From an uncultured bacterium (lineage in GTDB: Bacteria > Armatimonadota > UBA5829): a stretch of 64,000 bases of DNA. The stretch spans positions 248,001-312,000 of the forward strand of contig CALJES010000003.1 of assembly GCA_938074205.1 (NCBI GenBank), given 5' to 3'. This document shows, one piece after another, positions 1 to 64,000 of this stretch (its first letter is position 1; every line of letters begins with the position of its first letter). The notes below the pieces were generated by a model. It did not search any database and had not been told where the DNA came from. It saw only the letters and a list, made by a program, of their open reading frames with translations. Both the position numbers and the translations under genes were made by a program.

Positions 1-506
1 TGGTCGGCGTAAGCAGCTGCTCCCTTCAAGCCGTATGTAATGGTTTCCTGCAAGCTTGTTATGTCCTCGCCAAGAATTTCTTTCCGCCGAGGTATCTCGA
101 TCTCTTCAGCTTGTTTGACAAGTGAATCTATGTCACTTGCCGGCACGAATTCTGCAGGCCCTGAGAGCTTTTCCGGGTTCACGCCCGCCCTTCGACAAGA
201 GCTGTTATACAGCTCTCTGGCTTCGCTGCGAATGTGTTCGGCTTTATAGATGAAATCGGCCACGCGCTGCGCGTCGAAGTCGACATTGGTCACAGTTGTG
301 AATAATGCTTCGATCGTAAAGACATCGACTTCGCGGTTTACTGCTCCGAATTTGCGAGCACGATGGGCATACATGGAAATACCTTTAGTCATGTACACAA
401 GTACGTCTTGCAGCCGAGCAGTCACGTCGTCCTTGCCGCATACCCCCGTGCGCGTGCAGCCGTTGCCCCCGGCGGTCTGCTCACACTGGTAGCAGAACAT
501 ATTCAC
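1..506 (-). CDS. hcp: Hybrid cluster protein / hydroxylamine reductase (N-terminal part)
   Basis: Reads leftward off the window edge, so only about the first 168 residues are present. The N-terminus carries CYQCEQTAGGNGCTRTGVC, a C-x2-C-x8-C-x5-C motif that binds the 4Fe-4S cluster in class I hybrid cluster proteins, the type common in anaerobes; class II proteins such as E. coli Hcp have wider spacing. Hcp reduces nitric oxide or hydroxylamine and protects against nitrosative stress. I chose the GTG at 506 because GGGAGGTG lies about 7 bases upstream; an in-frame ATG at 500 is the alternative. An FNR-type operator and a TATAAT box precede it. The family call is firm; the catalytic hybrid-cluster domain lies outside the window. 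Confidence 0.93.
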   Translation of the reverse strand, partial: MNMFCYQCEQTAGGNGCTRTGVCGKDDVTARLQDVLVYMTKGISMYAHRARKFGAVNREVDVFTIEALFTTVTNVDFDAQRVADFIYKAEHIRSEARELYNSSCRRAGVNPEKLSGPAEFVPASDIDSLVKQAEEIEIPRRKEILGEDITSLQETITYGLKGAAAYAD

Positions 507-536
507 TTTGCCCACCTCCCAAAATGGTTTTGCGTA

Positions 537-578
537 ATTATACCCGTTGGGGGGCCAATTTATTTTGATCTGGGTCAA
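537..578 (-). promoter_or_regulatory. hcp promoter with FNR/HcpR-type operator
   Basis: TTGATCTGGGTCAA at 565-578 matches the FNR/DNR/HcpR family consensus TTGAT-N4-ATCAA at 9 of 10 positions. On the minus strand a perfect TATAAT lies at 542-537, predicting a start near 530. The operator centre (571.5) would then be at about -41.5, the standard class II activator position. No good -35 hexamer is needed in that arrangement. This is inference from spacing and consensus. Confidence 0.72.
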
Positions 579-649
579 ATTCGCAATTTATAGCAGGGGA
601 TCGTAATTTTTACAGCACGGAGTCATCCGGAACAATGCTAGATTTTAGG

Positions 650-1645
650 CTAAATTACATCTATCACCGCTCCTGTCTCTAGTGATTGTATACCCGCTTG
701 TATAACTTTCTGAGCGGCCAATCCGTCTTCGCCGGATCCATCGATTTCCTCTGGTGCAGCACCGCTGGAGACTTGTTCGAGAAATTTGTGAATTCGGTCG
801 CGGAACGTGTCGCCAAAGTCTCTGAAACCGCCGAACAGAGGGTTGGTATAGACTTCTTTTACAAGACTTTCGGCAGGATACAATGTAACCTCTCGCCATA
901 TATCTTCGAGCACAAACCTTCCCTTCGTTCCGGCAACCTCACACCTTTCCATAGGATGTCCTCGAGCCAAATCGTAGCTCGAAGTCAGGTGACCCACCGC
1001 GCCGCAAGCGAATTGCACATTAAACGATGCAGTGGACCAAATGTTCCTGCCGGGCGCCTTCGTAGCGAAACATTGAATCTTCGAAATATCGCCGCAGTAA
1101 TATCGCATAATATCGACAGAGTGGGGGTTCAGAGCTTTGATGTGGAAGTAGGGGGAATCAAACGTACCCGGCTTACCTATCCACAGCGCCACGTTGCAAA
1201 AAAGTAAATCGCCTATTTTGCCTTCTCGAAGCCACTGCTTGGCCAAACGCGCCGCGGGAGTAAATCTGTGGTTCAAGTTGATGCCGAAGCATCGCCTGTG
1301 CTCTCGGGCGACGCGCACCATCTGCTCAGCTTTATCTATTTCATTGTGAATGGGCTTTTCACATAGGACGTGGCAGCCGGCTTCCAGCGCTAAAATTGTG
1401 GGTTCATAATGATCACTGGCGTATTCGTAGCCGCCTGTAGCTACGCTTACAACATCTGGTGTCAACGCTTTGAGCATCTGTTCAGCACTCAAGAACCACG
1501 GCACCTCAAACTTATCGCCCGCATTCCTGGCACGTTCCTCTATGAGATCGCATACGCCGACCAATTGCGCTAGATCATCTTCTTTGTAAATCTTCGCGTG
1601 AATGTTTCCTATAGGACCCATTCCTATGACGCAAGCGCGGAGCAT
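650..1645 (-). CDS. Gfo/Idh/MocA-family oxidoreductase
   Basis: 331 residues. An N-terminal Rossmann fold (VIGMGPIGNIHAKIY near residues 6-20) binds NAD(P). The family motif EKPIHN near residue 98 supplies the conserved lysine, and the C-terminal half is the substrate-binding alpha/beta domain. Such enzymes oxidise or reduce sugars, inositols or related polyols. It is the last gene of a leftward group with a sugar isomerase, an esterase and a sulfatase-fold hydrolase, so it probably acts on a sugar released by them. A GGAG sits about 10 bases before the ATG. The substrate cannot be named from sequence. Family call firm, role inferred. Confidence 0.9.
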   Translation of the reverse strand: MLRACVIGMGPIGNIHAKIYKEDDLAQLVGVCDLIEERARNAGDKFEVPWFLSAEQMLKALTPDVVSVATGGYEYASDHYEPTILALEAGCHVLCEKPIHNEIDKAEQMVRVAREHRRCFGINLNHRFTPAARLAKQWLREGKIGDLLFCNVALWIGKPGTFDSPYFHIKALNPHSVDIMRYYCGDISKIQCFATKAPGRNIWSTASFNVQFACGAVGHLTSSYDLARGHPMERCEVAGTKGRFVLEDIWREVTLYPAESLVKEVYTNPLFGGFRDFGDTFRDRIHKFLEQVSSGAAPEEIDGSGEDGLAAQKVIQAGIQSLETGAVIDVI

Positions 1646-1799
1646 TCCTAAAAAACTCCTTTCTTAATTTGCGGCCATAAAACTATCTATTCGTGCCAAC
1701 TTAAGCTGGTCGTGTGTGCTTCTAGACTGATTCTTACCACTACATGCCGAACCCATTTACTTCTTTCCGCATTCAAGGCGGATTCGTATCGGACCTAGT

Positions 1800-3203
1800 C
1801 TAGAGCTCCTTTTGACCCCTTTGTTGTTTAAGCTCTCTTGCTTGCAGTGCCTCTGCTGTCTTTGGCGATCCTATGTATAGCAAATCATATGCCTGCTTTG
1901 ATGATCGAATTTGTACGCCCTTACCGTGCCAGTTTAGATTTGTGTACATAGGGTTTGTGCGACCCGTTTCGCTTTCACGCTTTGCGATCCAATTCTGCAT
2001 ACGTTTTTCTAACATACGCACGACTTCGGGATTCTCGTCGGCTACATTGTGGTTCTCTTCAGGATCTTTGATCAGGTTGTAGAGCTCGATTTTTGGCTTG
2101 AAGTGAAAATCAGGTTCCAGGGCGTGAATGTACTTCCACTCTGGAGTTCGCCAGCCATGCTTGCGCATCCACGTGGCTTCTGTGATATAGTATTCAGGCT
2201 CCTGATCTCTGTGCTTACCTTCGAAGAGTGGCACAAGAGTCCTGCCGTCGAACTGTATTTCGGTCTTGATTCCGAGCAAATCGAGAATCGTGGGCATTAC
2301 GTCCTTCATATGAACGTAATCCCTATACCGACGTCCTGCTGGGACTTTTCCTGGCATATAGAAAAACAGCGGTATGTGCAGCGTACAGTCGTAGAGTCCA
2401 TGATGATCAAACCAGCACTCGTGATCGTACAGCGTTTCCCCATGGTCTGAGATGAAAACCATCAACGTGTTCTCTTCGATTCCAAGTGCCCGCACCTCCG
2501 CTATTATGTTCGCTATACATACGTCCATGTAGGCAAGCGCGCCGTCGTACTGCGCTATGATATAGTCTTTATCGGTGCATCCCGGCGGGAACCAGCTCGC
2601 AAAATAATCGCGGAACGGTTTGAACGCCATGACAGGCTCGAGGGAATGATTGTTCGGATCGAATTCGTCCCCCCCGTAGAATAACCTTTCGAAGGGGGAG
2701 GGTGGTAGGTACGGCGAGTGCGGATCCATGTGCCTGAGGAAAAGGAAGAAAGGCTTCTTCTCGGAGACAAGTCTTTTCAGCTCCGGGATAGCAACTTTGT
2801 TGAGGTTTTCTGCCTTCGGGCTTCTTCCTTCTTCCCAAGATCCCCAACCAGGAAAGTCTATGTAGTTTTGGAACCCCCGCGATGCGGGGTTGCCGGAGAA
2901 ACCGACACACGTGGTGTTGTATCCCTCGTCTCCAAGCACTTCCGCCAGCGTCTTCAAATGACTGCCAAGACCACCCTCGTGTCGAAGTGCAACTACATCA
3001 GTTCCAAAGCAGTCCATTCCGGTAAACATTGAGGCATAGCCGGGAGTCGTTGGAATTGAGGGACTGAACGCATTCTCGAATACACAGCCTGCCGCTGCTA
3101 GCCTGTCCATATGAGGAGTTGTTAGCTGGTGATAGCCATATAAGCTCATATGATCGGCGCGTAAACTGTCGATGCCAAATAAAATAAGGTTTGGTTGCTT
3201 CAT
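1800..3203 (-). CDS. Sulfatase-fold (alkaline phosphatase superfamily) hydrolase with Thr in the nucleophile position
   Basis: 467 residues, no signal peptide, so probably cytoplasmic. Metal-site motifs of the superfamily are present: GIDSLRADH near residue 10, and SDHGETLYDH followed by HHGLYD in the middle. The segment aligned to the sulfatase signature C/S-x-P-S-R-x5-TG reads TTPGYASMFTG, near residues 50-60. Thr stands where the formylglycine precursor should be, and Tyr where Arg should be. Thr is the nucleophile in related nucleotide pyrophosphatase/phosphodiesterases. It is therefore probably a phosphodiesterase- or phosphatase-like member, not a classical sulfatase, although automated annotation would say sulfatase. 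Strong GGAGG 5 bases before the ATG. Lies between the esterase and the oxidoreductase. Confidence 0.85.
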   Translation of the reverse strand: MKQPNLILFGIDSLRADHMSLYGYHQLTTPHMDRLAAAGCVFENAFSPSIPTTPGYASMFTGMDCFGTDVVALRHEGGLGSHLKTLAEVLGDEGYNTTCVGFSGNPASRGFQNYIDFPGWGSWEEGRSPKAENLNKVAIPELKRLVSEKKPFFLFLRHMDPHSPYLPPSPFERLFYGGDEFDPNNHSLEPVMAFKPFRDYFASWFPPGCTDKDYIIAQYDGALAYMDVCIANIIAEVRALGIEENTLMVFISDHGETLYDHECWFDHHGLYDCTLHIPLFFYMPGKVPAGRRYRDYVHMKDVMPTILDLLGIKTEIQFDGRTLVPLFEGKHRDQEPEYYITEATWMRKHGWRTPEWKYIHALEPDFHFKPKIELYNLIKDPEENHNVADENPEVVRMLEKRMQNWIAKRESETGRTNPMYTNLNWHGKGVQIRSSKQAYDLLYIGSPKTAEALQARELKQQRGQKEL

Positions 3204-3315
3204 TACACCCTCCTTAATCGTGAATTCGAGTCAAACATGCCATATTGTTTCCAATTTCTCACTCCAGGCGCTCAGTTTCCTGGAACCAGATACATTCGAG
3301 ATGCGCTCCTAGGCG

Positions 3316-4062
3316 TCAAACGTGTAGTTCTTTGCGAATGAAGTTCAGAGCCTCTTGAATTACCGTATCCCAATACGACCAGCAATGGGTGCCAGGCCGC
3401 TCTGAATAGTGGTGAGGTATGCCAAGATCTTCCAGAAGTTTATGGAGCGCGCGATTGTCTTCGATCAAGAAATCTTCCGTCCCGCAATCGAACCAAAGCG
3501 CAGGGCGCTTCTCAGGTTCTATACTCGTTATCAGGTTAGGAACATCCTCGCTCTCTGGAACTGAGTCGCCAAAGATTAAGTGCATTTCTTGGTCACGCAC
3601 TTCGTTTACTTTGAAGCGCCTGCCTACGTACAATGCGCCTGACAAACTCGCGGCTGCACAAAACATATCAGGGTGCTTCAGCGTCAGCTTGAAAGCTCCG
3701 TATCCGCCCATCGAGAGACCAGCAATTGCTCTGCCGTCGCGCGAAGCCTTCGTTGGAAAGACAGCATCGACGAAGGAAATCAAATCGCGCACTATAAATG
3801 TCTCGAATGCAGATGTTGGAATGGATACCGCGTCTGTGTACCAGCTTCTTTCCCCGTCTGGCATCACGATTATAAGTGGCATCTCTGCGGCGTATCGTTC
3901 GATACTGGTACGCCTTATCCATGCCGTGTGGTCGTCGGAGAGCCCATGCAAAAGGTACAGCACGGGTAATGGACCGACCGTCTTTTCCGGTATTACGGCC
4001 ATAAATGATGTCATGCGCTGCAACGCGTTCTGAGCAGAAAGCCTCACCTCGCAGAGTGCCAT
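3316..4062 (-). CDS. Alpha/beta-hydrolase esterase (esterase D / PF00756-like)
   Basis: 248 residues from the chosen start. The nucleophile elbow GLSMGGYGAF carries the catalytic Ser. DCGTEDFLIEDN near residue 195 and PGTHCWSYWD near the C-terminus supply the Asp and His. YLLHGLSDDHTAW gives the oxyanion-side loop. This family includes S-formylglutathione hydrolases and acyl or feruloyl esterases; with no signal peptide, it would act in the cytoplasm. I chose the ATG at 4062 (GAGG 8 bases upstream, 5 bases after the previous stop) over the longer frame starting at 4095. It probably deacylates a sugar ester in the surrounding carbohydrate cluster; that role is inference. Confidence 0.88.
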   Translation of the reverse strand: MALCEVRLSAQNALQRMTSFMAVIPEKTVGPLPVLYLLHGLSDDHTAWIRRTSIERYAAEMPLIIVMPDGERSWYTDAVSIPTSAFETFIVRDLISFVDAVFPTKASRDGRAIAGLSMGGYGAFKLTLKHPDMFCAAASLSGALYVGRRFKVNEVRDQEMHLIFGDSVPESEDVPNLITSIEPEKRPALWFDCGTEDFLIEDNRALHKLLEDLGIPHHYSERPGTHCWSYWDTVIQEALNFIRKELHV

Positions 4063-4067
4063 TGATA

Positions 4068-4868
4068 TTACCTCGCACCTAGCGCCTTCAAGCAAGCGTT
4101 TAAGTACCCGTAGCTCTCAGCGGCTATGATTGCCACTTGTGGAAGCTCGAGCTTATTAGCGCCTATAACTTCCAGGCAGACAGGTCCGTCATATCCCCCT
4201 TCAACCATAACTCGGCAATACGCCATAAGATCGATGTCGCCTCTCCCGCACGCTTGGTCTTGGGGTACACCTGGCGAGGGTCCACGTCCTTTGCAGTCTC
4301 GAATGTGAATGTGCCTTGTTCGATGAAGCACTTGTTTGAGGGCTTCGGCCGGTTCTTCTCCTGCACGGTAGATATGACTGGGATCCATATCAATACCGAA
4401 TGCAGGGTTCGCAATCTTCTCCATTACCCTGAGAGTTGTCTGCGTGTTGTAGACGCATGCACCCACGTGTGCCTTACAGCAGAGGGTTACCCCGAACTCC
4501 GCAGCCTTCTCAGCCATTTTTTCCATAAGATCGGTTTGGCGTTCGAAGTCTTCCTCGACGTCGGCTTTGCCACCTGGGCCTATGTTCACAATTGGAATTC
4601 CTATTTCGGCAGCTGCTTCAAAAGCCTTAATCAATCTCTCTTCGTCCAAAGCTGCTTCTTCCATGGACAGTAGTTCCAGACCATTGTCGCACGCTGCTTT
4701 TTTGATGTCACCAGCTTGCTCTCGCCACCTGTCTAATTCCAGGTGCTCACACATTCCTTTAATTGCAGAAACCTCAATTCCGTCATACCCGGCCATAGCC
4801 GTGTACTTAGCTGCCGTGAAGAAGTCATATCCACCGAAAAGCACACTGTTGACTCCGAGCTTTATCAC
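4068..4868 (-). CDS. Sugar phosphate isomerase/epimerase (xylose isomerase-like TIM barrel)
   Basis: 266 residues. The pattern is that of the AP-endonuclease 2/xylose isomerase-like barrel: GYDGIEVSAIKG near residue 28, a metal-binding Glu in the middle strands, FGIDMDPSHIYRAG near 178, HIRDCKG near 210, and GPVCLEVIG near 240, with acidic and His metal ligands. Such enzymes isomerise or epimerise keto-sugars or inosose derivatives. GTG start at 4868 with AGGAGG 8 to 9 bases upstream. First gene of the leftward carbohydrate group, 5 bases ahead of the esterase. Substrate unknown. Confidence 0.85.
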   Translation of the reverse strand: MIKLGVNSVLFGGYDFFTAAKYTAMAGYDGIEVSAIKGMCEHLELDRWREQAGDIKKAACDNGLELLSMEEAALDEERLIKAFEAAAEIGIPIVNIGPGGKADVEEDFERQTDLMEKMAEKAAEFGVTLCCKAHVGACVYNTQTTLRVMEKIANPAFGIDMDPSHIYRAGEEPAEALKQVLHRTRHIHIRDCKGRGPSPGVPQDQACGRGDIDLMAYCRVMVEGGYDGPVCLEVIGANKLELPQVAIIAAESYGYLNACLKALGAR

Positions 4869-5138
4869 GATGGTATTTCCTCCTAATCATTTTTCGTTGA
4901 GCAGAGAGTTGATACTCGAACACGTCATTGTTCGTTTTCCGGACACCAGTTAGCTTTTTTCGCCATCTAGAGGGTTCTAACCTTCAGTCGTGTGTTTTTA
5001 TATGCAGGGACAACACTTTTTGTCGCCGGGCTCGGACGAAGTACCCCTTCTTTCCTGGGTTAGAGAACCTGAACTTGAACAAGCTCGGTATCCTTGCTGC
5101 ATCTCTCGAAAAAGATGATGAATATATTAGAACATCAG
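4869..5138. other. Divergent intergenic region without a gene
   Basis: Spacer between the leftward sugar-metabolism group and the rightward PEP-CTERM gene. Apart from the AGGAGG of the isomerase gene next to 4869, I see no credible reading frame, hairpin or strong minus-strand promoter. The rightward promoter begins at 5139. Confidence 0.5.
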
Positions 5139-5167
5139 TTGACAGTCGTAACCAAATAGGGTATTCT
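5139..5167 (+). promoter_or_regulatory. Sigma-70-type promoter for the PEP-CTERM gene
   Basis: TTGACA at 5139-5144, a 17-base spacer and TATTCT at 5162-5167. This predicts a start near 5174 and a 5' leader of about 140 bases before the TTG start at 5314. The leader holds a small CCGC-TTT-GCGG hairpin near 5269 but no terminator. Confidence 0.7.
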
Positions 5168-5313
5168 GGAAATAACGAATTTCCCAAGTGGCACATTTTT
5201 TGCAGAGATATTTAAATGGTTGAGCCGTGCTCTAAAAGGTCGTGGTGTCTGTTACCCACAGAACGGACCGCTTTGCGGCTTAACAGCCTATTTGAGTTAG
5301 GAGGTCAAGTACA

Positions 5314-6483
5314 TTGAATGATAGGCAATACAAGATTGAACAGATGATCAAGTTGGTGTCGGCTTTCTTGGCTTTGTTTTTGTGTAGTCCAGCCACGGCA
5401 CTTGACCTTGATCTACTCCTGCCTGTAGGGTCAGCGGACGAAGCTCAATACGACTTCGCAACAACTTCTGGGGCAGGGCACGTCGTATATCGCAGCGGCG
5501 GCGATGTCTACTATGCTACGATATCGAAGGACAATATGAATTGGACCGTTCGCAATTTGGGACCTGGCAATTGGCCAACCGTTACAAGCAACGTATATGG
5601 CGAAATTGTTGTCGCCTACGAAAATGGTGGCGTGATATACGAAGTGGGCCCACACAATAACTGGGCACCGTCCGCGGTGATTTCGGGCATATACGGCGGC
5701 AAGCCGATTTTGAGTTCGCCGTTCTTCGCTTCCGGATGGCAGATGTTGGTCACGGGAAACTTAGACGGTGACGGTTACGCCGAAGTGGTGCGCGTAAGTA
5801 ATTCGGGAAGCGGCTGGAGTGCACCAGAAATGCTGCTGGACGGCTGGTACGACTCTGGTTACGGCAACTACTATCCTCAGGCCTCGATCGCGGCATTTGC
5901 TGATGGGTCCTATGCTTTGGCATTCGAGGCGCAGAACTGGGGTGGTAGAGCAACCTGGTCCAATAAGTGGGTTGGTGTGACCGGTTTAGGGCCTGCTTTC
6001 GGTGTCGACACCGACTGGTACGCTTCTATACAACTTTCCAGACGAGCCGTCAGTCCGATCTCCGAAGACACTTCAGCGAAAGCGGTTTTCGCTTGTGCCG
6101 TGAACAACCGCATTTATGCGGCTGTCAACGAGGGATCCGGTTGGACGTGGTTGCTGAACGGCTACGACGGCGGATCGGCGCCTGCATTATCTTGGTCGGG
6201 CGGCGTGTTCGCCGATACCGGCGGTGTACTGAGGTTCGTTACGAGTACAGATCAGGGTTTGGTGATCGAGCCATTGGTATATCAGGGTGTTAATCTCACA
6301 GGCTCCTCACCACTGATCTGGGCGATGGAGGATAAGTTCTTTCTCTTTCAAGATCCCAACGGAGTTCTTCAACTGGGTGCCAGTTTCGTAAATGTAGTTC
6401 CAGAACCCACATCGTTGGTTTCACTACTTGTCGGCGCTGCAGGATCTCTTGGCGTTATTGTTCACCGGAAGAACCGAAAGTAG
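5314..6483 (+). CDS. PEP-CTERM sorting-domain protein
   Basis: 389 residues. A hydrophobic signal segment (LVSAFLALFLCSPATA, about residues 14-30) is followed by a long Gly/Ser/Trp-rich extracellular domain. The C-terminus has VPEPTS, a hydrophobic helix and the basic tail HRKNRK, the tripartite PEP-CTERM signal cut by exosortase in polysaccharide-producing diderms. TTG start at 5314 with GGAGG 9 bases upstream; no in-frame ATG fits. The body resembles a beta-propeller-like repeat protein, but I cannot assign a fold. It has its own promoter and a strong downstream terminator, so it is probably monocistronic. The exosortase is not in the window. Confidence 0.85.
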   Translation: MNDRQYKIEQMIKLVSAFLALFLCSPATALDLDLLLPVGSADEAQYDFATTSGAGHVVYRSGGDVYYATISKDNMNWTVRNLGPGNWPTVTSNVYGEIVVAYENGGVIYEVGPHNNWAPSAVISGIYGGKPILSSPFFASGWQMLVTGNLDGDGYAEVVRVSNSGSGWSAPEMLLDGWYDSGYGNYYPQASIAAFADGSYALAFEAQNWGGRATWSNKWVGVTGLGPAFGVDTDWYASIQLSRRAVSPISEDTSAKAVFACAVNNRIYAAVNEGSGWTWLLNGYDGGSAPALSWSGGVFADTGGVLRFVTSTDQGLVIEPLVYQGVNLTGSSPLIWAMEDKFFLFQDPNGVLQLGASFVNVVPEPTSLVSLLVGAAGSLGVIVHRKNRK

Positions 6484-6509
6484 TGTATCCCAGCTAGCTC
6501 TCGACTTGT

Positions 6510-6551
6510 GAAACGTGCGGCGGTGATAAGCACTTCCGCGCGTTTCTTTTT
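6510..6551 (+). terminator. Rho-independent terminator after the PEP-CTERM gene
   Basis: GAAACGTGCGG (6510-6520) pairs with CCGCGCGTTTC (6536-6546) as an 11-bp stem with one wobble, followed by TTTTT. Confidence 0.85.
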
Positions 6552-7143
6552 CGCTTGACATTTTACTGCTCTGGATCAGAGTGTTGAGTTCGGCGCTTAA
6601 CTTCTAGCAGGCAGGACGTAATCTCTTATTTTTTGAGTCACCGTTTGAGGATGGCTGCTTCTAATCTTTGTTAGCACCAGACGCCCGCGACCAGCTTATT
6701 TTCTGCAGCACATCTCCCGGCGTAGATGGATTGATTGTAAGTCGCCGCGACGGGCCTGCCTGCCGCGGCGTTTTTATTCGCGAAGCGTTTCAACCGTATG
6801 ACCCACAACCTCCTCAACCCTTATCGGCAGAATCAGAAACCTTGCTCTCTTAACGCCATGATCTTGTTGATGTAATCCGACGCAGAGGTAGCGTTTACCG
6901 TCTGGTTTTTGTACTCAAGTGGATAAAGCATACTGATAAACGTCTGTTTGGACACCTGCTGCACGATTTTGCGAGCAAGAAACCCAGCCAGAATGCAGCG
7001 AATTGCAATTATCGTCGTTGTTCTAAAAGCCGATTTTCCCGCTCTTTTGGTCTAATATGTGAAGGGATTAATCTATTGAGTTTGGGACAGATTGAATTGG
7101 AGTTTGTTTTCTGTCATATTGCTTTGGGAGTAGTTGGGCTGAA
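6552..7143. other. Intergenic region with an orphan terminator
   Basis: About 590 bases between the PEP-CTERM terminator and the heparinase-like gene. The only structure I see is a second terminator at 6743-6777. A 61-codon frame at 6668-6853 reads straight through that hairpin and has no ribosome site. No tRNA is visible. Possible sites are a small RNA ending at 6777 and the promoter of the downstream gene. Confidence 0.5.
6743..6777 (+). terminator. Orphan rho-independent terminator
   Basis: CGCCGCG (6743-6749) and CGCGGCG (6764-6770) form a perfect 7-bp G+C stem followed at once by TTTTTATT. No coding gene ends nearby; the previous gene already has its own terminator at 6510-6551. It may end a short untranslated transcript. 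Confidence 0.65.
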
Positions 7144-9201
7144 ATGTCAACTCTCGAGGTTCTTTTTTGGCTCGCTGTTGTGTTTGTATTCGCAACTGAC
7201 GGATCAGCGGAGGTGAGTCGTATAATTAACCATCCTACCTTGATGACTGGCCCCCTTGGTTTGGAACGTGCGCGCCAGAGGGTTAAGGAATACTCGTGGG
7301 CTCAGACAATTGCACATCGAATAATCCCTCCTGCCGAACGTCTTCGGTCTCAAACTCTGCCGAGCTTTGACAAGGCGTGGTGGGAACAGGCACGTACGAA
7401 GCCTTGGCAGGATATTTACCCTGAAGTCAACTACCACACTATGTCTGCAGTCTCCGAGCCGGTTAGGCTTGCACTGGATGCGGCAATAGCTTATTCCGTT
7501 ACTGGCGATAGGCAGTACGCTCGCCTCGTGCGAAAAGTCCTTTTGCACTACACTTCCTACGACTTCTTCGTTGTGCATCCTGATTGCGGGTTGAATTGGT
7601 CTGTATGGTGCTCGCAAGCTCTTCAAGCATACGACCTCATTTGGGACACGCTTTCAGACGCCGACCGTGTTAAACTCGACGATTTCTTCAGTAGAGCGTT
7701 TCACGCTATCAAGCAGAACGATGATTGGTGGCTACGGGATATGATGGGCAGTCTCTACAACAATCACTTCGCTTGGCACAAGCTTTTCATCGCCACCTAT
7801 GGGTTGTTTTACGGTAAGTCTGACTTAGTCGATTATGCTATTGAAAGCGACCAAGGTGTCAGAGATCTTATAGAGAAAGGTGTGCGGGACGATGGACTGT
7901 GGTTAGAGAGCAGCTTGAACTACCATTTTACTGCATTGGCGGCCCTAACAAAGTTGGCGGCACATATGAGAAATTCGGGTTACAAACTGGACTTGTGGCA
8001 CCACAGATTCGCTAATGGCCGTCGTCTTCGCGATCTAATCTTCGGACCAATTCAAACGCTTTATCCGGATGGAACAATTCCAACTATTGGTGATACTTAC
8101 GGCAGACGCGTTAAGCTCAGCGATTTTGACCTCTACTACTCTGCATACGACACATATAAGGATCCGGAGCTTGCGTGGTTGCTGAGTGCGAATACAAATG
8201 TTCCGTCGGAAGTATTATTCCTGGGTACAGTTCCCGACTGGTTAATCGAACAAGACTCTTCTGGGTTAATTCCTAGTACCAAACCGAATTCGAAAACTCG
8301 GCTGTGGCCAGAGCACGGCTACGTTGCACTGCGATCAGATGAAGGTGAAGGCTACTGGAGTGGACACGGTTTCTCGTGCTTTCTGAGTTTTGGCGCCGAC
8401 GGGATTCATTCTCACCGAGATAAGTTCAACCTCACTGCTTTTGCGCGGGGGGCCCACGTGGCTGTTGATGCGGAAGCTTTGACTAGTGCAGGCCACTCGT
8501 TCTCCTCGCCCATACAGGGCGAGCTCAACCGGTCTACAGTGTGTCACAATACTCCCATGGTCGATGGCCAAGATCACCAGATCACTGGTAGGAAGCTCGA
8601 GTTGATTGAGTTCGTTGATGGTTCAGACGTGAAAATGGCTACCATTGCGGATCTGCAGGGCCTGGTTTATCCAGGCGTGAGAATTATGCGCACGGTTGCG
8701 TTGACCAAGGATTTTCTTCTCGACGTTTTCCAGGCCAAATCGGATACCCTGCACACGTACGATTATCTCTTTCACACCTATTCAGACGTCGGCGCATTTT
8801 CGTTGGAGAGCTTTGATGGGGAATGTCGATCGGTAGATTTGGGCAAAAAGGCGCCTTGGAAATGGCTTAGCGATGCAAAGGCGGCCTCGACATCGGCCGA
8901 TTGGAGTGTTCTTGCAGTGCAACACGGTGTGAATCTGCGGTTTGCCATGATGGGTTCTCCTGAAACACAGGTCATACTGTGTTCATTTCCTCGCGACGAT
9001 CGGTTCTCTCCGCCTCCCATACCGATGCTTGCAGCTCGTAGGACAGTAAAATCCACTACTTACATCGCGACTATGCAAGCGGATAGGGGTCAGCTCGCAC
9101 CAATACAAGTGTCCGTTTTCCCGGAAAGACATGCTTGGTTCCGAGTGTGCGTAAGACTCGGCGACAAAGAATGGGAGTTTACTATCAGGAAGCTGGAATA
9201 G
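7144..9201 (+). CDS. Secreted heparinase II/III-like polysaccharide lyase
   Basis: 685 residues. A signal peptide spans about residues 1-22 (LFWLAVVFVFATDGSA). The N-terminal half is an alpha-helical toroid of the alginate-lyase type, with WSVWCSQALQAYDLIWD near 160 and YNNHFAWHKLF near 205 (the NN-H pair is a likely catalytic or substrate site). The C-terminal half has the heparinase II/III motif GADGIHSHRDKFNLT, then NRSTVCHNTPMVDGQDHQ near 460-477. The family cleaves acidic polysaccharides by beta-elimination; this one would act in the periplasm or outside the cell. The ribosome site is weak. The same strand and similar secretory character as its neighbours suggest a surface polysaccharide-degrading set. 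Confidence 0.87.
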   Translation: MSTLEVLFWLAVVFVFATDGSAEVSRIINHPTLMTGPLGLERARQRVKEYSWAQTIAHRIIPPAERLRSQTLPSFDKAWWEQARTKPWQDIYPEVNYHTMSAVSEPVRLALDAAIAYSVTGDRQYARLVRKVLLHYTSYDFFVVHPDCGLNWSVWCSQALQAYDLIWDTLSDADRVKLDDFFSRAFHAIKQNDDWWLRDMMGSLYNNHFAWHKLFIATYGLFYGKSDLVDYAIESDQGVRDLIEKGVRDDGLWLESSLNYHFTALAALTKLAAHMRNSGYKLDLWHHRFANGRRLRDLIFGPIQTLYPDGTIPTIGDTYGRRVKLSDFDLYYSAYDTYKDPELAWLLSANTNVPSEVLFLGTVPDWLIEQDSSGLIPSTKPNSKTRLWPEHGYVALRSDEGEGYWSGHGFSCFLSFGADGIHSHRDKFNLTAFARGAHVAVDAEALTSAGHSFSSPIQGELNRSTVCHNTPMVDGQDHQITGRKLELIEFVDGSDVKMATIADLQGLVYPGVRIMRTVALTKDFLLDVFQAKSDTLHTYDYLFHTYSDVGAFSLESFDGECRSVDLGKKAPWKWLSDAKAASTSADWSVLAVQHGVNLRFAMMGSPETQVILCSFPRDDRFSPPPIPMLAARRTVKSTTYIATMQADRGQLAPIQVSVFPERHAWFRVCVRLGDKEWEFTIRKLE

Positions 9202-9504
9202 CCAATAATGAGATTACAGGCTTTGCTGGTGTCGGCGGCAGCGTAGCGAACGTCGCGTGCGCAACTAAGGAACATTCGAGCCGTCTAATGAATCAAAAAA
9301 CTGGTTAGAACGCCAAAGGGGAGAAGTGTGCTCAAATGTACAATTTCAAGCCCTCATCCAATAGCGTTACCAAGCTCTATTCCGCTCATTCAGGACTTTA
9401 CAGAGCTGACAAATCGCTGCACGAGTTCGGTTTTTCAAGCGCTGCTAGGAAAAAAGAGTTCCTGAATTGTTCACTGAGAAGCGCTTCAGGTTTCTTGGGA
9501 GGAG
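9202..9504. other. Intergenic region, nothing identified
   Basis: About 300 bases between the lyase and the FG-GAP protein. A 61-codon frame (9336-9521) lacks a well-placed ribosome site and runs into the next gene's Shine-Dalgarno. The region ends with GGGAGGAGG at 9497-9505. No terminator or clear promoter seen. Confidence 0.45.
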
Positions 9505-12500
9505 GTGGTTGCGCTGTCTGATTGCAGCTGGCTTCGCTCGGTGATGACACTTCTGCTTGCGGTTGCGGCTACTGCAATTCTTGGAGAGTTATCTGCGGCA
9601 GACAGATCGCAGCTGGCTGCTCGTCTTAACCAATACCCAACGCCAGCAATTGCTGCCCATCCGACTCCGATAGCTTGCATGAAAAACCTGCCTGATGGCG
9701 CGGAAGTCCGAATCAACCGCAGGTCAGTAACGCGCGTCTCGAATGATTACTTGTATATCGAAGAAGCCGATAGAAGTTGCGGGATCAAGGTTTTCTACTC
9801 AGGACACTATCCTCCTGTTGAGCTGCAACCGGGAAACCTTGTGAGCTTCACAGGGGTGATGGGGACGATCAATGGTGAGCGTGTTATATATGCCACTTCT
9901 GAATTCGATTGCGACCTCTACGTTAGTTCGAAGATCCCTCCTGTCGGTGTTAACACTGCTTCCATCCTTGGTTGGCCCGTGGATCCTAATCAACCAGAGG
10001 GTTCCAGAGTATCAGGCCTTGTGCCTGTGGGAGTTGCAGTTCGTCTTGCCGGAGTTGTGAAATACTTTTGGGCGGACGAAGAAGGTTATTTTGTCTACGT
10101 GGACGACGGCTGGGGTAAGAAAGACGGATCAGAGTTCGGAGTGCCTGGTGTGCGCGTATATACTGCCTCCTTTCCGGCAATTGGGGACTTTTTAGTGGTC
10201 TCAGGCATTCTCGGCTACAAGACATTCGATCCTGACCCGGGAGCTCACGGCGACGAGTTTCCCATACCCGTTATCCGGTGTAATTATGAAGACGAGCCCT
10301 ACTATCCGAGTTACCAACCCCTGCCGAGGCAGTTGGGTCAGATCAGCGGCTACGTGAGACTGGTGGGAGAACCACCCCCTGGAAAAGACGTAAGGATCTA
10401 CTCTCGTAATGGTACGACTGTCGTTAGGGGTGTGACGGATTCCTACACTCCTTTTACGCTCAGTGGTATTCCTCCGCTAGATCCACTGCACGAACCGCCT
10501 CTCACAGGGGCACCGGTTAGCGCATCAGCACCGGGGTATATTTCAAATACCATCGTAGCTGGGGCTGGGAACAACAACGTCGTTTTTGAGTTGATGCCGT
10601 CCGATCTTTTTATGGAGGTTAAGGCTAGCGCAGAAGCCATTGCTATTTGCAGTTCAGAAGCAGTTGTTATTTACGCGATGCTTCGTGATTGTGAGGGTAA
10701 GGGCATATCCGGCAGGAAAGTGAAGCTTACTACAACCAGAGGAGTGTTCGTCGAAGTGCCAGAACATCCTCATTGGATTGTCAAGACCACAGATAGCACC
10801 GGTTTCGTGTCCGCTGTTCTAAAGGCAGGTACGGATAATTCGGGCGTAGCTGTTGTAACGGCAACTGATGAACCTGATAGACAGTGTTCGGCTGAGTTGC
10901 ACATCGTTCTCAGGGGTCCTGAGGTAACTGTTTCGGTTACTCCGAAGTTCCTGAGCTCTAGCGGTACAGTTACAGTGAGCGCGCAGATAACCGAGGGAAG
11001 CCAGCCTGTACCGTTTGCGTCGGTAGTCTTTAAAACAGATCATGGATTCTTCCAGCACTCCGGCACCAAGGAATATGCTACTCAAGCAGACCAGTATGGT
11101 GTTGCTCGGGCGAACCTAGTGATAAACTCGCCAGGAACTGCGCGGGTGTTGGCGGTATACTCAAATGAGTGTGGACATGAGATACTGGGCTGGGCAGTCG
11201 CAGCTTACAAAACACCGCCTTGGTATTCTCAAGGCGTTCAGTACTCTCACCCGCTGGTAGTTGACCTCGATGGCGATGCGGACGGCAAAAAAGAAATAGT
11301 CCTCGTTACCTCTTCAGGGTATCTCACTGTCTTGAAGGCGACAGGTGCAGTATACTGGAGCCTCGTGACTCACTTGCCAGGCAATAACACCGTTTCCTGC
11401 GCTGTACTCAACAATGAGCGGTCCGGTAGACCTGTGCTGTTCGTGCCTGCAGAGAGTCAACAACGATTGTACGCTTTCTGCTACGATGGCGCGCCTCTCG
11501 CTGGTTGGCCGGTTGGTACCAACTACAGGTTTGTCCGCGCCGCTGCTGCGATAGGTGATATTAACCTAGACGGAACACCAGAAATTGTGGCGGGTGACGA
11601 ATCATGCTATATCTTCTCTTGGAATCCGACCGGCGATTGGCGGAAGACCGGTACGTGGGATAGCTCATTCCTATGGCGAAATCTTACCCACAGCTCTAGC
11701 ACTACAATCTTCAACACAACGTGTGCGTTGGGTGATCTCAAAAACGATCCCGTTCCGCCGATGTTTCTCGACGTTATTGTCGGTTCCAATCACACGGAGG
11801 CTGTTTTCGCATTCCCAGGGGATTTATGGGGCGACTTTGTAAACAATCCTGCTTACCTAGATGGGTTCCCCAAGAGCGCTGGCGGACGTGTGCAGACATC
11901 TCCAGCCATAGGTGATATTGACGGCGATGGCAAGAACGATCTGGCGGTAGGAAGCGACGATGGCCGAGTCTACATACTTTCATCTAGATTAGGAACGTGG
12001 CGCGGCTACCCAACTGGCGGCGCCGTAAGGTCGTCACCGGCCCTCGCGGATCTTGATGGAGACGGGAATCTTGATGCTGTTGTCGTCGGTTCAGATTCTG
12101 GGCGTGTGTTCGCTTTCAACTATCTAGGTCAAGCACCGCTTGGGTGGGATGGCGGCATCAGGCTTAACTCGAGCGGAGACTACCCTGTAGAGTCATCACC
12201 CGTCGTCGCTGATGTGACAGGCGATGGCAGGGTAGAAATCATCGTCGGATGTAATGATGGTAATCTCTACGCCATCTATGCCGACGGGATCGCTCACCGT
12301 GAAAACGGCGTCCCAACTGGCCCATTCGCGTGGGTTAAGTGTTGTGTTCCACCTGGAGAATCGACGGCCCAGTTGCTAACAGCACCGGTGGTCGATGATA
12401 TTGATAACGATGGAAAGGTGGAGGTCCTGGCAGCAGGCGACAAAGGCGTCTATATGTTTCACTTTGATGCCCCTTATGATCCGAATAACTTCGCCCAGCA

Positions 12501-12879
12501 CCCGTGGCCTACATTCCACGGCAACAACCAAAGAAACGGTTGTGCTACGCCGACGCCTCCAGCAGTTAAGGCTTCAATTGTCGGGATTGTAAGTCGAGCT
12601 GGTCAGCCGATACCGGATGCCAAAGTTTACATCTGGGAGCAGGACGGTTCACCTGTCATAATTCCACATTCAGATCCCCCTATTTCTCGAGGTTACGTGC
12701 TAACTGTTGGGACGACCAACCCTAACGAACGAGGCAAAGGAGCGTACTGCATAAACCAGTTGGAGCCCAACAGGACCTACAAAATCAAGGTCGAAGCACC
12801 AGGTGTTTCGCAGCCTGTATGGGTCGAGAATATTCACGTTACTACTGGCCAGGTTGTTGTGGATGTAGATGTGCCATAG
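9505..12879 (+). CDS. Large secreted FG-GAP/VCBS repeat protein with OB-like and Ig-like domains
   Basis: 1,124 residues. Signal peptide near the start (MTLLLAVAATAILGELSAA). Then an OB-like domain starting NLPDGAEVRI (about 50-270); a carboxypeptidase-regulatory-like domain (about 275-365); two Ig-like (invasin/Big_1-type) domains (about 370-565); a beta-propeller of at least six repeats such as IGDIDGDGKNDLAVG and VADVTGDGRVEIIVG (about 575-1010), whose DxDGDG loops bind calcium; and a second regulatory-like domain at the C-terminus. Probably cell-surface adhesion or polysaccharide binding. The start is uncertain: GTG at 9505 overlaps the only good Shine-Dalgarno (AGGAGG at 9500-9505), which instead best serves an in-frame CTG at 9514. 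Confidence 0.85.
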   Translation: MVALSDCSWLRSVMTLLLAVAATAILGELSAADRSQLAARLNQYPTPAIAAHPTPIACMKNLPDGAEVRINRRSVTRVSNDYLYIEEADRSCGIKVFYSGHYPPVELQPGNLVSFTGVMGTINGERVIYATSEFDCDLYVSSKIPPVGVNTASILGWPVDPNQPEGSRVSGLVPVGVAVRLAGVVKYFWADEEGYFVYVDDGWGKKDGSEFGVPGVRVYTASFPAIGDFLVVSGILGYKTFDPDPGAHGDEFPIPVIRCNYEDEPYYPSYQPLPRQLGQISGYVRLVGEPPPGKDVRIYSRNGTTVVRGVTDSYTPFTLSGIPPLDPLHEPPLTGAPVSASAPGYISNTIVAGAGNNNVVFELMPSDLFMEVKASAEAIAICSSEAVVIYAMLRDCEGKGISGRKVKLTTTRGVFVEVPEHPHWIVKTTDSTGFVSAVLKAGTDNSGVAVVTATDEPDRQCSAELHIVLRGPEVTVSVTPKFLSSSGTVTVSAQITEGSQPVPFASVVFKTDHGFFQHSGTKEYATQADQYGVARANLVINSPGTARVLAVYSNECGHEILGWAVAAYKTPPWYSQGVQYSHPLVVDLDGDADGKKEIVLVTSSGYLTVLKATGAVYWSLVTHLPGNNTVSCAVLNNERSGRPVLFVPAESQQRLYAFCYDGAPLAGWPVGTNYRFVRAAAAIGDINLDGTPEIVAGDESCYIFSWNPTGDWRKTGTWDSSFLWRNLTHSSSTTIFNTTCALGDLKNDPVPPMFLDVIVGSNHTEAVFAFPGDLWGDFVNNPAYLDGFPKSAGGRVQTSPAIGDIDGDGKNDLAVGSDDGRVYILSSRLGTWRGYPTGGAVRSSPALADLDGDGNLDAVVVGSDSGRVFAFNYLGQAPLGWDGGIRLNSSGDYPVESSPVVADVTGDGRVEIIVGCNDGNLYAIYADGIAHRENGVPTGPFAWVKCCVPPGESTAQLLTAPVVDDIDNDGKVEVLAAGDKGVYMFHFDAPYDPNNFAQHPWPTFHGNNQRNGCATPTPPAVKASIVGIVSRAGQPIPDAKVYIWEQDGSPVIIPHSDPPISRGYVLTVGTTNPNERGKGAYCINQLEPNRTYKIKVEAPGVSQPVWVENIHVTTGQVVVDVDVP

Positions 12880-12963
12880 TGTCTGAGGGCTTACTTGGAG
12901 CCGTAACATTTTCCCCTTGACTGCATTTGATTGAGAAGGAGATTTAGCGCCAGGAGTTGAACA

Positions 12964-13038
12964 ATGCGTAGCAGAAGCCTATTCTTGCTTGACCACGGCT
13001 TCGAAATCCAAAAGCGAGAGAGAAAGGGAGGTGAGTAG
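12964..13038 (+). CDS. Possible 24-residue upstream reading frame
   Basis: ATG at 12964 with AGGAG 7 bases upstream. It runs 24 codons (beginning MRSRSLFLLDHGF, ending Arg/Lys-rich) and stops at 13036-13038, one base before the GTG start of the zinc-ribbon gene. The frame also contains that gene's Shine-Dalgarno. It could be a translated leader that couples or attenuates expression. No homology is recognisable; it could be chance. Confidence 0.35.
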   Translation: MRSRSLFLLDHGFEIQKRERKGGE

Positions 13039-13039
13039 C

Positions 13040-13180
13040 GTGGAAGCCTATTGCGTAAAGTGCAAGGCTAAGAAGCAGATGAACAATCCCAAGGCCGTGA
13101 CCATGAAGAATGGAAAGCCGGCAACCCAAGGTACCTGCCCGACCTGTGGGACTAAGATGTTCAGAATCGGCAAGGCCTGA
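13040..13180 (+). CDS. Small zinc-ribbon protein (DUF5679-like)
   Basis: 46 residues. Two knuckles, YCVKCK near residue 4 and TCPTCGTKM near residue 33, form a C-x2-C...C-x2-C zinc ribbon typical of the small DUF5679 family, whose function is not known to me. I chose the GTG at 13040 because GGGAGGTG lies 7 bases upstream; the longer ATG frame from 12989 has no ribosome site and adds low-complexity residues. A strong terminator follows. The basic, compact protein could bind nucleic acid or a protein partner; that is a guess. Confidence 0.82.
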   Translation: MEAYCVKCKAKKQMNNPKAVTMKNGKPATQGTCPTCGTKMFRIGKA

Positions 13181-13214
13181 GGATCGTTTCAAGTCAGAGC
13201 ATTTTGAGGGTGGG

Positions 13215-13248
13215 TGGCGGAACAACTAGTTCCGCCATTTTTCTTTTT
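13215..13248 (+). terminator. Rho-independent terminator after the zinc-ribbon gene
   Basis: TGGCGGAAC (13215-13223), loop AACTA, GTTCCGCCA (13229-13237), then TTTTTCTTTTT. A perfect 9-bp stem. Confidence 0.92.
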
Positions 13249-13322
13249 GGGTAGTGCACCGCTGTTGTCCAGCCGATAATAGTGTATTGTAAGTGTAGTT
13301 TTTCGCGCGGGGGATCTCAATC

Positions 13323-14237
13323 ATGCACCACGCACGCGAAATGAGCCTAAGTTACAAAAAGGGTCTAGAATTCTACGATCAGGCTCTCTACGTCGACGCA
13401 TTGTTGGCGTTTGAGGAGGCTTTTGCCGAGGCGGAGCCAGATACTCCTGAGTCTCGACTAGCTGCGTTTCATATAGGTGAGACACATGCAAGACTAGCTG
13501 AGGAGTGCCTTAGACGCGGACTTCGCGAGAGAGCCGAACTGCACCTTCGAGAAGCCATTACACGCAATCCTAGGTATCCTGATCTACACTGTCAGCTTGC
13601 CGAAATCCTGGCTCAAAAGGGTGAGATAAGCAGGGCTATTGCCGAACTTGATTGTGCTTTGGGCTTAAACCCGAAGTATGCGCGTGCTTGGTTACTGCGG
13701 GGAATACTCCTTTACGATATGGGACTCCACGACGAAGGTCTAGATTGTGTGGCGCGCGCTGTCGAACTGGAACCTAGGTACAACGTACCCCTCTACGCCC
13801 AAGCATTGGAGGCGCATCAGGTGGAGCGTTACGATCAGGCAGTCGCTCTTCTGAGGGACATGAGCACGATTGACGTAGACGACATTGCTTTTCGCTTCGC
13901 CCTAGGAAAGAATCTATATCGCGCCGGCGATTATAGAGGAGCCGCGGAAGCATTCGAACAAGTATTAGCAGTCCAGAGTAACTACGCAGACGTCAGAAAC
14001 TGGCTGGGCCTAGCGTTAATGGCTTCTTCGCAGTTTGCAGATGCGTTGGAGCAGTTTGTCCGCGCCTTGAAAATAAACCCGAACTATGTTGCGGCTCTTA
14101 TTAACGCAGGTATTGCATCAGAAAGGCTGGGATTGCTTGAGGATGCAGTTAGTTATTACGAGCGTGCCCTGACGGTGTGTCCTGATAACCCAGAGGCTAG
14201 ACATCGGTTAGAATCTCTGCTTAAATCTTCAGACTAA
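13323..14237 (+). CDS. TPR repeat protein
   Basis: 304 residues, made of about seven to eight tetratricopeptide repeats. The 34-residue period is clear in ARLAEECLRRGLRERAELHL, ALGLNPKYARAWLLRGILLY, ALKINPNYVAALINAGIASE and similar blocks. No signal peptide or membrane segment, so a cytoplasmic scaffold is likely. GGGGGAT stands about 9 bases before the ATG at 13323. It is followed by a convergent glycosidase-like gene. No partner can be inferred. Confidence 0.85.
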   Translation: MHHAREMSLSYKKGLEFYDQALYVDALLAFEEAFAEAEPDTPESRLAAFHIGETHARLAEECLRRGLRERAELHLREAITRNPRYPDLHCQLAEILAQKGEISRAIAELDCALGLNPKYARAWLLRGILLYDMGLHDEGLDCVARAVELEPRYNVPLYAQALEAHQVERYDQAVALLRDMSTIDVDDIAFRFALGKNLYRAGDYRGAAEAFEQVLAVQSNYADVRNWLGLALMASSQFADALEQFVRALKINPNYVAALINAGIASERLGLLEDAVSYYERALTVCPDNPEARHRLESLLKSSD

Positions 14238-14285
14238 TGCTGTCCGGTTTTCCAGATTGACGAATCACAGATTGGTTAACATTTT

Positions 14286-16277
14286 CTACAGACGTGCCTT
14301 CTTAGGAACCCAACCTGCTTCGGGAGGAGGCGGTTGGTAAAGAACCTCGCTGGGCCGACGAGGTTGTGTCACCCTCGCGGTGGGTGGTAGGTGCATTTTA
14401 AGAGTGGTAGTCAAGGCGAATGCAAGATATCCTGCTAGACTGGCGTACGCTTGGCCCTTCGATACAGCACCAGAATCTGGATCAACAATCTCGCATGCTA
14501 TTCCATCGTCGAGTGCCGCTTTGCTTAAGAAGCTCAGAGCTGGTTCGCTGTTCCCAACCAGTAGTTCGTTGACGACACTCACCAACGCCAACCCGGTGCC
14601 ATTGTTCTGTGATTCTGGCGCGTCAGTACTGCAGACGGAAGTGTGATTGCGTTCGGAACGAATCCATTGAGCCGTGTGTTCGTATACAGGATCATCCGGA
14701 CGACAGAACTCATAGTAGGGAAGAAGGAGTAGGCTGCCTACTGGGTCATCACCGATTTCGTAGCTGCCTTCGAGATCAATACCCTGCGCAAACATCTTCC
14801 CGAAAGGACCATCAACTACGAAATGCTCAAGAATTGCAATCCTAATACGTTCCGCTAACTCCTCTGCTTCAAGTGATCTGTCGACATCACGTATACGTTC
14901 GTATAGCCATGCCAGATCCTTTAAAGTTCTCCACACCATTACGTTGGAATAGCAAACATAAGGCAATTTCGAAAGCTTACCAGAGGGAAGTAGTAGCGTT
15001 TCAAACAATTGAATTTTGGGATGACGCAGCGCAGCGAGAATCTGTTGAATTGTGTTTATCCCGTGTTGTACGCGCCTATCAAATAAAACGGACATGTCGC
15101 CGGTAACCTGGACGTAATACCTAAGTGCGTGGATTGGAGCGCACAACTGATCCAGTTGCATTCCAGGCTCAAGCACAATGCCATTTATGTACCTGGACCG
15201 TACGCCGACGTTTGACAGCTGCACTGTGAATCCGTGCAGCAAAATCCTACGCGCTTGGCTCCAGTTCACCTGCAGCACTGCTGGCAGAGACCAAAGAAGT
15301 GCATCGCGGTCTCGATATGATGCGCAGGCATCACTCTTGGCGCTTCTGGCGCTCACTACCGTCAACTCCTCTGTGTCAAGCGCTACCGCTTGAGAATAAA
15401 AGTAGTTATAGAAGGAGTTCACGTTCACGAGCTGTTTGAGGACCTCGTCTTCGTACTCTATGGTCCGAGAATCAAGCCAGCTGTGCAGGTTCGCAAGCAG
15501 GCGCTTCCATCCCTGTAGTCGCATTTCCTCAGCCGACCCGATCGCTGAGACTTCCTCTAATCCGAGACCTACATACAGTGCAAGTTCTCGAGACTCATTC
15601 GGCCCAAGTGAGAACTCATCAGTTAGCTCGTAGTAGAGTGGTTTTCCTGGTCCCGCCTGACAATAGCATTCTGACTGCGCATCTGCAGGCTTGGAATTAG
15701 AATCCCCACTGATTTGCGCTTTGAATTGTCCATCCGCAACGAACGCAACGGCAAATAAAGGAACGTGGCCGCGGTACTCAATGACCGGTACCCCGGGACG
15801 GTGCTGGCTGATGCCGGCATATTTTACTCCTGCCATCAGCTTCGAAAGATTAGCGGCATGATAAGTGCGCTCCCAACAACCATGCCAGCCTGATTTGATT
15901 GCTATAGGGTATTCAGAGATATTGGTTATTGTTATTGTGTAGACAAAACCTCGTCGATCAGGTGGAGCAACGATTGACAGCTCAGCTTTCAGTGGTGGCT
16001 GCGTAAGCGCGAACTTCGGTATCCAGTAGGAAATCCGGTCACACTTAAGAACATGGGGCGTCAACAAGTTGTGACCGTTGGCCTCAAGAACCGGTTGGAG
16101 GAACGGTTTATCTTGCGAACCATGCAGCTCTATGCACGCACGGAATGTGTCGTAAACAAAACCTATTTCCTGTATGCCGGCATTCGAGACCAGAACATCG
16201 GGTATTGAAACGAATTCATTTCCAGTGCTTAGTTTACTAACTGTTTTCGGCATGTCACCGTCTGTATGAGTAGTCAT
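14286..16277 (-). CDS. Putative six-hairpin glycosidase-like protein
   Basis: 663 residues. The N-terminal half (about 1-290) looks like a beta-sandwich with TITITNISEYPIAIKSGWHG. The C-terminal half is an alpha/alpha toroid with SYRDRDALLWSLPAVLQVN near 315, and EGSYEIGDDPVGSLLLLPYY near 520. It ends in a motif-like AYASLAGYLAFAL. This layout is that of six-hairpin glycosidases (GH15/GH125/GH65-like or archaeal-type glycoside hydrolases). No signal peptide. Family membership is an inference from architecture; the catalytic acid is not certain. No convincing Shine-Dalgarno before the ATG at 16277, and an in-frame ATG (MPKTV) lies 8 codons in. Confidence 0.6.
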   Translation of the reverse strand: MTTHTDGDMPKTVSKLSTGNEFVSIPDVLVSNAGIQEIGFVYDTFRACIELHGSQDKPFLQPVLEANGHNLLTPHVLKCDRISYWIPKFALTQPPLKAELSIVAPPDRRGFVYTITITNISEYPIAIKSGWHGCWERTYHAANLSKLMAGVKYAGISQHRPGVPVIEYRGHVPLFAVAFVADGQFKAQISGDSNSKPADAQSECYCQAGPGKPLYYELTDEFSLGPNESRELALYVGLGLEEVSAIGSAEEMRLQGWKRLLANLHSWLDSRTIEYEDEVLKQLVNVNSFYNYFYSQAVALDTEELTVVSARSAKSDACASYRDRDALLWSLPAVLQVNWSQARRILLHGFTVQLSNVGVRSRYINGIVLEPGMQLDQLCAPIHALRYYVQVTGDMSVLFDRRVQHGINTIQQILAALRHPKIQLFETLLLPSGKLSKLPYVCYSNVMVWRTLKDLAWLYERIRDVDRSLEAEELAERIRIAILEHFVVDGPFGKMFAQGIDLEGSYEIGDDPVGSLLLLPYYEFCRPDDPVYEHTAQWIRSERNHTSVCSTDAPESQNNGTGLALVSVVNELLVGNSEPALSFLSKAALDDGIACEIVDPDSGAVSKGQAYASLAGYLAFALTTTLKMHLPPTARVTQPRRPSEVLYQPPPPEAGWVPKKARL

Positions 16278-16315
16278 TATTAATTTTACTAGTGCGTGGC
16301 TACCGTTAGTATTGG

Positions 16316-17341
16316 CTAACTAATCTGCGGATTCCACCACTTATTCTCGAAAGCGCTGTCTAACTGGGCAGGGCTAGGGTTCTCGCCAAGGTTTTCCAGC
16401 GAATTGCGCTTAATTTCGCCGATAAAAGCAATCTGTGTAGTTTCTGGTCCGGCCGGTGTTATTATGCACCTCACAACCACGTTGCGCACTTCCCTGTTCG
16501 CCGTACAGGCGGTGCGAGCAATCCGCCAAGCATACTCCAGAACCTTCATTCTCGTTAATCCCGACGTTGGGGAGTAAAGTAAGGAAAACGTTATAATTGC
16601 CGACCCATTTCGCGGATCCGCAATTACATCGTCGACAACCGCGCCAGTTCCACCCAGCGTCGAAGTCTCCGCTAACCGCGCCTTCAGAGCGGATTCGCCT
16701 GCTGTTCTGCTCGACAACGGCGCTGCTGGTTGCGCAGTAAACGGAGTGGTGGGAGTGACTCCTGTGCTTGTAGGCGGTGTGAGCGGTGTGGTGGGTTGAG
16801 TGGCAGGTGTCCTGATCTGCGTTTTTCTGCTCGCTGAACCCGCTTTGATCTTGTGCTCTGTTCGAGGCTGATTGGACCTTACGGCCCAAGAAGTGATGAG
16901 CGCAGTCAAAACTACTAGAAAAAGCGCTGCTGCCCCCAGCAGGCTAATTTGTCGTCTGGGTAGCAAACGTATCGCTGACACGGTTGAGTAATTCGTGATT
17001 CGATTCAGCTTGCTTCTGATCACTGGATCGTCCGAGCCTAAGTCCAGAGCTGTACGATACCACATCTCAGCTTCTTCGATGTCTCCGCGCTGCTCGTGTA
17101 TTGAGCCCAATAGATAAGCCGCTTCTGGGTTGCTCGAGTCGAGTTCTAGGGCGCGTGTAGCCTCTGCGATTGCTGCATCCCATTCCCGCCGACTGCGATG
17201 CAGGTTCGATAAGGCAAGAAGCGCGGCTATTTGTCGACTAACGTCTTCGGCTTTGTTGTCTTCGTTGAGTTCCTTGCCGCATTTTGGGCAGAATCTGGCA
17301 TCTTTCTCCAGAATGATTCTGCAATCTTCACAGCGACGCAT
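16316..17341 (-). CDS. Zinc-ribbon/TPR membrane protein
   Basis: 341 residues. N-terminal double zinc knuckle (RRCEDC and FCPKCGKEL, C-x2-C-x14-C-x2-C), then two to three TPR units (about 35-115). Next come a single transmembrane helix (LGAAALFLVVLTALITSWAV), a long Thr/Pro/Ala linker and a C-terminal domain of about 120 residues outside the membrane. I chose the second ATG (17341), which has GAGG 7 bases upstream; the first, at 17347, is the alternative. Unknown function; the zinc ribbon plus TPR suggests a membrane-anchored assembly or signalling factor. It follows folD on the same strand after 113 bases. Confidence 0.75.
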   Translation of the reverse strand: MRRCEDCRIILEKDARFCPKCGKELNEDNKAEDVSRQIAALLALSNLHRSRREWDAAIAEATRALELDSSNPEAAYLLGSIHEQRGDIEEAEMWYRTALDLGSDDPVIRSKLNRITNYSTVSAIRLLPRRQISLLGAAALFLVVLTALITSWAVRSNQPRTEHKIKAGSASRKTQIRTPATQPTTPLTPPTSTGVTPTTPFTAQPAAPLSSRTAGESALKARLAETSTLGGTGAVVDDVIADPRNGSAIITFSLLYSPTSGLTRMKVLEYAWRIARTACTANREVRNVVVRCIITPAGPETTQIAFIGEIKRNSLENLGENPSPAQLDSAFENKWWNPQIS

Positions 17342-17460
17342 GGTCATGCCTCACATGTTGTAAACACGCCTGGTGGTCGAATGCACCTTGCTCTTTAAAT
17401 TCTTGTTTCTTCGCATCCAGCGACATCCCATCTAGAGCAATCGTTGGTACAACTCGTTGG

Positions 17461-18327
17461 CTAGACATTTGCGGCGCCGTACTTTTTGGCAGCTTTGACC
17501 GTCTGTTTGAGGAGCATTGCAATAGTCATCGGACCGACTCCTCCGGGGACGGGGGTTATCCAGCTGGCCTTCTGCGCGGCAGTTTCGTACTCTACATCAC
17601 CGACGTCCTTGTCCCTCCCCTCAACCTTGTTGTAGCCTGCATCCACAACGACTGCACCTGGCTTTATCCACTCGCCCTTTATAAACTCAGGTTTTCCCAA
17701 CGCTGCTACCAATATATCTGCTCGGCCGACTACGGACGGCAGATCCTGGGTCCTGGAGTGGCAGACAGTGACGGTGGCATGCCGCTCGAGTAGAGCCAGA
17801 GCTGCAGGCTTGCCGAGAATTATGCTTCGGCCAACCACAACTGCCTCTTTGCCCTTTATCTCGATCCCATAGTGCTCCAAGAGTGTTACTATACCTAGGG
17901 GGGTGCAAGCAACGAAGTCAGCTGTTCCTAGGACTAGCCTGCCCAGGCTTAAAGCGCTTATGCCGTCAACGTCCTTCTCCACTGCTACCGTTGAGAGTAT
18001 ATCCAACTCGTCAAGATGCTTTGGCACGGGATGTTGTACTAGGATGCCATGGACTGTCGGATCCTCATTGAGAGTTCGTATTACGTCCTTTACTGCCTGC
18101 TGGGTGCTATCGCCAGGGAGTTCTATCAGATCGCTGATCATACCTGCAGCTTCACAAGCTTTTTTCTTCATTCTGGTGTACGTAACTGATGCGGGGTCAT
18201 CTCCTACCAAAATCACCGATAACCTGGGCGTTATATTGTGTTCTGCCTTCAGGTGCTCGACTTCTTGAGCAACTTCAGCACGAATCTGCTTAGCAAGTGT
18301 AGCCCCGTCAAGTATCTGTGCTGCCAA
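17461..18327 (-). CDS. folD: Methylene-tetrahydrofolate dehydrogenase / methenyl-tetrahydrofolate cyclohydrolase
   Basis: 288 residues, the usual FolD length. Motifs: YTRMKKKACEAAGM near 52 (with the catalytic lysine), EKDVDGISALSLGRL near 120, VVGRSIILGKPAALALL near 163, and PGGVGPMTIAMLL near the C-terminus. It interconverts methylene-, methenyl- and formyl-tetrahydrofolate using NADP. TTG start at 18327 with GAGGAGG about 7 bases upstream. Lies 12 bases after nusB in the efp-acc-nusB-folD run. Confidence 0.97.
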   Translation of the reverse strand: MAAQILDGATLAKQIRAEVAQEVEHLKAEHNITPRLSVILVGDDPASVTYTRMKKKACEAAGMISDLIELPGDSTQQAVKDVIRTLNEDPTVHGILVQHPVPKHLDELDILSTVAVEKDVDGISALSLGRLVLGTADFVACTPLGIVTLLEHYGIEIKGKEAVVVGRSIILGKPAALALLERHATVTVCHSRTQDLPSVVGRADILVAALGKPEFIKGEWIKPGAVVVDAGYNKVEGRDKDVGDVEYETAAQKASWITPVPGGVGPMTIAMLLKQTVKAAKKYGAANV

Positions 18328-18339
18328 CTTTTTCCTCCT

Positions 18340-18789
18340 CTAACTGTTCTCTACAGAGAGCTTTTTCTTTTTTATATATGCTGCCAAGACGCCGTTTACG
18401 AACCGGCCAGAATCGGCCGTGGAATACTTCTTTGCTAACTCAATCGCCTCGTCTATCGCGACTACAGGCGGCACTGAGTTTACGTGAGAAATCTCGTAAA
18501 TTGCTATGCGCAGGATATTTCGATCTACAGCTGGCTGCCGGTCGAGAGGCCATTCTTCAGCTATGCACTCGATGTGGTAATCGATTTCACCAAGGTGTTC
18601 TTTCACACCACGCGCAAGCATCTGTGCATAGTCCTTTGCTGACTCGATACGCTGATCATCGCCCAGTCGGCTTAAGTCTGCATGCTCAAGAGCGGTTTCC
18701 AGTGCCTCTTCAAAAGGGAGCTTAGCGGAGTCCCATTGGTATAGCACGTTCAAAGCAATCTCTCGAGCTGCTCTTCTAGCGGTTCTCAT
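18340..18789 (-). CDS. nusB: Transcription antitermination factor NusB
   Basis: 149 residues, matching the family. [17 protein letters not shown] at the N-terminus and [32 protein letters not shown] in two adjacent helices are the NusB fold; it binds boxA RNA with NusE (S10) in rRNA antitermination. The ATGA overlap with accC at 18786-18789 suggests translational coupling. folD follows 12 bases later. Confidence 0.96.
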
Positions 18790-20135
18790 CCTCCAGCAGC
18801 CATTCGCCTTGGAATAAAGCTCGTCGAGAGCTCCCCGTTTCGGAAATAAGGATTAGAGACAATTTTCTTTTGGTAGTCGATGTTGGTCTTGATTCCTTCT
18901 ATCTCGAACTCGGAGAGACATCTCATCATTCGCGATATAGCTTCATCTCGGGTTTTTCCCCAAACGATGAGCTTCGCCAGCATAGCGTCGTAGTAAGGTG
19001 GAACTTGGTAGCCGGCGTAGATATGAGTGTCAACCCGAACTCCTATTCCACCCGGCAAGACTAGATGCGAGATTGTTCCAACTGATGGGGCAAAATTTGC
19101 ATCCGGGTCCTCAGCAATTATCCGGCATTCGATTGAGTGTCCGTTTATTTGTACGTCCTTCTGGGAAATACTAAGCTTTTCTCCGGCAGCTATCCGCAAT
19201 TGTTCCTTTACGATGTCGACTCCAGTCACGAACTCTGTTACCGGGTGCTCAACCTGGATGCGCGTATTCATCTCCATGAAATAGAAGTTACCATTCTTAT
19301 CAAGAAGAAATTCTACGGTCCCGGCACTCACATATGCAACGGCTTTCGCCAACTTAATCGCAGCTTCGCCCATTTTCTTTCTGATCGTCGGCGTGACCGC
19401 GACCGATGGCGATTCTTCAACGAGTTTCTGGTGTCGGCGCTGGATCGAGCACTCTCTTTCTCCTAAGTGTACGTAGTTACCGTGCTCATCCCCGATTATC
19501 TGTATTTCAATGTGGCGGGGTTCCTCTATTTCCTTTTCAATATAGAGCTCACCATTTCCAAATGCTGCTTCAGCTTCCACTTGTGCTACTTTCAGGGTGC
19601 CAACGAGTTCCTCTTGGCTGTGAACAACCCGAATACCCCGGCCTCCTCCGCCTGCAGTAGCTTTTAAACGCACCGGGTATCCTATTTTCGAAGCCACTTT
19701 TATAGCTTCTTGTTCACTTTTAACAGTACCTTTGCTTCCAGGTATGACAGGAACTCCGGCTTTTGCTGCGGTTTCCTTGGCTTGAGCCTTATCACCCATA
19801 AGTTCGATTGCATCTGGCTTGGGTCCGATGAACTTCAAATTGCAGGCTTCGCACGCTTCCGCAAAACTTGCCTGTTCGGAGAAATAAGCGTAACCAGGGT
19901 GGATTGCCTCCGCACCAGTTATGATTGCGGCAGAAATAATGTTTGGCATGTTCAGATAGCTATCCTTGCTTGGTGGTGGACCAACGCATACAGCCTCGTC
20001 GGCAAGCCTGACGTGCAGAGAGTCGCGATCCGCCTCGGAGTAGATCGCAACGGTAGCGATCCCCATCTCCTTACAAGCTCGTATCACCCTTATAGCTATT
20101 TCGCCTCGGTTGGCTACCAGTATTTTCTTGAACAA
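18786..20135 (-). CDS. accC: Acetyl-CoA carboxylase, biotin carboxylase subunit
   Basis: 449 residues from the TTG at 20135, exactly the usual AccC length. The frame extends upstream to 20249 but the extra 38 residues are not conserved. GGGGG lies 7 bases before the TTG, and the N-terminus then reads [20 protein letters not shown]. The ATP-grasp loop [28 protein letters not shown], and the C-terminal biotin carboxylase domain ([13 protein letters not shown]) are intact. It carboxylates biotin on BCCP in fatty acid synthesis. Unusually, a pilin-like gene separates it from accB. Confidence 0.97.
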
Positions 20136-20224
20136 ATCTGGAACCCCCAGTAGTTGTATTTGTGACAAGCAGTTATTATTTCTAACAGCACACCACCTTA
20201 CGGCAGCTTTATTATGCAGTTTGC

Positions 20225-20623
20225 TCAGTAGCTGGGGTGTGTTTGACACACTACTTTACCGGTCGCTGGATCGTACGAATAAGGTTGATGGGTTACCGGG
20301 CAAGTAAAGAATTCGGAAGATACACCCAGTCCTATATCATTCAAGGAAGCTGGATTTGCTTCCGTAGCATTAGTAGCTTTGTAAGTCTCTATGCCTTTTC
20401 TGATTTGGTCGAGCCTCTGCTTACACTCGGCAGCTTTGGCTGTTTCTATGGATTTTCCCACTACAGTTCGCTTTGTGCTCGACTGATCGAGTAGGGGACT
20501 TTCCGATTCTACGGAGCTCAGTCCACCGCCCCTTGTGAAGATGAAAACCGCTGCGATCAGCACAATTGCAGCCGCTGCTAGGATTCCGACAAGTGTCCAG
20601 TTTCCACGTTTGTCCAGTTTCAT
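20225..20623 (-). CDS. Membrane-anchored pilin-like / prepilin C-terminal-domain protein
   Basis: 132 residues. One N-terminal membrane helix ([21 protein letters not shown], residues 9-29), then a 90-residue exported domain with [19 protein letters not shown] near the C-terminus. That segment resembles the C-terminal disulfide region of type II pseudopilins. No canonical prepilin peptidase site is evident (no G/A-F-T-L-E), so the role is open. ATGA overlap with accB (20620-20623) indicates coupled translation. Sitting inside accB-accC is odd. Confidence 0.7.
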
Positions 20624-21024
20624 TCTTGCATCACCTCGATTTTGTAAAGCGGCTGCCCATATTCCACGGGTGCGCCGTCCTCGACCAACACTTCTCGAAC
20701 TATGCCTGAAAATTGCGAGACAACATCATTCAAGAGCTTCATAGACTCGATTGCGCCCACCACGGTCCCAATCTCGATCTGTGCTCCCGGCTGAACTATA
20801 TTGTCCGCTGTGTGAAAGATTCCGACCATAGGAGCAACTATGAATTGCTCTCTTGGCGACTTGCCTTCCTTTGCTGCGCTTCGAGGAACACTCTTTGCCT
20901 GTTTTGGGGGAGGTGTTGAGCCCTTCTTGATCTGCACACTGAACCCACCCTTGCGCACGCTTAGTTCTTGGCAAGAAGAGCCTTCTAGTGTCTTGATCAA
21001 CTCTTCGATCTTTGCTATGTCCAA
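20620..21024 (-). CDS. accB: Biotin carboxyl carrier protein of acetyl-CoA carboxylase
   Basis: 134 residues. The biotinyl domain holds VGAIESMKLLNDV, with the biotinylated Lys in SMK, and the N-terminal part (IAKIEELIKTLEGSSCQEL) is typical of BCCP. Linker KKGSTPPPKQAKS is short and basic/Pro-rich. TTG start at 21024, 5 bases after the preceding stop. An ATGA overlap joins it to the pilin-like gene, and accC follows that. Carries the carboxyl group for malonyl-CoA synthesis. Confidence 0.95.
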   Translation of the reverse strand: MDIAKIEELIKTLEGSSCQELSVRKGGFSVQIKKGSTPPPKQAKSVPRSAAKEGKSPREQFIVAPMVGIFHTADNIVQPGAQIEIGTVVGAIESMKLLNDVVSQFSGIVREVLVEDGAPVEYGQPLYKIEVMQE

Positions 21025-21029
21025 TTTTT

Positions 21030-22133
21030 CTATACCTGCAGTTCAAAGACTAGATATTCAAGAGCTTTTAGTGAATAGCTTATTGCGATTATCGTAAGCC
21101 ACACGATTGCCAAGAATGTGAGTACTCCGATATCGCTACCCCCGCCGGTTCCAGCTTCTTTAGATTGATATGTTAGGAAACTCAAGAAACGATCGGTCTT
21201 AGCCAGATTTTGGCCCACAACTTCACTTACGCCCTCGTAATAGTGGTAAACCAAAAACAGAACCGCCAGAAATACCATAGGACTCAAAAGACGATACTTC
21301 TGCCTCTGGTGCTCTGCGTATATGACACAATGCTTGCATCGCTGTCGCTTGATCTTGCTTGACAACTTGTCATTCTTATCTTGCCGACCAAATCCCAGTT
21401 GTTCGATTATTCCCTTCGCATGCACATTGTCTTTGCTTTCAGCAGTCATAGCCTTCAGGAGTGTGCGCTCGTCGCAATAACATCCGATTTTGATTCGCCA
21501 GCAGGACCTTTTCGCGGCAAAAGCAGGACACACTCGCCGAATGAACTCCCGGCAAAACTGCATATCCCAGCAGCTCGCAAGGATTCTGGGACTAACTTTT
21601 GTGATACCTTGTTGATCTTGGTTACTAGGTCTGTCCAGCTGCCTTCTGAATGTTTCTCCTGTCCATATCCGAAGAATCGCATCGCGCACAACTAGTATTA
21701 GACCAGGCAACAGCGCTACGCCACCTGTGGTGCGCACGGCAGTTACGATCTCCAGTCCCTGCGCGCTACCATTGGCTAGCTTGCCTTGTAAGAACCAGCC
21801 AAGCGCAGGTGGGCCTCCGAAATACAAAGCACCTCCCAACAGGGATAGTACCTGCCCCAAAATCTCTTCTTGTGGATATCTTATTACGAGGGAGGCGACC
21901 AAAATCACCCCTGAGATAACCAACACGCGCGTGGATAGCTCCACACTTCGCACAAGATATACCTTTTCCAGGCTGCCTGGGCTAAGCGGCACCTTCAGGT
22001 GTCCAGCAACCACAATGGCTACCAAGTACACAAACGAAACAGCTGCCGCCAAACCACCGAATTTTACCCCCAGGCTGGTCAGCTGGTCAATGAGCGCCGT
22101 AGCTTGACTCTTCGCGTGAGGACTTATCTTCAT
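21030..22133 (-). CDS. Multi-pass membrane protein with central Cys/His-rich region
   Basis: 367 residues. About four hydrophobic segments in the N-terminal half (for example VSFVYLVAIVVAGHL and VLVISGVILVASLVI) and two near the C-terminus (LLSPMVFLAVLFLVY, VLTFLAIVWLTIIAI). Between them is a charged loop with several Cys (FCREFIRRVCPAFAAKRSCW, and RCKHCVIYAEH). I do not recognise a family. It lies between efp and accB, 5 bases from accB, so it is in the same transcript. Possibly metal-binding; that is only suggested by the Cys/His pattern. Confidence 0.7.
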   Translation of the reverse strand: MKISPHAKSQATALIDQLTSLGVKFGGLAAAVSFVYLVAIVVAGHLKVPLSPGSLEKVYLVRSVELSTRVLVISGVILVASLVIRYPQEEILGQVLSLLGGALYFGGPPALGWFLQGKLANGSAQGLEIVTAVRTTGGVALLPGLILVVRDAILRIWTGETFRRQLDRPSNQDQQGITKVSPRILASCWDMQFCREFIRRVCPAFAAKRSCWRIKIGCYCDERTLLKAMTAESKDNVHAKGIIEQLGFGRQDKNDKLSSKIKRQRCKHCVIYAEHQRQKYRLLSPMVFLAVLFLVYHYYEGVSEVVGQNLAKTDRFLSFLTYQSKEAGTGGGSDIGVLTFLAIVWLTIIAISYSLKALEYLVFELQV

Positions 22134-22249
22134 GCCCGCAGAGTCCTTGGGGCGACTGAGCTTACTGTTTCGGAATCCGCCTAACGGTCTTTCGCCACAC
22201 GTAATCCATCAGCCGCATCTTATTTGCTTAACTGCCTGGCCATTTTATT

Positions 22250-22810
22250 TTAGTCCTTGCAGCGCTCCAGATACTCTCCTGTGCGCGTATCGACCTTCAC
22301 ACGGTCACCGACTTCTATGAAGAATGGTACCTGAATAACAGCTCCGGTCTCTAGCTTGGCGGGCTTACTTCCGCCCGAAACGGTATCTCCTCGAACGCCG
22401 GGGTCGGTTTCGGTAACGGTAGCTTCAATGGTTATAGGGAGCTCGATATTGATTATCTCGCCCCTATGCATTAGGGCGGTAACCTCGAGACCTTCCTTCA
22501 AAAACTTTATCCCATCTCCGATTTTATCTTTCGGAATAGGTATCATCTCGTAAGTCTCTGGGTCCATAAAGTAATAGTCGCCGTCTTGCTCGTAGCTGAA
22601 AGCCATGGGATGTCGCTCGAGAATAGCTTGCTCCATCCTCTCGCCAGCGCGCCAGGTCTTGTCGATCACGGCCCCCGTTCGAACGTTTCTCAGCTTGCTA
22701 CGCACAAACGCACCACCTTTGCCGGGCTTCACGTGCTGGAATTCTATAATGGTATATATTTCGTCATCTACAATTATTGATAGACCGTTTCTGAAATCGC
22801 TTGTATCCAT
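22250..22810 (-). CDS. efp: Translation elongation factor P
   Basis: 186 residues, the normal EF-P length. The N-terminal KOW-like loop HVKPGKGGAFVRSK carries the conserved lysine that is modified in many bacteria, and two OB domains follow; GDRVKVDTRTGEYLERCKD closes the protein. EF-P helps ribosomes through polyproline stretches; several secreted proteins here are Pro-rich. Its promoter (TATAAT at 22863-22858 on the minus strand) overlaps a 9-bp inverted repeat. Leads the run down to folD. Confidence 0.97.
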   Translation of the reverse strand: MDTSDFRNGLSIIVDDEIYTIIEFQHVKPGKGGAFVRSKLRNVRTGAVIDKTWRAGERMEQAILERHPMAFSYEQDGDYYFMDPETYEMIPIPKDKIGDGIKFLKEGLEVTALMHRGEIINIELPITIEATVTETDPGVRGDTVSGGSKPAKLETGAVIQVPFFIEVGDRVKVDTRTGEYLERCKD

Positions 22811-22851
22811 ACCTTCGTTGGAAATCCTCCGATTGTTATGAACAGGTGTAC

Positions 22852-22879
22852 GGTCGAATTATAGCATATCAATTCGACC
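22852..22879 (-). promoter_or_regulatory. efp promoter -10 inside a perfect inverted repeat
   Basis: GGTCGAATT (22852-22860) and AATTCGACC (22871-22879) are exact inverted copies 10 bases apart. Read on the minus strand the repeat contains TATAAT (22863-22858), with TTGCTG about 18 bases upstream. The start would fall near 22851, giving a leader of about 41 bases before efp. A dimeric repressor bound here would cover the -10 box. Confidence 0.55.
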
Positions 22880-22970
22880 CTCAGCAAACGCGAATCCGAG
22901 ATGTGGTACACATTATGAGGTTGCAGGTAAGCACAGAGGCTGTCTGCCAAAACTATACCCTCACATCCAG

Positions 22971-22999
22971 TTGTATTCCGCTGCCTGAGAGTCTATAAT
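22971..22999 (+). promoter_or_regulatory. Promoter of the lipoprotein gene
   Basis: TTGTAT at 22971-22976, a 17-base spacer and TATAAT at 22994-22999. Predicted start near 23006, 38 bases before the GTG at 23044. Confidence 0.72.
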
Positions 23000-23043
23000 G
23001 ATTTTGCTGGTCCTCGGAAAACTCGCTTCTAGGAGGAATGGCT

Positions 23044-23655
23044 GTGAGTCCCACAAAGCGAATTCACGCTGCACTAAGATCTTTGGTTGCCACGGTTGTG
23101 TTGGCTGGGGTGGTCTGGTTGGCGGGATGTGGCAAAAGCCAGGTAGAAATCAGCGGATCCGTGTCAAACAGCACGCCCACACCGAAGATCCCAGCGACCG
23201 GACCGGCCATATCCTCTAATCTGACCTTTGACCAACTGGCTTTCGAATCACCGGTGAAAAGGGTGAAGACAAAGAACGGCTTGGTGTTTTTGGAATTCGC
23301 TTACGCGGACAATGACGGAAAGGTGTACCAATGCCAGCTTCCAGAGGCTATGTCGAAAGGCGAATATCCACCCGAAGAGTGGATCCGCATATTCAATCTT
23401 TATCGGCTTCCTCAAGTAATAGCTCATAAGAGGGTAGTAAAGAAGGGTTCCCAAGCAATAGGTGACTTTCCGTTCATCTCGCCGAGACCTCAACAGGTCC
23501 AACAACCTTCTCAACCAGCAACGACCTCGCAACCTACGCAAGTTCCACCACTACCGCCACCTCCAATGCCTACGCAAACGCAACCTCAACCTGTGAATCC
23601 TCGAGCTGTTCCGAGTGTTGCGCCTCGGCCATTCATGCCGGAACCCGGAACATAG
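23044..23655 (+). CDS. Lipoprotein with Pro/Gln-rich tail
   Basis: 203 residues. Signal peptide ending in the lipobox LAGCGKS, with the acylated Cys near residue 30. A globular middle (LTFDQLAFESPVKRVKTKNG onward, about 60-130) is followed by a low-complexity Pro/Gln/Thr tail. GTG at 23044 has AGGAGG 7 bases upstream; the ATG at 23038 lies only one base after the Shine-Dalgarno. Own promoter at 22971-22999. Function unknown; Lnt in this window would acylate such a protein. Confidence 0.78.
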   Translation: MSPTKRIHAALRSLVATVVLAGVVWLAGCGKSQVEISGSVSNSTPTPKIPATGPAISSNLTFDQLAFESPVKRVKTKNGLVFLEFAYADNDGKVYQCQLPEAMSKGEYPPEEWIRIFNLYRLPQVIAHKRVVKKGSQAIGDFPFISPRPQQVQQPSQPATTSQPTQVPPLPPPPMPTQTQPQPVNPRAVPSVAPRPFMPEPGT

Positions 23656-23770
23656 TACGCGTGCTTGGTAACCATCTCACATACGAGCTTCACACGTGGA
23701 ACAACCTCTATGGGTTGTGATCAGCACCTTGCTAAAGGGAAAAGTGCATCAGTGGTGAGGTTGGTTTTTG

Positions 23771-24628
23771 ATGCCCGTTGCCGAAGCATGCTTCAAGCTA
23801 GCAGCATACTTAACTTGTGTCGGAATAGCTCTTGAATTTGCACATCGTTTATATTGGCATCTGAACAAGCGAGTTTTGGATCTCGCTATTTCATTGCTAA
23901 GCCGCGTCATCCTCAGTTCCGTTGTGGCTACGATTCCTCTCCTATCTGCGGTGGTGATCACCACAGGTTTCATACGCTACGTTGATAAGCGCTCTATCTC
24001 TGCTCTAGGACTGGCATACACGGGGGACTCGCTGACGAACGTGGCTTATGGGGCGTCGGTGGCTGTAGGTTGTGTCAGTTTCGCGTTTCTCGCAGCCATA
24101 TTGATGGGTTACATCGACATTCGACGCTCTAAGCTGACGGAGGATTACATTTCACATCTACCACTGTTTGTCGGCGGCATAATAGACTTCTTGGCAGGAT
24201 CAGTTTTTGAAGAAGTAATATTCCGAGGCTATGTGTTCTTCCTATTCTATGAAGCGGGCGGAGCACATCTGGCAATCATCGGATCCTCGGTTTTGTTCAC
24301 TGTTGCGCATGTTGTTAAACATCCTGGCGCGCCACTACTGTATGTGTTAAATGCTTTTGTTTTCGGAATGATTGCAGCCGCGGCAAGATACTTTACAGGG
24401 ACGCTCTGGCTACCCGTAGGATTACATTTCGGATGGAATGTCGTATCGGGGCCAATATTTGGCCTCCCAGTTTTTGGCAAAGTGTACGAGCGGGGCATGG
24501 TTGTCAGTGAGGTTTCGGGACCAGAATGGTTGACGGGAGGCGCCCATTCTCTAGACGCCGGCTTCCTGGGAACCGCGGCGCTAACCTTGGCTGCAGTGGG
24601 CCTTATAGCAATCATACCTATTAGATAG
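23771..24628 (+). CDS. CPBP-family intramembrane metalloprotease
   Basis: 285 residues, about seven to eight membrane helices. Motif 1 is FEEVIFRGYVFF (the EE...R of CPBP/Rce1-type proteases), motif 2 is LFTVAHVVKH, and motif 3 is GLHFGWNVVSG. These supply the Glu and His residues of the active site in the membrane. Family members process prenylated or bacteriocin-like peptides, or act in signalling. TTG-ATG pair at 23768/23771; GAGG lies about 10 bases upstream, so I chose the ATG. Confidence 0.9.
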   Translation: MPVAEACFKLAAYLTCVGIALEFAHRLYWHLNKRVLDLAISLLSRVILSSVVATIPLLSAVVITTGFIRYVDKRSISALGLAYTGDSLTNVAYGASVAVGCVSFAFLAAILMGYIDIRRSKLTEDYISHLPLFVGGIIDFLAGSVFEEVIFRGYVFFLFYEAGGAHLAIIGSSVLFTVAHVVKHPGAPLLYVLNAFVFGMIAAAARYFTGTLWLPVGLHFGWNVVSGPIFGLPVFGKVYERGMVVSEVSGPEWLTGGAHSLDAGFLGTAALTLAAVGLIAIIPIR

Positions 24629-24706
24629 ATCGTGGGAGCCAATAATTTTAGCTTGGAGCGTAGCACTTTTCGCCAGCCAGCATTCGCGTGCACGGGAGGT
24701 TTGTAA

Positions 24707-24916
24707 GTGGTGAGATCATGCGAGTATTGGTGCACTGCAGACGACGAAGAGTGGTGTGACTTAATCAATAGTCAATGTACCTGTCACGGTTCAGCCTCAC
24801 GGTGTCCGCTAAGCAGCAAAGTCATTGAGGCTGCTTTACAGGAACATGAGCGAATGACCCACAAGTATTTTGCGATGCGCGCAAAGAGAATCCGAGAAGA
24901 TACTGAAGCTGCATAG
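24707..24916 (+). CDS. Small Cys-rich protein
   Basis: 69 residues with Cys at 5, 9, 17, 24, 26 and 33 (CEYWC, then WC, CTC and RC), followed by a basic/acidic helix-like C-terminal half with no Cys. GTG start at 24707 has GGAGG exactly 7 bases upstream, which strongly supports it as a real gene. Possible zinc or Fe-S binding; no family recognised. Next gene begins 87 bases later. Confidence 0.7.
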   Translation: MVRSCEYWCTADDEEWCDLINSQCTCHGSASRCPLSSKVIEAALQEHERMTHKYFAMRAKRIREDTEAA

Positions 24917-25003
24917 TTGCAGTTAGCCGATCTTCCCTTGCAATCGGCAAACACCTAAGAGTACAATCACTCCGCAGTCGTTATCGACTCAGGGGGCATA
25001 GTT

Positions 25004-25417
25004 ATGAAATCCTACACAAAGTACCTGTGGTTCAACACGCCGCACAAACGTCAATTAGTTAATATAACCGAGGAGTGTGAAAAGGCATTGGCGGAGAGCA
25101 GTATTGAGGAAGGGCTGATGCTTGTCTCTGCTATGCACATAACTGCTGGCGTTTGGGTGAACGACAACGAACCTGGAATTCACCAAGACGCAATGGAGCT
25201 CTTGGAACGTTTGGCGCCAGAAGGGCCAGATTATAACCACCACCGCACTGGTGAAGACAACGGCCACGCCCATCTCAAAAATCTACTGATGCACCACCAG
25301 GTCGTGCTTCCCATAACTGAGGGCCAACTGGACTTGGGACCATGGCAAAACATTTTCTACGCGGAGTTCGATGGTCAGCGTAGAAAGAGAGTTGTCATCA
25401 AGATAATCGGCGAATGA
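25004..25417 (+). CDS. YjbQ-family (UPF0047) protein
   Basis: 137 residues, the normal family length. Conserved [17 protein letters not shown] near 43, [19 protein letters not shown] near 86, and the terminal [17 protein letters not shown] are characteristic. Family members have been reported to have secondary thiamine-phosphate synthase activity. The His-rich core suggests a metal site. GGGGGC lies about 7 bases before the ATG. The family is certain; the cellular role is not. Confidence 0.92.
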
Positions 25418-25446
25418 AAAAGCAGAGGTTTGTCGTACAGGAGTTG

Positions 25447-27753
25447 TCAATGGCGTAAAATCTCTCCTAGTAGGAACGTTGCTCCCATTTTGTCAAGCGG
25501 CTGGTTGTTGTTGCCGCATTTGGGCGACTGCACGCACCCAGGACAACCTTCTCGACATGCACAGTCCTCCACTGTTCTTAGAGCTGCTTCCAATGTTTCC
25601 TCAAGGCGTTTATATGCTTCCCGTGCCAGGCCGGCTCCTCCTTGATAGGCATCGTAGATGAAGACGGCTGCTCGGCCGTTGGTATCCGGATGTTCCGGGT
25701 GAGAAACTCCCCCAACATCGTTTCGATCGCATATTGCAAACAGGGGCAGTATCCCGATCGTAACGTGTTCGAGAGCGTGGATTGCACCGGTAAGGTCGAA
25801 TCCTCTGCTCATAAGCATATTAACCAAACGTTGCGGAAGAACTAACCAAGTGGCCTCCGTATTTAGGACTGTCTCCGGAAGGTCAAGAGTTACTCGATCA
25901 ATAGGTCGGTCGGTAAATAGCTGTTTTCGCCAGAAATGTGTAACCCTGTTGGCAATGGTGACGCTTCCAAAAAACGCTTTGGTGGCGCATTCAACATCTT
26001 TATCAAGGTATATCTGCGCGGAAAGAACTCGCGATTCAACCTCTTCGTTGATTCTAACTGTAGTGCGGGATCCGGGTGTTGTGTAGTAATTTACCTCAGA
26101 TCGTTCAACATATGCCACCCGTTCAACTAAGTCAAGCCTTGTTACTACATAGGACTCGCCTGCGTGCAGATACACAGCTCCCGGGTGTACCGTCTCGAAT
26201 GCTCTAGCAGAATCTACCGTTCCCAGCAGAACTCCACCTTTTTCGAGTGCGACTATATCAAAGCTGTCACTCGACGCAGATCTAATGTTTACCGTCGCAG
26301 CAGGAAAACTTGAGCCCGCCCAATACCATCTCTTCCTGTACTCCAGTTGGCCTATTTCGCCGACGCTTCCAAGTACTTCCAATGCTCTTTCGCCAAATAG
26401 CTCGCAAGCTTCATCATTTTCCAAAGGAAGCTCATAGGCAGCGCATACGAGATGATCTGCCAATATGTAAGGATTTTGAGGGTCGATGATAGTTCGTTCG
26501 TGTTCGGCGCGAAAGAAGTAGGATGGATCGCGCATCAAGTACTGATCAATGGGGTCGTCCTGCGCGATGAGAATAGCAAGCGATCTAGCTGTACCTCTGC
26601 CCGTACGTCCAGCTTGCTGCCACGTGCTAGAGACAGAGCCTGGGTAACCGGTTATAACAACCGCGTCCAAGCCACCTATGTCTACACCTACTTCGAGTGC
26701 GGTTGTTGTTGCGACGCCTACCAGATCACCAGTGAATAGTCTGCGCTCTATCTCGCGCCTTTCAGTAGGCCTGTATCCTGCTCTGTAGGACATTATTCTG
26801 TCGGTGTAAGAAGAACCCTGTTCGCGAAGTTTCTTCCTCGCGTACCTCAGAACCAGTTCAGCCGCCTTTCGGGACTTGGTGAAAACGATTGTCCGGATCC
26901 CTGAATCGATCAGCTTAGTGAAGAGCTCAACAGCCTCAGAATTGCTGCTGCGACGCTCATCTTTGCCTTTGACAAAGGGAGGATTCCAAAAAGCAAACAG
27001 TTTCTCACCAGACGGTGAACCGTCGTTTTCGACTACGTGTGCACTAAGCCCAGTGAGGGTTCTGAAAAGATCACCGGGCTGACGTACTGTAGCTGACGCG
27101 CAGATAAACTGAGGATTTGCACCATAATAGCGAGCTACTCGCCTCAGCCGCCGAATAATGTTTGCTACGTGCGCTCCGAATACGCCTCTATAACCGTGAA
27201 CTTCGTCGATGACAACATACTTGAGATTTCGGAAGAAATCTGACCAAGTAGTATGGTATGGGAGGATGCCCACGTGAAGCATGTCAGGGTTTGTCAGTAC
27301 AATGTTGCTGACATTCTTGACAAATGGCCTATCTCGCTTTGGCGTATCGCCGTCGTAGGTAGCCATTTTTGCGTACGGCAAGCCGTACTGTTGCAGTTTG
27401 CTGAGCTGATCTTGCGCCAGTGCTTTGGTTGGGTAAATATAGAGCGCTCGTGTGCGCGAGTTTTGCTCGATGGATTCAAGCACCGGGATATTGTAACAAA
27501 GCGTCTTGCCGCTGGCTGTCGAGGTGACAATGATAACGTGTTCGCCGCGTCTGATTAGCGATATAGCCTCTGTTTGATGAGTATAGAGCCTGCGGATGCC
27601 TTTGAGCTCCAGTGCCTCTCGCAACAAGCCTCGAATGGGGGGATCGATCTCGGCGTACTGTGGCTGGCGTGCAGGAATACTTTCGATGTGAACAATGCGG
27701 CCTCGGTATTTGCGTAAACTTCTTAACCAGTCCAGGAATTCCAGTGGATCCAT
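25447..27753 (-). CDS. mrfA: MrfA-type DEAD/DEAH-box helicase with C-terminal zinc domain
   Basis: 768 residues. Q-motif region RRLYTHQTEAISLI; Walker A VTSTASGKTLCYN near 76; motif II VIDEVHGYRG near 178; motif VI region WQQAGRTGRG near 380. The C-terminal DUF1998-type domain ends with four Cys (CACREGCPGCVQSPKC). This is the YprA/MrfA branch of superfamily 2. In Bacillus MrfA repairs mitomycin damage with MrfB; no MrfB-like nuclease is visible here. The minus strand faces YjbQ, about 30 bases away. Confidence 0.9.
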   Translation of the reverse strand: MDPLEFLDWLRSLRKYRGRIVHIESIPARQPQYAEIDPPIRGLLREALELKGIRRLYTHQTEAISLIRRGEHVIIVTSTASGKTLCYNIPVLESIEQNSRTRALYIYPTKALAQDQLSKLQQYGLPYAKMATYDGDTPKRDRPFVKNVSNIVLTNPDMLHVGILPYHTTWSDFFRNLKYVVIDEVHGYRGVFGAHVANIIRRLRRVARYYGANPQFICASATVRQPGDLFRTLTGLSAHVVENDGSPSGEKLFAFWNPPFVKGKDERRSSNSEAVELFTKLIDSGIRTIVFTKSRKAAELVLRYARKKLREQGSSYTDRIMSYRAGYRPTERREIERRLFTGDLVGVATTTALEVGVDIGGLDAVVITGYPGSVSSTWQQAGRTGRGTARSLAILIAQDDPIDQYLMRDPSYFFRAEHERTIIDPQNPYILADHLVCAAYELPLENDEACELFGERALEVLGSVGEIGQLEYRKRWYWAGSSFPAATVNIRSASSDSFDIVALEKGGVLLGTVDSARAFETVHPGAVYLHAGESYVVTRLDLVERVAYVERSEVNYYTTPGSRTTVRINEEVESRVLSAQIYLDKDVECATKAFFGSVTIANRVTHFWRKQLFTDRPIDRVTLDLPETVLNTEATWLVLPQRLVNMLMSRGFDLTGAIHALEHVTIGILPLFAICDRNDVGGVSHPEHPDTNGRAAVFIYDAYQGGAGLAREAYKRLEETLEAALRTVEDCACREGCPGCVQSPKCGNNNQPLDKMGATFLLGEILRH

Positions 27754-27834
27754 CCCAGCCTAATGCATCGTGTCTGCCACAACGACGCTTTCAGAGAATG
27801 CTAGTCTCGCCTGTTCTTCAAAACTTTGGCTTCT

Positions 27835-28644
27835 CTAAGATTTCCGAGGATTGCGTCGACTGGGTCGGAATATCGACCTCATAAGTTCGCCGATTGCACG
27901 CCATACATTCGGGCGATCTTCTTCAACCAGCCAGACCAAAAATATACTGAACAAGAAAAGGAATACGAGAGGTATCGCCATGCAAAGCATCGTAAAGGCA
28001 TCGTTGGATGGAGTTGCTACAGCTGCCACAATCGCAACTGCTACAACACAGATGCGCCAATTTGCTTTTAACATTCGAGAGTTGATCACTCCCAGCTTTC
28101 CTAACACCATAAGTACAATGGGAAGCTCGAACGCGACTCCAAACGCGAAGAGCATTTTCGCTGTAAACAAAATGCTTTGCTGGACGGAAGGGCGGAGCTC
28201 GGCATTCTTAGGTACGTAGAGAGCAAACCAGGAGAAGGCTGCGGGCAAGATAAAGTAGCACAATACCACTCCCGATAAGAATAGGAGTATAGCAAGGGGT
28301 GCAACCCATTTAACGGGACGTCTTTCATTCGGTGTAAGTCCAGGCGCCACAAATGCCCATATTTCCCACATCACCAGAGGTAGAGCTAGAATCAGTCCTG
28401 CTACCAAACAGATCTGCATCTGGATCATGAAACCCTCGGGGAAGTTGGTCAGTAAGAACTTGGAACCCATTTTGCGAAGGATTGGCATCATTGGCCTAGT
28501 CAACAACGGGAAAAGCCACGCATCATAAGATATCCACGCCACAATGGCCCCCGCGCAAATGTAAATGATCGATCTAATAATGCGCGCCCTGAGCTCCGCG
28601 AGGTGTTCGACAAGCTCGGCACGTTTCTCGTCGTTGGCAGCCAA
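27835..28644 (-). CDS. tatC: Sec-independent protein translocase TatC
   Basis: 269 residues, six membrane helices. The N-terminal LVEHLAELRARI helix, the conserved glutamate region and VMWEIWAFVAPGL near 118 (with P in the cytoplasmic loop) are diagnostic. TTG start at 28644, 6 bases after the preceding stop. It forms the receptor for twin-arginine signal peptides; two Tat-exported enzymes occur at 53.5-56.2 kb. TatA is not in the window. Confidence 0.96.
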   Translation of the reverse strand: MAANDEKRAELVEHLAELRARIIRSIIYICAGAIVAWISYDAWLFPLLTRPMMPILRKMGSKFLLTNFPEGFMIQMQICLVAGLILALPLVMWEIWAFVAPGLTPNERRPVKWVAPLAILLFLSGVVLCYFILPAAFSWFALYVPKNAELRPSVQQSILFTAKMLFAFGVAFELPIVLMVLGKLGVINSRMLKANWRICVVAVAIVAAVATPSNDAFTMLCMAIPLVFLFLFSIFLVWLVEEDRPNVWRAIGELMRSIFRPSRRNPRKS

Positions 28645-28650
28645 CTCCCG

Positions 28651-30060
28651 TTATTTCTCCAACTGAACGACAACTCGTATCTGGACAGTTCCCTTTTTCG
28701 CTACTTCAACGCCCGTTCCGTAATCGGATGGCCCAGAAGTTGAGGACGAAAAAGGGTACGAAGAGCTTCTGCGGCCCGGGTACGGTCCGATGGGCTCCTC
28801 ATCCATCATCGGCTCGGGTGTGGGACTAATAGGGGACGGTACCGGCGGAATATAAGATGACGGCGGAGTAGTGGTTGTCTCGACACCTTCCAATTGACCG
28901 GCGCCTGGCATAATGACAGCAGGGAAATCCAGCGTTATTTCGCTGCGGATTACTTTTCCCGTCTTGTAAGCAAAGTAGGTAACGGCATTAGCGGTCACCG
29001 TGTTAGAAGTGCTACGTATCCGTCCGTTGTCGATGGATATGGCCGAACTGCCAGTAAGGGTCGACACTATCTTCGCACACTCGCGGCCACTCTGCCACTC
29101 GAATGAGTCAAGCTGGCTTGTCCCAGTGAGAGGTATGACATCTGTAATCCCTTCTATTTTCAAATTGCACTTTGAGGGCCAAGAATCTCCCTCTTTAACG
29201 GGAGAGCTTGGCAGAATCGGAAGAATGTCGGTTATGGAGTATTTTGCCTGACGGCTGAACATGTTGCGTTTGGTCACGTTACCGTACTTGTCGACAAGGC
29301 TATAGAGCTCCGGTGTCGGCTCGCCGGGTTGATAGAGTCTCTGTCGCTTTCCAAATGAACTTACGAATCCCTCATCCGCCATCTTCAAGCGAAGCATATA
29401 AATCCCCTCTGGACGCAGATCCTCGACACTCACAATTACCTTCGAATCACTTGTTAGTCCCAATCCACCCAAGATGGGAATACCTATCCCGGAGGACTTG
29501 CCGACGCCTACTGTTTCAAAAACCTGAACTGAGGCGCGCACGCGGTATACATGAGACTCACCATACGTGAGCTTATGAACCATCCTGACAGGAGGCGCTG
29601 GACTGCTTCGCGGAATCTTGTTGCGAAGAGTAATGTTCACACTGGCTGAGTCCATGATCTTGCCGAATGAGTCGTGAAGCTGAACCCGCAGGGTATAAGT
29701 GCCGTCCTTGTAGTACCGCTCGACCTTTGGATCTTGAGGATCGCGATACGGAGCTTTGCTGTCCCAATAAAACGTAACCGTATCGCCCTTGACAATACCC
29801 GCATCGCCGCTAATAGCCGCTAAAAAGTTTTCTTGACTCCCAAATCCGATGTAAAGCGTGAGAAATGGGCGACCTTTATCCGGAGCTTGCTCACCCTTGG
29901 GAACAACGAAGTCCGGGGGCAGTTCGCGAAGGGGAATCGAGATCTTAACATACTCACGAACCACCTGGTCTGGGGTAGGTGAGAGCAACGTCAAACCAAG
30001 TGCTTGCTTGGTGCCTATCAAGGAAAATGCAATCATACACAAAGCGAATAAGCGAGGCAT
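28651..30060 (-). CDS. Secreted protein of unknown function
   Basis: 469 residues. Signal peptide MPRLFALCMIAFSLIGTKQA. About 20-150 is an Ig-like or beta-sandwich region with YYKDGTYTLRVQLHD; 165-380 is a second beta-rich domain; then a Pro/Ser-rich linker (PSSYIPPVPSPISPTPEP) and a short C-terminal strand VQIRVVVQLEK. Precedes tatC by 6 bases, so the two are probably cotranscribed. I know no family. Confidence 0.72.
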   Translation of the reverse strand: MPRLFALCMIAFSLIGTKQALGLTLLSPTPDQVVREYVKISIPLRELPPDFVVPKGEQAPDKGRPFLTLYIGFGSQENFLAAISGDAGIVKGDTVTFYWDSKAPYRDPQDPKVERYYKDGTYTLRVQLHDSFGKIMDSASVNITLRNKIPRSSPAPPVRMVHKLTYGESHVYRVRASVQVFETVGVGKSSGIGIPILGGLGLTSDSKVIVSVEDLRPEGIYMLRLKMADEGFVSSFGKRQRLYQPGEPTPELYSLVDKYGNVTKRNMFSRQAKYSITDILPILPSSPVKEGDSWPSKCNLKIEGITDVIPLTGTSQLDSFEWQSGRECAKIVSTLTGSSAISIDNGRIRSTSNTVTANAVTYFAYKTGKVIRSEITLDFPAVIMPGAGQLEGVETTTTPPSSYIPPVPSPISPTPEPMMDEEPIGPYPGRRSSSYPFSSSTSGPSDYGTGVEVAKKGTVQIRVVVQLEK

Positions 30061-30369
30061 TAGTCTACTCCCAGCAAAAACCAGAAAGGGTGACTGAGTT
30101 CTTGTCTAAATCCTACTATAACGCGCACACTAAGTCAATGAATGAATCGATGCGCGGCAAGATGGAGTGTTTCTCTAGGTGGTGTCTTATTGAAGATTGG
30201 CAGCCGAGACTTGAACGCAAGTTGCATACGACTGACAACAGATTGCTTCCAAATAACTGAACTTTCTGATAAACTCTTGGTTGTTACTGGTTACAATTAC
30301 GTTGTGCAAATGTAGAAGTATCGGGTGGCGCCGCGGTGGGTTAGCTGTGTTTTACTGGGAGGTTCAACA
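30061..30369. other. Divergent intergenic region without a gene
   Basis: Separates the leftward secreted-protein gene from the rightward lyxose isomerase. It must hold the two divergent promoters, but I see only TACAAT at 30292-30297 with no matching -35. The last bases hold GGGAGG, the ribosome site at 30357-30362. Confidence 0.4.
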
Positions 30370-31074
30370 GTGAAAAGATCCACTGTTAATAAATACATTG
30401 AAGTGGCCAAGCGAGTATTTGCTGCGGCTGGTTTGCATTTGCCGCCTTTCGCCTTTTGGACTGTTGATGACTGGAAGAACAAGGGTTCGGAGGCAGATGA
30501 AATCCGCCTTGCGCAACTAGGATGGGACGTAACGGATTTTGGATCAGGAAGGTTTGAAGAGTACGGGCGTACACTCTTTACACTACGAAACGGTTACCGT
30601 ATTGACGGTTCCTATAACAAGACCTACGGCGAAAAGTTCATATTGAACCCGCCTGGTCAGCGAGCACCCTTACACTTTCACCGCAGCAAGATGGAAGACA
30701 TAATCAATCGCGGCGGCGGTAAGGTGTTGATTCGTCTATATGCGTCAACGCCTGATGGCAAGTGCTCTGAGGAATCGTTTACCGTGCACATAGACGGCGT
30801 TAGGCATGAACTCGAAGCGGGATCTATCGTTTGTCTAGAGCCGGGACAAAGCATTTACATATATCCCGGACTCATCCATCAGTTCTGGGGAGAAGGCGGT
30901 TTCGAAATCGATGGCGTGTGCTACACGGTCAGCGGCGAAGTAAGTTCAATCTGTGATGATTGGCACGACAACTGTTTCTTGGAACCGATGGAACGTTTTC
31001 CTAAGATAGAGGAAGACGAGCCCAGAGTGCATTATCTGTGTCACGAATATCCGCCTGCAAACCCCAATAGCTAA
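30370..31074 (+). CDS. D-lyxose isomerase (cupin-type ketol-isomerase)
   Basis: 234 residues. GTG at 30370 has GGGAGG 7 bases upstream; upstream in-frame codons to 30325 are not conserved, and the protein begins VKRSTVNKYI as in the family. LPPFAFWTVDDW near 25, PLHFHRSKMEDI near 98 and YPGLIHQFWGE near 166 supply the His/Glu/His metal ligands of this cupin, which interconverts D-lyxose with D-xylulose and mannose with fructose. Stands convergent to a PIG-L deacetylase. Confidence 0.88.
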   Translation: MKRSTVNKYIEVAKRVFAAAGLHLPPFAFWTVDDWKNKGSEADEIRLAQLGWDVTDFGSGRFEEYGRTLFTLRNGYRIDGSYNKTYGEKFILNPPGQRAPLHFHRSKMEDIINRGGGKVLIRLYASTPDGKCSEESFTVHIDGVRHELEAGSIVCLEPGQSIYIYPGLIHQFWGEGGFEIDGVCYTVSGEVSSICDDWHDNCFLEPMERFPKIEEDEPRVHYLCHEYPPANPNS

Positions 31075-31146
31075 ACCGTGAGACCACGCAAGGTTGCTTG
31101 TATAGCTTGCCAAATCTGGTGTTGATATAGGCTGTGCTTTGCAAGC

Positions 31147-31908
31147 TCAACTACGCAACCGCACGCACAGGTTCTCCAATATCTCCGAGAGTATGTCTTC
31201 AGTCGGATAACCGTGGCCCAGGTGTTGAATAAAGCCCTCTGCGGCAGGACGTTCTATGAGACGCCCTTGAGCTTCAGCGTTGTGCTTCATCATTTCGATA
31301 TATGCGTCTATCTTGTGGTGGTGTCGAAGCCAGTCCCTCTGTGACGCGTGGCATGCGAGCATCCTTTCTTTGATGTCCATAACACTGGAAATGTCTACTA
31401 CGTCAGTAAGTGAAAGTGGCCTGCCGAATATATCCACCAATCCCATGGCGTTCCAGTAGTAAAGGTAAGGTGTGCCTGAAGTAACAGCGTGTGAAGACTG
31501 TGAGTCGCAGTTTGGTACAGGAGCAAGGAAACACGCGTTCCGCACCAGTTTCGACACTTCCTCGTGGTCGACCATATAGTCTGTCGGAGGGTGAGTGAAT
31601 ACAATGAGCGGGTCTACCTCTCTCAATACCCGGTACGTTATCTTGCGGTACCAGGGGTCGTATTGTATTTCGCCATCGTGCCCACCGGCGTAATGGAAAT
31701 GGGCCCCGATCGTATTTGCAGACTCGACATTTTCAGCAAGCCGTTTGCGCCTAATCTCGTACTCGGAAAGAGTTGCTGAACCGTACTCTCCTCCCGCCAT
31801 GACAGCGATATGGATCTCATAGCCGCGCTGTGCCAGAAGTGCGAGAGTTCCTGAGCATTGAAACTCTACATCGTCAGGATGAGCACCAAACGCGAGTATC
31901 CTAGCCAA
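31147..31908 (-). CDS. PIG-L (LmbE-like) deacetylase
   Basis: 253 residues. The zinc motif GAHPDDVEF is at residues 8-16, and FTHPPTDYMVDHEEV near 108 supplies the other His. Family members remove acetyl groups from N-acetylglucosaminyl lipids or sugars. TTG start at 31908 with GAGGT 7 bases upstream. Lies beside a lyxose isomerase, consistent with carbohydrate turnover; the natural substrate is unknown. Confidence 0.92.
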   Translation of the reverse strand: MARILAFGAHPDDVEFQCSGTLALLAQRGYEIHIAVMAGGEYGSATLSEYEIRRKRLAENVESANTIGAHFHYAGGHDGEIQYDPWYRKITYRVLREVDPLIVFTHPPTDYMVDHEEVSKLVRNACFLAPVPNCDSQSSHAVTSGTPYLYYWNAMGLVDIFGRPLSLTDVVDISSVMDIKERMLACHASQRDWLRHHHKIDAYIEMMKHNAEAQGRLIERPAAEGFIQHLGHGYPTEDILSEILENLCVRLRS

Positions 31909-32019
31909 CTGTTTTACCTCCGATCTTTGTAACTGCTACCCTACCTGACTTACTCACGGGTCTTTAGCAAACCTGCTTGGTCTTGTCTTCGGGAGAGCAG
32001 CAATCAGTTAGTCGACGGC

Positions 32020-32042
32020 TCGCTCGCATAATAATTGAGCGA
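32020..32042. repeat. Inverted repeat TCGCTC-N11-GAGCGA
   Basis: TCGCTC (32020-32025) and GAGCGA (32037-32042) are exact inverted copies around CATAATAATTG. It stands between the leftward deacetylase and ftsY, and the CATAAT resembles a -10 box, so it could be an operator. No good -35 accompanies it. Confidence 0.3.
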
Positions 32043-32167
32043 ACAACGTAGGTTTTTTGCAACAGGGAGTCGAATTTCGCTAATCGGGAAAGGCAGCACT
32101 GGGGCCTGTTGTTTCAGTGCCACCTTTTGAATCTCATTTCACATTATGGTGGAGGTAGTACGCGCTG

Positions 32168-33052
32168 ATGCGCATTCTGAAAGGTCTTTTCAGCAAGGTT
32201 GATCAACTGTTGACCGGGAGGCGCCCTGTCGACGATGAGCTATTCGACGAATTGGAAGAGGCTCTAATCCAGGCTGATTTGAGCGTGCGGACAGCTGCAA
32301 AGCTTGTGGATGCGCTTCGGCAAGAATCTAGAAACAAGCGTCTTCGTGAAGCTGAAGAGATCAAAGACTGTCTGAAAAGGCTACTCAAAGAAATACTGAT
32401 AGCCGACGGGGATCAGCAAATCAAGGAGCCGCAGCAGAAGCCGACGGTATATCTCTTTGTGGGTGTAAACGGTGTCGGCAAGACGACTACGATAGCCAAA
32501 CTTGCCAATCGATTCAAAAACAGAGGCTTCCGTGTGCTCCTTTCTGCTGCGGACACGTTCCGAGCGGCTGCTGTAGACCAACTTGAAATCTGGGCGAACA
32601 GGGTAGGAGTCGATATTGTTAAACATCGGCCGGGCGCAGATCCTGGTGCGGTGGTCTTTGATTCCATTCAAGCGGCTGCGGCACGCGGAATTGACGCCGT
32701 CATAATAGACACTGCCGGTCGACTGCATACAAAGAGTAACTTGATGCAAGAACTTGCGAAAGTAGCTCGAATTTGTCGCAAGGTGCTTAATAGGGATCCG
32801 GACGAGACAATACTCGTCTTGGATGCTACAACAGGCCAGAACGCAGTTAAACAGGCTCGAGAGTTCATGGCTGCCGTGCCAGTTACTGGCATAGCACTGG
32901 CAAAACTGGACGGTACAGCGAAAGGAGGCATCGTGGTAACCATCAAGGACGAGCTCGGACTACCTATCAAACTCGTGGCAACAGGGGAGCAATTGCACGA
33001 TCTTGATGATTTCGACGCTGAGGAATTCGTGAATGCCCTGTTTGAGGTTTGA
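32168..33052 (+). CDS. ftsY: Signal recognition particle receptor FtsY
   Basis: 294 residues: the N helical bundle ([19 protein letters not shown]) and the GTPase G domain, with [18 protein letters not shown] (P-loop), [16 protein letters not shown], and [10 protein letters not shown]. There is no long acidic A domain, which is common outside Proteobacteria. It docks SRP-ribosome complexes at the membrane. GGAGGT stands about 10 bases before the ATG. Confidence 0.97.
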
Positions 33053-33121
33053 GCGCGTCTCGTACTTGAAAGCTTGTCGTGCGCCTGATGTCTTCTGCTG
33101 TTGACAGCTGGAAGTGACTAC

Positions 33122-33841
33122 ATGACGAATAGACCCTATTTTAGCCTAATTATCCCTGCTTACAATGAGCAACAGCGAATCTCGAACACGCTGACCACGG
33201 TTGCGCAGTATCTTGATCATACGGGCTGGACCTACGAGATCATTGCAGTGGACGACGGTAGCACAGACGATACATATTGCGCGATGATCGAGAGCACAGC
33301 GAAAATAGAGTGCCTTAGGATTATCAGTTACCAGCCGAACCGTGGTAAGGGATATGCAGTTCGCCAAGGAGTCTTTGCATCAAGCGGCGAGTATGTCGGC
33401 TTTTCAGACGCCGATTTGTCAGCGCCCATAGAAGAAATCTCAAAATTGTTCGCCGCGATGGGAAAAGGCTATGACATTGTTATTGGTTCTAGGGCTGTTA
33501 AAGGGGCTAGAATAGAAACTCATCAACCTTTTTACAGAGAACTCGGCGGAAAAGCACTCAACTTGGTCATCCGATTCCTGGCGGTTCCGGACATACACGA
33601 TACCCAGTGCGGATTCAAATTGTTTAGAGGAGACGTGGCGCGTACAATTTTCAATTTGTGCTTCATTGACGGTTGGAGCTTTGATGTAGAAGTCCTTTAC
33701 ATTGCTAGACGGCTGGGCTATAAAATCGCTGAGGTGCCGGTGCGCTGGTCCCACTCGGCAGGTTCGAAAATAAAGCCTTTTCGGGCCGGCTTACAGATGC
33801 TCTGGGATATAGTCCGCATCCGTTCGCACCACAGGTTTTAG
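33122..33841 (+). CDS. Family 2 glycosyltransferase (polyprenyl-phosphate sugar transferase-like)
   Basis: 239 residues. FSLIIPAYNEQQRI near 6; the sugar-nucleotide site AVDDGSTDDT near 38; GKGYAVRQG and FSDADLSAPIEEI (the metal-binding DxD-type site) near 95. The C-terminal basic VPVRWSHSAGSKIKPFR is characteristic of dolichyl/polyprenyl-phosphate glucosyltransferase-like enzymes. I chose the ATG at 33122; a longer frame begins with TTG at 33101. No membrane helices, so it would act on the cytoplasmic face. It follows ftsY by about 70 bases. Confidence 0.88.
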   Translation: MTNRPYFSLIIPAYNEQQRISNTLTTVAQYLDHTGWTYEIIAVDDGSTDDTYCAMIESTAKIECLRIISYQPNRGKGYAVRQGVFASSGEYVGFSDADLSAPIEEISKLFAAMGKGYDIVIGSRAVKGARIETHQPFYRELGGKALNLVIRFLAVPDIHDTQCGFKLFRGDVARTIFNLCFIDGWSFDVEVLYIARRLGYKIAEVPVRWSHSAGSKIKPFRAGLQMLWDIVRIRSHHRF

Positions 33842-34006
33842 TAATCTTTTCCGGTGCAAAGAGCGCGTTGCTTCGCAGATGATGGGTCTCCATAAGCTTA
33901 TGAATCTTCACGATGCAAGCGTATTTCTAGCCACGACGTCTGTTATATAGGTGTTGCGAGGTGATATCAGCAGCCTAAGAAATCCGACTACTGCTCGAAA
34001 GTGTTG

Positions 34007-34036
34007 TTGACTTGTGCCCGCATTAGAGTCTAGAAT
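34007..34036 (+). promoter_or_regulatory. Promoter of the glutamate dehydrogenase leader
   Basis: TTGACT at 34007-34012, an 18-base spacer and TAGAAT at 34031-34036. Start predicted near 34043, leaving a leader of about 158 bases before the GDH start. Confidence 0.7.
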
Positions 34037-34041
34037 GATAA

Positions 34042-34171
34042 TGCAACGAGGTAGTTGCAGATTTTGATAAGCGAAGCGGCTTGTTGTAGGGCAGTGGAGC
34101 CCCTGCTGCACAGTTGTAGCGGCAGGGGCTCTTTACATGCGCTAATACTTTCGGGGATGCCCAGAATCCCC
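34042..34171 (+). promoter_or_regulatory. Structured 5' leader of the GDH gene
   Basis: Three perfect hairpins: TGCAAC/GTTGCA (34042-34047, 34054-34059); GAGCCCCTGC/GCAGGGGCTC (34097-34106, 34122-34131), which ends in only TTT; and GGGGAT/ATCCCC (34153-34158, 34166-34171). The middle one resembles an attenuator, but the poor T-run makes it a weak terminator. I know no riboswitch class it matches. Regulation by attenuation or a bound protein is inference. Confidence 0.45.
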
Positions 34172-34200
34172 TAAAACATTCTTGAAGGAGGAACTTTGCT

Positions 34201-35469
34201 ATGGGTAGTTGTTCATCAGGCTCCAACCTTGCGAATCCGTTCGCGATTGCACAGGCACAACTGGATAAGGCTGCTGCTAAGATTGGGCTTGATCCTTCGG
34301 TTCATGCGGTGCTACGAGAGCCAATGAGGGAATTGCACGTAACTCTCCCGGTCCGTATGGACGACGGAACAGTCAAAGTGTTCAAAGGCTTTAGAGTGCA
34401 ATACAACGACGCTCGAGGTCCGAACAAAGGCGGCATACGCTTTCATCCAGATGAAACTATCGATACAGTGCGTGCTCTGGCTGCGTGGATGACGTGGAAG
34501 TGTGCTGTGGTCGACATCCCCCTGGGCGGTGGAAAAGGCGGTGTAGTGTGCAATCCAAAGGAGATGTCGGAAGCGGAGCTCGAGCGCCTGAGCCGTGCAT
34601 ACATAGACCAGGTAGGGCGTATCCTTGGGCCTGAAAAAGACATACCAGCTCCGGATGTGTACACCACTCCGCAGATCATGGCCTGGATGATGGACGAATA
34701 TTCAAAAATAACAGGCTACCACGCTCCGGGTGTGATTACGGGCAAGCCGCTTGCAATTGGTGGTTCAGAGGGCCGAGGGGATGCAACGGCACGCGGCGGC
34801 GCTTACACGGTTCGCGAAGCTGCCAAACACTTAGGGATAGATCTCACAAAGTCTACTTGTGCCATCCAGGGGTTTGGCAATGCTGGACAGTATGCTGCAC
34901 TGCTTTTCTCAAGTCTGCTCGGTTGTAAGATAGTGGCAGTTAGCGACACCAAAGGCGGTATCTATAACGCAAACGGACTCGATCCCCAGCAAGTGGTTGA
35001 GCACAAGCAGATAACGGGTTCCGTGGTTGAATTACGAGGTGCGAGCCAGATATCGAATGAGGAGCTACTAGAGTTGGATGTGCAAATTCTTGTTCCTGCG
35101 GCTCTTGAAGGTGTGATTACGGAACACAACGCACCTAACATCAAAGCCAAGATCGTCTGCGAGCTTGCTAATGGACCTACAACGCCGGAGGCTGACGAGA
35201 TACTTTACGAAAGGGGTGTCTTTGTTATTCCAGACTTCCTTGCAAATGCTGGCGGAGTGACTGTGTCCTATTTCGAGTGGGTTCAGAACCTAATGAACTA
35301 CTACTGGGAAGAAGAGGAAGTTCACGCCAAGCTCGACAAGAAGATGACGAAAGCTTTCGCGGATGTGCTCTCAGCTTCGCTGGAACACAATGTAGACATG
35401 CGCACTGCCGCATATATCGTGGCTATTCAGCGCGTGGCTGAGGCCATGAAGCTTAGAGGCTGGGTCTAA
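34201..35469 (+). CDS. gdhA: Glutamate dehydrogenase (NAD(P))
   Basis: 422 residues, the hexameric GDH size. Motifs: [19 protein letters not shown] near 61, [16 protein letters not shown] near 105 (catalytic lysine region), [19 protein letters not shown] near 150, and [12 protein letters not shown] near 222 (dinucleotide fold). It converts glutamate and 2-oxoglutarate plus ammonia. GGAGG lies 9 bases before the ATG. The leader upstream holds three hairpins and a strong terminator follows, so it is probably a single-gene transcript. Cofactor preference cannot be read with confidence. Confidence 0.96.
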
Positions 35470-35495
35470 AAGCTTAAATTAGTCAATTTCTACTT

Positions 35496-35524
35496 GCGGG
35501 TCTCTTCTGGGACCCGCTTTTCTT
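35496..35524 (+). terminator. Rho-independent terminator after GDH
   Basis: GCGGGTC (35496-35502) and GACCCGC (35511-35517), 8-base loop, then TTTTCTTT. Confidence 0.88.
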
Positions 35525-35731
35525 TGTACCACGGCTAAACTGGCTACCAGTGCTGTAATACACAGACTCATAATCGTGTACGAGGGTAGCGTGGATGATG
35601 AACTGTACCAACTACACCGCAAAGTCACCTGACGCCAGCCTGTCTCTGTTCGAGAACTTGGTCGCCAGTCTCAAAATATCCGGAACGCGAACACCTGCTC
35701 AGAATCCGTAACCGTAACGACTATGAGCCGG

Positions 35732-36229
35732 CTAGCTTCGGAATAGCTCCCAGTGGAGCACTTCGGATAACGGCTTCTTTGAAGACATAGCCACCGCCGA
35801 AGGTTTACCTATTGCTACTAGGCTCACCAGGGTGTATTTGTCTGGAACGTTTAGGAGTCGGGCAATATCACCGCAGTAAGGTTTCTTGTCTCCGGCTACC
35901 CAGCACGATCCGAGTCCGTGCGCGTGGGCTGCCAGAAGGATATTTTGTGTCGCTGCGCTGCCATCTTCGAGGTAGTATTTTACCTTCTCGCAAAACACAG
36001 CGATGCAGCACGCCGCGTCGGCAATAAATTTTCCGTAGTCGGTAATCGACGCAATCTTTTGGAGCGTTTCACGCTTCGTAACAGCGATGAACTGCCAAGG
36101 CTGTAAGTTCATCGCCGTCGCAGCGAGTCGCCCGCAGTCGACTATGTCCTCGATAATGGCGGGGTCAACTGCTTCCTCTTTGTAGGAGCGCACACTTCTC
36201 CGAGTCTTCAGGCATTCTATTGCATCCAT
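35732..36229 (-). CDS. Nitroreductase-family FMN protein
   Basis: 165 residues. MDAIECLKTRRSVRSYKEE is the classic FMN-binding N-terminus, with LAATAMNLQPWQFIAVT near 38 and GLGSCWVAGDKKPYCG near 118. The fold makes a domain-swapped dimer and reduces nitro or quinone compounds with NAD(P)H. I chose the ATG at 36229, with GAGG about 9 bases upstream, over the one at 36262. Confidence 0.9.
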   Translation of the reverse strand: MDAIECLKTRRSVRSYKEEAVDPAIIEDIVDCGRLAATAMNLQPWQFIAVTKRETLQKIASITDYGKFIADAACCIAVFCEKVKYYLEDGSAATQNILLAAHAHGLGSCWVAGDKKPYCGDIARLLNVPDKYTLVSLVAIGKPSAVAMSSKKPLSEVLHWELFRS

Positions 36230-36419
36230 TGGGTTTCTCCTCACGGGCCGTACTAGAATCAACGAGCATATAGTAGTTAATTAATGGCGGTGTGTTGACC
36301 TTCTGATCGTTATCCTCAAAAATCCATATCATTCATAAGAAGCAATACTATACTGTCAGTAGCGGGAAGTGCTATGTAGTATAAGTCTGTAGCGTATGCA
36401 ATTTTTCTTCCGATCACTC

Positions 36420-36448
36420 TTGACGTATTCAGCGGCTGATGGGATAAT
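36420..36448 (+). promoter_or_regulatory. Promoter of the CcmE-like gene, with almost no leader
   Basis: TTGACG at 36420-36425, a 17-base spacer and GATAAT at 36443-36448. The start should fall near 36455, only about 6 bases before the ATG at 36461, and no Shine-Dalgarno is present. Confidence 0.72.
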
Positions 36449-36460
36449 CAGCACGTTACA

Positions 36461-36823
36461 ATGAATCGCGCTATATACATTCTTGCAGCACTGGTAGTCG
36501 GCGGATTCGCTGTCTTAGGGATGATAGAGCTGATCCATGTTCAAACCCCTTATTGCCGATTGGTTTCCGATGTGCAATCTATTACTGATAGGCCGGTCTG
36601 GTTCTTGGGAAATATAATCCACCATAGGACTTCTTACGACAATTCTGCGCACGAGCTGACTTTCGTATTGCGGGATCCACGAGGTGATATAGTCAGGGTT
36701 CTCTATAAAGGTCTTAAACCGAAAGGTTTCGACAAGGCGCGGCAAGCCCTTGTGCGGGGTTACTGCTATGGAAAGGAGATAATTGCGCACCAGATTATAC
36801 TCGACAAGACTGCACCTTACTAG
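36461..36823 (+). CDS. CcmE-like OB-fold protein lacking the heme-binding His
   Basis: 120 residues. An N-terminal membrane anchor (IYILAALVVGGFAVLGMI) is followed by the CcmE beta-barrel: FLGNIIHHRT, ELTFVLRDPRG, VLYKGLKPKGF, LVRGYCYGKEIIAHQIIL. CcmE carries heme to cytochrome c on a His (or Cys in a second type) just before the final Tyr; here the segment reads LDKTAPY, with Thr in place of that residue. A heme-chaperone role by covalent heme attachment is therefore unlikely. It precedes siroheme synthase by 20 bases. The mRNA appears near-leaderless. Confidence 0.7.
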   Translation: MNRAIYILAALVVGGFAVLGMIELIHVQTPYCRLVSDVQSITDRPVWFLGNIIHHRTSYDNSAHELTFVLRDPRGDIVRVLYKGLKPKGFDKARQALVRGYCYGKEIIAHQIILDKTAPY

Positions 36824-36843
36824 TCGTACTGAAGCGTTTCACA

Positions 36844-37476
36844 ATGGCCTACTACCCTATAGTAGTTGACCTGAGAGGGAAGAAGTGTCTTGTTGTTGGG
36901 GGAGGGCAGGTTGCGCTGCGAAAGGTGCGATCACTGCTGGAAACCAGTGCAAATGTTACCGTGATAGCACGCGAGATAGTTCCACAGTTGACTCAGATGA
37001 AAGGCGTAGAGTTGATTGCTCGCGAATATAATCGGGGCGATGTCAAGGGGTTTACTCTCGTATTTGCTGCCACCGACAATCACGAAGTCAACAAATTGGT
37101 AGCTGAGGACGCAGCTGCAAACGGAATTCCGGTAAACGTGGTGGACTGTCCCGAACTCTGCTCGTTCATCGTGCCGGCGGTTGTGCGGCGGGGGGATCTG
37201 TTAATCGCAGTTACTACTTGCGGTAAGAGCCCGGCTCTGAGCCGTAGGATACGCGAGGAGATCGGAGCTCGCTATGGCTCAGAGTACGAACTGCTTGTCG
37301 ATTTACTTGGCAAGTTGAGACCTATTGCCAAATCTAAATTTCCTTCGCAAAAAGACAGAGAAAAGGCTTTGAAACGCATTATCGAGAGCGATGTTGTGGA
37401 GCTCTTGCGCAAGGGGTTGATTTCTGAGGCGGAGAAGAGAGCCATGGAGTGCTTTGAGTCGACTTCGGAGTTGTAG
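36844..37476 (+). CDS. Precorrin-2 dehydrogenase / sirohydrochlorin ferrochelatase (CysG N-domain, Met8-like)
   Basis: 210 residues. NAD fold GKKCLVVGGGQVALRKVRSL near 12, then NVVDCPELCSFIVPAVV near 100 and ITTCGKSPALSRRIREEI (VTTCGKSPALSR) near 124, the siroheme-synthase motif. The length matches Met8-like enzymes without the methyltransferase domain, which make siroheme or feed the siroheme-dependent heme route. Directly follows a CcmE-like gene. No strong ribosome site before ATG 36844. Confidence 0.92.
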   Translation: MAYYPIVVDLRGKKCLVVGGGQVALRKVRSLLETSANVTVIAREIVPQLTQMKGVELIAREYNRGDVKGFTLVFAATDNHEVNKLVAEDAAANGIPVNVVDCPELCSFIVPAVVRRGDLLIAVTTCGKSPALSRRIREEIGARYGSEYELLVDLLGKLRPIAKSKFPSQKDREKALKRIIESDVVELLRKGLISEAEKRAMECFESTSEL

Positions 37477-37478
37477 CT

Positions 37479-37502
37479 CGTGCACATATTCGTGCACATA
37501 TT
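37479..37502. repeat. Tandem 12-bp repeat at a convergent gene end
   Basis: CGTGCACATATT occurs twice without gap (37479-37490 and 37491-37502), between the siroheme-synthase stop and the lnt stop. Confidence 0.8.
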
Positions 37503-38997
37503 ATTTTGCTACCTTGACAAGACCACGTATGCCGATTATACCAACTGTTGATATTATGCCCAGACACACATAGATGAACCAGTCGCCATACCTGACGTAA
37601 GGGGTGGCTGAATTCAGTGCTACTACTTTGCACTGAAGAATACCTTTTTGAAAGAGTCCCAAACTAGAGCAGATTCGTCCGTGGGGATCTATTACTGCGG
37701 AGATTCCAGTAGCGGCTGCACGAACAACATATCTGTGTGTTTCAACTGCTCTTAGCCGTGCCATCATCAAGTGTTGCTGCGCAGCATTGGTGCGTTTGAA
37801 CCATGCATCATTGGTTAGAATAACCAGGAGTTTTGCACCGTGCCGTGCTTCTTGGGTAGTCACTGCGGGAAAGATGGATTCAAAACAGATAGCTGTCCCC
37901 ACTGCTCCTAGGCTTGTTTTTATAACGTTGTGTGTCTTTCCGGGCAAGACATCCACTTCTCTGATCCCGTATTTCTTGAGCCACGGCATTTGTTTCCGAA
38001 ACGGTACGTACTCCCCGTATGGGACCAGGTGCACTTTACGGTATACACCGATTCTGCGTCCGGATTGGTCAAAGAAATGGGCCGCGTTATAGTTTCGTCC
38101 TTGCGGATCGCCTGACCAATCGTAACCACCCACGATGAAGTTCGCGTTCGTTTCTTTGGCTAGTCTGCCAATGAGAGGTCCCCAGGCCTGGTCAGTTATA
38201 CAGTCTACTATTGTTGTTTCGGGCCACACTATTATGTCCGGCTTATCGAGTGCGGCAATTTGAGTCATAGCTGCATGGGTTGCATATGCTTCGACCACAT
38301 ACTCAGGCTTTGGGTTCACATCATGCGTCATAGAAGCCTGGACTATGGCGACTTTGATGTGTTTCTTGTCTGCAAACGAACTTTTGGTGAGCGCGAAGTA
38401 CCCATAGATCCAAGTTGCAGCGATAATGGTTGCGACTAGTGAAACTCGGAAACACATTGTCTTTCTGCAGGCGCGCTCGGACGCATGAAAAATCACATCT
38501 GCCAGGACTGTATTTGTACTGCATAGTAAGAAATCGATTGCCCAAGGACCTGTCAGAGCGCTTATTTGAATGATCGGCAACACGTCGGCTTGCGAATGGG
38601 CAAAGCTGCCCCAAGTGAACCCCAGCGGTCCAAATACGCGAGCCCACTGGATAACTGTCCAAACGGTGGGGATCACTAAGTAAGATGAAGTCCTAATCGG
38701 TTCCTGCAAGAATCGGGAAACAGTGGCCAAAAACAAAGCGAACCAAAGAGCCTCCTTTGCTGATACCAAAAACCAAGGAAGATACCCAAAAATAACTAGC
38801 CATCGGCAGATAAGTCCAAAATACACGAACCCTGAAACAAACCCGATGAGCGCTGCTCTTTTTGATGTTGTTCCTTTTGCAGCAATCAAAAGTGGTACTA
38901 GACCAAACCAACTGGCCGTCCACCATCCTGGTTCGGGCAAGGCCGTTGCCAAAACCAAACCGGAAGCTATAGCTAACACAATGTCTCTTTTTTTCAT
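37501..38997 (-). CDS. lnt: Apolipoprotein N-acyltransferase
   Basis: 498 residues. Six to seven N-terminal membrane helices, then a nitrilase-like domain with VWPETTIVD (Glu), YRKVHLVPYGEYVPF (Lys) and GTAICFESIFPAVT (Cys), the Glu-Lys-Cys triad. It adds the third acyl chain to lipoproteins; its presence implies an outer-membrane lipoprotein pathway. The ATG is 5 bases from a palindromic TATAAT, so its mRNA may be leaderless. Confidence 0.95.
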   Translation of the reverse strand: MKKRDIVLAIASGLVLATALPEPGWWTASWFGLVPLLIAAKGTTSKRAALIGFVSGFVYFGLICRWLVIFGYLPWFLVSAKEALWFALFLATVSRFLQEPIRTSSYLVIPTVWTVIQWARVFGPLGFTWGSFAHSQADVLPIIQISALTGPWAIDFLLCSTNTVLADVIFHASERACRKTMCFRVSLVATIIAATWIYGYFALTKSSFADKKHIKVAIVQASMTHDVNPKPEYVVEAYATHAAMTQIAALDKPDIIVWPETTIVDCITDQAWGPLIGRLAKETNANFIVGGYDWSGDPQGRNYNAAHFFDQSGRRIGVYRKVHLVPYGEYVPFRKQMPWLKKYGIREVDVLPGKTHNVIKTSLGAVGTAICFESIFPAVTTQEARHGAKLLVILTNDAWFKRTNAAQQHLMMARLRAVETHRYVVRAAATGISAVIDPHGRICSSLGLFQKGILQCKVVALNSATPYVRYGDWFIYVCLGIISTVGIIGIRGLVKVAK

Positions 38998-39002
38998 TTT
39001 GG

Positions 39003-39010
39003 ATTATAAT
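39003..39010. promoter_or_regulatory. Palindromic bidirectional -10 element
   Basis: GATTATAATC (39002-39011) is an exact palindrome, so TATAAT reads on both strands. On the minus strand the start would fall at about the lnt ATG (38997); on the plus strand near 39017, just before the lipoprotein ATG at 39024. No consensus -35 is visible either way, so confidence is limited. Confidence 0.4.
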
Positions 39011-39023
39011 CTTGATTAACGGT

Positions 39024-39740
39024 ATGAACCGACCTTCGGCGACTGTATTATATCTGCTTCTTGCGTTTTTATGCTCTGGTTGTGCGCGATTTCCAGACTC
39101 ACCGCCGAGCACTGGCAAGCAGCTTGTGTTGACGCTCAAGGTGCGTGGCAAGGTGACTTTAGCTGATCCGGTTAACCCATCTTCGCGCCACTACTATTTC
39201 ATAGCTATCGACAACGATAGTGATCCATATACCGGACCTTGGGCTGTTGCCTTTCCGCCGTTTGGTGGTAATGGATGGGTTACATCTAGGGATGCCCATC
39301 GGAGTTTGGGCGCGACATCTTTCATAGAGTACAGTTCCGCTAATCCCTCGGGGTACTTATACGAATTTGTTCCCGGAAGCTACCTATTGCAGTATACTAA
39401 TCCGCAGCCTCCGTTGCGCCTTGAACTTTTGGAAGGTGGGAGTACACTGCGTGTTACGATAGACTTGAGACAGGTTGCAACCTCTTCCATTTCCGCCGAT
39501 TTTATTACCCAGCTTGATATCAACTTCATTACGACTAACGAACTGGCGATAAATCCGAATCAACTGTACCCGAACAGGCAGTTTGACGGACTAGGACCTA
39601 CCGGGCAAGACTATGTGACTATATATACAACTGTTGACAGAATTTACCAAGGTGAGGATGAGGACACGGTGAGCCCCACGGATCCCGACATAGATATCGT
39701 TCATTGGTCTGTGGAGATCCAAACGGTATCGTCCAGGTAA
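39024..39740 (+). CDS. Predicted lipoprotein of unknown function
   Basis: 238 residues from the ATG at 39024 (a TTG at 39012 is the longer option). Signal peptide with lipobox LCSGCARF, Cys near residue 19. The rest is beta-rich with GKQLVLTLKVRGKVT, YYFIAIDNDSDPYTGPWAV and a C-terminal IDIVHWSVEIQTV. I recognise no family. It is divergent to lnt, which modifies such proteins. Probably anchored to a membrane. Confidence 0.78.
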   Translation: MNRPSATVLYLLLAFLCSGCARFPDSPPSTGKQLVLTLKVRGKVTLADPVNPSSRHYYFIAIDNDSDPYTGPWAVAFPPFGGNGWVTSRDAHRSLGATSFIEYSSANPSGYLYEFVPGSYLLQYTNPQPPLRLELLEGGSTLRVTIDLRQVATSSISADFITQLDINFITTNELAINPNQLYPNRQFDGLGPTGQDYVTIYTTVDRIYQGEDEDTVSPTDPDIDIVHWSVEIQTVSSR

Positions 39741-39851
39741 AAATGCAAACCAGCAGAAGTACGGGGATAACTTGTCGGCTGTACGTGGAACACAAGGTAT
39801 GAGAATAACAAAAACCGCTCGTTTGCCGCTCAACACAACGGAGGGACTCAG

Positions 39852-40019
39852 ATGGGCAAAAGAACACCGTTCGATTATGCAAGACTCGCCGTGCAAGCTG
39901 AACAACGGTTTCTTGAGTTGCTGGAGAAGGTCGAGTGCCGCGAGTCTGTGCCTGAACGCCCGAATGAGGACCTTCCAAAATGTGTCCGCCCGCACCCGGA
40001 CTCGAACTCTTCGAGGTAG
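39852..40019 (+). CDS. Small orphan protein, 55 residues
   Basis: ATG at 39852 with GGAGG exactly 7 bases upstream; 55 codons to TAG at 40017-40019. A perfect terminator follows 35 bases later. The N-terminal half is a probable amphipathic helix (YARLAVQAEQRFLELLEKVE); the rest is charged with two Cys. This is better support than most short frames. No homologue is recognised. A real small gene seems likely; the function is unknown. Confidence 0.62.
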   Translation: MGKRTPFDYARLAVQAEQRFLELLEKVECRESVPERPNEDLPKCVRPHPDSNSSR

Positions 40020-40054
40020 ATTATTGCTCGACTTGAAGTCAGAATGGTGCGGAG

Positions 40055-40089
40055 ACGCTCCGGCCCTCCGATGGTCGGAGCGTTTTTTC
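40055..40089 (+). terminator. Rho-independent terminator of the small gene
   Basis: ACGCTCCG (40055-40062) pairs with CGGAGCGT (40076-40083); T-run of six at 40083-40088. Confidence 0.9.
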
Positions 40090-40390
40090 TAGGAGCTCAT
40101 ATGCTGACCGAAGATGGAGCGGGTGAAAAAGGTCAAAAATCATTGTGAGTGCACGACGCAATTATGGCATTATCATTTCAAGCTTCAGACGAATCATTTG
40201 GAACGCACGCACGCTCAGATACGTATCAATCTAGAAAAAGCGGCTCAGCTAACCATACGATTACTTGGAGCATTGTGGTGGTTACAGTGATTTAAGCTAC
40301 TTCCCGGGTCCGCTGTGGAGCAGTGATCCCGTTTTATTACACCGGGGTGCGCGCGGTTTTGCGGCTGGTGGAAGTGCTGGGGAGTGACAT
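40090..40390. other. Intergenic region before greA
   Basis: About 300 bases. A 15-codon frame at 40101-40148 has AGGAG 5 bases upstream but seems too short to support. No hairpin with a T-run and no strong promoter hexamers are seen; the greA promoter should be here. Confidence 0.4.
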
Positions 40391-40873
40391 ATGATGTACG
40401 CTGAAAGAGAAGTGATACTGACAACAGAGGGTTTCAAAAAACTCGAGGATGAGCTGAATCAATTGCGAAAGGTTCACCGCAAGCGCGTTGCCGATAGAAT
40501 AAGGGAATCTATGCACTTTGGCGATGCAGGCGAGAATCCCGAGTTTGAAGATGCCAAGAACGAACAAGCATTCATAGAGGGCAGGATTGAGGAGATCAAG
40601 CGAATCCTAGCTGTGGCAAAAGTTATAGAGGATGAGGACGTAGCTACTGACCGAGTCAGCGTGGGCTCAATAGTAAGAGTTAGGGATCTCGAAACAAATG
40701 ATGAATTGGAGTGGAGTATCGTTGGTACCCTAGAAGCTGATCCCAGTGAAAACAGGATATCTAATGAATCTCCAGTGGGAAAGGCTCTTCTGAACTTGAA
40801 GGTTGGCGATATTGCCGAAGTAGAAATTCCGGCTGGTACTGCCAGATTTGAGATATTAGATATTCGTAAATAA
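40391..40873 (+). CDS. greA: Transcription elongation factor GreA
   Basis: 160 residues. The N-terminal coiled coil (FKKLEDELNQLRKVHRKRVA), MHFGDAGENPEFEDAKNEQ at its tip with the acidic residues that reach the polymerase active site, and the C-terminal FKBP-like domain (NESPVGKALLNLKVGD) are all present. It rescues backtracked RNA polymerase. Two start codons (ATG-ATG at 40391); GGGGAG lies 6 bases upstream. Followed by a terminator, then lysS. Confidence 0.97.
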   Translation: MMYAEREVILTTEGFKKLEDELNQLRKVHRKRVADRIRESMHFGDAGENPEFEDAKNEQAFIEGRIEEIKRILAVAKVIEDEDVATDRVSVGSIVRVRDLETNDELEWSIVGTLEADPSENRISNESPVGKALLNLKVGDIAEVEIPAGTARFEILDIRK

Positions 40874-40909
40874 GCACAAAGGAATCAGTGCAAGAAAAAG
40901 TGAAAGCTT

Positions 40910-40940
40910 ACCCTGTGGATAATCCCCGCAGGGTGTTTTT
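40910..40940 (+). terminator. Rho-independent terminator after greA
   Basis: ACCCTGTGG (40910-40918) pairs with CCGCAGGGT (40926-40934), one wobble, then GTTTTTG. Confidence 0.82.
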
Positions 40941-41039
40941 GTTAGGGGGAAGATGCCTAAGGAGAAGTCCCAATATCCCTATTTGTTTGCTCTGATTTAG
41001 CTATGTCCGCAAAGCTGGAAGTTCACGGGGAGCGAAACA

Positions 41040-42623
41040 TTGGAAGATCATCGTCAACCTGAAGAGGAGTTGATACAAGCACGTTTCAAAAAGCTTCAGC
41101 AGCTGCAAGAACTGGGAAGGAATCCGTATGAGATTGAGCGCTACGAACGCTATGCCCGACTTCTCTCGCCAGAGAAGATAGTCAACATTGAGCCGTATAG
41201 TGCGGATATAATTTCGAAATTCGAGCAGGCTGAATCTATAATAGGTTCCGATAAGGAAAGTATGCCAGTTGTTCAACCACAACTGGAAGCCAGCATCGCA
41301 GGGCGCATCGTATCCCTCCGTATTATGGGCAAAGCAACATTTGCCCACATTCAGGATCGGAAGGGCAAGATACAAGTTTACCTGAAGCGCGATGATCTAG
41401 GAGCTGATTATGAGCTCGTCAAGTTGCTTGATCTGGGTGACTTTGTCGGTGTAGAGGGATTTGTATTTCGCACAAGAACTGGTGAAGTTACGCTGCACGC
41501 ACGCAACGTGCAAGTTCTGGCTAAATCCTTGCGGCCGATACCCTTTGGCAAGGAGAAAGGAGATAAGCATTGGTATGGTTTGCAAGACGTGGAGCAGCGC
41601 TATCGCCAGCGACATATCGACCTGATAATCAATGAAAAAACCCGCGACACTTTTGAAAAGCGATCACAGATAATAAGGGCAATCAGGGAATTCTACGATT
41701 CGCGTGGCTATCTGGAGGTCGAAACGCCGGTCTTGCAGCTCGTCGCTGGCGGTGCAGCAGCTAAGCCCTTCGTAACCTACTACAATGCACTCGAACACGA
41801 ATTTAAACTTCGAATATCACTTGAGCTCTACCTCAAGAGGCTTATTATAGGGGGGCTGGAGAAGGTCTACGAAATAGGCAGAGTGTTCCGCAACGAAGGT
41901 CTTTCACCCAAGCACAATCCGGAGTTTACGCTTCTGGAGAGCTATGAGGCATATGCTCAATTGGAAGACGTTATGAGCTTGGTCGAAGACCTATTCCGAC
42001 ACATATGCCAAAACCTTTACGGAGATGTCACTTTCGATTATCAAGGCACAACAATTAGCCTTGACGGCCCTTGGTCTAGGGTGCCAATCCTTGAAGGTAT
42101 ACGAGAGCATACTGGGTTGGAGCCTACCGCTTTCAGTTCATTGGATACCGCTCTCAAGGCTATGCAAGACTTAGGTCTTCCAACGGAAGGCGAGACAATG
42201 ATCGGCGGTATTATAGAAAAAATCCACGAACGCTTTGTTCAACCACATTTGGTTCAGCCGACTTTTGTGACGGACTTCCCCATCGAGACTTCTCCTCTAG
42301 CGAAGAAAAGGCAGGACAATCCTCGCCTAGTCCGGCGGTTTGAGGCGTATATCGCGAGGCAAGAAGTTGCAAACGCATTTAGTGAACTAAACGATCCAAT
42401 TGACCAGCGACAGCGATTCGAACAGCAGATGAGAATGCGAGCGGGCGGCAGCGAGGAAGCCCATCCGATGGACGAAGATTTCCTGCGCGCTTTGGAATGC
42501 GGAATGCCTCCGACGGGGGGACTAGGCGTCGGCATTGATCGGCTTGTTATGGTGTTTTGCGGCGAGTCCAATGTACGGGACGTTATTCTCTTCCCACAAA
42601 TGCGCCCGGAAAGGTGCTCCTGA
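41040..42623 (+). CDS. lysS: Lysyl-tRNA synthetase, class II
   Basis: 527 residues. OB-fold anticodon domain (SIAGRIVSLRIMGKATFAHI, about 82-170), then class II motifs: motif 2 in VYEIGRVFRNEGLSPKHNPEF, and motif 3 in TGGLGVGIDRLVMVFC near the C-terminus. It charges tRNA-Lys. TTG start at 41040 with GGGGAG 7 bases upstream. It is convergent to the WYL regulator, 13 bases apart. Confidence 0.97.
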   Translation: MEDHRQPEEELIQARFKKLQQLQELGRNPYEIERYERYARLLSPEKIVNIEPYSADIISKFEQAESIIGSDKESMPVVQPQLEASIAGRIVSLRIMGKATFAHIQDRKGKIQVYLKRDDLGADYELVKLLDLGDFVGVEGFVFRTRTGEVTLHARNVQVLAKSLRPIPFGKEKGDKHWYGLQDVEQRYRQRHIDLIINEKTRDTFEKRSQIIRAIREFYDSRGYLEVETPVLQLVAGGAAAKPFVTYYNALEHEFKLRISLELYLKRLIIGGLEKVYEIGRVFRNEGLSPKHNPEFTLLESYEAYAQLEDVMSLVEDLFRHICQNLYGDVTFDYQGTTISLDGPWSRVPILEGIREHTGLEPTAFSSLDTALKAMQDLGLPTEGETMIGGIIEKIHERFVQPHLVQPTFVTDFPIETSPLAKKRQDNPRLVRRFEAYIARQEVANAFSELNDPIDQRQRFEQQMRMRAGGSEEAHPMDEDFLRALECGMPPTGGLGVGIDRLVMVFCGESNVRDVILFPQMRPERCS

Positions 42624-42636
42624 GAGTTGAGTTGTA

Positions 42637-43638
42637 TCAGCGGTTCGCTGCCGAGGTAAGGTTCGAAGTATCGCGCGGTGTTTCGTATGCAGCTATCATG
42701 CCGCGGACGTGGTTGCGCACGTATTCTCGGAGCTCATCTGGCTCGAGGACGACTGCATGCTTACCAAAGCCCATTATCCAGGCGGCGATTTCCTCCAATC
42801 CGGACACAGTAACTTCGAAAACCACGCTGCCGTCTCGCTGCGGATAGACTTTTTGGGTAGGGTGTCTCTTTACCTCGGTAATCATCTGTGCTATCTCTGA
42901 GGCAAAGCGCACCATTACCTTGACTGGTTCCCCACCTCCCCAAGACTCCCAGCTCCACGCAAAGTAATCGTTCACGGAGAAGCCCGTAGGCGGTTCAAAT
43001 GTCTCCCCGGTATCTACAGCACTCAGGATACGTATAAGTTTCATTTGGATAACGCGATCATACTGCGGGCAGTAACCAAGCATATACCAACTGTGGCGTC
43101 TAAATGCCAAGGCATAAGGCTCGATTATGTATTCATTTACTTGTTGGCTCTTTTGGGATCTGTAAACGAGGCGCAACCGGTGGTGCAGATCCAAAGCATT
43201 GTTCAAAGTGTCGAGAAGATCTTGTGGAAGGTCAACTTGTTGGGCAGTAATCCTAATCACCCTGGACTCGGCGAGATTCTCCGCTGCCTCAATGTTATCG
43301 CTCGAAACGCTGTCACGAATCTTTTGCCATGCCGATTCGGAATACCGTTTTACAGGCGACCCCTCAGCGAATGGCGCTGAGGAAAGGCTTAACCGAAGTG
43401 CCATTAGTTCCTCCGGTGACAGAGTTATCCCCTTTCCGCTTCTAGGTTCGTTCAGATAGTAGCCGCCGTTGTTACACACCACCCTAATTCCCAAACAGGA
43501 CGATATCTCTCGGAGCCAACGATAGACCGTCCGTTCAGATCTTTCAATGGCTTGCGCGAGTTCATCCACGGTTATGCCCGGCCGCTCGCGAAGTAACTGG
43601 ATCATTTCCAGCAACAAGCTAGACTTCGTCATCTCCAA
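42637..43638 (-). CDS. WYL-domain transcriptional regulator
   Basis: 333 residues. An N-terminal winged helix (GITVDELAQAIERSERTVYR, residues 20-39) is followed by a WYL domain (AFRRHSWYMLGYCPQYDR near 185) and a C-terminal extension. WYL domains often bind nucleotide or nucleic acid ligands; the family includes defence-related and DNA-damage regulators. No target operon is evident. Convergent with lysS. Confidence 0.92.
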   Translation of the reverse strand: MEMTKSSLLLEMIQLLRERPGITVDELAQAIERSERTVYRWLREISSCLGIRVVCNNGGYYLNEPRSGKGITLSPEELMALRLSLSSAPFAEGSPVKRYSESAWQKIRDSVSSDNIEAAENLAESRVIRITAQQVDLPQDLLDTLNNALDLHHRLRLVYRSQKSQQVNEYIIEPYALAFRRHSWYMLGYCPQYDRVIQMKLIRILSAVDTGETFEPPTGFSVNDYFAWSWESWGGGEPVKVMVRFASEIAQMITEVKRHPTQKVYPQRDGSVVFEVTVSGLEEIAAWIMGFGKHAVVLEPDELREYVRNHVRGMIAAYETPRDTSNLTSAANR

Positions 43639-43699
43639 GACTTCTTATTTCTGCGGCGTAGTAGTTGTCAGAGCTATGTCGTCCGAATATTCCAGTTCC

Positions 43700-46600
43700 C
43701 TACAGTTGCGAAACTATCACCACATCATTGTTCGAGCGGGGTTTCAGAACCGGGTATATCACTGACCCGTTTAATTCAGTACCACTTATTCCTGTTACTG
43801 CTACTAGGCTGTTGAGAGAAGGAATCCCAACGCCGTAGGCCAGAACTTTTACTCCCTCACGTCCTCCGATTCCTGATCGCCGAGTTCCATCGTCTATCCA
43901 AAACTCGTTGGTACCGACCTCGATAACTCGACCCCAGGTCTTAACAAGTAATCCAACGTTGTTGGGGCCTATTGCGTCAACTACTCCAGGAATATTCGGT
44001 GGGATTGCTGTTCCGCCTATTGACTTGTTTGTCATCGCAAGAGGTTTTGGCGGTTGTGTCGAGCCGGTTACACTTACAACCGCGTTTTGGAGAACGCGCT
44101 CGCCAGACACGGTCGCGAGGTCTCCAACGACGTTTACCACACTTCCTACGGACACGTTTTGTGAGCCAATTACCTTCATTCCACAGGTTCGAGTTGAATC
44201 TTGCACATAGAGTCCTTCAGGAAATACCGCACTTACTATGACTCCACAGACTCCTGATGTGCGACCATCTGGCAGGTTCTTCAGTCGCGGTAGAGACTCT
44301 GCGGTAGTATGGAAGACGTAGTCTTCGGAAACGGACGAGTTCTTGGCTGGTGCTGTAGATATTACTCTAAAGTGATATGTGCTGGCTCTGCTGAGGCCAG
44401 TCAGGGTAATACTGTGGTCTTTCGTAAGCATTGGGTCGCTCTTCGTGTAGCCATAGGCTGATGTGGGCCCGTAATCCACCCGCGAGTCAGATGCGACGTC
44501 TGTTTTCCAAGATATTACAACTGTGCCGCAAGGCGATTCTACTACATCCGGCCCGCTGAGCCGCTGGATGGTGTTTTGAATACCGTACTTAACATCGTCG
44601 TAATAATAGTTGCCTGCCGTTGTTGAACTTAGACCTGAGCCCAAGACTATACAAGTGAACGGATACCAGGAGAAAGGCACATCTTCCGCTGCCACCTGAC
44701 CATCGACCGTCCACCTTGCAAGACCCTTGCCAGGGCTGATAGGGTTAGTGGTATCGCCGGTAACGTCTATTCTCATAGTGTGCCAACCGGCTGAGCGACT
44801 CTTATTAAGCGAGAACCAGTTCGGACCACCAAACGCAGCACGCCCGCTGTACTTACTGGTGTCGACCCCTGCGTTATAGCACCCAATAGCTAGTATCTGC
44901 TGTACAGTGCCCGAATGACCGCCCCCTGAGTAACTTTGCAGCATGCCATAGTGCCTCACATTTGTCGCCGCTGCGGGATCGTAAAACTTAAACTCGAGGA
45001 ATGTGCCGACCGATACCTGGGCTTGTCCCTCTGGTAAGTCGCGCACAGACGACATTGCACTGTTTGTTTCTTCCAAGGCATGAGTAGCGCTATAGTACTT
45101 AGCAGTGCTCCAAGTAAGTCCAGGCGCGACAAAGTCTGGCCAGACGTTCTCGAAAGCAGCTTGGCTGGTGTAACTCTCAAAGTTATCAAACCACAGAACG
45201 GTATCTCCAAGCGCGTATGTTCGACCAACTGCCGGTAAGCTCTTTGCGGATTCGTTATTTGACTGGTCAACTGCAGTAATCTGGTATATGTATGAAGAAC
45301 CAGGGGCTAATCCAGTGTCTGAGAACGATGTGGTTGTAGGTTCTCCTACTACAACACCATTACGGTAAACCCTGTACTTAGCAATGCTGAGGTTGTCCCA
45401 CGAAGCAGACCAGGAGACTTGAATACGGCTAACAGTTACACCTGTTGCCGTCACATTCCTCGGGGCTGAAGGTGGGGTCACATCCAACAGCGTCGTTACT
45501 TGAAGCGGCTCGCTTAGTGCCGACTCGTTTGAACTAGCATCTAATGCCGAAACCCTGTACGTGTATGTAGCTCCGGGAGCAAGACCGGTGTCCTGGTAGG
45601 TCGTGGTAGGAGCTTGCACAAACTGGATCTTTGCATTGTTTCGGTAGATGTTGTAGCCGGTGACTATCTCGTTGTCAGTCGATGGGTCCCACCTCAGATC
45701 TACATAGGTGGTGCCTACAGCGATAGCGGTTAGGTTCTGAGGAATTGTCGGCGGATCGTTGTCCGTCGTAGGTGTTACTGTGACTACTTTAGTAAGAGTG
45801 TCTCCGAACCACGTGACACCGTCGCGCACCATACGCCAATCAGTTACGTAGTCTCCCGGAGTTAGCGGAGCGGTCATAGTGAATGTGAACGTGTAAAAGC
45901 CGCCGGGCATCACCGTGCCGTTTATAAAATGCCTGGTAGCAGCAAATGGATCGCTGTCGCCTACAGCACCTAGTCGGAATTGATGTAACTCCGACCAAGC
46001 TACACCTCGGTTTCGGAATGTAATGCTGACGTTGACGGTTCTTCCGCGGGGTATTGTCGAGGGAATAGTGTCACTTACGTATTCGGCTGAGTAACCGTCA
46101 AATGATGGAGTAACGCCGAAGAATTGGCATATTCCCTTGTAAACCCCATACATACCTGCCGACGTAAAGAGGGGGTCTAGCAAGTACTTGCCGTCCAGGT
46201 CACAGCTGTCGTGAAACCCGAACTCTAACAGACAGGCTGGAGCATCTGGATAAGTGCACTCAGTGTAGGCGTAATCGCGTGGAGCGCAGTTGTTTCTACA
46301 CGGGAATGCGCCAAAGTAAGTGTCCACGGCCCAGTCGCAATTGTCAACGATGTTATCCGCCAAGATATACGACAGAGCACCGTTACCTCCTTGCTTTCCT
46401 GAATAATAGTAAATCTCAATTCCTGATGGGCAGCTGAGTCCGTAACAGTCGCCTCGATATCCATTGGTGTGGAGCGACACATAGATGTCGGCTCCATCGT
46501 AGTCAGACATTTCGCAGCTTACTCGTCTGCTTTCATCACTCTGATCGACTCCTGGAGTACCAGGTACGGCGCGCGTATAGGGAGCATAAACCGCAGGAGG

Positions 46601-47356
46601 ATACCCTTTGTCGTAGGCGTAAGGGCCTGGAGAAAGCTGCCACCAAGGTTTGCCGCCGAACGGAGAGTTACCGCGATTTTTGTTCATTTCGCGGGTATCG
46701 ATTACAGTGGCACCTTCCTGTTCCAGAAAGTACTTAAGCATGATCGCATGGTCGACGTTGTGAAAATCTTCATTGGATAATGGAGCGCAGTAGACAGGCC
46801 GATCGACGGTCCAGCTTGACCCATTCCACTTGTATCCGTGGCCTGCTCTAATACAGATCTTCTTTCCGCTGAGTCTTCCAGTACCTAGTAGTGGGCGAAA
46901 CTCTACCTTCGCGGGTGCTGCTGGGACTAGCGGCTCTCTTCTTAAGACAGAAATTGGATCCCCTTTGGCTAGCACCCTTGCTTCCAAACCAAACTGGCGC
47001 ATAGTCCATTTGAACTGAGTAAGAATGTCATCTATCGTTGTATCAGCCAGTTTCGTGCCTTCAGGAATACCAGTCAAGTCTATTACGACGTATTCACCAT
47101 CGAATCCAACAATTGTAGCACTCCAACCTTTCGGAATGGCAGTTGTGACGCCTTGTGCTTCTTCCTGGTGTGTGGGTCCTTGCAGAAGTAGCGACACTGC
47201 CGCGGCAGGGTCAGGCTGACCCGCCACAGTTCTTGCCGCCATGTACGTTTCGCCATTTCGGATCAATGCCACGCCTACAGTTTCAGCACGGCAGAAAAGG
47301 GTTGATGAAATGAGATTGAAACACAAGAGTATGGTCAGATAAACGCTGCGGTACAT
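43700..47356 (-). CDS. Secreted multidomain N-acetylmuramoyl-L-alanine amidase
   Basis: 1,218 residues. Signal peptide (1-24), GerMN domain (about 25-145, AAAVSLLLQGPTHQEE), amidase_3 domain (about 165-415): AGHGYKWNG, HNVDHAIMLKYFLEQEG, IYVSLHTNG and PACLLEFGFHDSCD supply the Zn and Glu residues. Many Cys in this domain suggest disulfides. Then an NBR1-like Ig domain (about 425-535), two fibronectin III domains (about 540-725), a jelly-roll-like domain, a purple-phosphatase-type Fn3-like domain (about 935-1020) and a C-terminal OB-like domain starting NLPDGRTSG. The last matches the N-terminal domain of the FG-GAP protein at 9.5 kb. It probably trims peptidoglycan while bound to surface polymers. 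Confidence 0.88.
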   Translation of the reverse strand: MYRSVYLTILLCFNLISSTLFCRAETVGVALIRNGETYMAARTVAGQPDPAAAVSLLLQGPTHQEEAQGVTTAIPKGWSATIVGFDGEYVVIDLTGIPEGTKLADTTIDDILTQFKWTMRQFGLEARVLAKGDPISVLRREPLVPAAPAKVEFRPLLGTGRLSGKKICIRAGHGYKWNGSSWTVDRPVYCAPLSNEDFHNVDHAIMLKYFLEQEGATVIDTREMNKNRGNSPFGGKPWWQLSPGPYAYDKGYPPAVYAPYTRAVPGTPGVDQSDESRRVSCEMSDYDGADIYVSLHTNGYRGDCYGLSCPSGIEIYYYSGKQGGNGALSYILADNIVDNCDWAVDTYFGAFPCRNNCAPRDYAYTECTYPDAPACLLEFGFHDSCDLDGKYLLDPLFTSAGMYGVYKGICQFFGVTPSFDGYSAEYVSDTIPSTIPRGRTVNVSITFRNRGVAWSELHQFRLGAVGDSDPFAATRHFINGTVMPGGFYTFTFTMTAPLTPGDYVTDWRMVRDGVTWFGDTLTKVVTVTPTTDNDPPTIPQNLTAIAVGTTYVDLRWDPSTDNEIVTGYNIYRNNAKIQFVQAPTTTYQDTGLAPGATYTYRVSALDASSNESALSEPLQVTTLLDVTPPSAPRNVTATGVTVSRIQVSWSASWDNLSIAKYRVYRNGVVVGEPTTTSFSDTGLAPGSSYIYQITAVDQSNNESAKSLPAVGRTYALGDTVLWFDNFESYTSQAAFENVWPDFVAPGLTWSTAKYYSATHALEETNSAMSSVRDLPEGQAQVSVGTFLEFKFYDPAAATNVRHYGMLQSYSGGGHSGTVQQILAIGCYNAGVDTSKYSGRAAFGGPNWFSLNKSRSAGWHTMRIDVTGDTTNPISPGKGLARWTVDGQVAAEDVPFSWYPFTCIVLGSGLSSTTAGNYYYDDVKYGIQNTIQRLSGPDVVESPCGTVVISWKTDVASDSRVDYGPTSAYGYTKSDPMLTKDHSITLTGLSRASTYHFRVISTAPAKNSSVSEDYVFHTTAESLPRLKNLPDGRTSGVCGVIVSAVFPEGLYVQDSTRTCGMKVIGSQNVSVGSVVNVVGDLATVSGERVLQNAVVSVTGSTQPPKPLAMTNKSIGGTAIPPNIPGVVDAIGPNNVGLLVKTWGRVIEVGTNEFWIDDGTRRSGIGGREGVKVLAYGVGIPSLNSLVAVTGISGTELNGSVIYPVLKPRSNNDVVIVSQL

Positions 47357-47667
47357 AGTCTACAAATCCTCCCTCTGGAAATGTTCCGTAGTTGGTTTCG
47401 TTTTTTGATATCCTTCGAACACGGCCGACCTGTGCAGCTGAAGAATTGCACGCGGGCTAACTTCCAATTCGGAGTCTAGCACCACATCAGGGCAATGTCA
47501 AGGCGTCGGGTGCCGCAGCGTTGGTGATCTTGCAGGCTTGTCAGTGCGAAGGATTTTTAGGCGGAAGAAATGAAGTATAGTTTTGGTCTGTTTCACCAGA
47601 TGCTGAGAAACGTTTTGGGGCAGCTATGCGCTCGTTAGTCTTATTTTAGCCAAGGAGAATCGTTCGA
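47357..47667. other. Divergent intergenic region, nothing identified
   Basis: About 310 bases between the amidase start and leuB. It contains the amidase ribosome site (GGGAGG, 47370s) and an AAGGAG before leuB. No clear promoter hexamers, terminator or frame. Confidence 0.4.
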
Positions 47668-48726
47668 ATGTACAAAATTGCAGTGATACCAGGCGACGGC
47701 ACCGGACCTGAGGTTGTTAGAGAAGGCCTCAAGGTTCTAAAAACTGTCAGCGAGAAAGTTGGATTCGACTACGAAACGCAAGTCTTCGACTGGGGTGGAG
47801 ATAGGTACCTACGTACAGGTGAAGTTCTTCCAGAAGGAGCGATAGATGAACTAAAAAAGTTTGATGCCATATATCTTGGGGCTATAGGTCATCCTGATGT
47901 AAAGCCGGGTATTCTGGAAAAGGGGATCTTACTGGCAATCCGATTTGGTTTGGATCAATACATCAATCTCCGCCCGGTGAAACTCTATCCAGGCGTGGAG
48001 ACACCTCTCAAGAATAAGGGTCCTGAAGATATCGACTACGTTGTCGTAAGGGAGAATACAGAGGGATTGTACGCTGGGGCGGGAGGCGTGCTAAAAAAAG
48101 GCACGCCTGACGAAGTGGCGGTCCAGGAATCAATCAACACCCGTAAGGGTGTCGAAAGATGCATTCGCTACGCCTTTGAGTATTGCAGAAAGCGCAACCG
48201 CAAGAAGAAATTGACGCTCGTAGGAAAAACGAACGTTCTCACCTACGCATTCGACCTCTGGGAGCGGACTTTCTACGAGGTTGCTGAGGAATATCCCGAC
48301 ATACAGACCGACTATGCCCACGTCGACGCTACGACAATGTGGATGATCAAAAACCCTGAGTGGTTCGATGTGATAGTCACGGACAATATGTTCGGTGACA
48401 TCATTACAGATCTGGGTGCGATGACGCAAGGCGGAATGGGCATTGCAGCTGGCGGCAATATCAATCCGCAAGGCGTATCGATGTTCGAGCCCATTGGCGG
48501 TTCAGCTCCTAAGTACACCGGAAAAAACGTCATCAACCCGCTCGCAGCTATTGGCGCACTGCAGATGATGCTGGAGAACCTCGGTGAGGAAAAAGCGGCG
48601 GAACTTGTTGACAAAGCAATAGCCTTTGTCACTAGCACAAAGCTAAAGAGCCTCAGCGCTGGGAAAATGGGGTACACTACTAGCGAGGTAGGGGATATGG
48701 TGGCCCAGTTTGTCGCTGATGCATAG
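47668..48726 (+). CDS. leuB: 3-isopropylmalate dehydrogenase-type enzyme
   Basis: 352 residues. IPGDGTGPEVVREGLKVL at the N-terminus, YINLRPVKLYPGVETPL near 105 (substrate-binding Arg), VVRENTEGLYAGAGG near 130, and a metal site in DNMFGDIITDLGAM near 248. This branch of the isocitrate/isopropylmalate family with GHPDVKPGILEKG is normally annotated LeuB; tartrate or isocitrate activity is the alternative. Oxidises isopropylmalate in leucine synthesis. It is outside the ilv operon in this window. Confidence 0.85.
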   Translation: MYKIAVIPGDGTGPEVVREGLKVLKTVSEKVGFDYETQVFDWGGDRYLRTGEVLPEGAIDELKKFDAIYLGAIGHPDVKPGILEKGILLAIRFGLDQYINLRPVKLYPGVETPLKNKGPEDIDYVVVRENTEGLYAGAGGVLKKGTPDEVAVQESINTRKGVERCIRYAFEYCRKRNRKKKLTLVGKTNVLTYAFDLWERTFYEVAEEYPDIQTDYAHVDATTMWMIKNPEWFDVIVTDNMFGDIITDLGAMTQGGMGIAAGGNINPQGVSMFEPIGGSAPKYTGKNVINPLAAIGALQMMLENLGEEKAAELVDKAIAFVTSTKLKSLSAGKMGYTTSEVGDMVAQFVADA

Positions 48727-48930
48727 CGTGTATGCGCGTTAGGTCCTACACTTTTGCCTAGGACGTGCTAGTTTATGTAATATAATCTTTTGTCAACACG
48801 ATGCTTATTAGCCGCCCACCGCGGACGATCTATATTTGCTTTCCGTAACAGTTGCAGCTTCGATGGTTTAACAACGTTTGGTGTGATGGTAAAATAAAGT
48901 AGCTTATCATTTAACTAGGTTAGAATTGCT

Positions 48931-49500
48931 TTGAGTACGCGAGTGCATAAGAAGTGTTCAGCAGCCTACGTGGAGTTGATAGCGGATGTCTTTTCAGACG
49001 TCGTTCGCAGAGCAACTGCTGCGGCGATATGCTGTGACGAGGTCAAAGGAGACATAACACCTTCGCTAATGCAGTGCATGGAGTATGTTTACTCACAAGG
49101 TGAATCCTCAATAGGACAGATAGCGACAGGATTGGGTATAAGCGTACCCGGAGCTAGCCAACTCGTAGATCGGCTAGTTAGGAAGGGGCTGCTGATTCGC
49201 TCGGAAAGCGATACCGACAGACGGAAGACGCGAGTAACTTTGACGGTGCGGGGGATAAAACAGGTTCGCGAGACACGGCAACGAAGGGCGAAATGGTTTT
49301 CGTCAATACTTGAGTCCATGCCAGAAGAGCATAAGGAATGGTTCATAGTGGCGCTTGAAAGCTTTGTTCGTACAGCGGTGAGAGACGACAACGCTTTTGA
49401 CTCACCATGCATAAAATGCCCTGCAGAGCGCACTTCAGAATGTGATACGGGGCCACGTTACGGTCGTAAGGTTATGCAAGAACAGGAGTTACCAAAATGA
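48931..49500 (+). CDS. MarR-type regulator with C-terminal Cys cluster
   Basis: 189 residues. Helix-turn-helix and wing: IGQIATGLGISVPGASQLVDRLVRKGLL (about 62-90) and SDTDRRKTRVTLT, as in MarR. The C-terminal tail has Cys at 160, 163 and 171 (CIKCPAERTSEC), unusual for MarR. TTG start at 48931 has at best AGGT 10 bases upstream. The stop overlaps iscU by ATGA (49497-49500), so translation is coupled. Candidate Fe-S or redox sensor for the assembly genes downstream; that is inference. Confidence 0.82.
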   Translation: MSTRVHKKCSAAYVELIADVFSDVVRRATAAAICCDEVKGDITPSLMQCMEYVYSQGESSIGQIATGLGISVPGASQLVDRLVRKGLLIRSESDTDRRKTRVTLTVRGIKQVRETRQRRAKWFSSILESMPEEHKEWFIVALESFVRTAVRDDNAFDSPCIKCPAERTSECDTGPRYGRKVMQEQELPK

Positions 49501-49934
49501 CTAACGGGTACAGCAACAAAGTGATGGAGCATTTCGCCAATCCTAGAAACGTTGGTGAGATACCCGATGCAGATGGAGTGGGCAAGGTTGGCAATCCCGT
49601 ATGCGGAGATATAATGAATATGTACATCAAGGTCAAGGACGGTATAATAACTGACGCCAAGTTCAAGACTTTCGGGTGCGGTGCGGCTATTGCCACGTCT
49701 AGCATGGCTACGGAAATGATAAAGGGCAAGACGATTGAGGAAGCCTTGAAACTCACAAATGAGGCCGTAGCTGAAGCGTTAGGAGGGCTGCCGAAAGTTA
49801 AGATGCACTGTTCCGTTTTGGCTGAGCAAGCTGTGCGAGGCGCTATAGATGATTACCTTCGCAAGACGACCGGTAAAGGTCTTGAGCTGAAATCTAACGA
49901 TGATTTACACGAACACGAGATGGCGGAAGCATAA
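49497..49934 (+). CDS. iscU: IscU/NifU-like Fe-S cluster scaffold
   Basis: 145 residues. YSNKVMEHFANPRNVGEI at the N-terminus, the three cluster ligands in NPVCGD, FGCGAA and KMHCSVLAEQ, and an acidic/His tail. It builds Fe-S clusters with sulfur from a cysteine desulfurase; none is present next to it, which is unusual. ATGA overlap with the MarR gene, and Nfu follows 38 bases later. The absence of IscS suggests an unlinked desulfurase or SUF system. Confidence 0.95.
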   Translation: MTNGYSNKVMEHFANPRNVGEIPDADGVGKVGNPVCGDIMNMYIKVKDGIITDAKFKTFGCGAAIATSSMATEMIKGKTIEEALKLTNEAVAEALGGLPKVKMHCSVLAEQAVRGAIDDYLRKTTGKGLELKSNDDLHEHEMAEA

Positions 49935-49972
49935 ATCTTCCGATCACAACATCCAAGAAAGGAGTAATTGAG

Positions 49973-50221
49973 TTGACAAACCAGGAACAAACCAGCCTTC
50001 GCGAACGAGTCCAGGCTGCGCTGCAGACTATCCGACCCCACCTTCAGGCTGACGGTGGAGATGTTGAACTGGTGGATGTGCAAGACGGCGTTGCCAAAGT
50101 GCGGCTGAAAGGTGCGTGCCACGGGTGTCCGATGGCTGTTATGACTCTCCAGATGGGTATCGAGAGAGTTTTGCGCAAGGAAGTGCCGGAGATCCAACGC
50201 GTAGAAAACATCGCTGACTAG
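49973..50221 (+). CDS. nfuA: Nfu-type Fe-S carrier protein
   Basis: 82 residues. One NifU C-terminal domain: IRPHLQADGGDVELVDVQDG and ACHGCPMAVMTLQMGIE with the C-x2-C cluster site. TTG start at 49973 with AAAGGAG 8 bases upstream. Transfers clusters to apo-enzymes, possibly including the 4Fe-4S reductase next door. Lacks the A-type N-domain of the E. coli NfuA. Confidence 0.92.
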   Translation: MTNQEQTSLRERVQAALQTIRPHLQADGGDVELVDVQDGVAKVRLKGACHGCPMAVMTLQMGIERVLRKEVPEIQRVENIAD

Positions 50222-50235
50222 CAAGAAACAGCAAG

Positions 50236-51336
50236 TCAGTGCGAACCCAGTTCTCGCACCACTTCCTTGAGTTGTTCTCGAATGGGAATGTTTTGCGGGC
50301 ACTTTGGTTCGCACTGACCGCATTGAATGCAGTCCTCAGCTCTTTTTCCTCTGTTTGGTCGGTCCGGATTACTCATGCTCTGGTACACCCGACGAGCATA
50401 ATCGGTAAGTCCATAGAGCCTGTGCAGATTCATGATTCGGAAGTTCTCGGGTATATTTACCCCATATGGACAGGGCATGCAATACCTACAGCCCGTGCAG
50501 TACAAATCCGAAAGCTTTTGGAGTTCAGAGAGTGCACCCTCGATCGCTCTCTTTTCCTCAAGACTCAGAGCTTCTTGCCGACTCGCTACGGCTACGTTCT
50601 CTTCCACCATATCGATGGTGTTCATTCCAGACAAAGCGCAGGTAACGCTCGGATTGGCTAGCACAAATCGCAGGGCTATCTCTGCGGTGCTGGCAACAGG
50701 TGTATGGATCATCTTCCTAATCTTTTCTGAAGGAGCAGCGAGTCTTCCACCTCCAACAGGACCCATAATCACTACGCCCATACCACACGCATTAGCATGA
50801 GCTATGGCAAGCTCGTTCTTGCGGTCCAGCAGATTATACTGGACCGTCATCCCTTCAAACTCCCCTGTGTCTATGAGTTTGATAATGTTTTCGGGCGTGT
50901 CATGTGAGGAAAAACATACGTGCTTAATGAGACCTTGATCCTGGGCCTTACGCACGGCCTTCATGCCGGCCGCTTTCAATAGGAATTCCTCGTAGTTTTG
51001 CCACCTGATAGAGTGTACGACTTGGTAGAAATCGATGCACTCAACCTCGAGAGTCTTTAAGGAAGCTTCCAATCTGCGCCACCAGCCGTCCACTGTGTTG
51101 TCGGACAACGGATTTTTCGTGGAAACGTAAATTTTATCTCTCCATCCTTTGAGGGCTCTTCCGCAGATCCGTTCACTCTCGCCATAGCCCGGAGCTGTGT
51201 CGATATAGTTGACACCAAGTTCGAAGGCTCTGTGAATCACTTTCACAGCATACTCTTCGTCCACAGGCAGTCTCATCGCCCCGAATCCTAGTGCGGAAAG
51301 CTTGATTCCAGTTCTTCCGAACTCTCGATATTGCAC
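50236..51336 (-). CDS. Aldo/keto reductase with C-terminal 4Fe-4S domain
   Basis: 366 residues. The N-terminal AKR barrel has NYIDTAPGYGESE near 48 (catalytic Tyr) and the typical lysine and His in IYVSTKNPLSDN and FYQVVHSI. The C-terminus carries CTGCRYCMPCPYGVNIP and CIQCGQCEPKCPQNIPI, two ferredoxin-like cysteine sets. GTG start at 51336 has GGAGG 9 bases upstream; the longer frame to 51429 is not conserved. It reduces a sugar aldehyde with NAD(P)H or takes electrons through Fe-S. The Fe-S assembly genes are convergent with it. Confidence 0.9.
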   Translation of the reverse strand: MQYREFGRTGIKLSALGFGAMRLPVDEEYAVKVIHRAFELGVNYIDTAPGYGESERICGRALKGWRDKIYVSTKNPLSDNTVDGWWRRLEASLKTLEVECIDFYQVVHSIRWQNYEEFLLKAAGMKAVRKAQDQGLIKHVCFSSHDTPENIIKLIDTGEFEGMTVQYNLLDRKNELAIAHANACGMGVVIMGPVGGGRLAAPSEKIRKMIHTPVASTAEIALRFVLANPSVTCALSGMNTIDMVEENVAVASRQEALSLEEKRAIEGALSELQKLSDLYCTGCRYCMPCPYGVNIPENFRIMNLHRLYGLTDYARRVYQSMSNPDRPNRGKRAEDCIQCGQCEPKCPQNIPIREQLKEVVRELGSH

Positions 51337-51584
51337 CCGTGCAAACCTCCTTATTTGTGTGCAATAAAAAGACCGCCAACCCACTGGGGGCAGAATCGAC
51401 GCTATCATATTCTGGGAAAGACAACACATTCGATACCTATCTCAGATACTTGCTGAATACCAGACAGCTACTTCAAATTTTGTCGTCGGCAACAGCTCAG
51501 ATTGATCTTCGTCATTCTTGGCAAGGATTAAGGGGAAGACGCTATTCTCACGCAATTCTGCCCTTCTACGCGGGGCGTGGCCTG

Positions 51585-52490
51585 TTACTTCCGCAAGTCC
51601 CGCTTGTATGTTCGGCCTATTGTGTCGGCGTTTGATTCGAGCCATCTTGACAACGATGTGGAGCAGGTTGGCTCATCCGCGGATACCAACAGGTTTGCGT
51701 AAAGAGCGGCAACCTCATCGCGTGTCAAGATTACATCCCTGAGCAATGCTCCTATCACTTTCGTCGCCCACAAGGCCAAAGCCACAGGCGAATGGAGTAT
51801 TATAGTCCGACTGCTCACTGCCCGCTTAATGATCGTGATAAGTTCATTGAGTGTTAGCACTTCAGGACCAACAGCGTCCATCACAACGTTGTCTGTTTCG
51901 GAAGCAAATCGTATCGCGAGGTCAGCTAGATCTTCCACATAGACAGGTTGGACTCTGCAATTTCCAGATCCAGGTACCACGAAGATCGGCATGCGTCGAA
52001 GGAACCACGCCAAATTGTTGATCAGGACGCTACCTTCTCCGAAAATCATAGCTGGTCTAAGAATAGCGTAGCTGATTCTCGACGTTTGAATGATATTTTC
52101 AACTTCTGCCTTGCCCCTGTAGTAGGGGAATGGCGAATGAGGTGAGGGATTGAGTATACTGATATGCACAATACGCTCAACTCCTGCAGCCTTTGCAGCC
52201 TCTGTAAGCGATTTCGAGTTTTGAACAGCCTTCTCAAATGTGGAAGTGCCGTATTCAAACCGGATCCAGTAAGTGTTGAAAAGAGTTTGCACACCGCGCA
52301 GATTCTCGACAAGTCGATCTGGGTGTTCGAAGTCATAGGAAACAGATCGAACATTGATGTCCGTAGTTCTTATGCTTTCTGGATGATTGGTTATGTTGAT
52401 GACCTCGCAGCCTGATTCTATCAGGCGTCTGGCTATGCATCTACCGGTAAAACCCCATGCACCTGTAACTGCAAAAAGTCTGCTGCTCAA
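51585..52490 (-). CDS. NAD(P)-binding epimerase/NmrA-like protein
   Basis: 301 residues. A Rossmann N-terminus (FAVTGAWGFTGRCIARRLIE) is followed by VSILNPSPHSPFPYYRGKAEVE (Y-x3-K core) near 135, as in extended SDRs. It resembles NmrA/NDUFA9-like epimerase relatives rather than a clear UDP-sugar epimerase. TTG start at 52490, GAGGAG 6 to 7 bases upstream. It sits between the reductase and the aldolase. Confidence 0.85.
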   Translation of the reverse strand: MSSRLFAVTGAWGFTGRCIARRLIESGCEVINITNHPESIRTTDINVRSVSYDFEHPDRLVENLRGVQTLFNTYWIRFEYGTSTFEKAVQNSKSLTEAAKAAGVERIVHISILNPSPHSPFPYYRGKAEVENIIQTSRISYAILRPAMIFGEGSVLINNLAWFLRRMPIFVVPGSGNCRVQPVYVEDLADLAIRFASETDNVVMDAVGPEVLTLNELITIIKRAVSSRTIILHSPVALALWATKVIGALLRDVILTRDEVAALYANLLVSADEPTCSTSLSRWLESNADTIGRTYKRDLRK

Positions 52491-52554
52491 CTAGCACTCC
52501 TCAAGTTTACAAAAAACGGTTTCTTCTCACTAGCAGGCCAAAATGCGAATGTTC

Positions 52555-53484
52555 TCATTCGTATACGACAAGTCGTTCCAGTCGCGAAACGGATCCTTTA
52601 ATGCTGTATCTATTCACAATTATGTCGCTGACAGTGTCAAAGACTACCTTCTGCCCTTCCTGTACAGTTCCTCCCTCAGCGATTATGCGGTCGTACGGCT
52701 GTCGAATGTCGGTGGCAATGTTGATCTTGGCGATTCCGTTGGCAATAGCTTCTCTCACGTACTCCAGACGGATCCCAGATCCTCCATGCAAGACCAGAGG
52801 CACGCCAGTCGCGTCGCGCAATTGCCGAATTCGCTCTATGTCAAGTCTCGCCTCTACTTTAGCCTGGTTTTTTGTCGCTCCCGCAATTGCACCGTGAACA
52901 GAACCTACGGACACCGACAGCCAATCGACATTGGTGCGCCTCACGAATTCCCGCGCTTGTTCGGGATCTGTAAACCCCGCTTTTGACTCGAACAGTTCTT
53001 CATAGGGAGGCAACGGACCTGCTTCGTGACCAAGGACGGACCCGAGTTCTGCTTCAACCAGTACACCCTCAGCATGTGCCATACGCACGACTTCTGCGGT
53101 TACCGCCACATTATCCTCGAACGGCAGTCTCGAAGCGTCAATCATCACGGAATCATATCCGCTTCGGATGCCTTCTTCTATTAAAGGGTGCCAGTCGACC
53201 TCAAGCCCATCTTCGTCGATAACCGGGATGTGGTCTAGATGCAGTGCCGTGATCCTCAGATTTGCGTGCTTTCGATACTCCTCTGCTGCAGCACTTATGC
53301 TTGGTACCTCGAATTTTCGAAGCTCGATTCGAGATACCTCGACCATGCCCAGCGTATTATGTGCAATCAGCGCTTCGCAGATTGGTTTAATCAGCGGGAG
53401 GTAGAACACGTTGAACGCAGGTATTACGATACCGTTATTCGCCGCAGCACGTACCAGTCGTGCCAATCTATCGGATCGTTTCAC
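52555..53484 (-). CDS. Class II fructose/tagatose-bisphosphate aldolase-like enzyme
   Basis: 309 residues. Zinc ligands in LHLDHIP (near 82), VGSVHGAIAG and VLHGGSGI (near 231), and AINIATD-type phosphate loop KINIATDIRQPY (near 258). It splits ketose-1,6-bisphosphates to triose phosphates. GTG start at 53484 with GAGGAG 7 bases upstream. It follows the sulfatase by 12 bases, so it likely acts on a sugar from the desulfated polymer. The exact bisphosphate is unknown. Confidence 0.9.
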   Translation of the reverse strand: MKRSDRLARLVRAAANNGIVIPAFNVFYLPLIKPICEALIAHNTLGMVEVSRIELRKFEVPSISAAAEEYRKHANLRITALHLDHIPVIDEDGLEVDWHPLIEEGIRSGYDSVMIDASRLPFEDNVAVTAEVVRMAHAEGVLVEAELGSVLGHEAGPLPPYEELFESKAGFTDPEQAREFVRRTNVDWLSVSVGSVHGAIAGATKNQAKVEARLDIERIRQLRDATGVPLVLHGGSGIRLEYVREAIANGIAKINIATDIRQPYDRIIAEGGTVQEGQKVVFDTVSDIIVNRYSIKGSVSRLERLVVYE

Positions 53485-53496
53485 TTACTCACTCCT

Positions 53497-55035
53497 CTAT
53501 GGTATAGCAGATTTCCATCCGTTGTGGAGAATTGCGGACAACTCTTGTGCAACATGTTTGTATTCGGCTCGACTTACTAGGTTTACGTTCTCGCGTGGAT
53601 CAATTGCGTGATCATACAGTTCTACGCCGACAGGGACCTTGGATTGACCGATCCACTCCGTATATCTATATCGGTCGGTCCTTATTGAATAACCCATCAC
53701 GGTACCGCGAGGGTACTGGCTAAAAGCAGCCTTCTTCCATTTTCGATCCGGCTGCTCGATCACAGGTACAAAACTGGTCCCTTCCAATTCGCTCGGCAGC
53801 GGTAGACCGCAAATCTCGCACAGGGTGGGGTAAATATCGGCGAATTCGACGAGCGCGTTTGTATTCGCGCCTTTGTTGTTTTGCCCCGGCACGCGCACGA
53901 TCAGCAGAGAACGCGTCGCTTCCTCAAAGTTCGTATGCTTGCACCACAGACCGTGCTCCCCCAGGTGCCATCCGTGATCTCCCCACAGCACTATTACAGT
54001 CTTGTCGGCCAATCCAAGCCTTTCCAGTTCGCTCAGGACCCTGCCGATTTGAGCATCAACATAGCTCGTACAAGCATAATACGCCCGGATTAGGTCTCGG
54101 GCTTTGTCGCGTGATAGTGGACCTCGCTTGGGGATGTCGGAATACGCTCTCAGCTCTCCCCAGTCGGTCATCGCTAGTCCAGGCACCCCGATTGGAGGAT
54201 AAGGGTTTTGTGCTAGTTCTACCTGTGACCTATCGTACAACTCGAAGTATTTCTTCGGTGCAACGAAGGGAAGATGGGGTTTCAGAAAGCCTACCGCAAG
54301 GAAGAAAGGTTTGTCCTTGAGTTGCCTTAGCAGTTCGATGGCCTTGTCGGACGTCATTCCGTCTGCAAGCGCATTATCAGGAACATCCGGATCTTCCCAA
54401 GACGGGCCCATCACACGTGTTCCGTGCCTGATCTTGAGGGGCAATCCTGTTTTGGGATCTCTTTCCAGAATTTCTTGCGCGCCGACTTGAACACCAAGAG
54501 CACGCAGGCGCTGTTTTTCGGCCTTGAGAGCCTCTAAGGTTTCAGGCTTGGCGTAAGCAGACGCATGCGGTGTCCAGTGTGGCACTGACCACGACTGAGG
54601 ATCATCTAAACCACTATGGTAAACCTTGCTTAGTGCTTGGGTATGGTAGCCGTGCATTTTGAAATGCTCTGGAAGAGTTACTATGTCAGGTATTGTCTTG
54701 CGAAAGTGCGTTTGAAGATCGTATATCTTAGTAGTATCGGGTCTGCGCCCAGTAAGGAGCGAAGTTCGTGATGGACTGCACACGGCCTGCTGGCAGTAAG
54801 CCCGTTTGAACAGCGTGCCGGTTGCTGCCAGCGCGTCAATATGGGGCGTTTTCATTATTGGGTGTCCGTAGCAACCCGCCTGAGGCCGCAAATCGTCTAC
54901 CACGATGAAAAGCACATTGTACTGTTCAGAGTATTTTTGGGTGTCGGGCTTCCCGAGAATACTCGAGGGCATGAAAGCTGCAGCACTCGCTGAAAGGCCG
55001 GCTTTCAAGAACTCGCGTCTACTTAATATTCTCAT
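53497..55035 (-). CDS. Tat-exported sulfatase (formylglycine type)
   Basis: 512 residues. Twin-arginine signal ILSRREFLKAGLSASAAAF. The sulfatase signature CSPSRTSLLTG (near residue 86) has the Cys that becomes formylglycine, and the metal residues are in VDDLRPQAG near 47 and WGDHGWHLGEHGLWCKHTN near 345. It resembles iduronate-2-sulfatase and choline-sulfatase-like enzymes. The maturation enzyme is not in the window. It is upstream of the aldolase and reductase genes and divergent to a Tat-exported DUF4434-like hydrolase. Confidence 0.93.
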   Translation of the reverse strand: MRILSRREFLKAGLSASAAAFMPSSILGKPDTQKYSEQYNVLFIVVDDLRPQAGCYGHPIMKTPHIDALAATGTLFKRAYCQQAVCSPSRTSLLTGRRPDTTKIYDLQTHFRKTIPDIVTLPEHFKMHGYHTQALSKVYHSGLDDPQSWSVPHWTPHASAYAKPETLEALKAEKQRLRALGVQVGAQEILERDPKTGLPLKIRHGTRVMGPSWEDPDVPDNALADGMTSDKAIELLRQLKDKPFFLAVGFLKPHLPFVAPKKYFELYDRSQVELAQNPYPPIGVPGLAMTDWGELRAYSDIPKRGPLSRDKARDLIRAYYACTSYVDAQIGRVLSELERLGLADKTVIVLWGDHGWHLGEHGLWCKHTNFEEATRSLLIVRVPGQNNKGANTNALVEFADIYPTLCEICGLPLPSELEGTSFVPVIEQPDRKWKKAAFSQYPRGTVMGYSIRTDRYRYTEWIGQSKVPVGVELYDHAIDPRENVNLVSRAEYKHVAQELSAILHNGWKSAIP

Positions 55036-55146
55036 CGGACATCACATTGACTTTTCCTGAATTGCGTAATAGAATCCTGCCAAGGGGAGCGCGCACGGCG
55101 CACTTTTTGGTGAATCGGCACACGCGCTTGATAGGGTGGTCTGCAT

Positions 55147-56241
55147 ATGACGGTTTCTAGGCGACATTTTCTGGTTGCGTCTCTTGCAGCTCTGGGGGCT
55201 TTTGCGCGAAATGTGTTCGGCTCTCAGAAGAATCGCGATTGCACTTCTGCTTCGTGGTTCCAGTCGAGAGCTAAGAGGTGCAGGCCCGTTATTTCAGGTC
55301 CACTTTGGTGGTACGATCGCTACGAATCGAAGGCGTGGGGCATCTCTGGGTGGAGAGATGAACTTGACCAGCAGGCTCGCTTGCGATTTAATCTACTTTG
55401 GCTTTGCAACGCACCTTCAGGTCTTGCTTCGGATGAGGATGCTGAAATTCTTGTTTCCCTAATGGACTTATGTGCAAGACGTAATGTCAGAGTTATTCTA
55501 GATACTGGGACGTCTCCCTCCTGGTACGAACGCCTCGATTTAAAAAGCGAACTGCAACTTTGTTCGTTCAACGTTACACGGCTTGCCGAGCGGTTTGCAG
55601 ATCATCCTGCATTCTTTGCTTGGTATATACCCCACGAAATATACGTCTTTGAGGGGATCGGAGCATCCTACATAGAAAAATTGTATGCCTCACTTGTGGA
55701 GATCTGCAAGAGAGCTGCCGAAAAACCTGTCACCGTATCCCCTTTCTTTATTTTGGACAAGGACAAAGTATTCGGCGATTTTAAATACGTTGAACCAAGG
55801 GATTACCAGCGTTATTGGAAGGCGCTTATTCGGGCAAGCGGCTTTGATATTGTCATGCTGCAGGATAGCGGTGAGCACTTTGCGTATGTGACCAATGAGA
55901 TGCGCCGCCCATTCTTCGAAGCCATGTATGAAGCGTGCAAGTCGAATGGGGCGAGATTCTGGGGTAATGTTGAAACAGCGGAGTATGATTGCCCGAGTAA
56001 AGAAGAGTTTGTGAGACGCTACGGGCGAATCCATCATTCCCAGGCCAAAGGGCTTAGCTGGCGTCCTGTACCTATTGATCGGCTTAAGGAAAAGCTGGAA
56101 CTTGCCGCCGAATATTCAGAGGAAATAGTCACATGGGGCTACCGCGAGTTCTGTCGGCCTGCACTTGGTGAAACAGCTCTCTCTTGGTACGAGCAGTACC
56201 GCGCATACGTTCGCGAGGCGACAGCAACAAGAGGATTTTAA
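55147..56241 (+). CDS. Tat-exported DUF4434-like glycosidase (TIM barrel)
   Basis: 364 residues. Tat signal VSRRHFLVASLAALGAFA. Then a TIM-barrel glycosidase-like domain with SGPLWWYDRY, NVRVILDTGTSPSWY near 108, FAWYIPHEIYVFEG near 157 (with a likely catalytic Glu) and FWGNVETAEYD near 275. DUF4434 members resemble glycoside hydrolases, but the substrate is not established. GGTGG is 7 bases before the ATG. It shares an intergenic region with the Tat sulfatase. Confidence 0.8.
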   Translation: MTVSRRHFLVASLAALGAFARNVFGSQKNRDCTSASWFQSRAKRCRPVISGPLWWYDRYESKAWGISGWRDELDQQARLRFNLLWLCNAPSGLASDEDAEILVSLMDLCARRNVRVILDTGTSPSWYERLDLKSELQLCSFNVTRLAERFADHPAFFAWYIPHEIYVFEGIGASYIEKLYASLVEICKRAAEKPVTVSPFFILDKDKVFGDFKYVEPRDYQRYWKALIRASGFDIVMLQDSGEHFAYVTNEMRRPFFEAMYEACKSNGARFWGNVETAEYDCPSKEEFVRRYGRIHHSQAKGLSWRPVPIDRLKEKLELAAEYSEEIVTWGYREFCRPALGETALSWYEQYRAYVREATATRGF

Positions 56242-56342
56242 TTCTGTAGTTGAACTAATGTCCCGTGCCAACTCAGGTAGGGGCCGAACACATGGCGGTG
56301 ATGTTCCCTGTGTATCAAAACCGACTGGTTGGCCGTCATCTA

Positions 56343-58217
56343 TTACCACAAATCTGGAAGGTTCGCCAGCTGCAGTTCAAGCGGCTTTGGCTGTTTGAAG
56401 ACTTCTATGATAACCGTAGTCCCTTCAGGGCTGGTTGATAGATATACTTTGTCTGCACAAGCTAGGATGTTAGCGTAACCCATCCCCAAGGATTTGACAG
56501 TGGAGAAGCCCTTCATAAACGCGATCTTTGGTAATGCTAGTGAATCCATGCCAGGTCCAGAATCAGCGATTTTAACTCTGATTGACTCACCTTTATAACA
56601 AATTGTAAGTTTGCCGCCTCCGCCGTGTTTATATGCATTTGTTGCCGCTTCACCCACACACAGTACTAGGGCATCAATCTGACTAGATTCCATTCCTGCG
56701 GCCTGTGCGGCTTCTTTTACCAGTTTTCGTGCCTTGGCAACGTCTCGCGCATCACGAATTTCCATTTCTGGCAAGTCCGGACCGGTACACATGCGCTCGA
56801 TTTCATCGCGTTCCATTATTTCAAGCTTGCCGTCGGTTACTGAAAATATCGTTTCTTTGTAAAAAGTCTTAATTCGATTCTCTGCTTCCTGACGAGCGGC
56901 TCGTTCTGCAATCTCAGCTCTGCAGAGTTCTGTTACGTCCCGCGCTACACCTCGAATGCCCACCACCTTGCCGTTCTCAGTTATGGGTTGCTCGTAGACT
57001 TCAAGCATAACTCGCGAGCCGTTCTTATGGTAAATCTCAACCGGGTACGAACCTGCCACCACGCCAGTTTTCAGGGTGCGTTCTGTGTAGAAAATAACGT
57101 TCTCATTGATCGGATTGTCCGTTAGATACTTGGTGTAATGTGTCATCCACTCTGACGGCGTATAACCCGTAATAGCTTCAACTGAGGGAGACACGTAAGT
57201 GAATACACCGTTGGCATCGTGGATGTAGAAGAAAAAGTCTGGAGTTCCCTCGACTAGAAGCCGCAACGTCTCTTCGTTCTTCCTTATTGTTTCAGCCGAC
57301 TCGCGGAGGCTTTCTGCCAGCGATGCATTCGTCAGTGCTACCGCTGCCTGGTTCGCTAAACCAACAAGAACTTCAGTATCTTCCTCAGTAAAGGAGCGCT
57401 CGTGAGCCCTGTTGTGCAGTTCAAAGCATCCTAATAGTCGACCATCGCTAGCTATGATAGGCACGTTGACAAGCTTCGAAAACCCCATCTCGCGATACAT
57501 CTCCGGCGGAACCAATGGGTCGTGCTCAGCCTCGTTCGTGATATAGGGCTTCCTATGTTCAATAACCCAACCGGCAACTCCATAGCCTCTGGGAAATGCG
57601 TAGTCTATAGGGGTTATTTGTCCCTCAATGTTGCACTCGCGAAACACCATTATGTCATCTACAAGTATTCCGGCACATCCGCCGCTTGCAGACGTCAAGT
57701 CCATAGCGTGCTGGACCAACAGTCGCATCACATCCTGCGTGGATAAGACGGAGTTGATCTCCCTGCTTGCTTCAAGTAGGGCTGATAGTTGCTTCGTGCG
57801 GAGTTCTAACCGAGCTTGCCAAACTTTGTGGTCGGTCAGGTCTCGAAGTATAAGCAGCAGCAAGGGTTCACATTGATTAGATTGATCAAGCCGCGTAATT
57901 GAGAGAGTTGCAGGAAATGTGGAGCCGTCGCTCCGAGCGCCGGTGACTTCACCGCGCCATTTACCTTCCTCGATGCCCTTACGCAACGCTGCTGTTACAA
58001 GATCCGACTGGACAACGAAGTGTGTCACGCGGCGCTTTTGAAGACCCTGCAGATTGCTGCCGTGGAGCAGTTCGAGGGCCTGGTTGGCATATAGGATCGA
58101 TCCTTCCGAATCGACAATTGCCAGTCCATCTGGTGCGCAGTCAGCGGCGTGCCGGAAAATCGACTCATCTAGCAAACTTGCTGGCGCAGCAGTCTCTGTT
58201 GGCTCGCGTTTTGACAC
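56343..58217 (-). CDS. PAS-GAF-PAS regulator with RsbW-type ATPase domain
   Basis: 624 residues. PAS 1 (about 10-130, GLAIVDSEGSILYANQALE), GAF (about 150-300, YGVAGWVIEHRKPYITNEA), PAS 2 (about 320-430, FFFYIHDANGVFTYVSPSVE), then a GHKL ATPase domain (about 480-610) with EAATNAYKHGGGG, DSGPGMD and GLGMGYANI-type box. No DHp histidine is seen, so it is an anti-sigma-factor kinase-type (RsbW/SpoIIAB-like) protein rather than a classical sensor kinase. Partner sigma and anti-anti-sigma genes are not here. GTG start with weak ribosome site. Confidence 0.85.
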   Translation of the reverse strand: MSKREPTETAAPASLLDESIFRHAADCAPDGLAIVDSEGSILYANQALELLHGSNLQGLQKRRVTHFVVQSDLVTAALRKGIEEGKWRGEVTGARSDGSTFPATLSITRLDQSNQCEPLLLLILRDLTDHKVWQARLELRTKQLSALLEASREINSVLSTQDVMRLLVQHAMDLTSASGGCAGILVDDIMVFRECNIEGQITPIDYAFPRGYGVAGWVIEHRKPYITNEAEHDPLVPPEMYREMGFSKLVNVPIIASDGRLLGCFELHNRAHERSFTEEDTEVLVGLANQAAVALTNASLAESLRESAETIRKNEETLRLLVEGTPDFFFYIHDANGVFTYVSPSVEAITGYTPSEWMTHYTKYLTDNPINENVIFYTERTLKTGVVAGSYPVEIYHKNGSRVMLEVYEQPITENGKVVGIRGVARDVTELCRAEIAERAARQEAENRIKTFYKETIFSVTDGKLEIMERDEIERMCTGPDLPEMEIRDARDVAKARKLVKEAAQAAGMESSQIDALVLCVGEAATNAYKHGGGGKLTICYKGESIRVKIADSGPGMDSLALPKIAFMKGFSTVKSLGMGYANILACADKVYLSTSPEGTTVIIEVFKQPKPLELQLANLPDLW

Positions 58218-58604
58218 GTATCGATATCCTTTGTGCCACTTCTGATAATTTTGAATATACCACTTCCTTTACATCAGGGCAACTGCATTTGTAGATGTGT
58301 TACTCCAACGTGAATGTGCTTATGTACTGCACTGAGTAGATGTCAGCGCAAAAGAGGGTAGTTGTGATTCCATAGAGGAAAGCCGAACGTGCCCATGTAT
58401 CTACGGCAACCACATTACACTTGGTTTGATAGTGGCGATAATCAAGATGGCACAGGGAGAATTCCAGGGTTTGTGTTTTGCGAGCTGAAATGTAGTCGCA
58501 GAGGTGTTCTTAGTGCTCTTCCTGATCGGTTTTGGATTTGACAAGGCTGAAAAGCTCGAATCCTTGACCGCGTACTTATTTGTGTGTTAGGATATACTAA
58601 CAGT
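58218..58604. other. Intergenic region before the ilv leader
   Basis: About 390 bases without a credible gene. A TATACT at 58593-58598 is the likely -10 of the ilv leader; TTGACC at 58564-58569 is too far upstream to be a normal -35. Confidence 0.45.
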
Positions 58605-58958
58605 TTTAATAGGCACAGGCGACGAAGAGGACAAGTAGGCGTCGGGTCGGTTGACTACAGAGACTCCGCTCTTGGCTGGAAAGCGGGGGTAACCACCGTC
58701 GCTGAAGCTCACCTCAGAGCCGGCGGGAGAAAAGAGCTTTGCCTAAGTGGAGATTAGCCCTCGTTCTTGGCGGACAGCACGGCGTCACTGGCAATTCGCA
58801 GGCGGCAAGGCTAGTTGAAGGCAGGAGCTCCTAGTAGATCCGTCCCGGGGAGCGCCCGTTACAGCGCGCAAAAGGGTTTCAACTTATGTTGAGGCCGAAA
58901 TAGGGTGGTACCACGAGTATGCCTAACCTCTCGTCCCTATGGGTGAGAGGTATTTTTG
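58605..58958 (+). promoter_or_regulatory. T-box riboswitch, probably leucine-responsive
   Basis: The T-box core AGGGTGGTACCACGAG is at 58902-58917. A terminator stem ACCTCTC/GAGAGGT (58926-58932, 58945-58951) is followed by ATTTTTGTT. CGAG and AGGG of the core can instead pair with CTCG and CCCT to form the antiterminator. In stem I, AGTA at 58634-58637 faces GAA at 58704-58706, giving the loop-E motif; the specifier just after is CTC at 58708-58710 (Leu). An offset by one base would give GCT (Ala), which fits the operon poorly. It would sense uncharged tRNA-Leu and switch on ilvDBNC. The UGGU end fits discriminator A. Confidence 0.9.
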
Positions 58959-58975
58959 TTAAGAGGAGCTACAAG

Positions 58976-60655
58976 GTGAGAAGTGATGTTATAAAAACCG
59001 GGCTTGAACGAGCTGCCGCAAGAGCCCTTCTGAAGGCAATAGGTTATACCGAGGAAGAAATGCGCAGACCGCTTGTCGGCATTGCCAATTCGTGGAATGA
59101 AGTTGTCCCGGGCCACATTCACTTGGACAGGGTAGCTGAGGCGGTGAAAGCCGGAGTGCGAATGGCTGGTGGAACGCCGATGGAGTTCTGTACGATCGGT
59201 GTCTGCGATGGACTAGCGATGGGCCATGAGGGCATGCGTTACTCGCTTGCAACACGAGAGCTAATAGCGGACTCTGTGGAGTGCATGGCAAGAGCTCATG
59301 CGTTCGACGCACTAGTTTTAATACCCAATTGCGACAAGATAGTGCCTGGTATGCTGATGGCTGCGGCGCGTTTGAACATCCCCGCGATTGTCGTCAGCGG
59401 GGGTCCAATGATTGCAGGTCGATTTCGCGGAAAAAATGTATCCGTTCAGCAGGCTTTTCAGGGAAAGGGTGCAGTTATGGCAGGCAAGATGACTGAAGCC
59501 GATCTTGCTGAACTGGAAGAGTGCTGCTGTCCTGGCTGCGGGAGCTGTGCAGGAATGTTTACAGCTAACTCAATGAACTGCCTTACTGAAGCTTTGGGCA
59601 TGGGATTGCCTGGCAATGGCACGATCCCTGCTCCTTACGCAGCCCGCATAAGGCTTGCCAAGTTGGCCGGTTTGAAAATTATGGAGCTACTAGAAAAAAA
59701 CATTCGGCCTAAAGACGTCATGACTGCTGAAGCTTTTGCCAACGCCATAGCAGTAGACATGGCGTTAGGTTGCTCTACAAACACTGCTCTTCACGTTCCA
59801 GCAATAGCTCACGAAGTAGGTGTTGATTTTGATCTATCAATGTTTAACGAGGCTAGCGCCAAAACCCCGCACCTAGTAACGATCAGCCCGGGGGTCGCAC
59901 ATCCAGAGACAGAGGAATATCACCATATCCAAGACCTGGATGAAGCGGGTGGAATACCGGCGGTCATGAAGGAGCTTTCTCGGAAGGGGCTGATCAATCT
60001 GTCCGCTATAACGGTGACAGGCAAAACCGTAGGAGAAAACATAGCACACGCAGAGATCAAGAATGAGGATGTGATACACAGGCTTGAGAATCCGTATCAC
60101 GAGACAGGCGGTCTAGCAATCCTGCACGGCAATCTATGTCCCGAGGGCGCAGTGGTCAAAGAGTCGGCTGTGGACCCAAATGTATGGACTTTTGAAGGGA
60201 AAGCTCGCGTGTTTGAATGTGAGGATGACGCCGTAGCGGCAATATTTGAACGCAAGTTTGAAAAGGGCGATGTCATAGTTGTGCGCAATGAAGGACCTCG
60301 TGGGGGGCCTGGTATGCGGGAAATGCTTACTGCCACCGCTGCCGTTACGGGTATGGGGGCGGAAAAAGACGTTGCTTTGATCACGGACGGCCGGTTCTCA
60401 GGTGCCTCTCGTGGGCTTTGTATCGGGCATATTTCTCCGGAGAGCGCGTCTGGTGGACCTATAGGCCTGCTCAAGAATGGGGATCCCATACGTATAGATT
60501 TACACGCAAAGCGAATGGATGTTCTCATATCGAACGAAGAACTAGAAGCGCGCAGAAAAGCATGGAAGGCACCGGAACCACGTGTGAAGGAGGGATATCT
60601 CGCGCGTTACGCGCGCTCTGTATCCTCGGCTGCGAAAGGAGCGATTTTAGAATAG
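58976..60655 (+). CDS. ilvD: Dihydroxy-acid dehydratase
   Basis: 559 residues. GTG at 58976 has GAGGAG 7 bases upstream; an upstream frame from 58919 runs through the T-box terminator and is not real. [37 protein letters not shown] (cluster Cys region) and [18 protein letters not shown] are diagnostic. Dehydrates dihydroxy acids in valine and isoleucine synthesis using a labile Fe-S cluster. First gene after the T-box. Confidence 0.98.
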
Positions 60656-60698
60656 TCTCTCCGCGTATTGAATCATTTTGGACGGAGGCTAAGTAAGA

Positions 60699-62381
60699 GT
60701 GAGGATGAACGGAGCTAATGCGCTAGTCCAGTCGTTAGTAGATCACGGCGTTGAAGTTATATTTGGAATACCCGGTGGCGTGATGATACCAATCTACGAC
60801 GCATTATACGATCGTAAGGACATTCGAAACATTCTTATGCGCCACGAGCAGGGTGCTGCTCACGCTGCTGACGGCTACGCTCGCGCCACCGGCAAAGTCG
60901 GGGTTTGCTTTGCGACATCAGGTCCTGGCGCAACAAATCTTGTAACTGGCATAGCTACGGCCCAGATGGATTCAATTCCAATACTAGCCGTAACTGGACA
61001 GTGCAGAACCACAGTTATTGGCAAGGACGCGTTCCAGGAAGCAGACATTACTGGCATAACGATGCCCATAACCAAACACAACTATCTCATTAAGGATCCC
61101 GCCGACATACCACGCGTTATAGCGGAAGCCCTTTACATCGCGCGCACCGGCAGACCTGGGCCAGTCCTTGTTGACGTGCCGATGGATATGTCTCTGGCAG
61201 AAGTGGATTATGAACCTGTGCACGAAGTCAAAATTCGCAGCTATTCGCCTGAGATCGAAATCGATGATAAAGCAATTGACAAGGCGGTGGAGCTGATTGA
61301 GCGTTCCGAGAGGCCCGTTCTCTACGTAGGAGGCGGCGTCATAGCGTCCGGTGCTTCAGAGGAACTACTTGCTCTAAGTGAGAAAACTCATATTCTGGTG
61401 ACTACAACCCTTCTTGGCAAGGGAGCAATACCGGAAACGCATCCGCATTCGCTTGGTATGCTCGGAATGCACGGCACCGCTTATGCCAACCATGCTGTTC
61501 ACAATTGCGACCTCTTGATTGCTGTAGGTGCGAGATTTGATGACAGGGTGACGGGTAAGCTCGCAGCGTTTGCCAAGAAGGCAAAAGTTATTCACGTCGA
61601 TATCGACCCGGCTGAAATTGGAAAAACGGTGCCTGCAGATGTTGCCATTGTAGGGGACTGTAAAGAGGTGCTAAAGCGTCTAGCGGAGCGAGTCAAGCCA
61701 AGAGTAGAAACCGATTGGAACAAACAGATAATGAAGTGGCGAAACGAATATCCGCTGGTCTGTCCGACAGACGAAGATAGACTCTTGCCTCAGTGCGTAA
61801 TAGCCAAGATTTGGGAGTTGACGAAGGGTGAGGTAATCGTTGTGACCGACGTTGGACAGCACCAGATGTTCACAGCTCTTCACTACAAGGTAACTAAACC
61901 GAGGCATTTTCTGTCCAGCGGCGGGTTGGGCACCATGGGATTTGGCTTACCAGCCGCAATCGGTGCACAGGTTGGGTGTCCAAACAAGACGGTAGTTCTA
62001 ATCTGCGGCGACGGCGGTTTCCAGATGACAATACAGGAGCTCGCTCCGGCTGTCGAACACAAGCTGCCCATTAAGATCTGTTTGATAAACAACCGTTACT
62101 TAGGCATGGTCCGGCAGTGGCAGGAACTGTTTTGGAACGGGCGGTACTCAGGTGTCGATATTTCTGTTCAACCGGACTTCGTCAAGCTTGCCGATGCATA
62201 TGGTGCAGCCGGTTTTAGAGTCGAAAAGCCGAGCGAAGTCGAGCCCACGTTCAAAAAGGCACTGGAGATCAATGATCGGCCGACAATCATAGACTTCGTT
62301 GTTCACCGTGAGGAAAACGTTTTTCCCATGATACCCGCTGGCGGAACTATCGAAGAAATGATGGTGAATAGACCTAAATGA
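60699..62381 (+). CDS. ilvB: Acetolactate synthase, large subunit
   Basis: 560 residues. VEVIFGIPGGVMIPIYDAL near 20, catalytic Glu in RHEQGAAHAADGYARATG near 50, and ThDP/Mg site GDGGFQMTIQELA with INNRYLGMVRQWQ near 440-470. It makes acetolactate or acetohydroxybutyrate. GTG at 60699 with GGAGG 10 bases upstream; ATG at 60705 is a possible start. The stop overlaps the possible ilvN ATG at 62378. Confidence 0.98.
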   Translation: MRMNGANALVQSLVDHGVEVIFGIPGGVMIPIYDALYDRKDIRNILMRHEQGAAHAADGYARATGKVGVCFATSGPGATNLVTGIATAQMDSIPILAVTGQCRTTVIGKDAFQEADITGITMPITKHNYLIKDPADIPRVIAEALYIARTGRPGPVLVDVPMDMSLAEVDYEPVHEVKIRSYSPEIEIDDKAIDKAVELIERSERPVLYVGGGVIASGASEELLALSEKTHILVTTTLLGKGAIPETHPHSLGMLGMHGTAYANHAVHNCDLLIAVGARFDDRVTGKLAAFAKKAKVIHVDIDPAEIGKTVPADVAIVGDCKEVLKRLAERVKPRVETDWNKQIMKWRNEYPLVCPTDEDRLLPQCVIAKIWELTKGEVIVVTDVGQHQMFTALHYKVTKPRHFLSSGGLGTMGFGLPAAIGAQVGCPNKTVVLICGDGGFQMTIQELAPAVEHKLPIKICLINNRYLGMVRQWQELFWNGRYSGVDISVQPDFVKLADAYGAAGFRVEKPSEVEPTFKKALEINDRPTIIDFVVHREENVFPMIPAGGTIEEMMVNRPK

Positions 62382-62398
62382 GTTCTGGGAGCGAGATA

Positions 62399-62923
62399 AT
62401 GCAGAAACCCATGCAGCATACGATCACGGTTCTGGTCGAGAACAAACCCGGTGTTTTAGCACGGGTGGCGGGACTTTTCGCTCGTCGTGGTTTCAACATT
62501 GAGTCGCTGGCTGTCAGCATAACAGAGGATCCTACAATATCCAGAATGACCATAGTCGTCACGGGTGACGACTCCACGCTTCAGCAGATCAACAAACAAA
62601 CAGACAAGCTCATCGATGTTATCAAGGTAATCGACTACAGCGGTGTACCGATTGTAGAACGTGAGCTCGCCATGATTAAAGTGAATGCTGAACCAAGTCG
62701 TCGAGCTGAGATTATGCAGATTGTCGATATATTCCGCGCCAAGATTATTGACATAAGCGAGACCACGTTCACCATAGAGGTTACTGGAAGTGTAGCGAAA
62801 GTAGACGCGATAGAAAGGCTTCTTTCGCCGTTCGGTATAACTGAAGTCGTTAGAACAGGAAAGATCGCTATGGCACGAGGCGAGATCACAGCCATGTCTC
62901 AGATAAACAACAATAGTGGATAG
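62399..62923 (+). CDS. ilvN: Acetolactate synthase, small (regulatory) subunit
   Basis: 174 residues from the ATG at 62399, which has GGGAG 7 bases upstream; the alternative ATG at 62378 overlaps the ilvB stop but has no ribosome site. ACT domain at the N-terminus (TITVLVENKPGVLARVAGLF and GFNIESLAVSITEDP), plus a C-terminal regulatory domain. It activates IlvB and gives valine feedback control. Confidence 0.95.
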   Translation: MQKPMQHTITVLVENKPGVLARVAGLFARRGFNIESLAVSITEDPTISRMTIVVTGDDSTLQQINKQTDKLIDVIKVIDYSGVPIVERELAMIKVNAEPSRRAEIMQIVDIFRAKIIDISETTFTIEVTGSVAKVDAIERLLSPFGITEVVRTGKIAMARGEITAMSQINNNSG

Positions 62924-63007
62924 TGGTTAGAATTAATCCTGCTTCGCAAAAAGAAATCAGCCAGGTCGGTACATACACGATGCAATCGCGGGATACGGGA
63001 GTCGGAC

Positions 63008-63346
63008 TTGGACACGCAGATATTAAAAGAGTTGGTGTCGCAAGAAGTAGTCGAAAGAGCATTCCTGACCATAGCCGTAGCAGGACTGGCAGTGGGACTG
63101 ATTACCGGAATCGCAATTGGTACAATGAAGCACCGCAGTAAACAGTACGCGGCCGCCGGATTTTTGCTGGGTTTGCTGTTCTGTGGTGTCTATGGAATGT
63201 GGTTGCTTTTCGACGCGATAACTGACAAGCTGGGGCTGGATTCGATTGCCAATTTAGGAGCCCAATTATTACTGTTTTCAGCAATCGGTGCGGTGGCAGG
63301 ACTAGCAGTAGCTCATCTTGTTGTTATGTTGAGCAGGAATGCTTAA
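63008..63346 (+). CDS. Small membrane protein inside the ilv operon
   Basis: 112 residues, three hydrophobic helices (FLTIAVAGLAVGLITGIAIG, AAAGFLLGLLFCGVYGMWLLF, LLLFSAIGAVAGLAVAHLVVML). TTG start at 63008 with GGGAG 6 bases upstream. Lies between ilvN and ilvC on the same strand, with 84 and 41 bases of spacing. Unknown family; a branched-chain substrate or product transport role is possible but unsupported. Confidence 0.68.
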   Translation: MDTQILKELVSQEVVERAFLTIAVAGLAVGLITGIAIGTMKHRSKQYAAAGFLLGLLFCGVYGMWLLFDAITDKLGLDSIANLGAQLLLFSAIGAVAGLAVAHLVVMLSRNA

Positions 63347-63360
63347 CATCTGTTACCTAG

Positions 63361-64000
<640 letters not shown>

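Follow-up and report, generated by a model that had tools for sequence, protein, structure and literature searches.

CcmE is defined by the heme that it carries covalently, and a CcmE without a heme ligand, kept by selection although its maturation system is otherwise lost, would show that the function of its barrel is separable from heme carriage. Does such a protein exist in nature? We asked this of a gene in the window analyzed here, a stretch of 64,000 nucleotides from the genome of an uncultured bacterium of the Armatimonadota (G000). The gene (36461..36823, + strand) starts with ATG and encodes 120 amino acids; by reading frame, profile, structure prediction and alignment it is a ccmE-like gene for a membrane-anchored OB-fold protein without the heme-attachment His or Cys.

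The window gene encodes a CcmE homologue

The Pfam CcmE model (PF03100) matched the window protein just above its curated cut-off (25.3 against 24.6 bits; E=2e-5), and a profile of the protein and its relatives, compared with solved structures, retrieved E. coli CcmE 1sr3 (3e-6) and 8ce8_E (4e-6), aligning the tail of the window protein to LAKHDENY of E. coli CcmE. The CcmE equivalog model NF009727 gave 28 bits, below its cut-off of 126, for the window protein, the one protein scored with it. The AlphaFold2 model places a transmembrane helix at residues 3–27 (36467..36541, +), which aligns with the MNK/MNR...PY N-terminus of relatives, followed by a five-stranded OB barrel at residues 46–114 (36596..36802, +; pLDDT about 90–95), so that the predicted architecture is that of CcmE. 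Foldseek searches with this model returned the CcmE structures 8ce8_E, 1j6q and 1lm0 as top matches. In VIA-align, many OB folds other than CcmE scored similarly to the window protein, and it is therefore the sequence match that decides membership. A preliminary description of this DNA had named the protein a CcmE homologue with its beta-barrel kept, and both the sequence and the structure comparisons agree.

The heme ligand is missing throughout a genus

We compared the window protein with those of relatives assigned to Armatimonadota through named matches; the closest genomes, G001 and G002, form one genus with G000. The window protein ends in ...QIILDKTAPY and has no in-frame C/HxxxY. Its tail codons for DKTAPY (36803..36820, +) align in place of the KCPS(K/R)Y of relatives and put a lysine, Lys116, at the ligand position four residues before the tyrosine. 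The same lysine is found in G002, and in both proteins the tyrosine is the final residue; it is absent from G001. Among the 61 relatives, 28 CcmE proteins were found: KCPS(K/R)Y, a CxxxY motif, is present in 25/25 outside the genus and in none of the three within it (DKTAPY in G000 and G002, SRQSE in G001), so on these alignments the ligand loss is common to the whole genus and derived. A phylum-wide screen, which gives match ranges and not motifs, found CcmE in 198/291 genomes; among the matches listed, the weakest being left out, all reach model position 95 at least, into the motif, compared with 88–90 in the genus. Our literature search found no relevant paper on CcmE in Armatimonadota.

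A frameshift or assembly artefact was ruled out as the source of the altered tail. DKTAPY is identical in G000 and G002 despite four synonymous codon changes, and an out-of-frame CAPDY that occurs once in G000 does not occur in G002. The earlier reading that LDKTAPY stands where His or Cys is required is thus upheld, in frame and in a second genome. Across the three orthologues of the genus, the start methionine is the only conserved His, Cys or Met, and a conserved heme ligand is unlikely, since the G001 orthologue has zero His and zero Cys. The genus proteins lack the His or Cys (H/CxxxY) that a functional CcmE heme chaperone requires.

As a separate observation, genome G003, of a sister genus, holds eight further weak matches to the CcmE profile (contigs C61, C71, C137, C36, C140, C81, C94 and C205; L176, L178–L184), several of them within open frames of about 700–2600 codons. 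These are probably OB-like domains of giant proteins and not CcmE.

The partners of CcmE are gone

Genome-wide profile searches of G000, which covered CcmE, CcmB, CcmF and Cytochrom_C_asm, returned a single CcmE, that of the window, and neither CcmB nor CcmF. Only two Cytochrom_C_asm proteins were found, the ResB-linked CcsA and HemX, so CcmC is absent too. The CcmC loader and the CcmF acceptor on which a functional CcmE heme chaperone depends are therefore missing from G000, and a second functional CcmE, considered as a candidate, was not found by the profile search. The search for a ccm operon proposed in the preliminary description has thus yielded CcmE only, and its statement that no other ccm gene is present extends from the window to the genome for CcmB, CcmF and CcmC (CcmA, a generic ABC ATPase, lay outside the profile search). 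DNA remnants of ccmA, ccmB, ccmC, ccmF or hemA were not detected around ccmE: no match was better than E=0.02 and none adjoined ccmE-met8, with ccmE and met8 controls at about 1e-30 or better.

Directly downstream lies met8 (36844..37476, +), which encodes a precorrin-2 dehydrogenase-sirohydrochlorin ferrochelatase of the CysG N-terminal type, as indicated by profile and by a tree with ccm-linked Met8 of sister genera. As first described, it starts 20 bases past the ccmE stop; its TIGR01470 score is 160.7 bits, above the cut-off of 62.3, and the central and dimerisation domains are present. All three genus members keep the pair together: the gaps are 20 and 25 bases in two of them, and in the third met8 begins 1 base past the stop of ccmE. 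What lies upstream of ccmE varies. On the other strand follows an lnt-like gene for an apolipoprotein N-acyltransferase (37501..38997, −; named by eye), a synteny anchor that comes after met8 in the genus and after hemA in some sister genera. The window also encodes, at 34201–35469, a glutamate dehydrogenase whose best NCBIfam model, the archaeal GdhA, scored 652 bits, below its cut-off of 750.

Probable replacement of a System I operon by System II

Five relatives within the family (G003, G004, G008, G011 and G013) carry ccmA-ccmB-ccmC-ccmE-ccmF-met8-hemA at this locus, with lnt next in some, and the arrangement is identical in G015, a member of the same taxonomic order; the genes were assigned by eye from their sequences, and profiles confirmed CcmB and CcmF. 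In the genus, ccmE-met8 and then lnt are all that remains. ResB is present and CcmB and CcmF are absent in 3/3 genus members, whereas g2 and g3 have CcmB and CcmF and lack ResB. In genus g4, ResB occurs and CcmE does not; f5, likewise with System II, has no CcmE either. In genera g5 and g6 (G006, G007, G010, G012), ResB, CcmB, CcmF and CcmE were not found, and cytochrome c maturation is apparently lacking.

G000 and G002 have a ResB-CcsA-HemA-HemX cluster; in g4 and part of f5 a similar cluster also contains met8. Both WWD proteins of G000, CcsA and HemX, carry WGxYWxWDPKE, and the host combines ResB, a CcsA with the WWD motif and a CXXCH client. The client is a cytochrome with seven CXXCH motifs, intact in G000, G001 and G002 and with orthologues in the System I relatives G004 and G008. 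A broken cytochrome in G000 was considered and rejected, as the reported stops lie at or after the protein's natural end. In G000 this seven-CXXCH cytochrome (L141; C4:78436-80142) is fused to a membrane part resembling the formate dehydrogenase gamma subunit. By gene content, it is evidently System II (ResB-CcsA, with hemA-hemX linked to it) that matures the cytochromes c of the genus.

Gene trees bear on how the exchange came about. The genus Met8 groups with the ccm-linked copies of g2 and g3 (support 83/89) and the genus HemA with ResB-linked copies (86/87), both supports being moderate and under a strict threshold. These groupings fit two operons that once coexisted, followed by reciprocal loss of redundant copies. 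In a LysS species tree, in which the rows for G007 and G016 are wrong ORFs, the genus is monophyletic and the branching order of genera is not settled; the genus sample is three genomes, one of them 67% complete. Very probably, then, the window ccmE is the survivor of a System I operon that was dismantled, the genus now relying on System II. On this account ccmA, ccmB, ccmC, ccmF and the operon's hemA disappeared, and ccmE was retained without its heme-attachment cysteine.

Heme supply and the siroheme neighbor

Beside its ResB cluster, G002 carries ahbD-ahbA-ahbB-ahbC-cobA/hemD. AhbB was found in G000 and in 14/19 genomes of the class (L101, L191), and ferrochelatase in 0/19 of the same genomes; the class apparently makes heme through siroheme only. 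With AhbB found and no ferrochelatase, Met8 most likely works in heme synthesis itself, which would explain its place in a cytochrome c maturation operon.

This bears on the suggestion, made when the gene was first described, that the protein binds a tetrapyrrole non-covalently. It could serve the adjoining siroheme-dependent heme pathway from the periplasm, carrying or buffering heme, siroheme or some other tetrapyrrole; its CcmE ancestry, the adjoining Met8 in 3/3 genus members and the siroheme route to heme in this class speak for such a role. The neighborhood itself is ancestral: since relatives have ccmABCEF-met8-hemA and Met8 here serves a heme synthesis that runs via siroheme, the adjacency of ccmE and met8 gives no hint of siroheme binding. 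The transmembrane anchor should put the CcmE domain outside, whereas Met8 would be expected to work in the cytosol. The genus orthologues share neither His nor Cys, and no Met beyond the first residue; G001 is devoid of His and Cys altogether. In E. coli CcmE, NMR revealed no heme site on the structured barrel (PMC6204919), and the C120A protein of M. acetivorans carries no heme (PMC9084895). Tetrapyrrole binding is thus weakened to an improbable reading.

A second, independent neighborhood of this kind occurs in family f6 (G042, G055; L024, L025), where met8 directly follows a ccmE with KCPSKY intact and CcmF lies on another contig. Because the cysteine is intact there, the adjacency alone is uninformative about ligand loss.

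The ligand-free protein is under purifying selection

Is the gene a relic? Its defining residue and all System I partners searched for are gone, as would be expected of a functionless gene that has not yet been lost. Between G000 and G002, whose CcmE proteins are 76% identical, omega is 0.095 (NG86; bootstrap 0.043–0.165) and about 0.16–0.17 by YN00 and LWL85; dS is near saturation, which makes these values approximate, and they rest mainly on this one pair. The intact ccmE pair G004–G008 gave 0.176 (0.097–0.298), and met8 of G000–G002 gave 0.147. Differing ccmE codons comprise 46 synonymous-only and 29 nonsynonymous, and 61/97 differences fall at third positions. The three genus frames are open down to 55% identity; at 0.5 substitutions per site, a neutral frame would have a probability of about 0.02 of remaining open. 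A pseudogene was rejected, with an omega of 0.095 not above that of intact ccmE. The codon patterns indicate that the Cys-less ccmE is under strong purifying selection, its omega as low as that of intact ccmE; neutral drift is unlikely, and a relic is hard to credit.

Selection might instead act on the frame as a leading cistron that supports met8 expression, through its promoter and translational coupling, and not on the protein. The position of ccmE, always 1–25 bases before met8 while the genes upstream differ among genus members, would suit such a role. Coupling requires an open frame but not a conserved protein, and the low omega and conserved barrel residues require selection on amino acids, which leaves this explanation quite improbable.

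A possible role by protein contact

The protein could still be a heme chaperone through another attachment residue, such as Lys116, delivering heme to System II. Lys116 occupies the exact ligand position, with Tyr at +4, in G000 and G002. G001, however, has neither Lys nor Tyr there, CcmC, CcmB and CcmF are all missing, and System II elsewhere in the class works without such a chaperone; we regard this possibility as slight. Covalent heme carriage by the genus CcmE in general is very unlikely by its residues and gene context, because residue, loader and acceptor are gone and the Cys-to-Ala change removes heme in M. acetivorans.

The best overall explanation, which we hold with moderate confidence, is a leftover CcmE that has lost heme carriage and is retained as a membrane-anchored OB-fold protein. 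It would sit in the periplasm and no longer carry covalent heme. The other role that the preliminary description had allowed for is likely, given the lost ligand, the lost partners and purifying selection. There is about an even chance that the Cys-less CcmE acts by protein contact without heme, and a slightly smaller one that it is now a heme-free part of another process, for example as an accessory or regulatory subunit on a WWD protein of System II or HemX, or in the siroheme-to-heme route.

In E. coli it is protein contacts, not heme contacts, that hold CcmC and CcmE together (PMC6204919). The likeliest partner would be CcsA or HemX, the remaining WWD-motif proteins, of the same heme-handling superfamily as CcmC, the natural partner of CcmE. 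As the only WWD proteins found, these are the first candidates, though we name them tentatively and think either one doubtful. Against such docking, by analogy, stands the E. coli cryo-EM structure, where CcmB is the sole CcmE contact (PMC10457321), and CcmB is missing from G000. That the System II genera g4 and f5 do without CcmE indicates that ResB-CcsA does not generally require it.

Comparison with known systems

If true, retention of CcmE as a heme-free protein would be a natural split of the docking role of its OB fold from heme carriage. The genus also offers a clean bacterial example of System II taking the place of System I, with two redundant heme operons each losing copies that the other kept. 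With the System I Cys-type CcmE (CxxxY) of Desulfovibrio and Methanosarcina acetivorans, the window protein shares the transmembrane anchor and the OB barrel, and it is orthologous by synteny and sequence to the KCPS(K/R)Y CcmE of sister genera. In contrast to Cys-type CcmE, it lacks the ligand Cys and the C-terminal tail, and its genome has System II in place of CcmB, CcmC and CcmF. E. coli CcmE H130A, which imitates in the laboratory the state that precedes heme attachment, is likewise a CcmE fold without the attachment residue, whereas the genus case is natural, fixed and maintained by purifying selection where the rest of System I is gone. Switches from System I to system III in Archaeplastida mitochondria (PMC10879542) also exchanged the machinery for cytochrome c maturation; here the switch is bacterial, System II replaces System I, and one altered ccm gene is retained.
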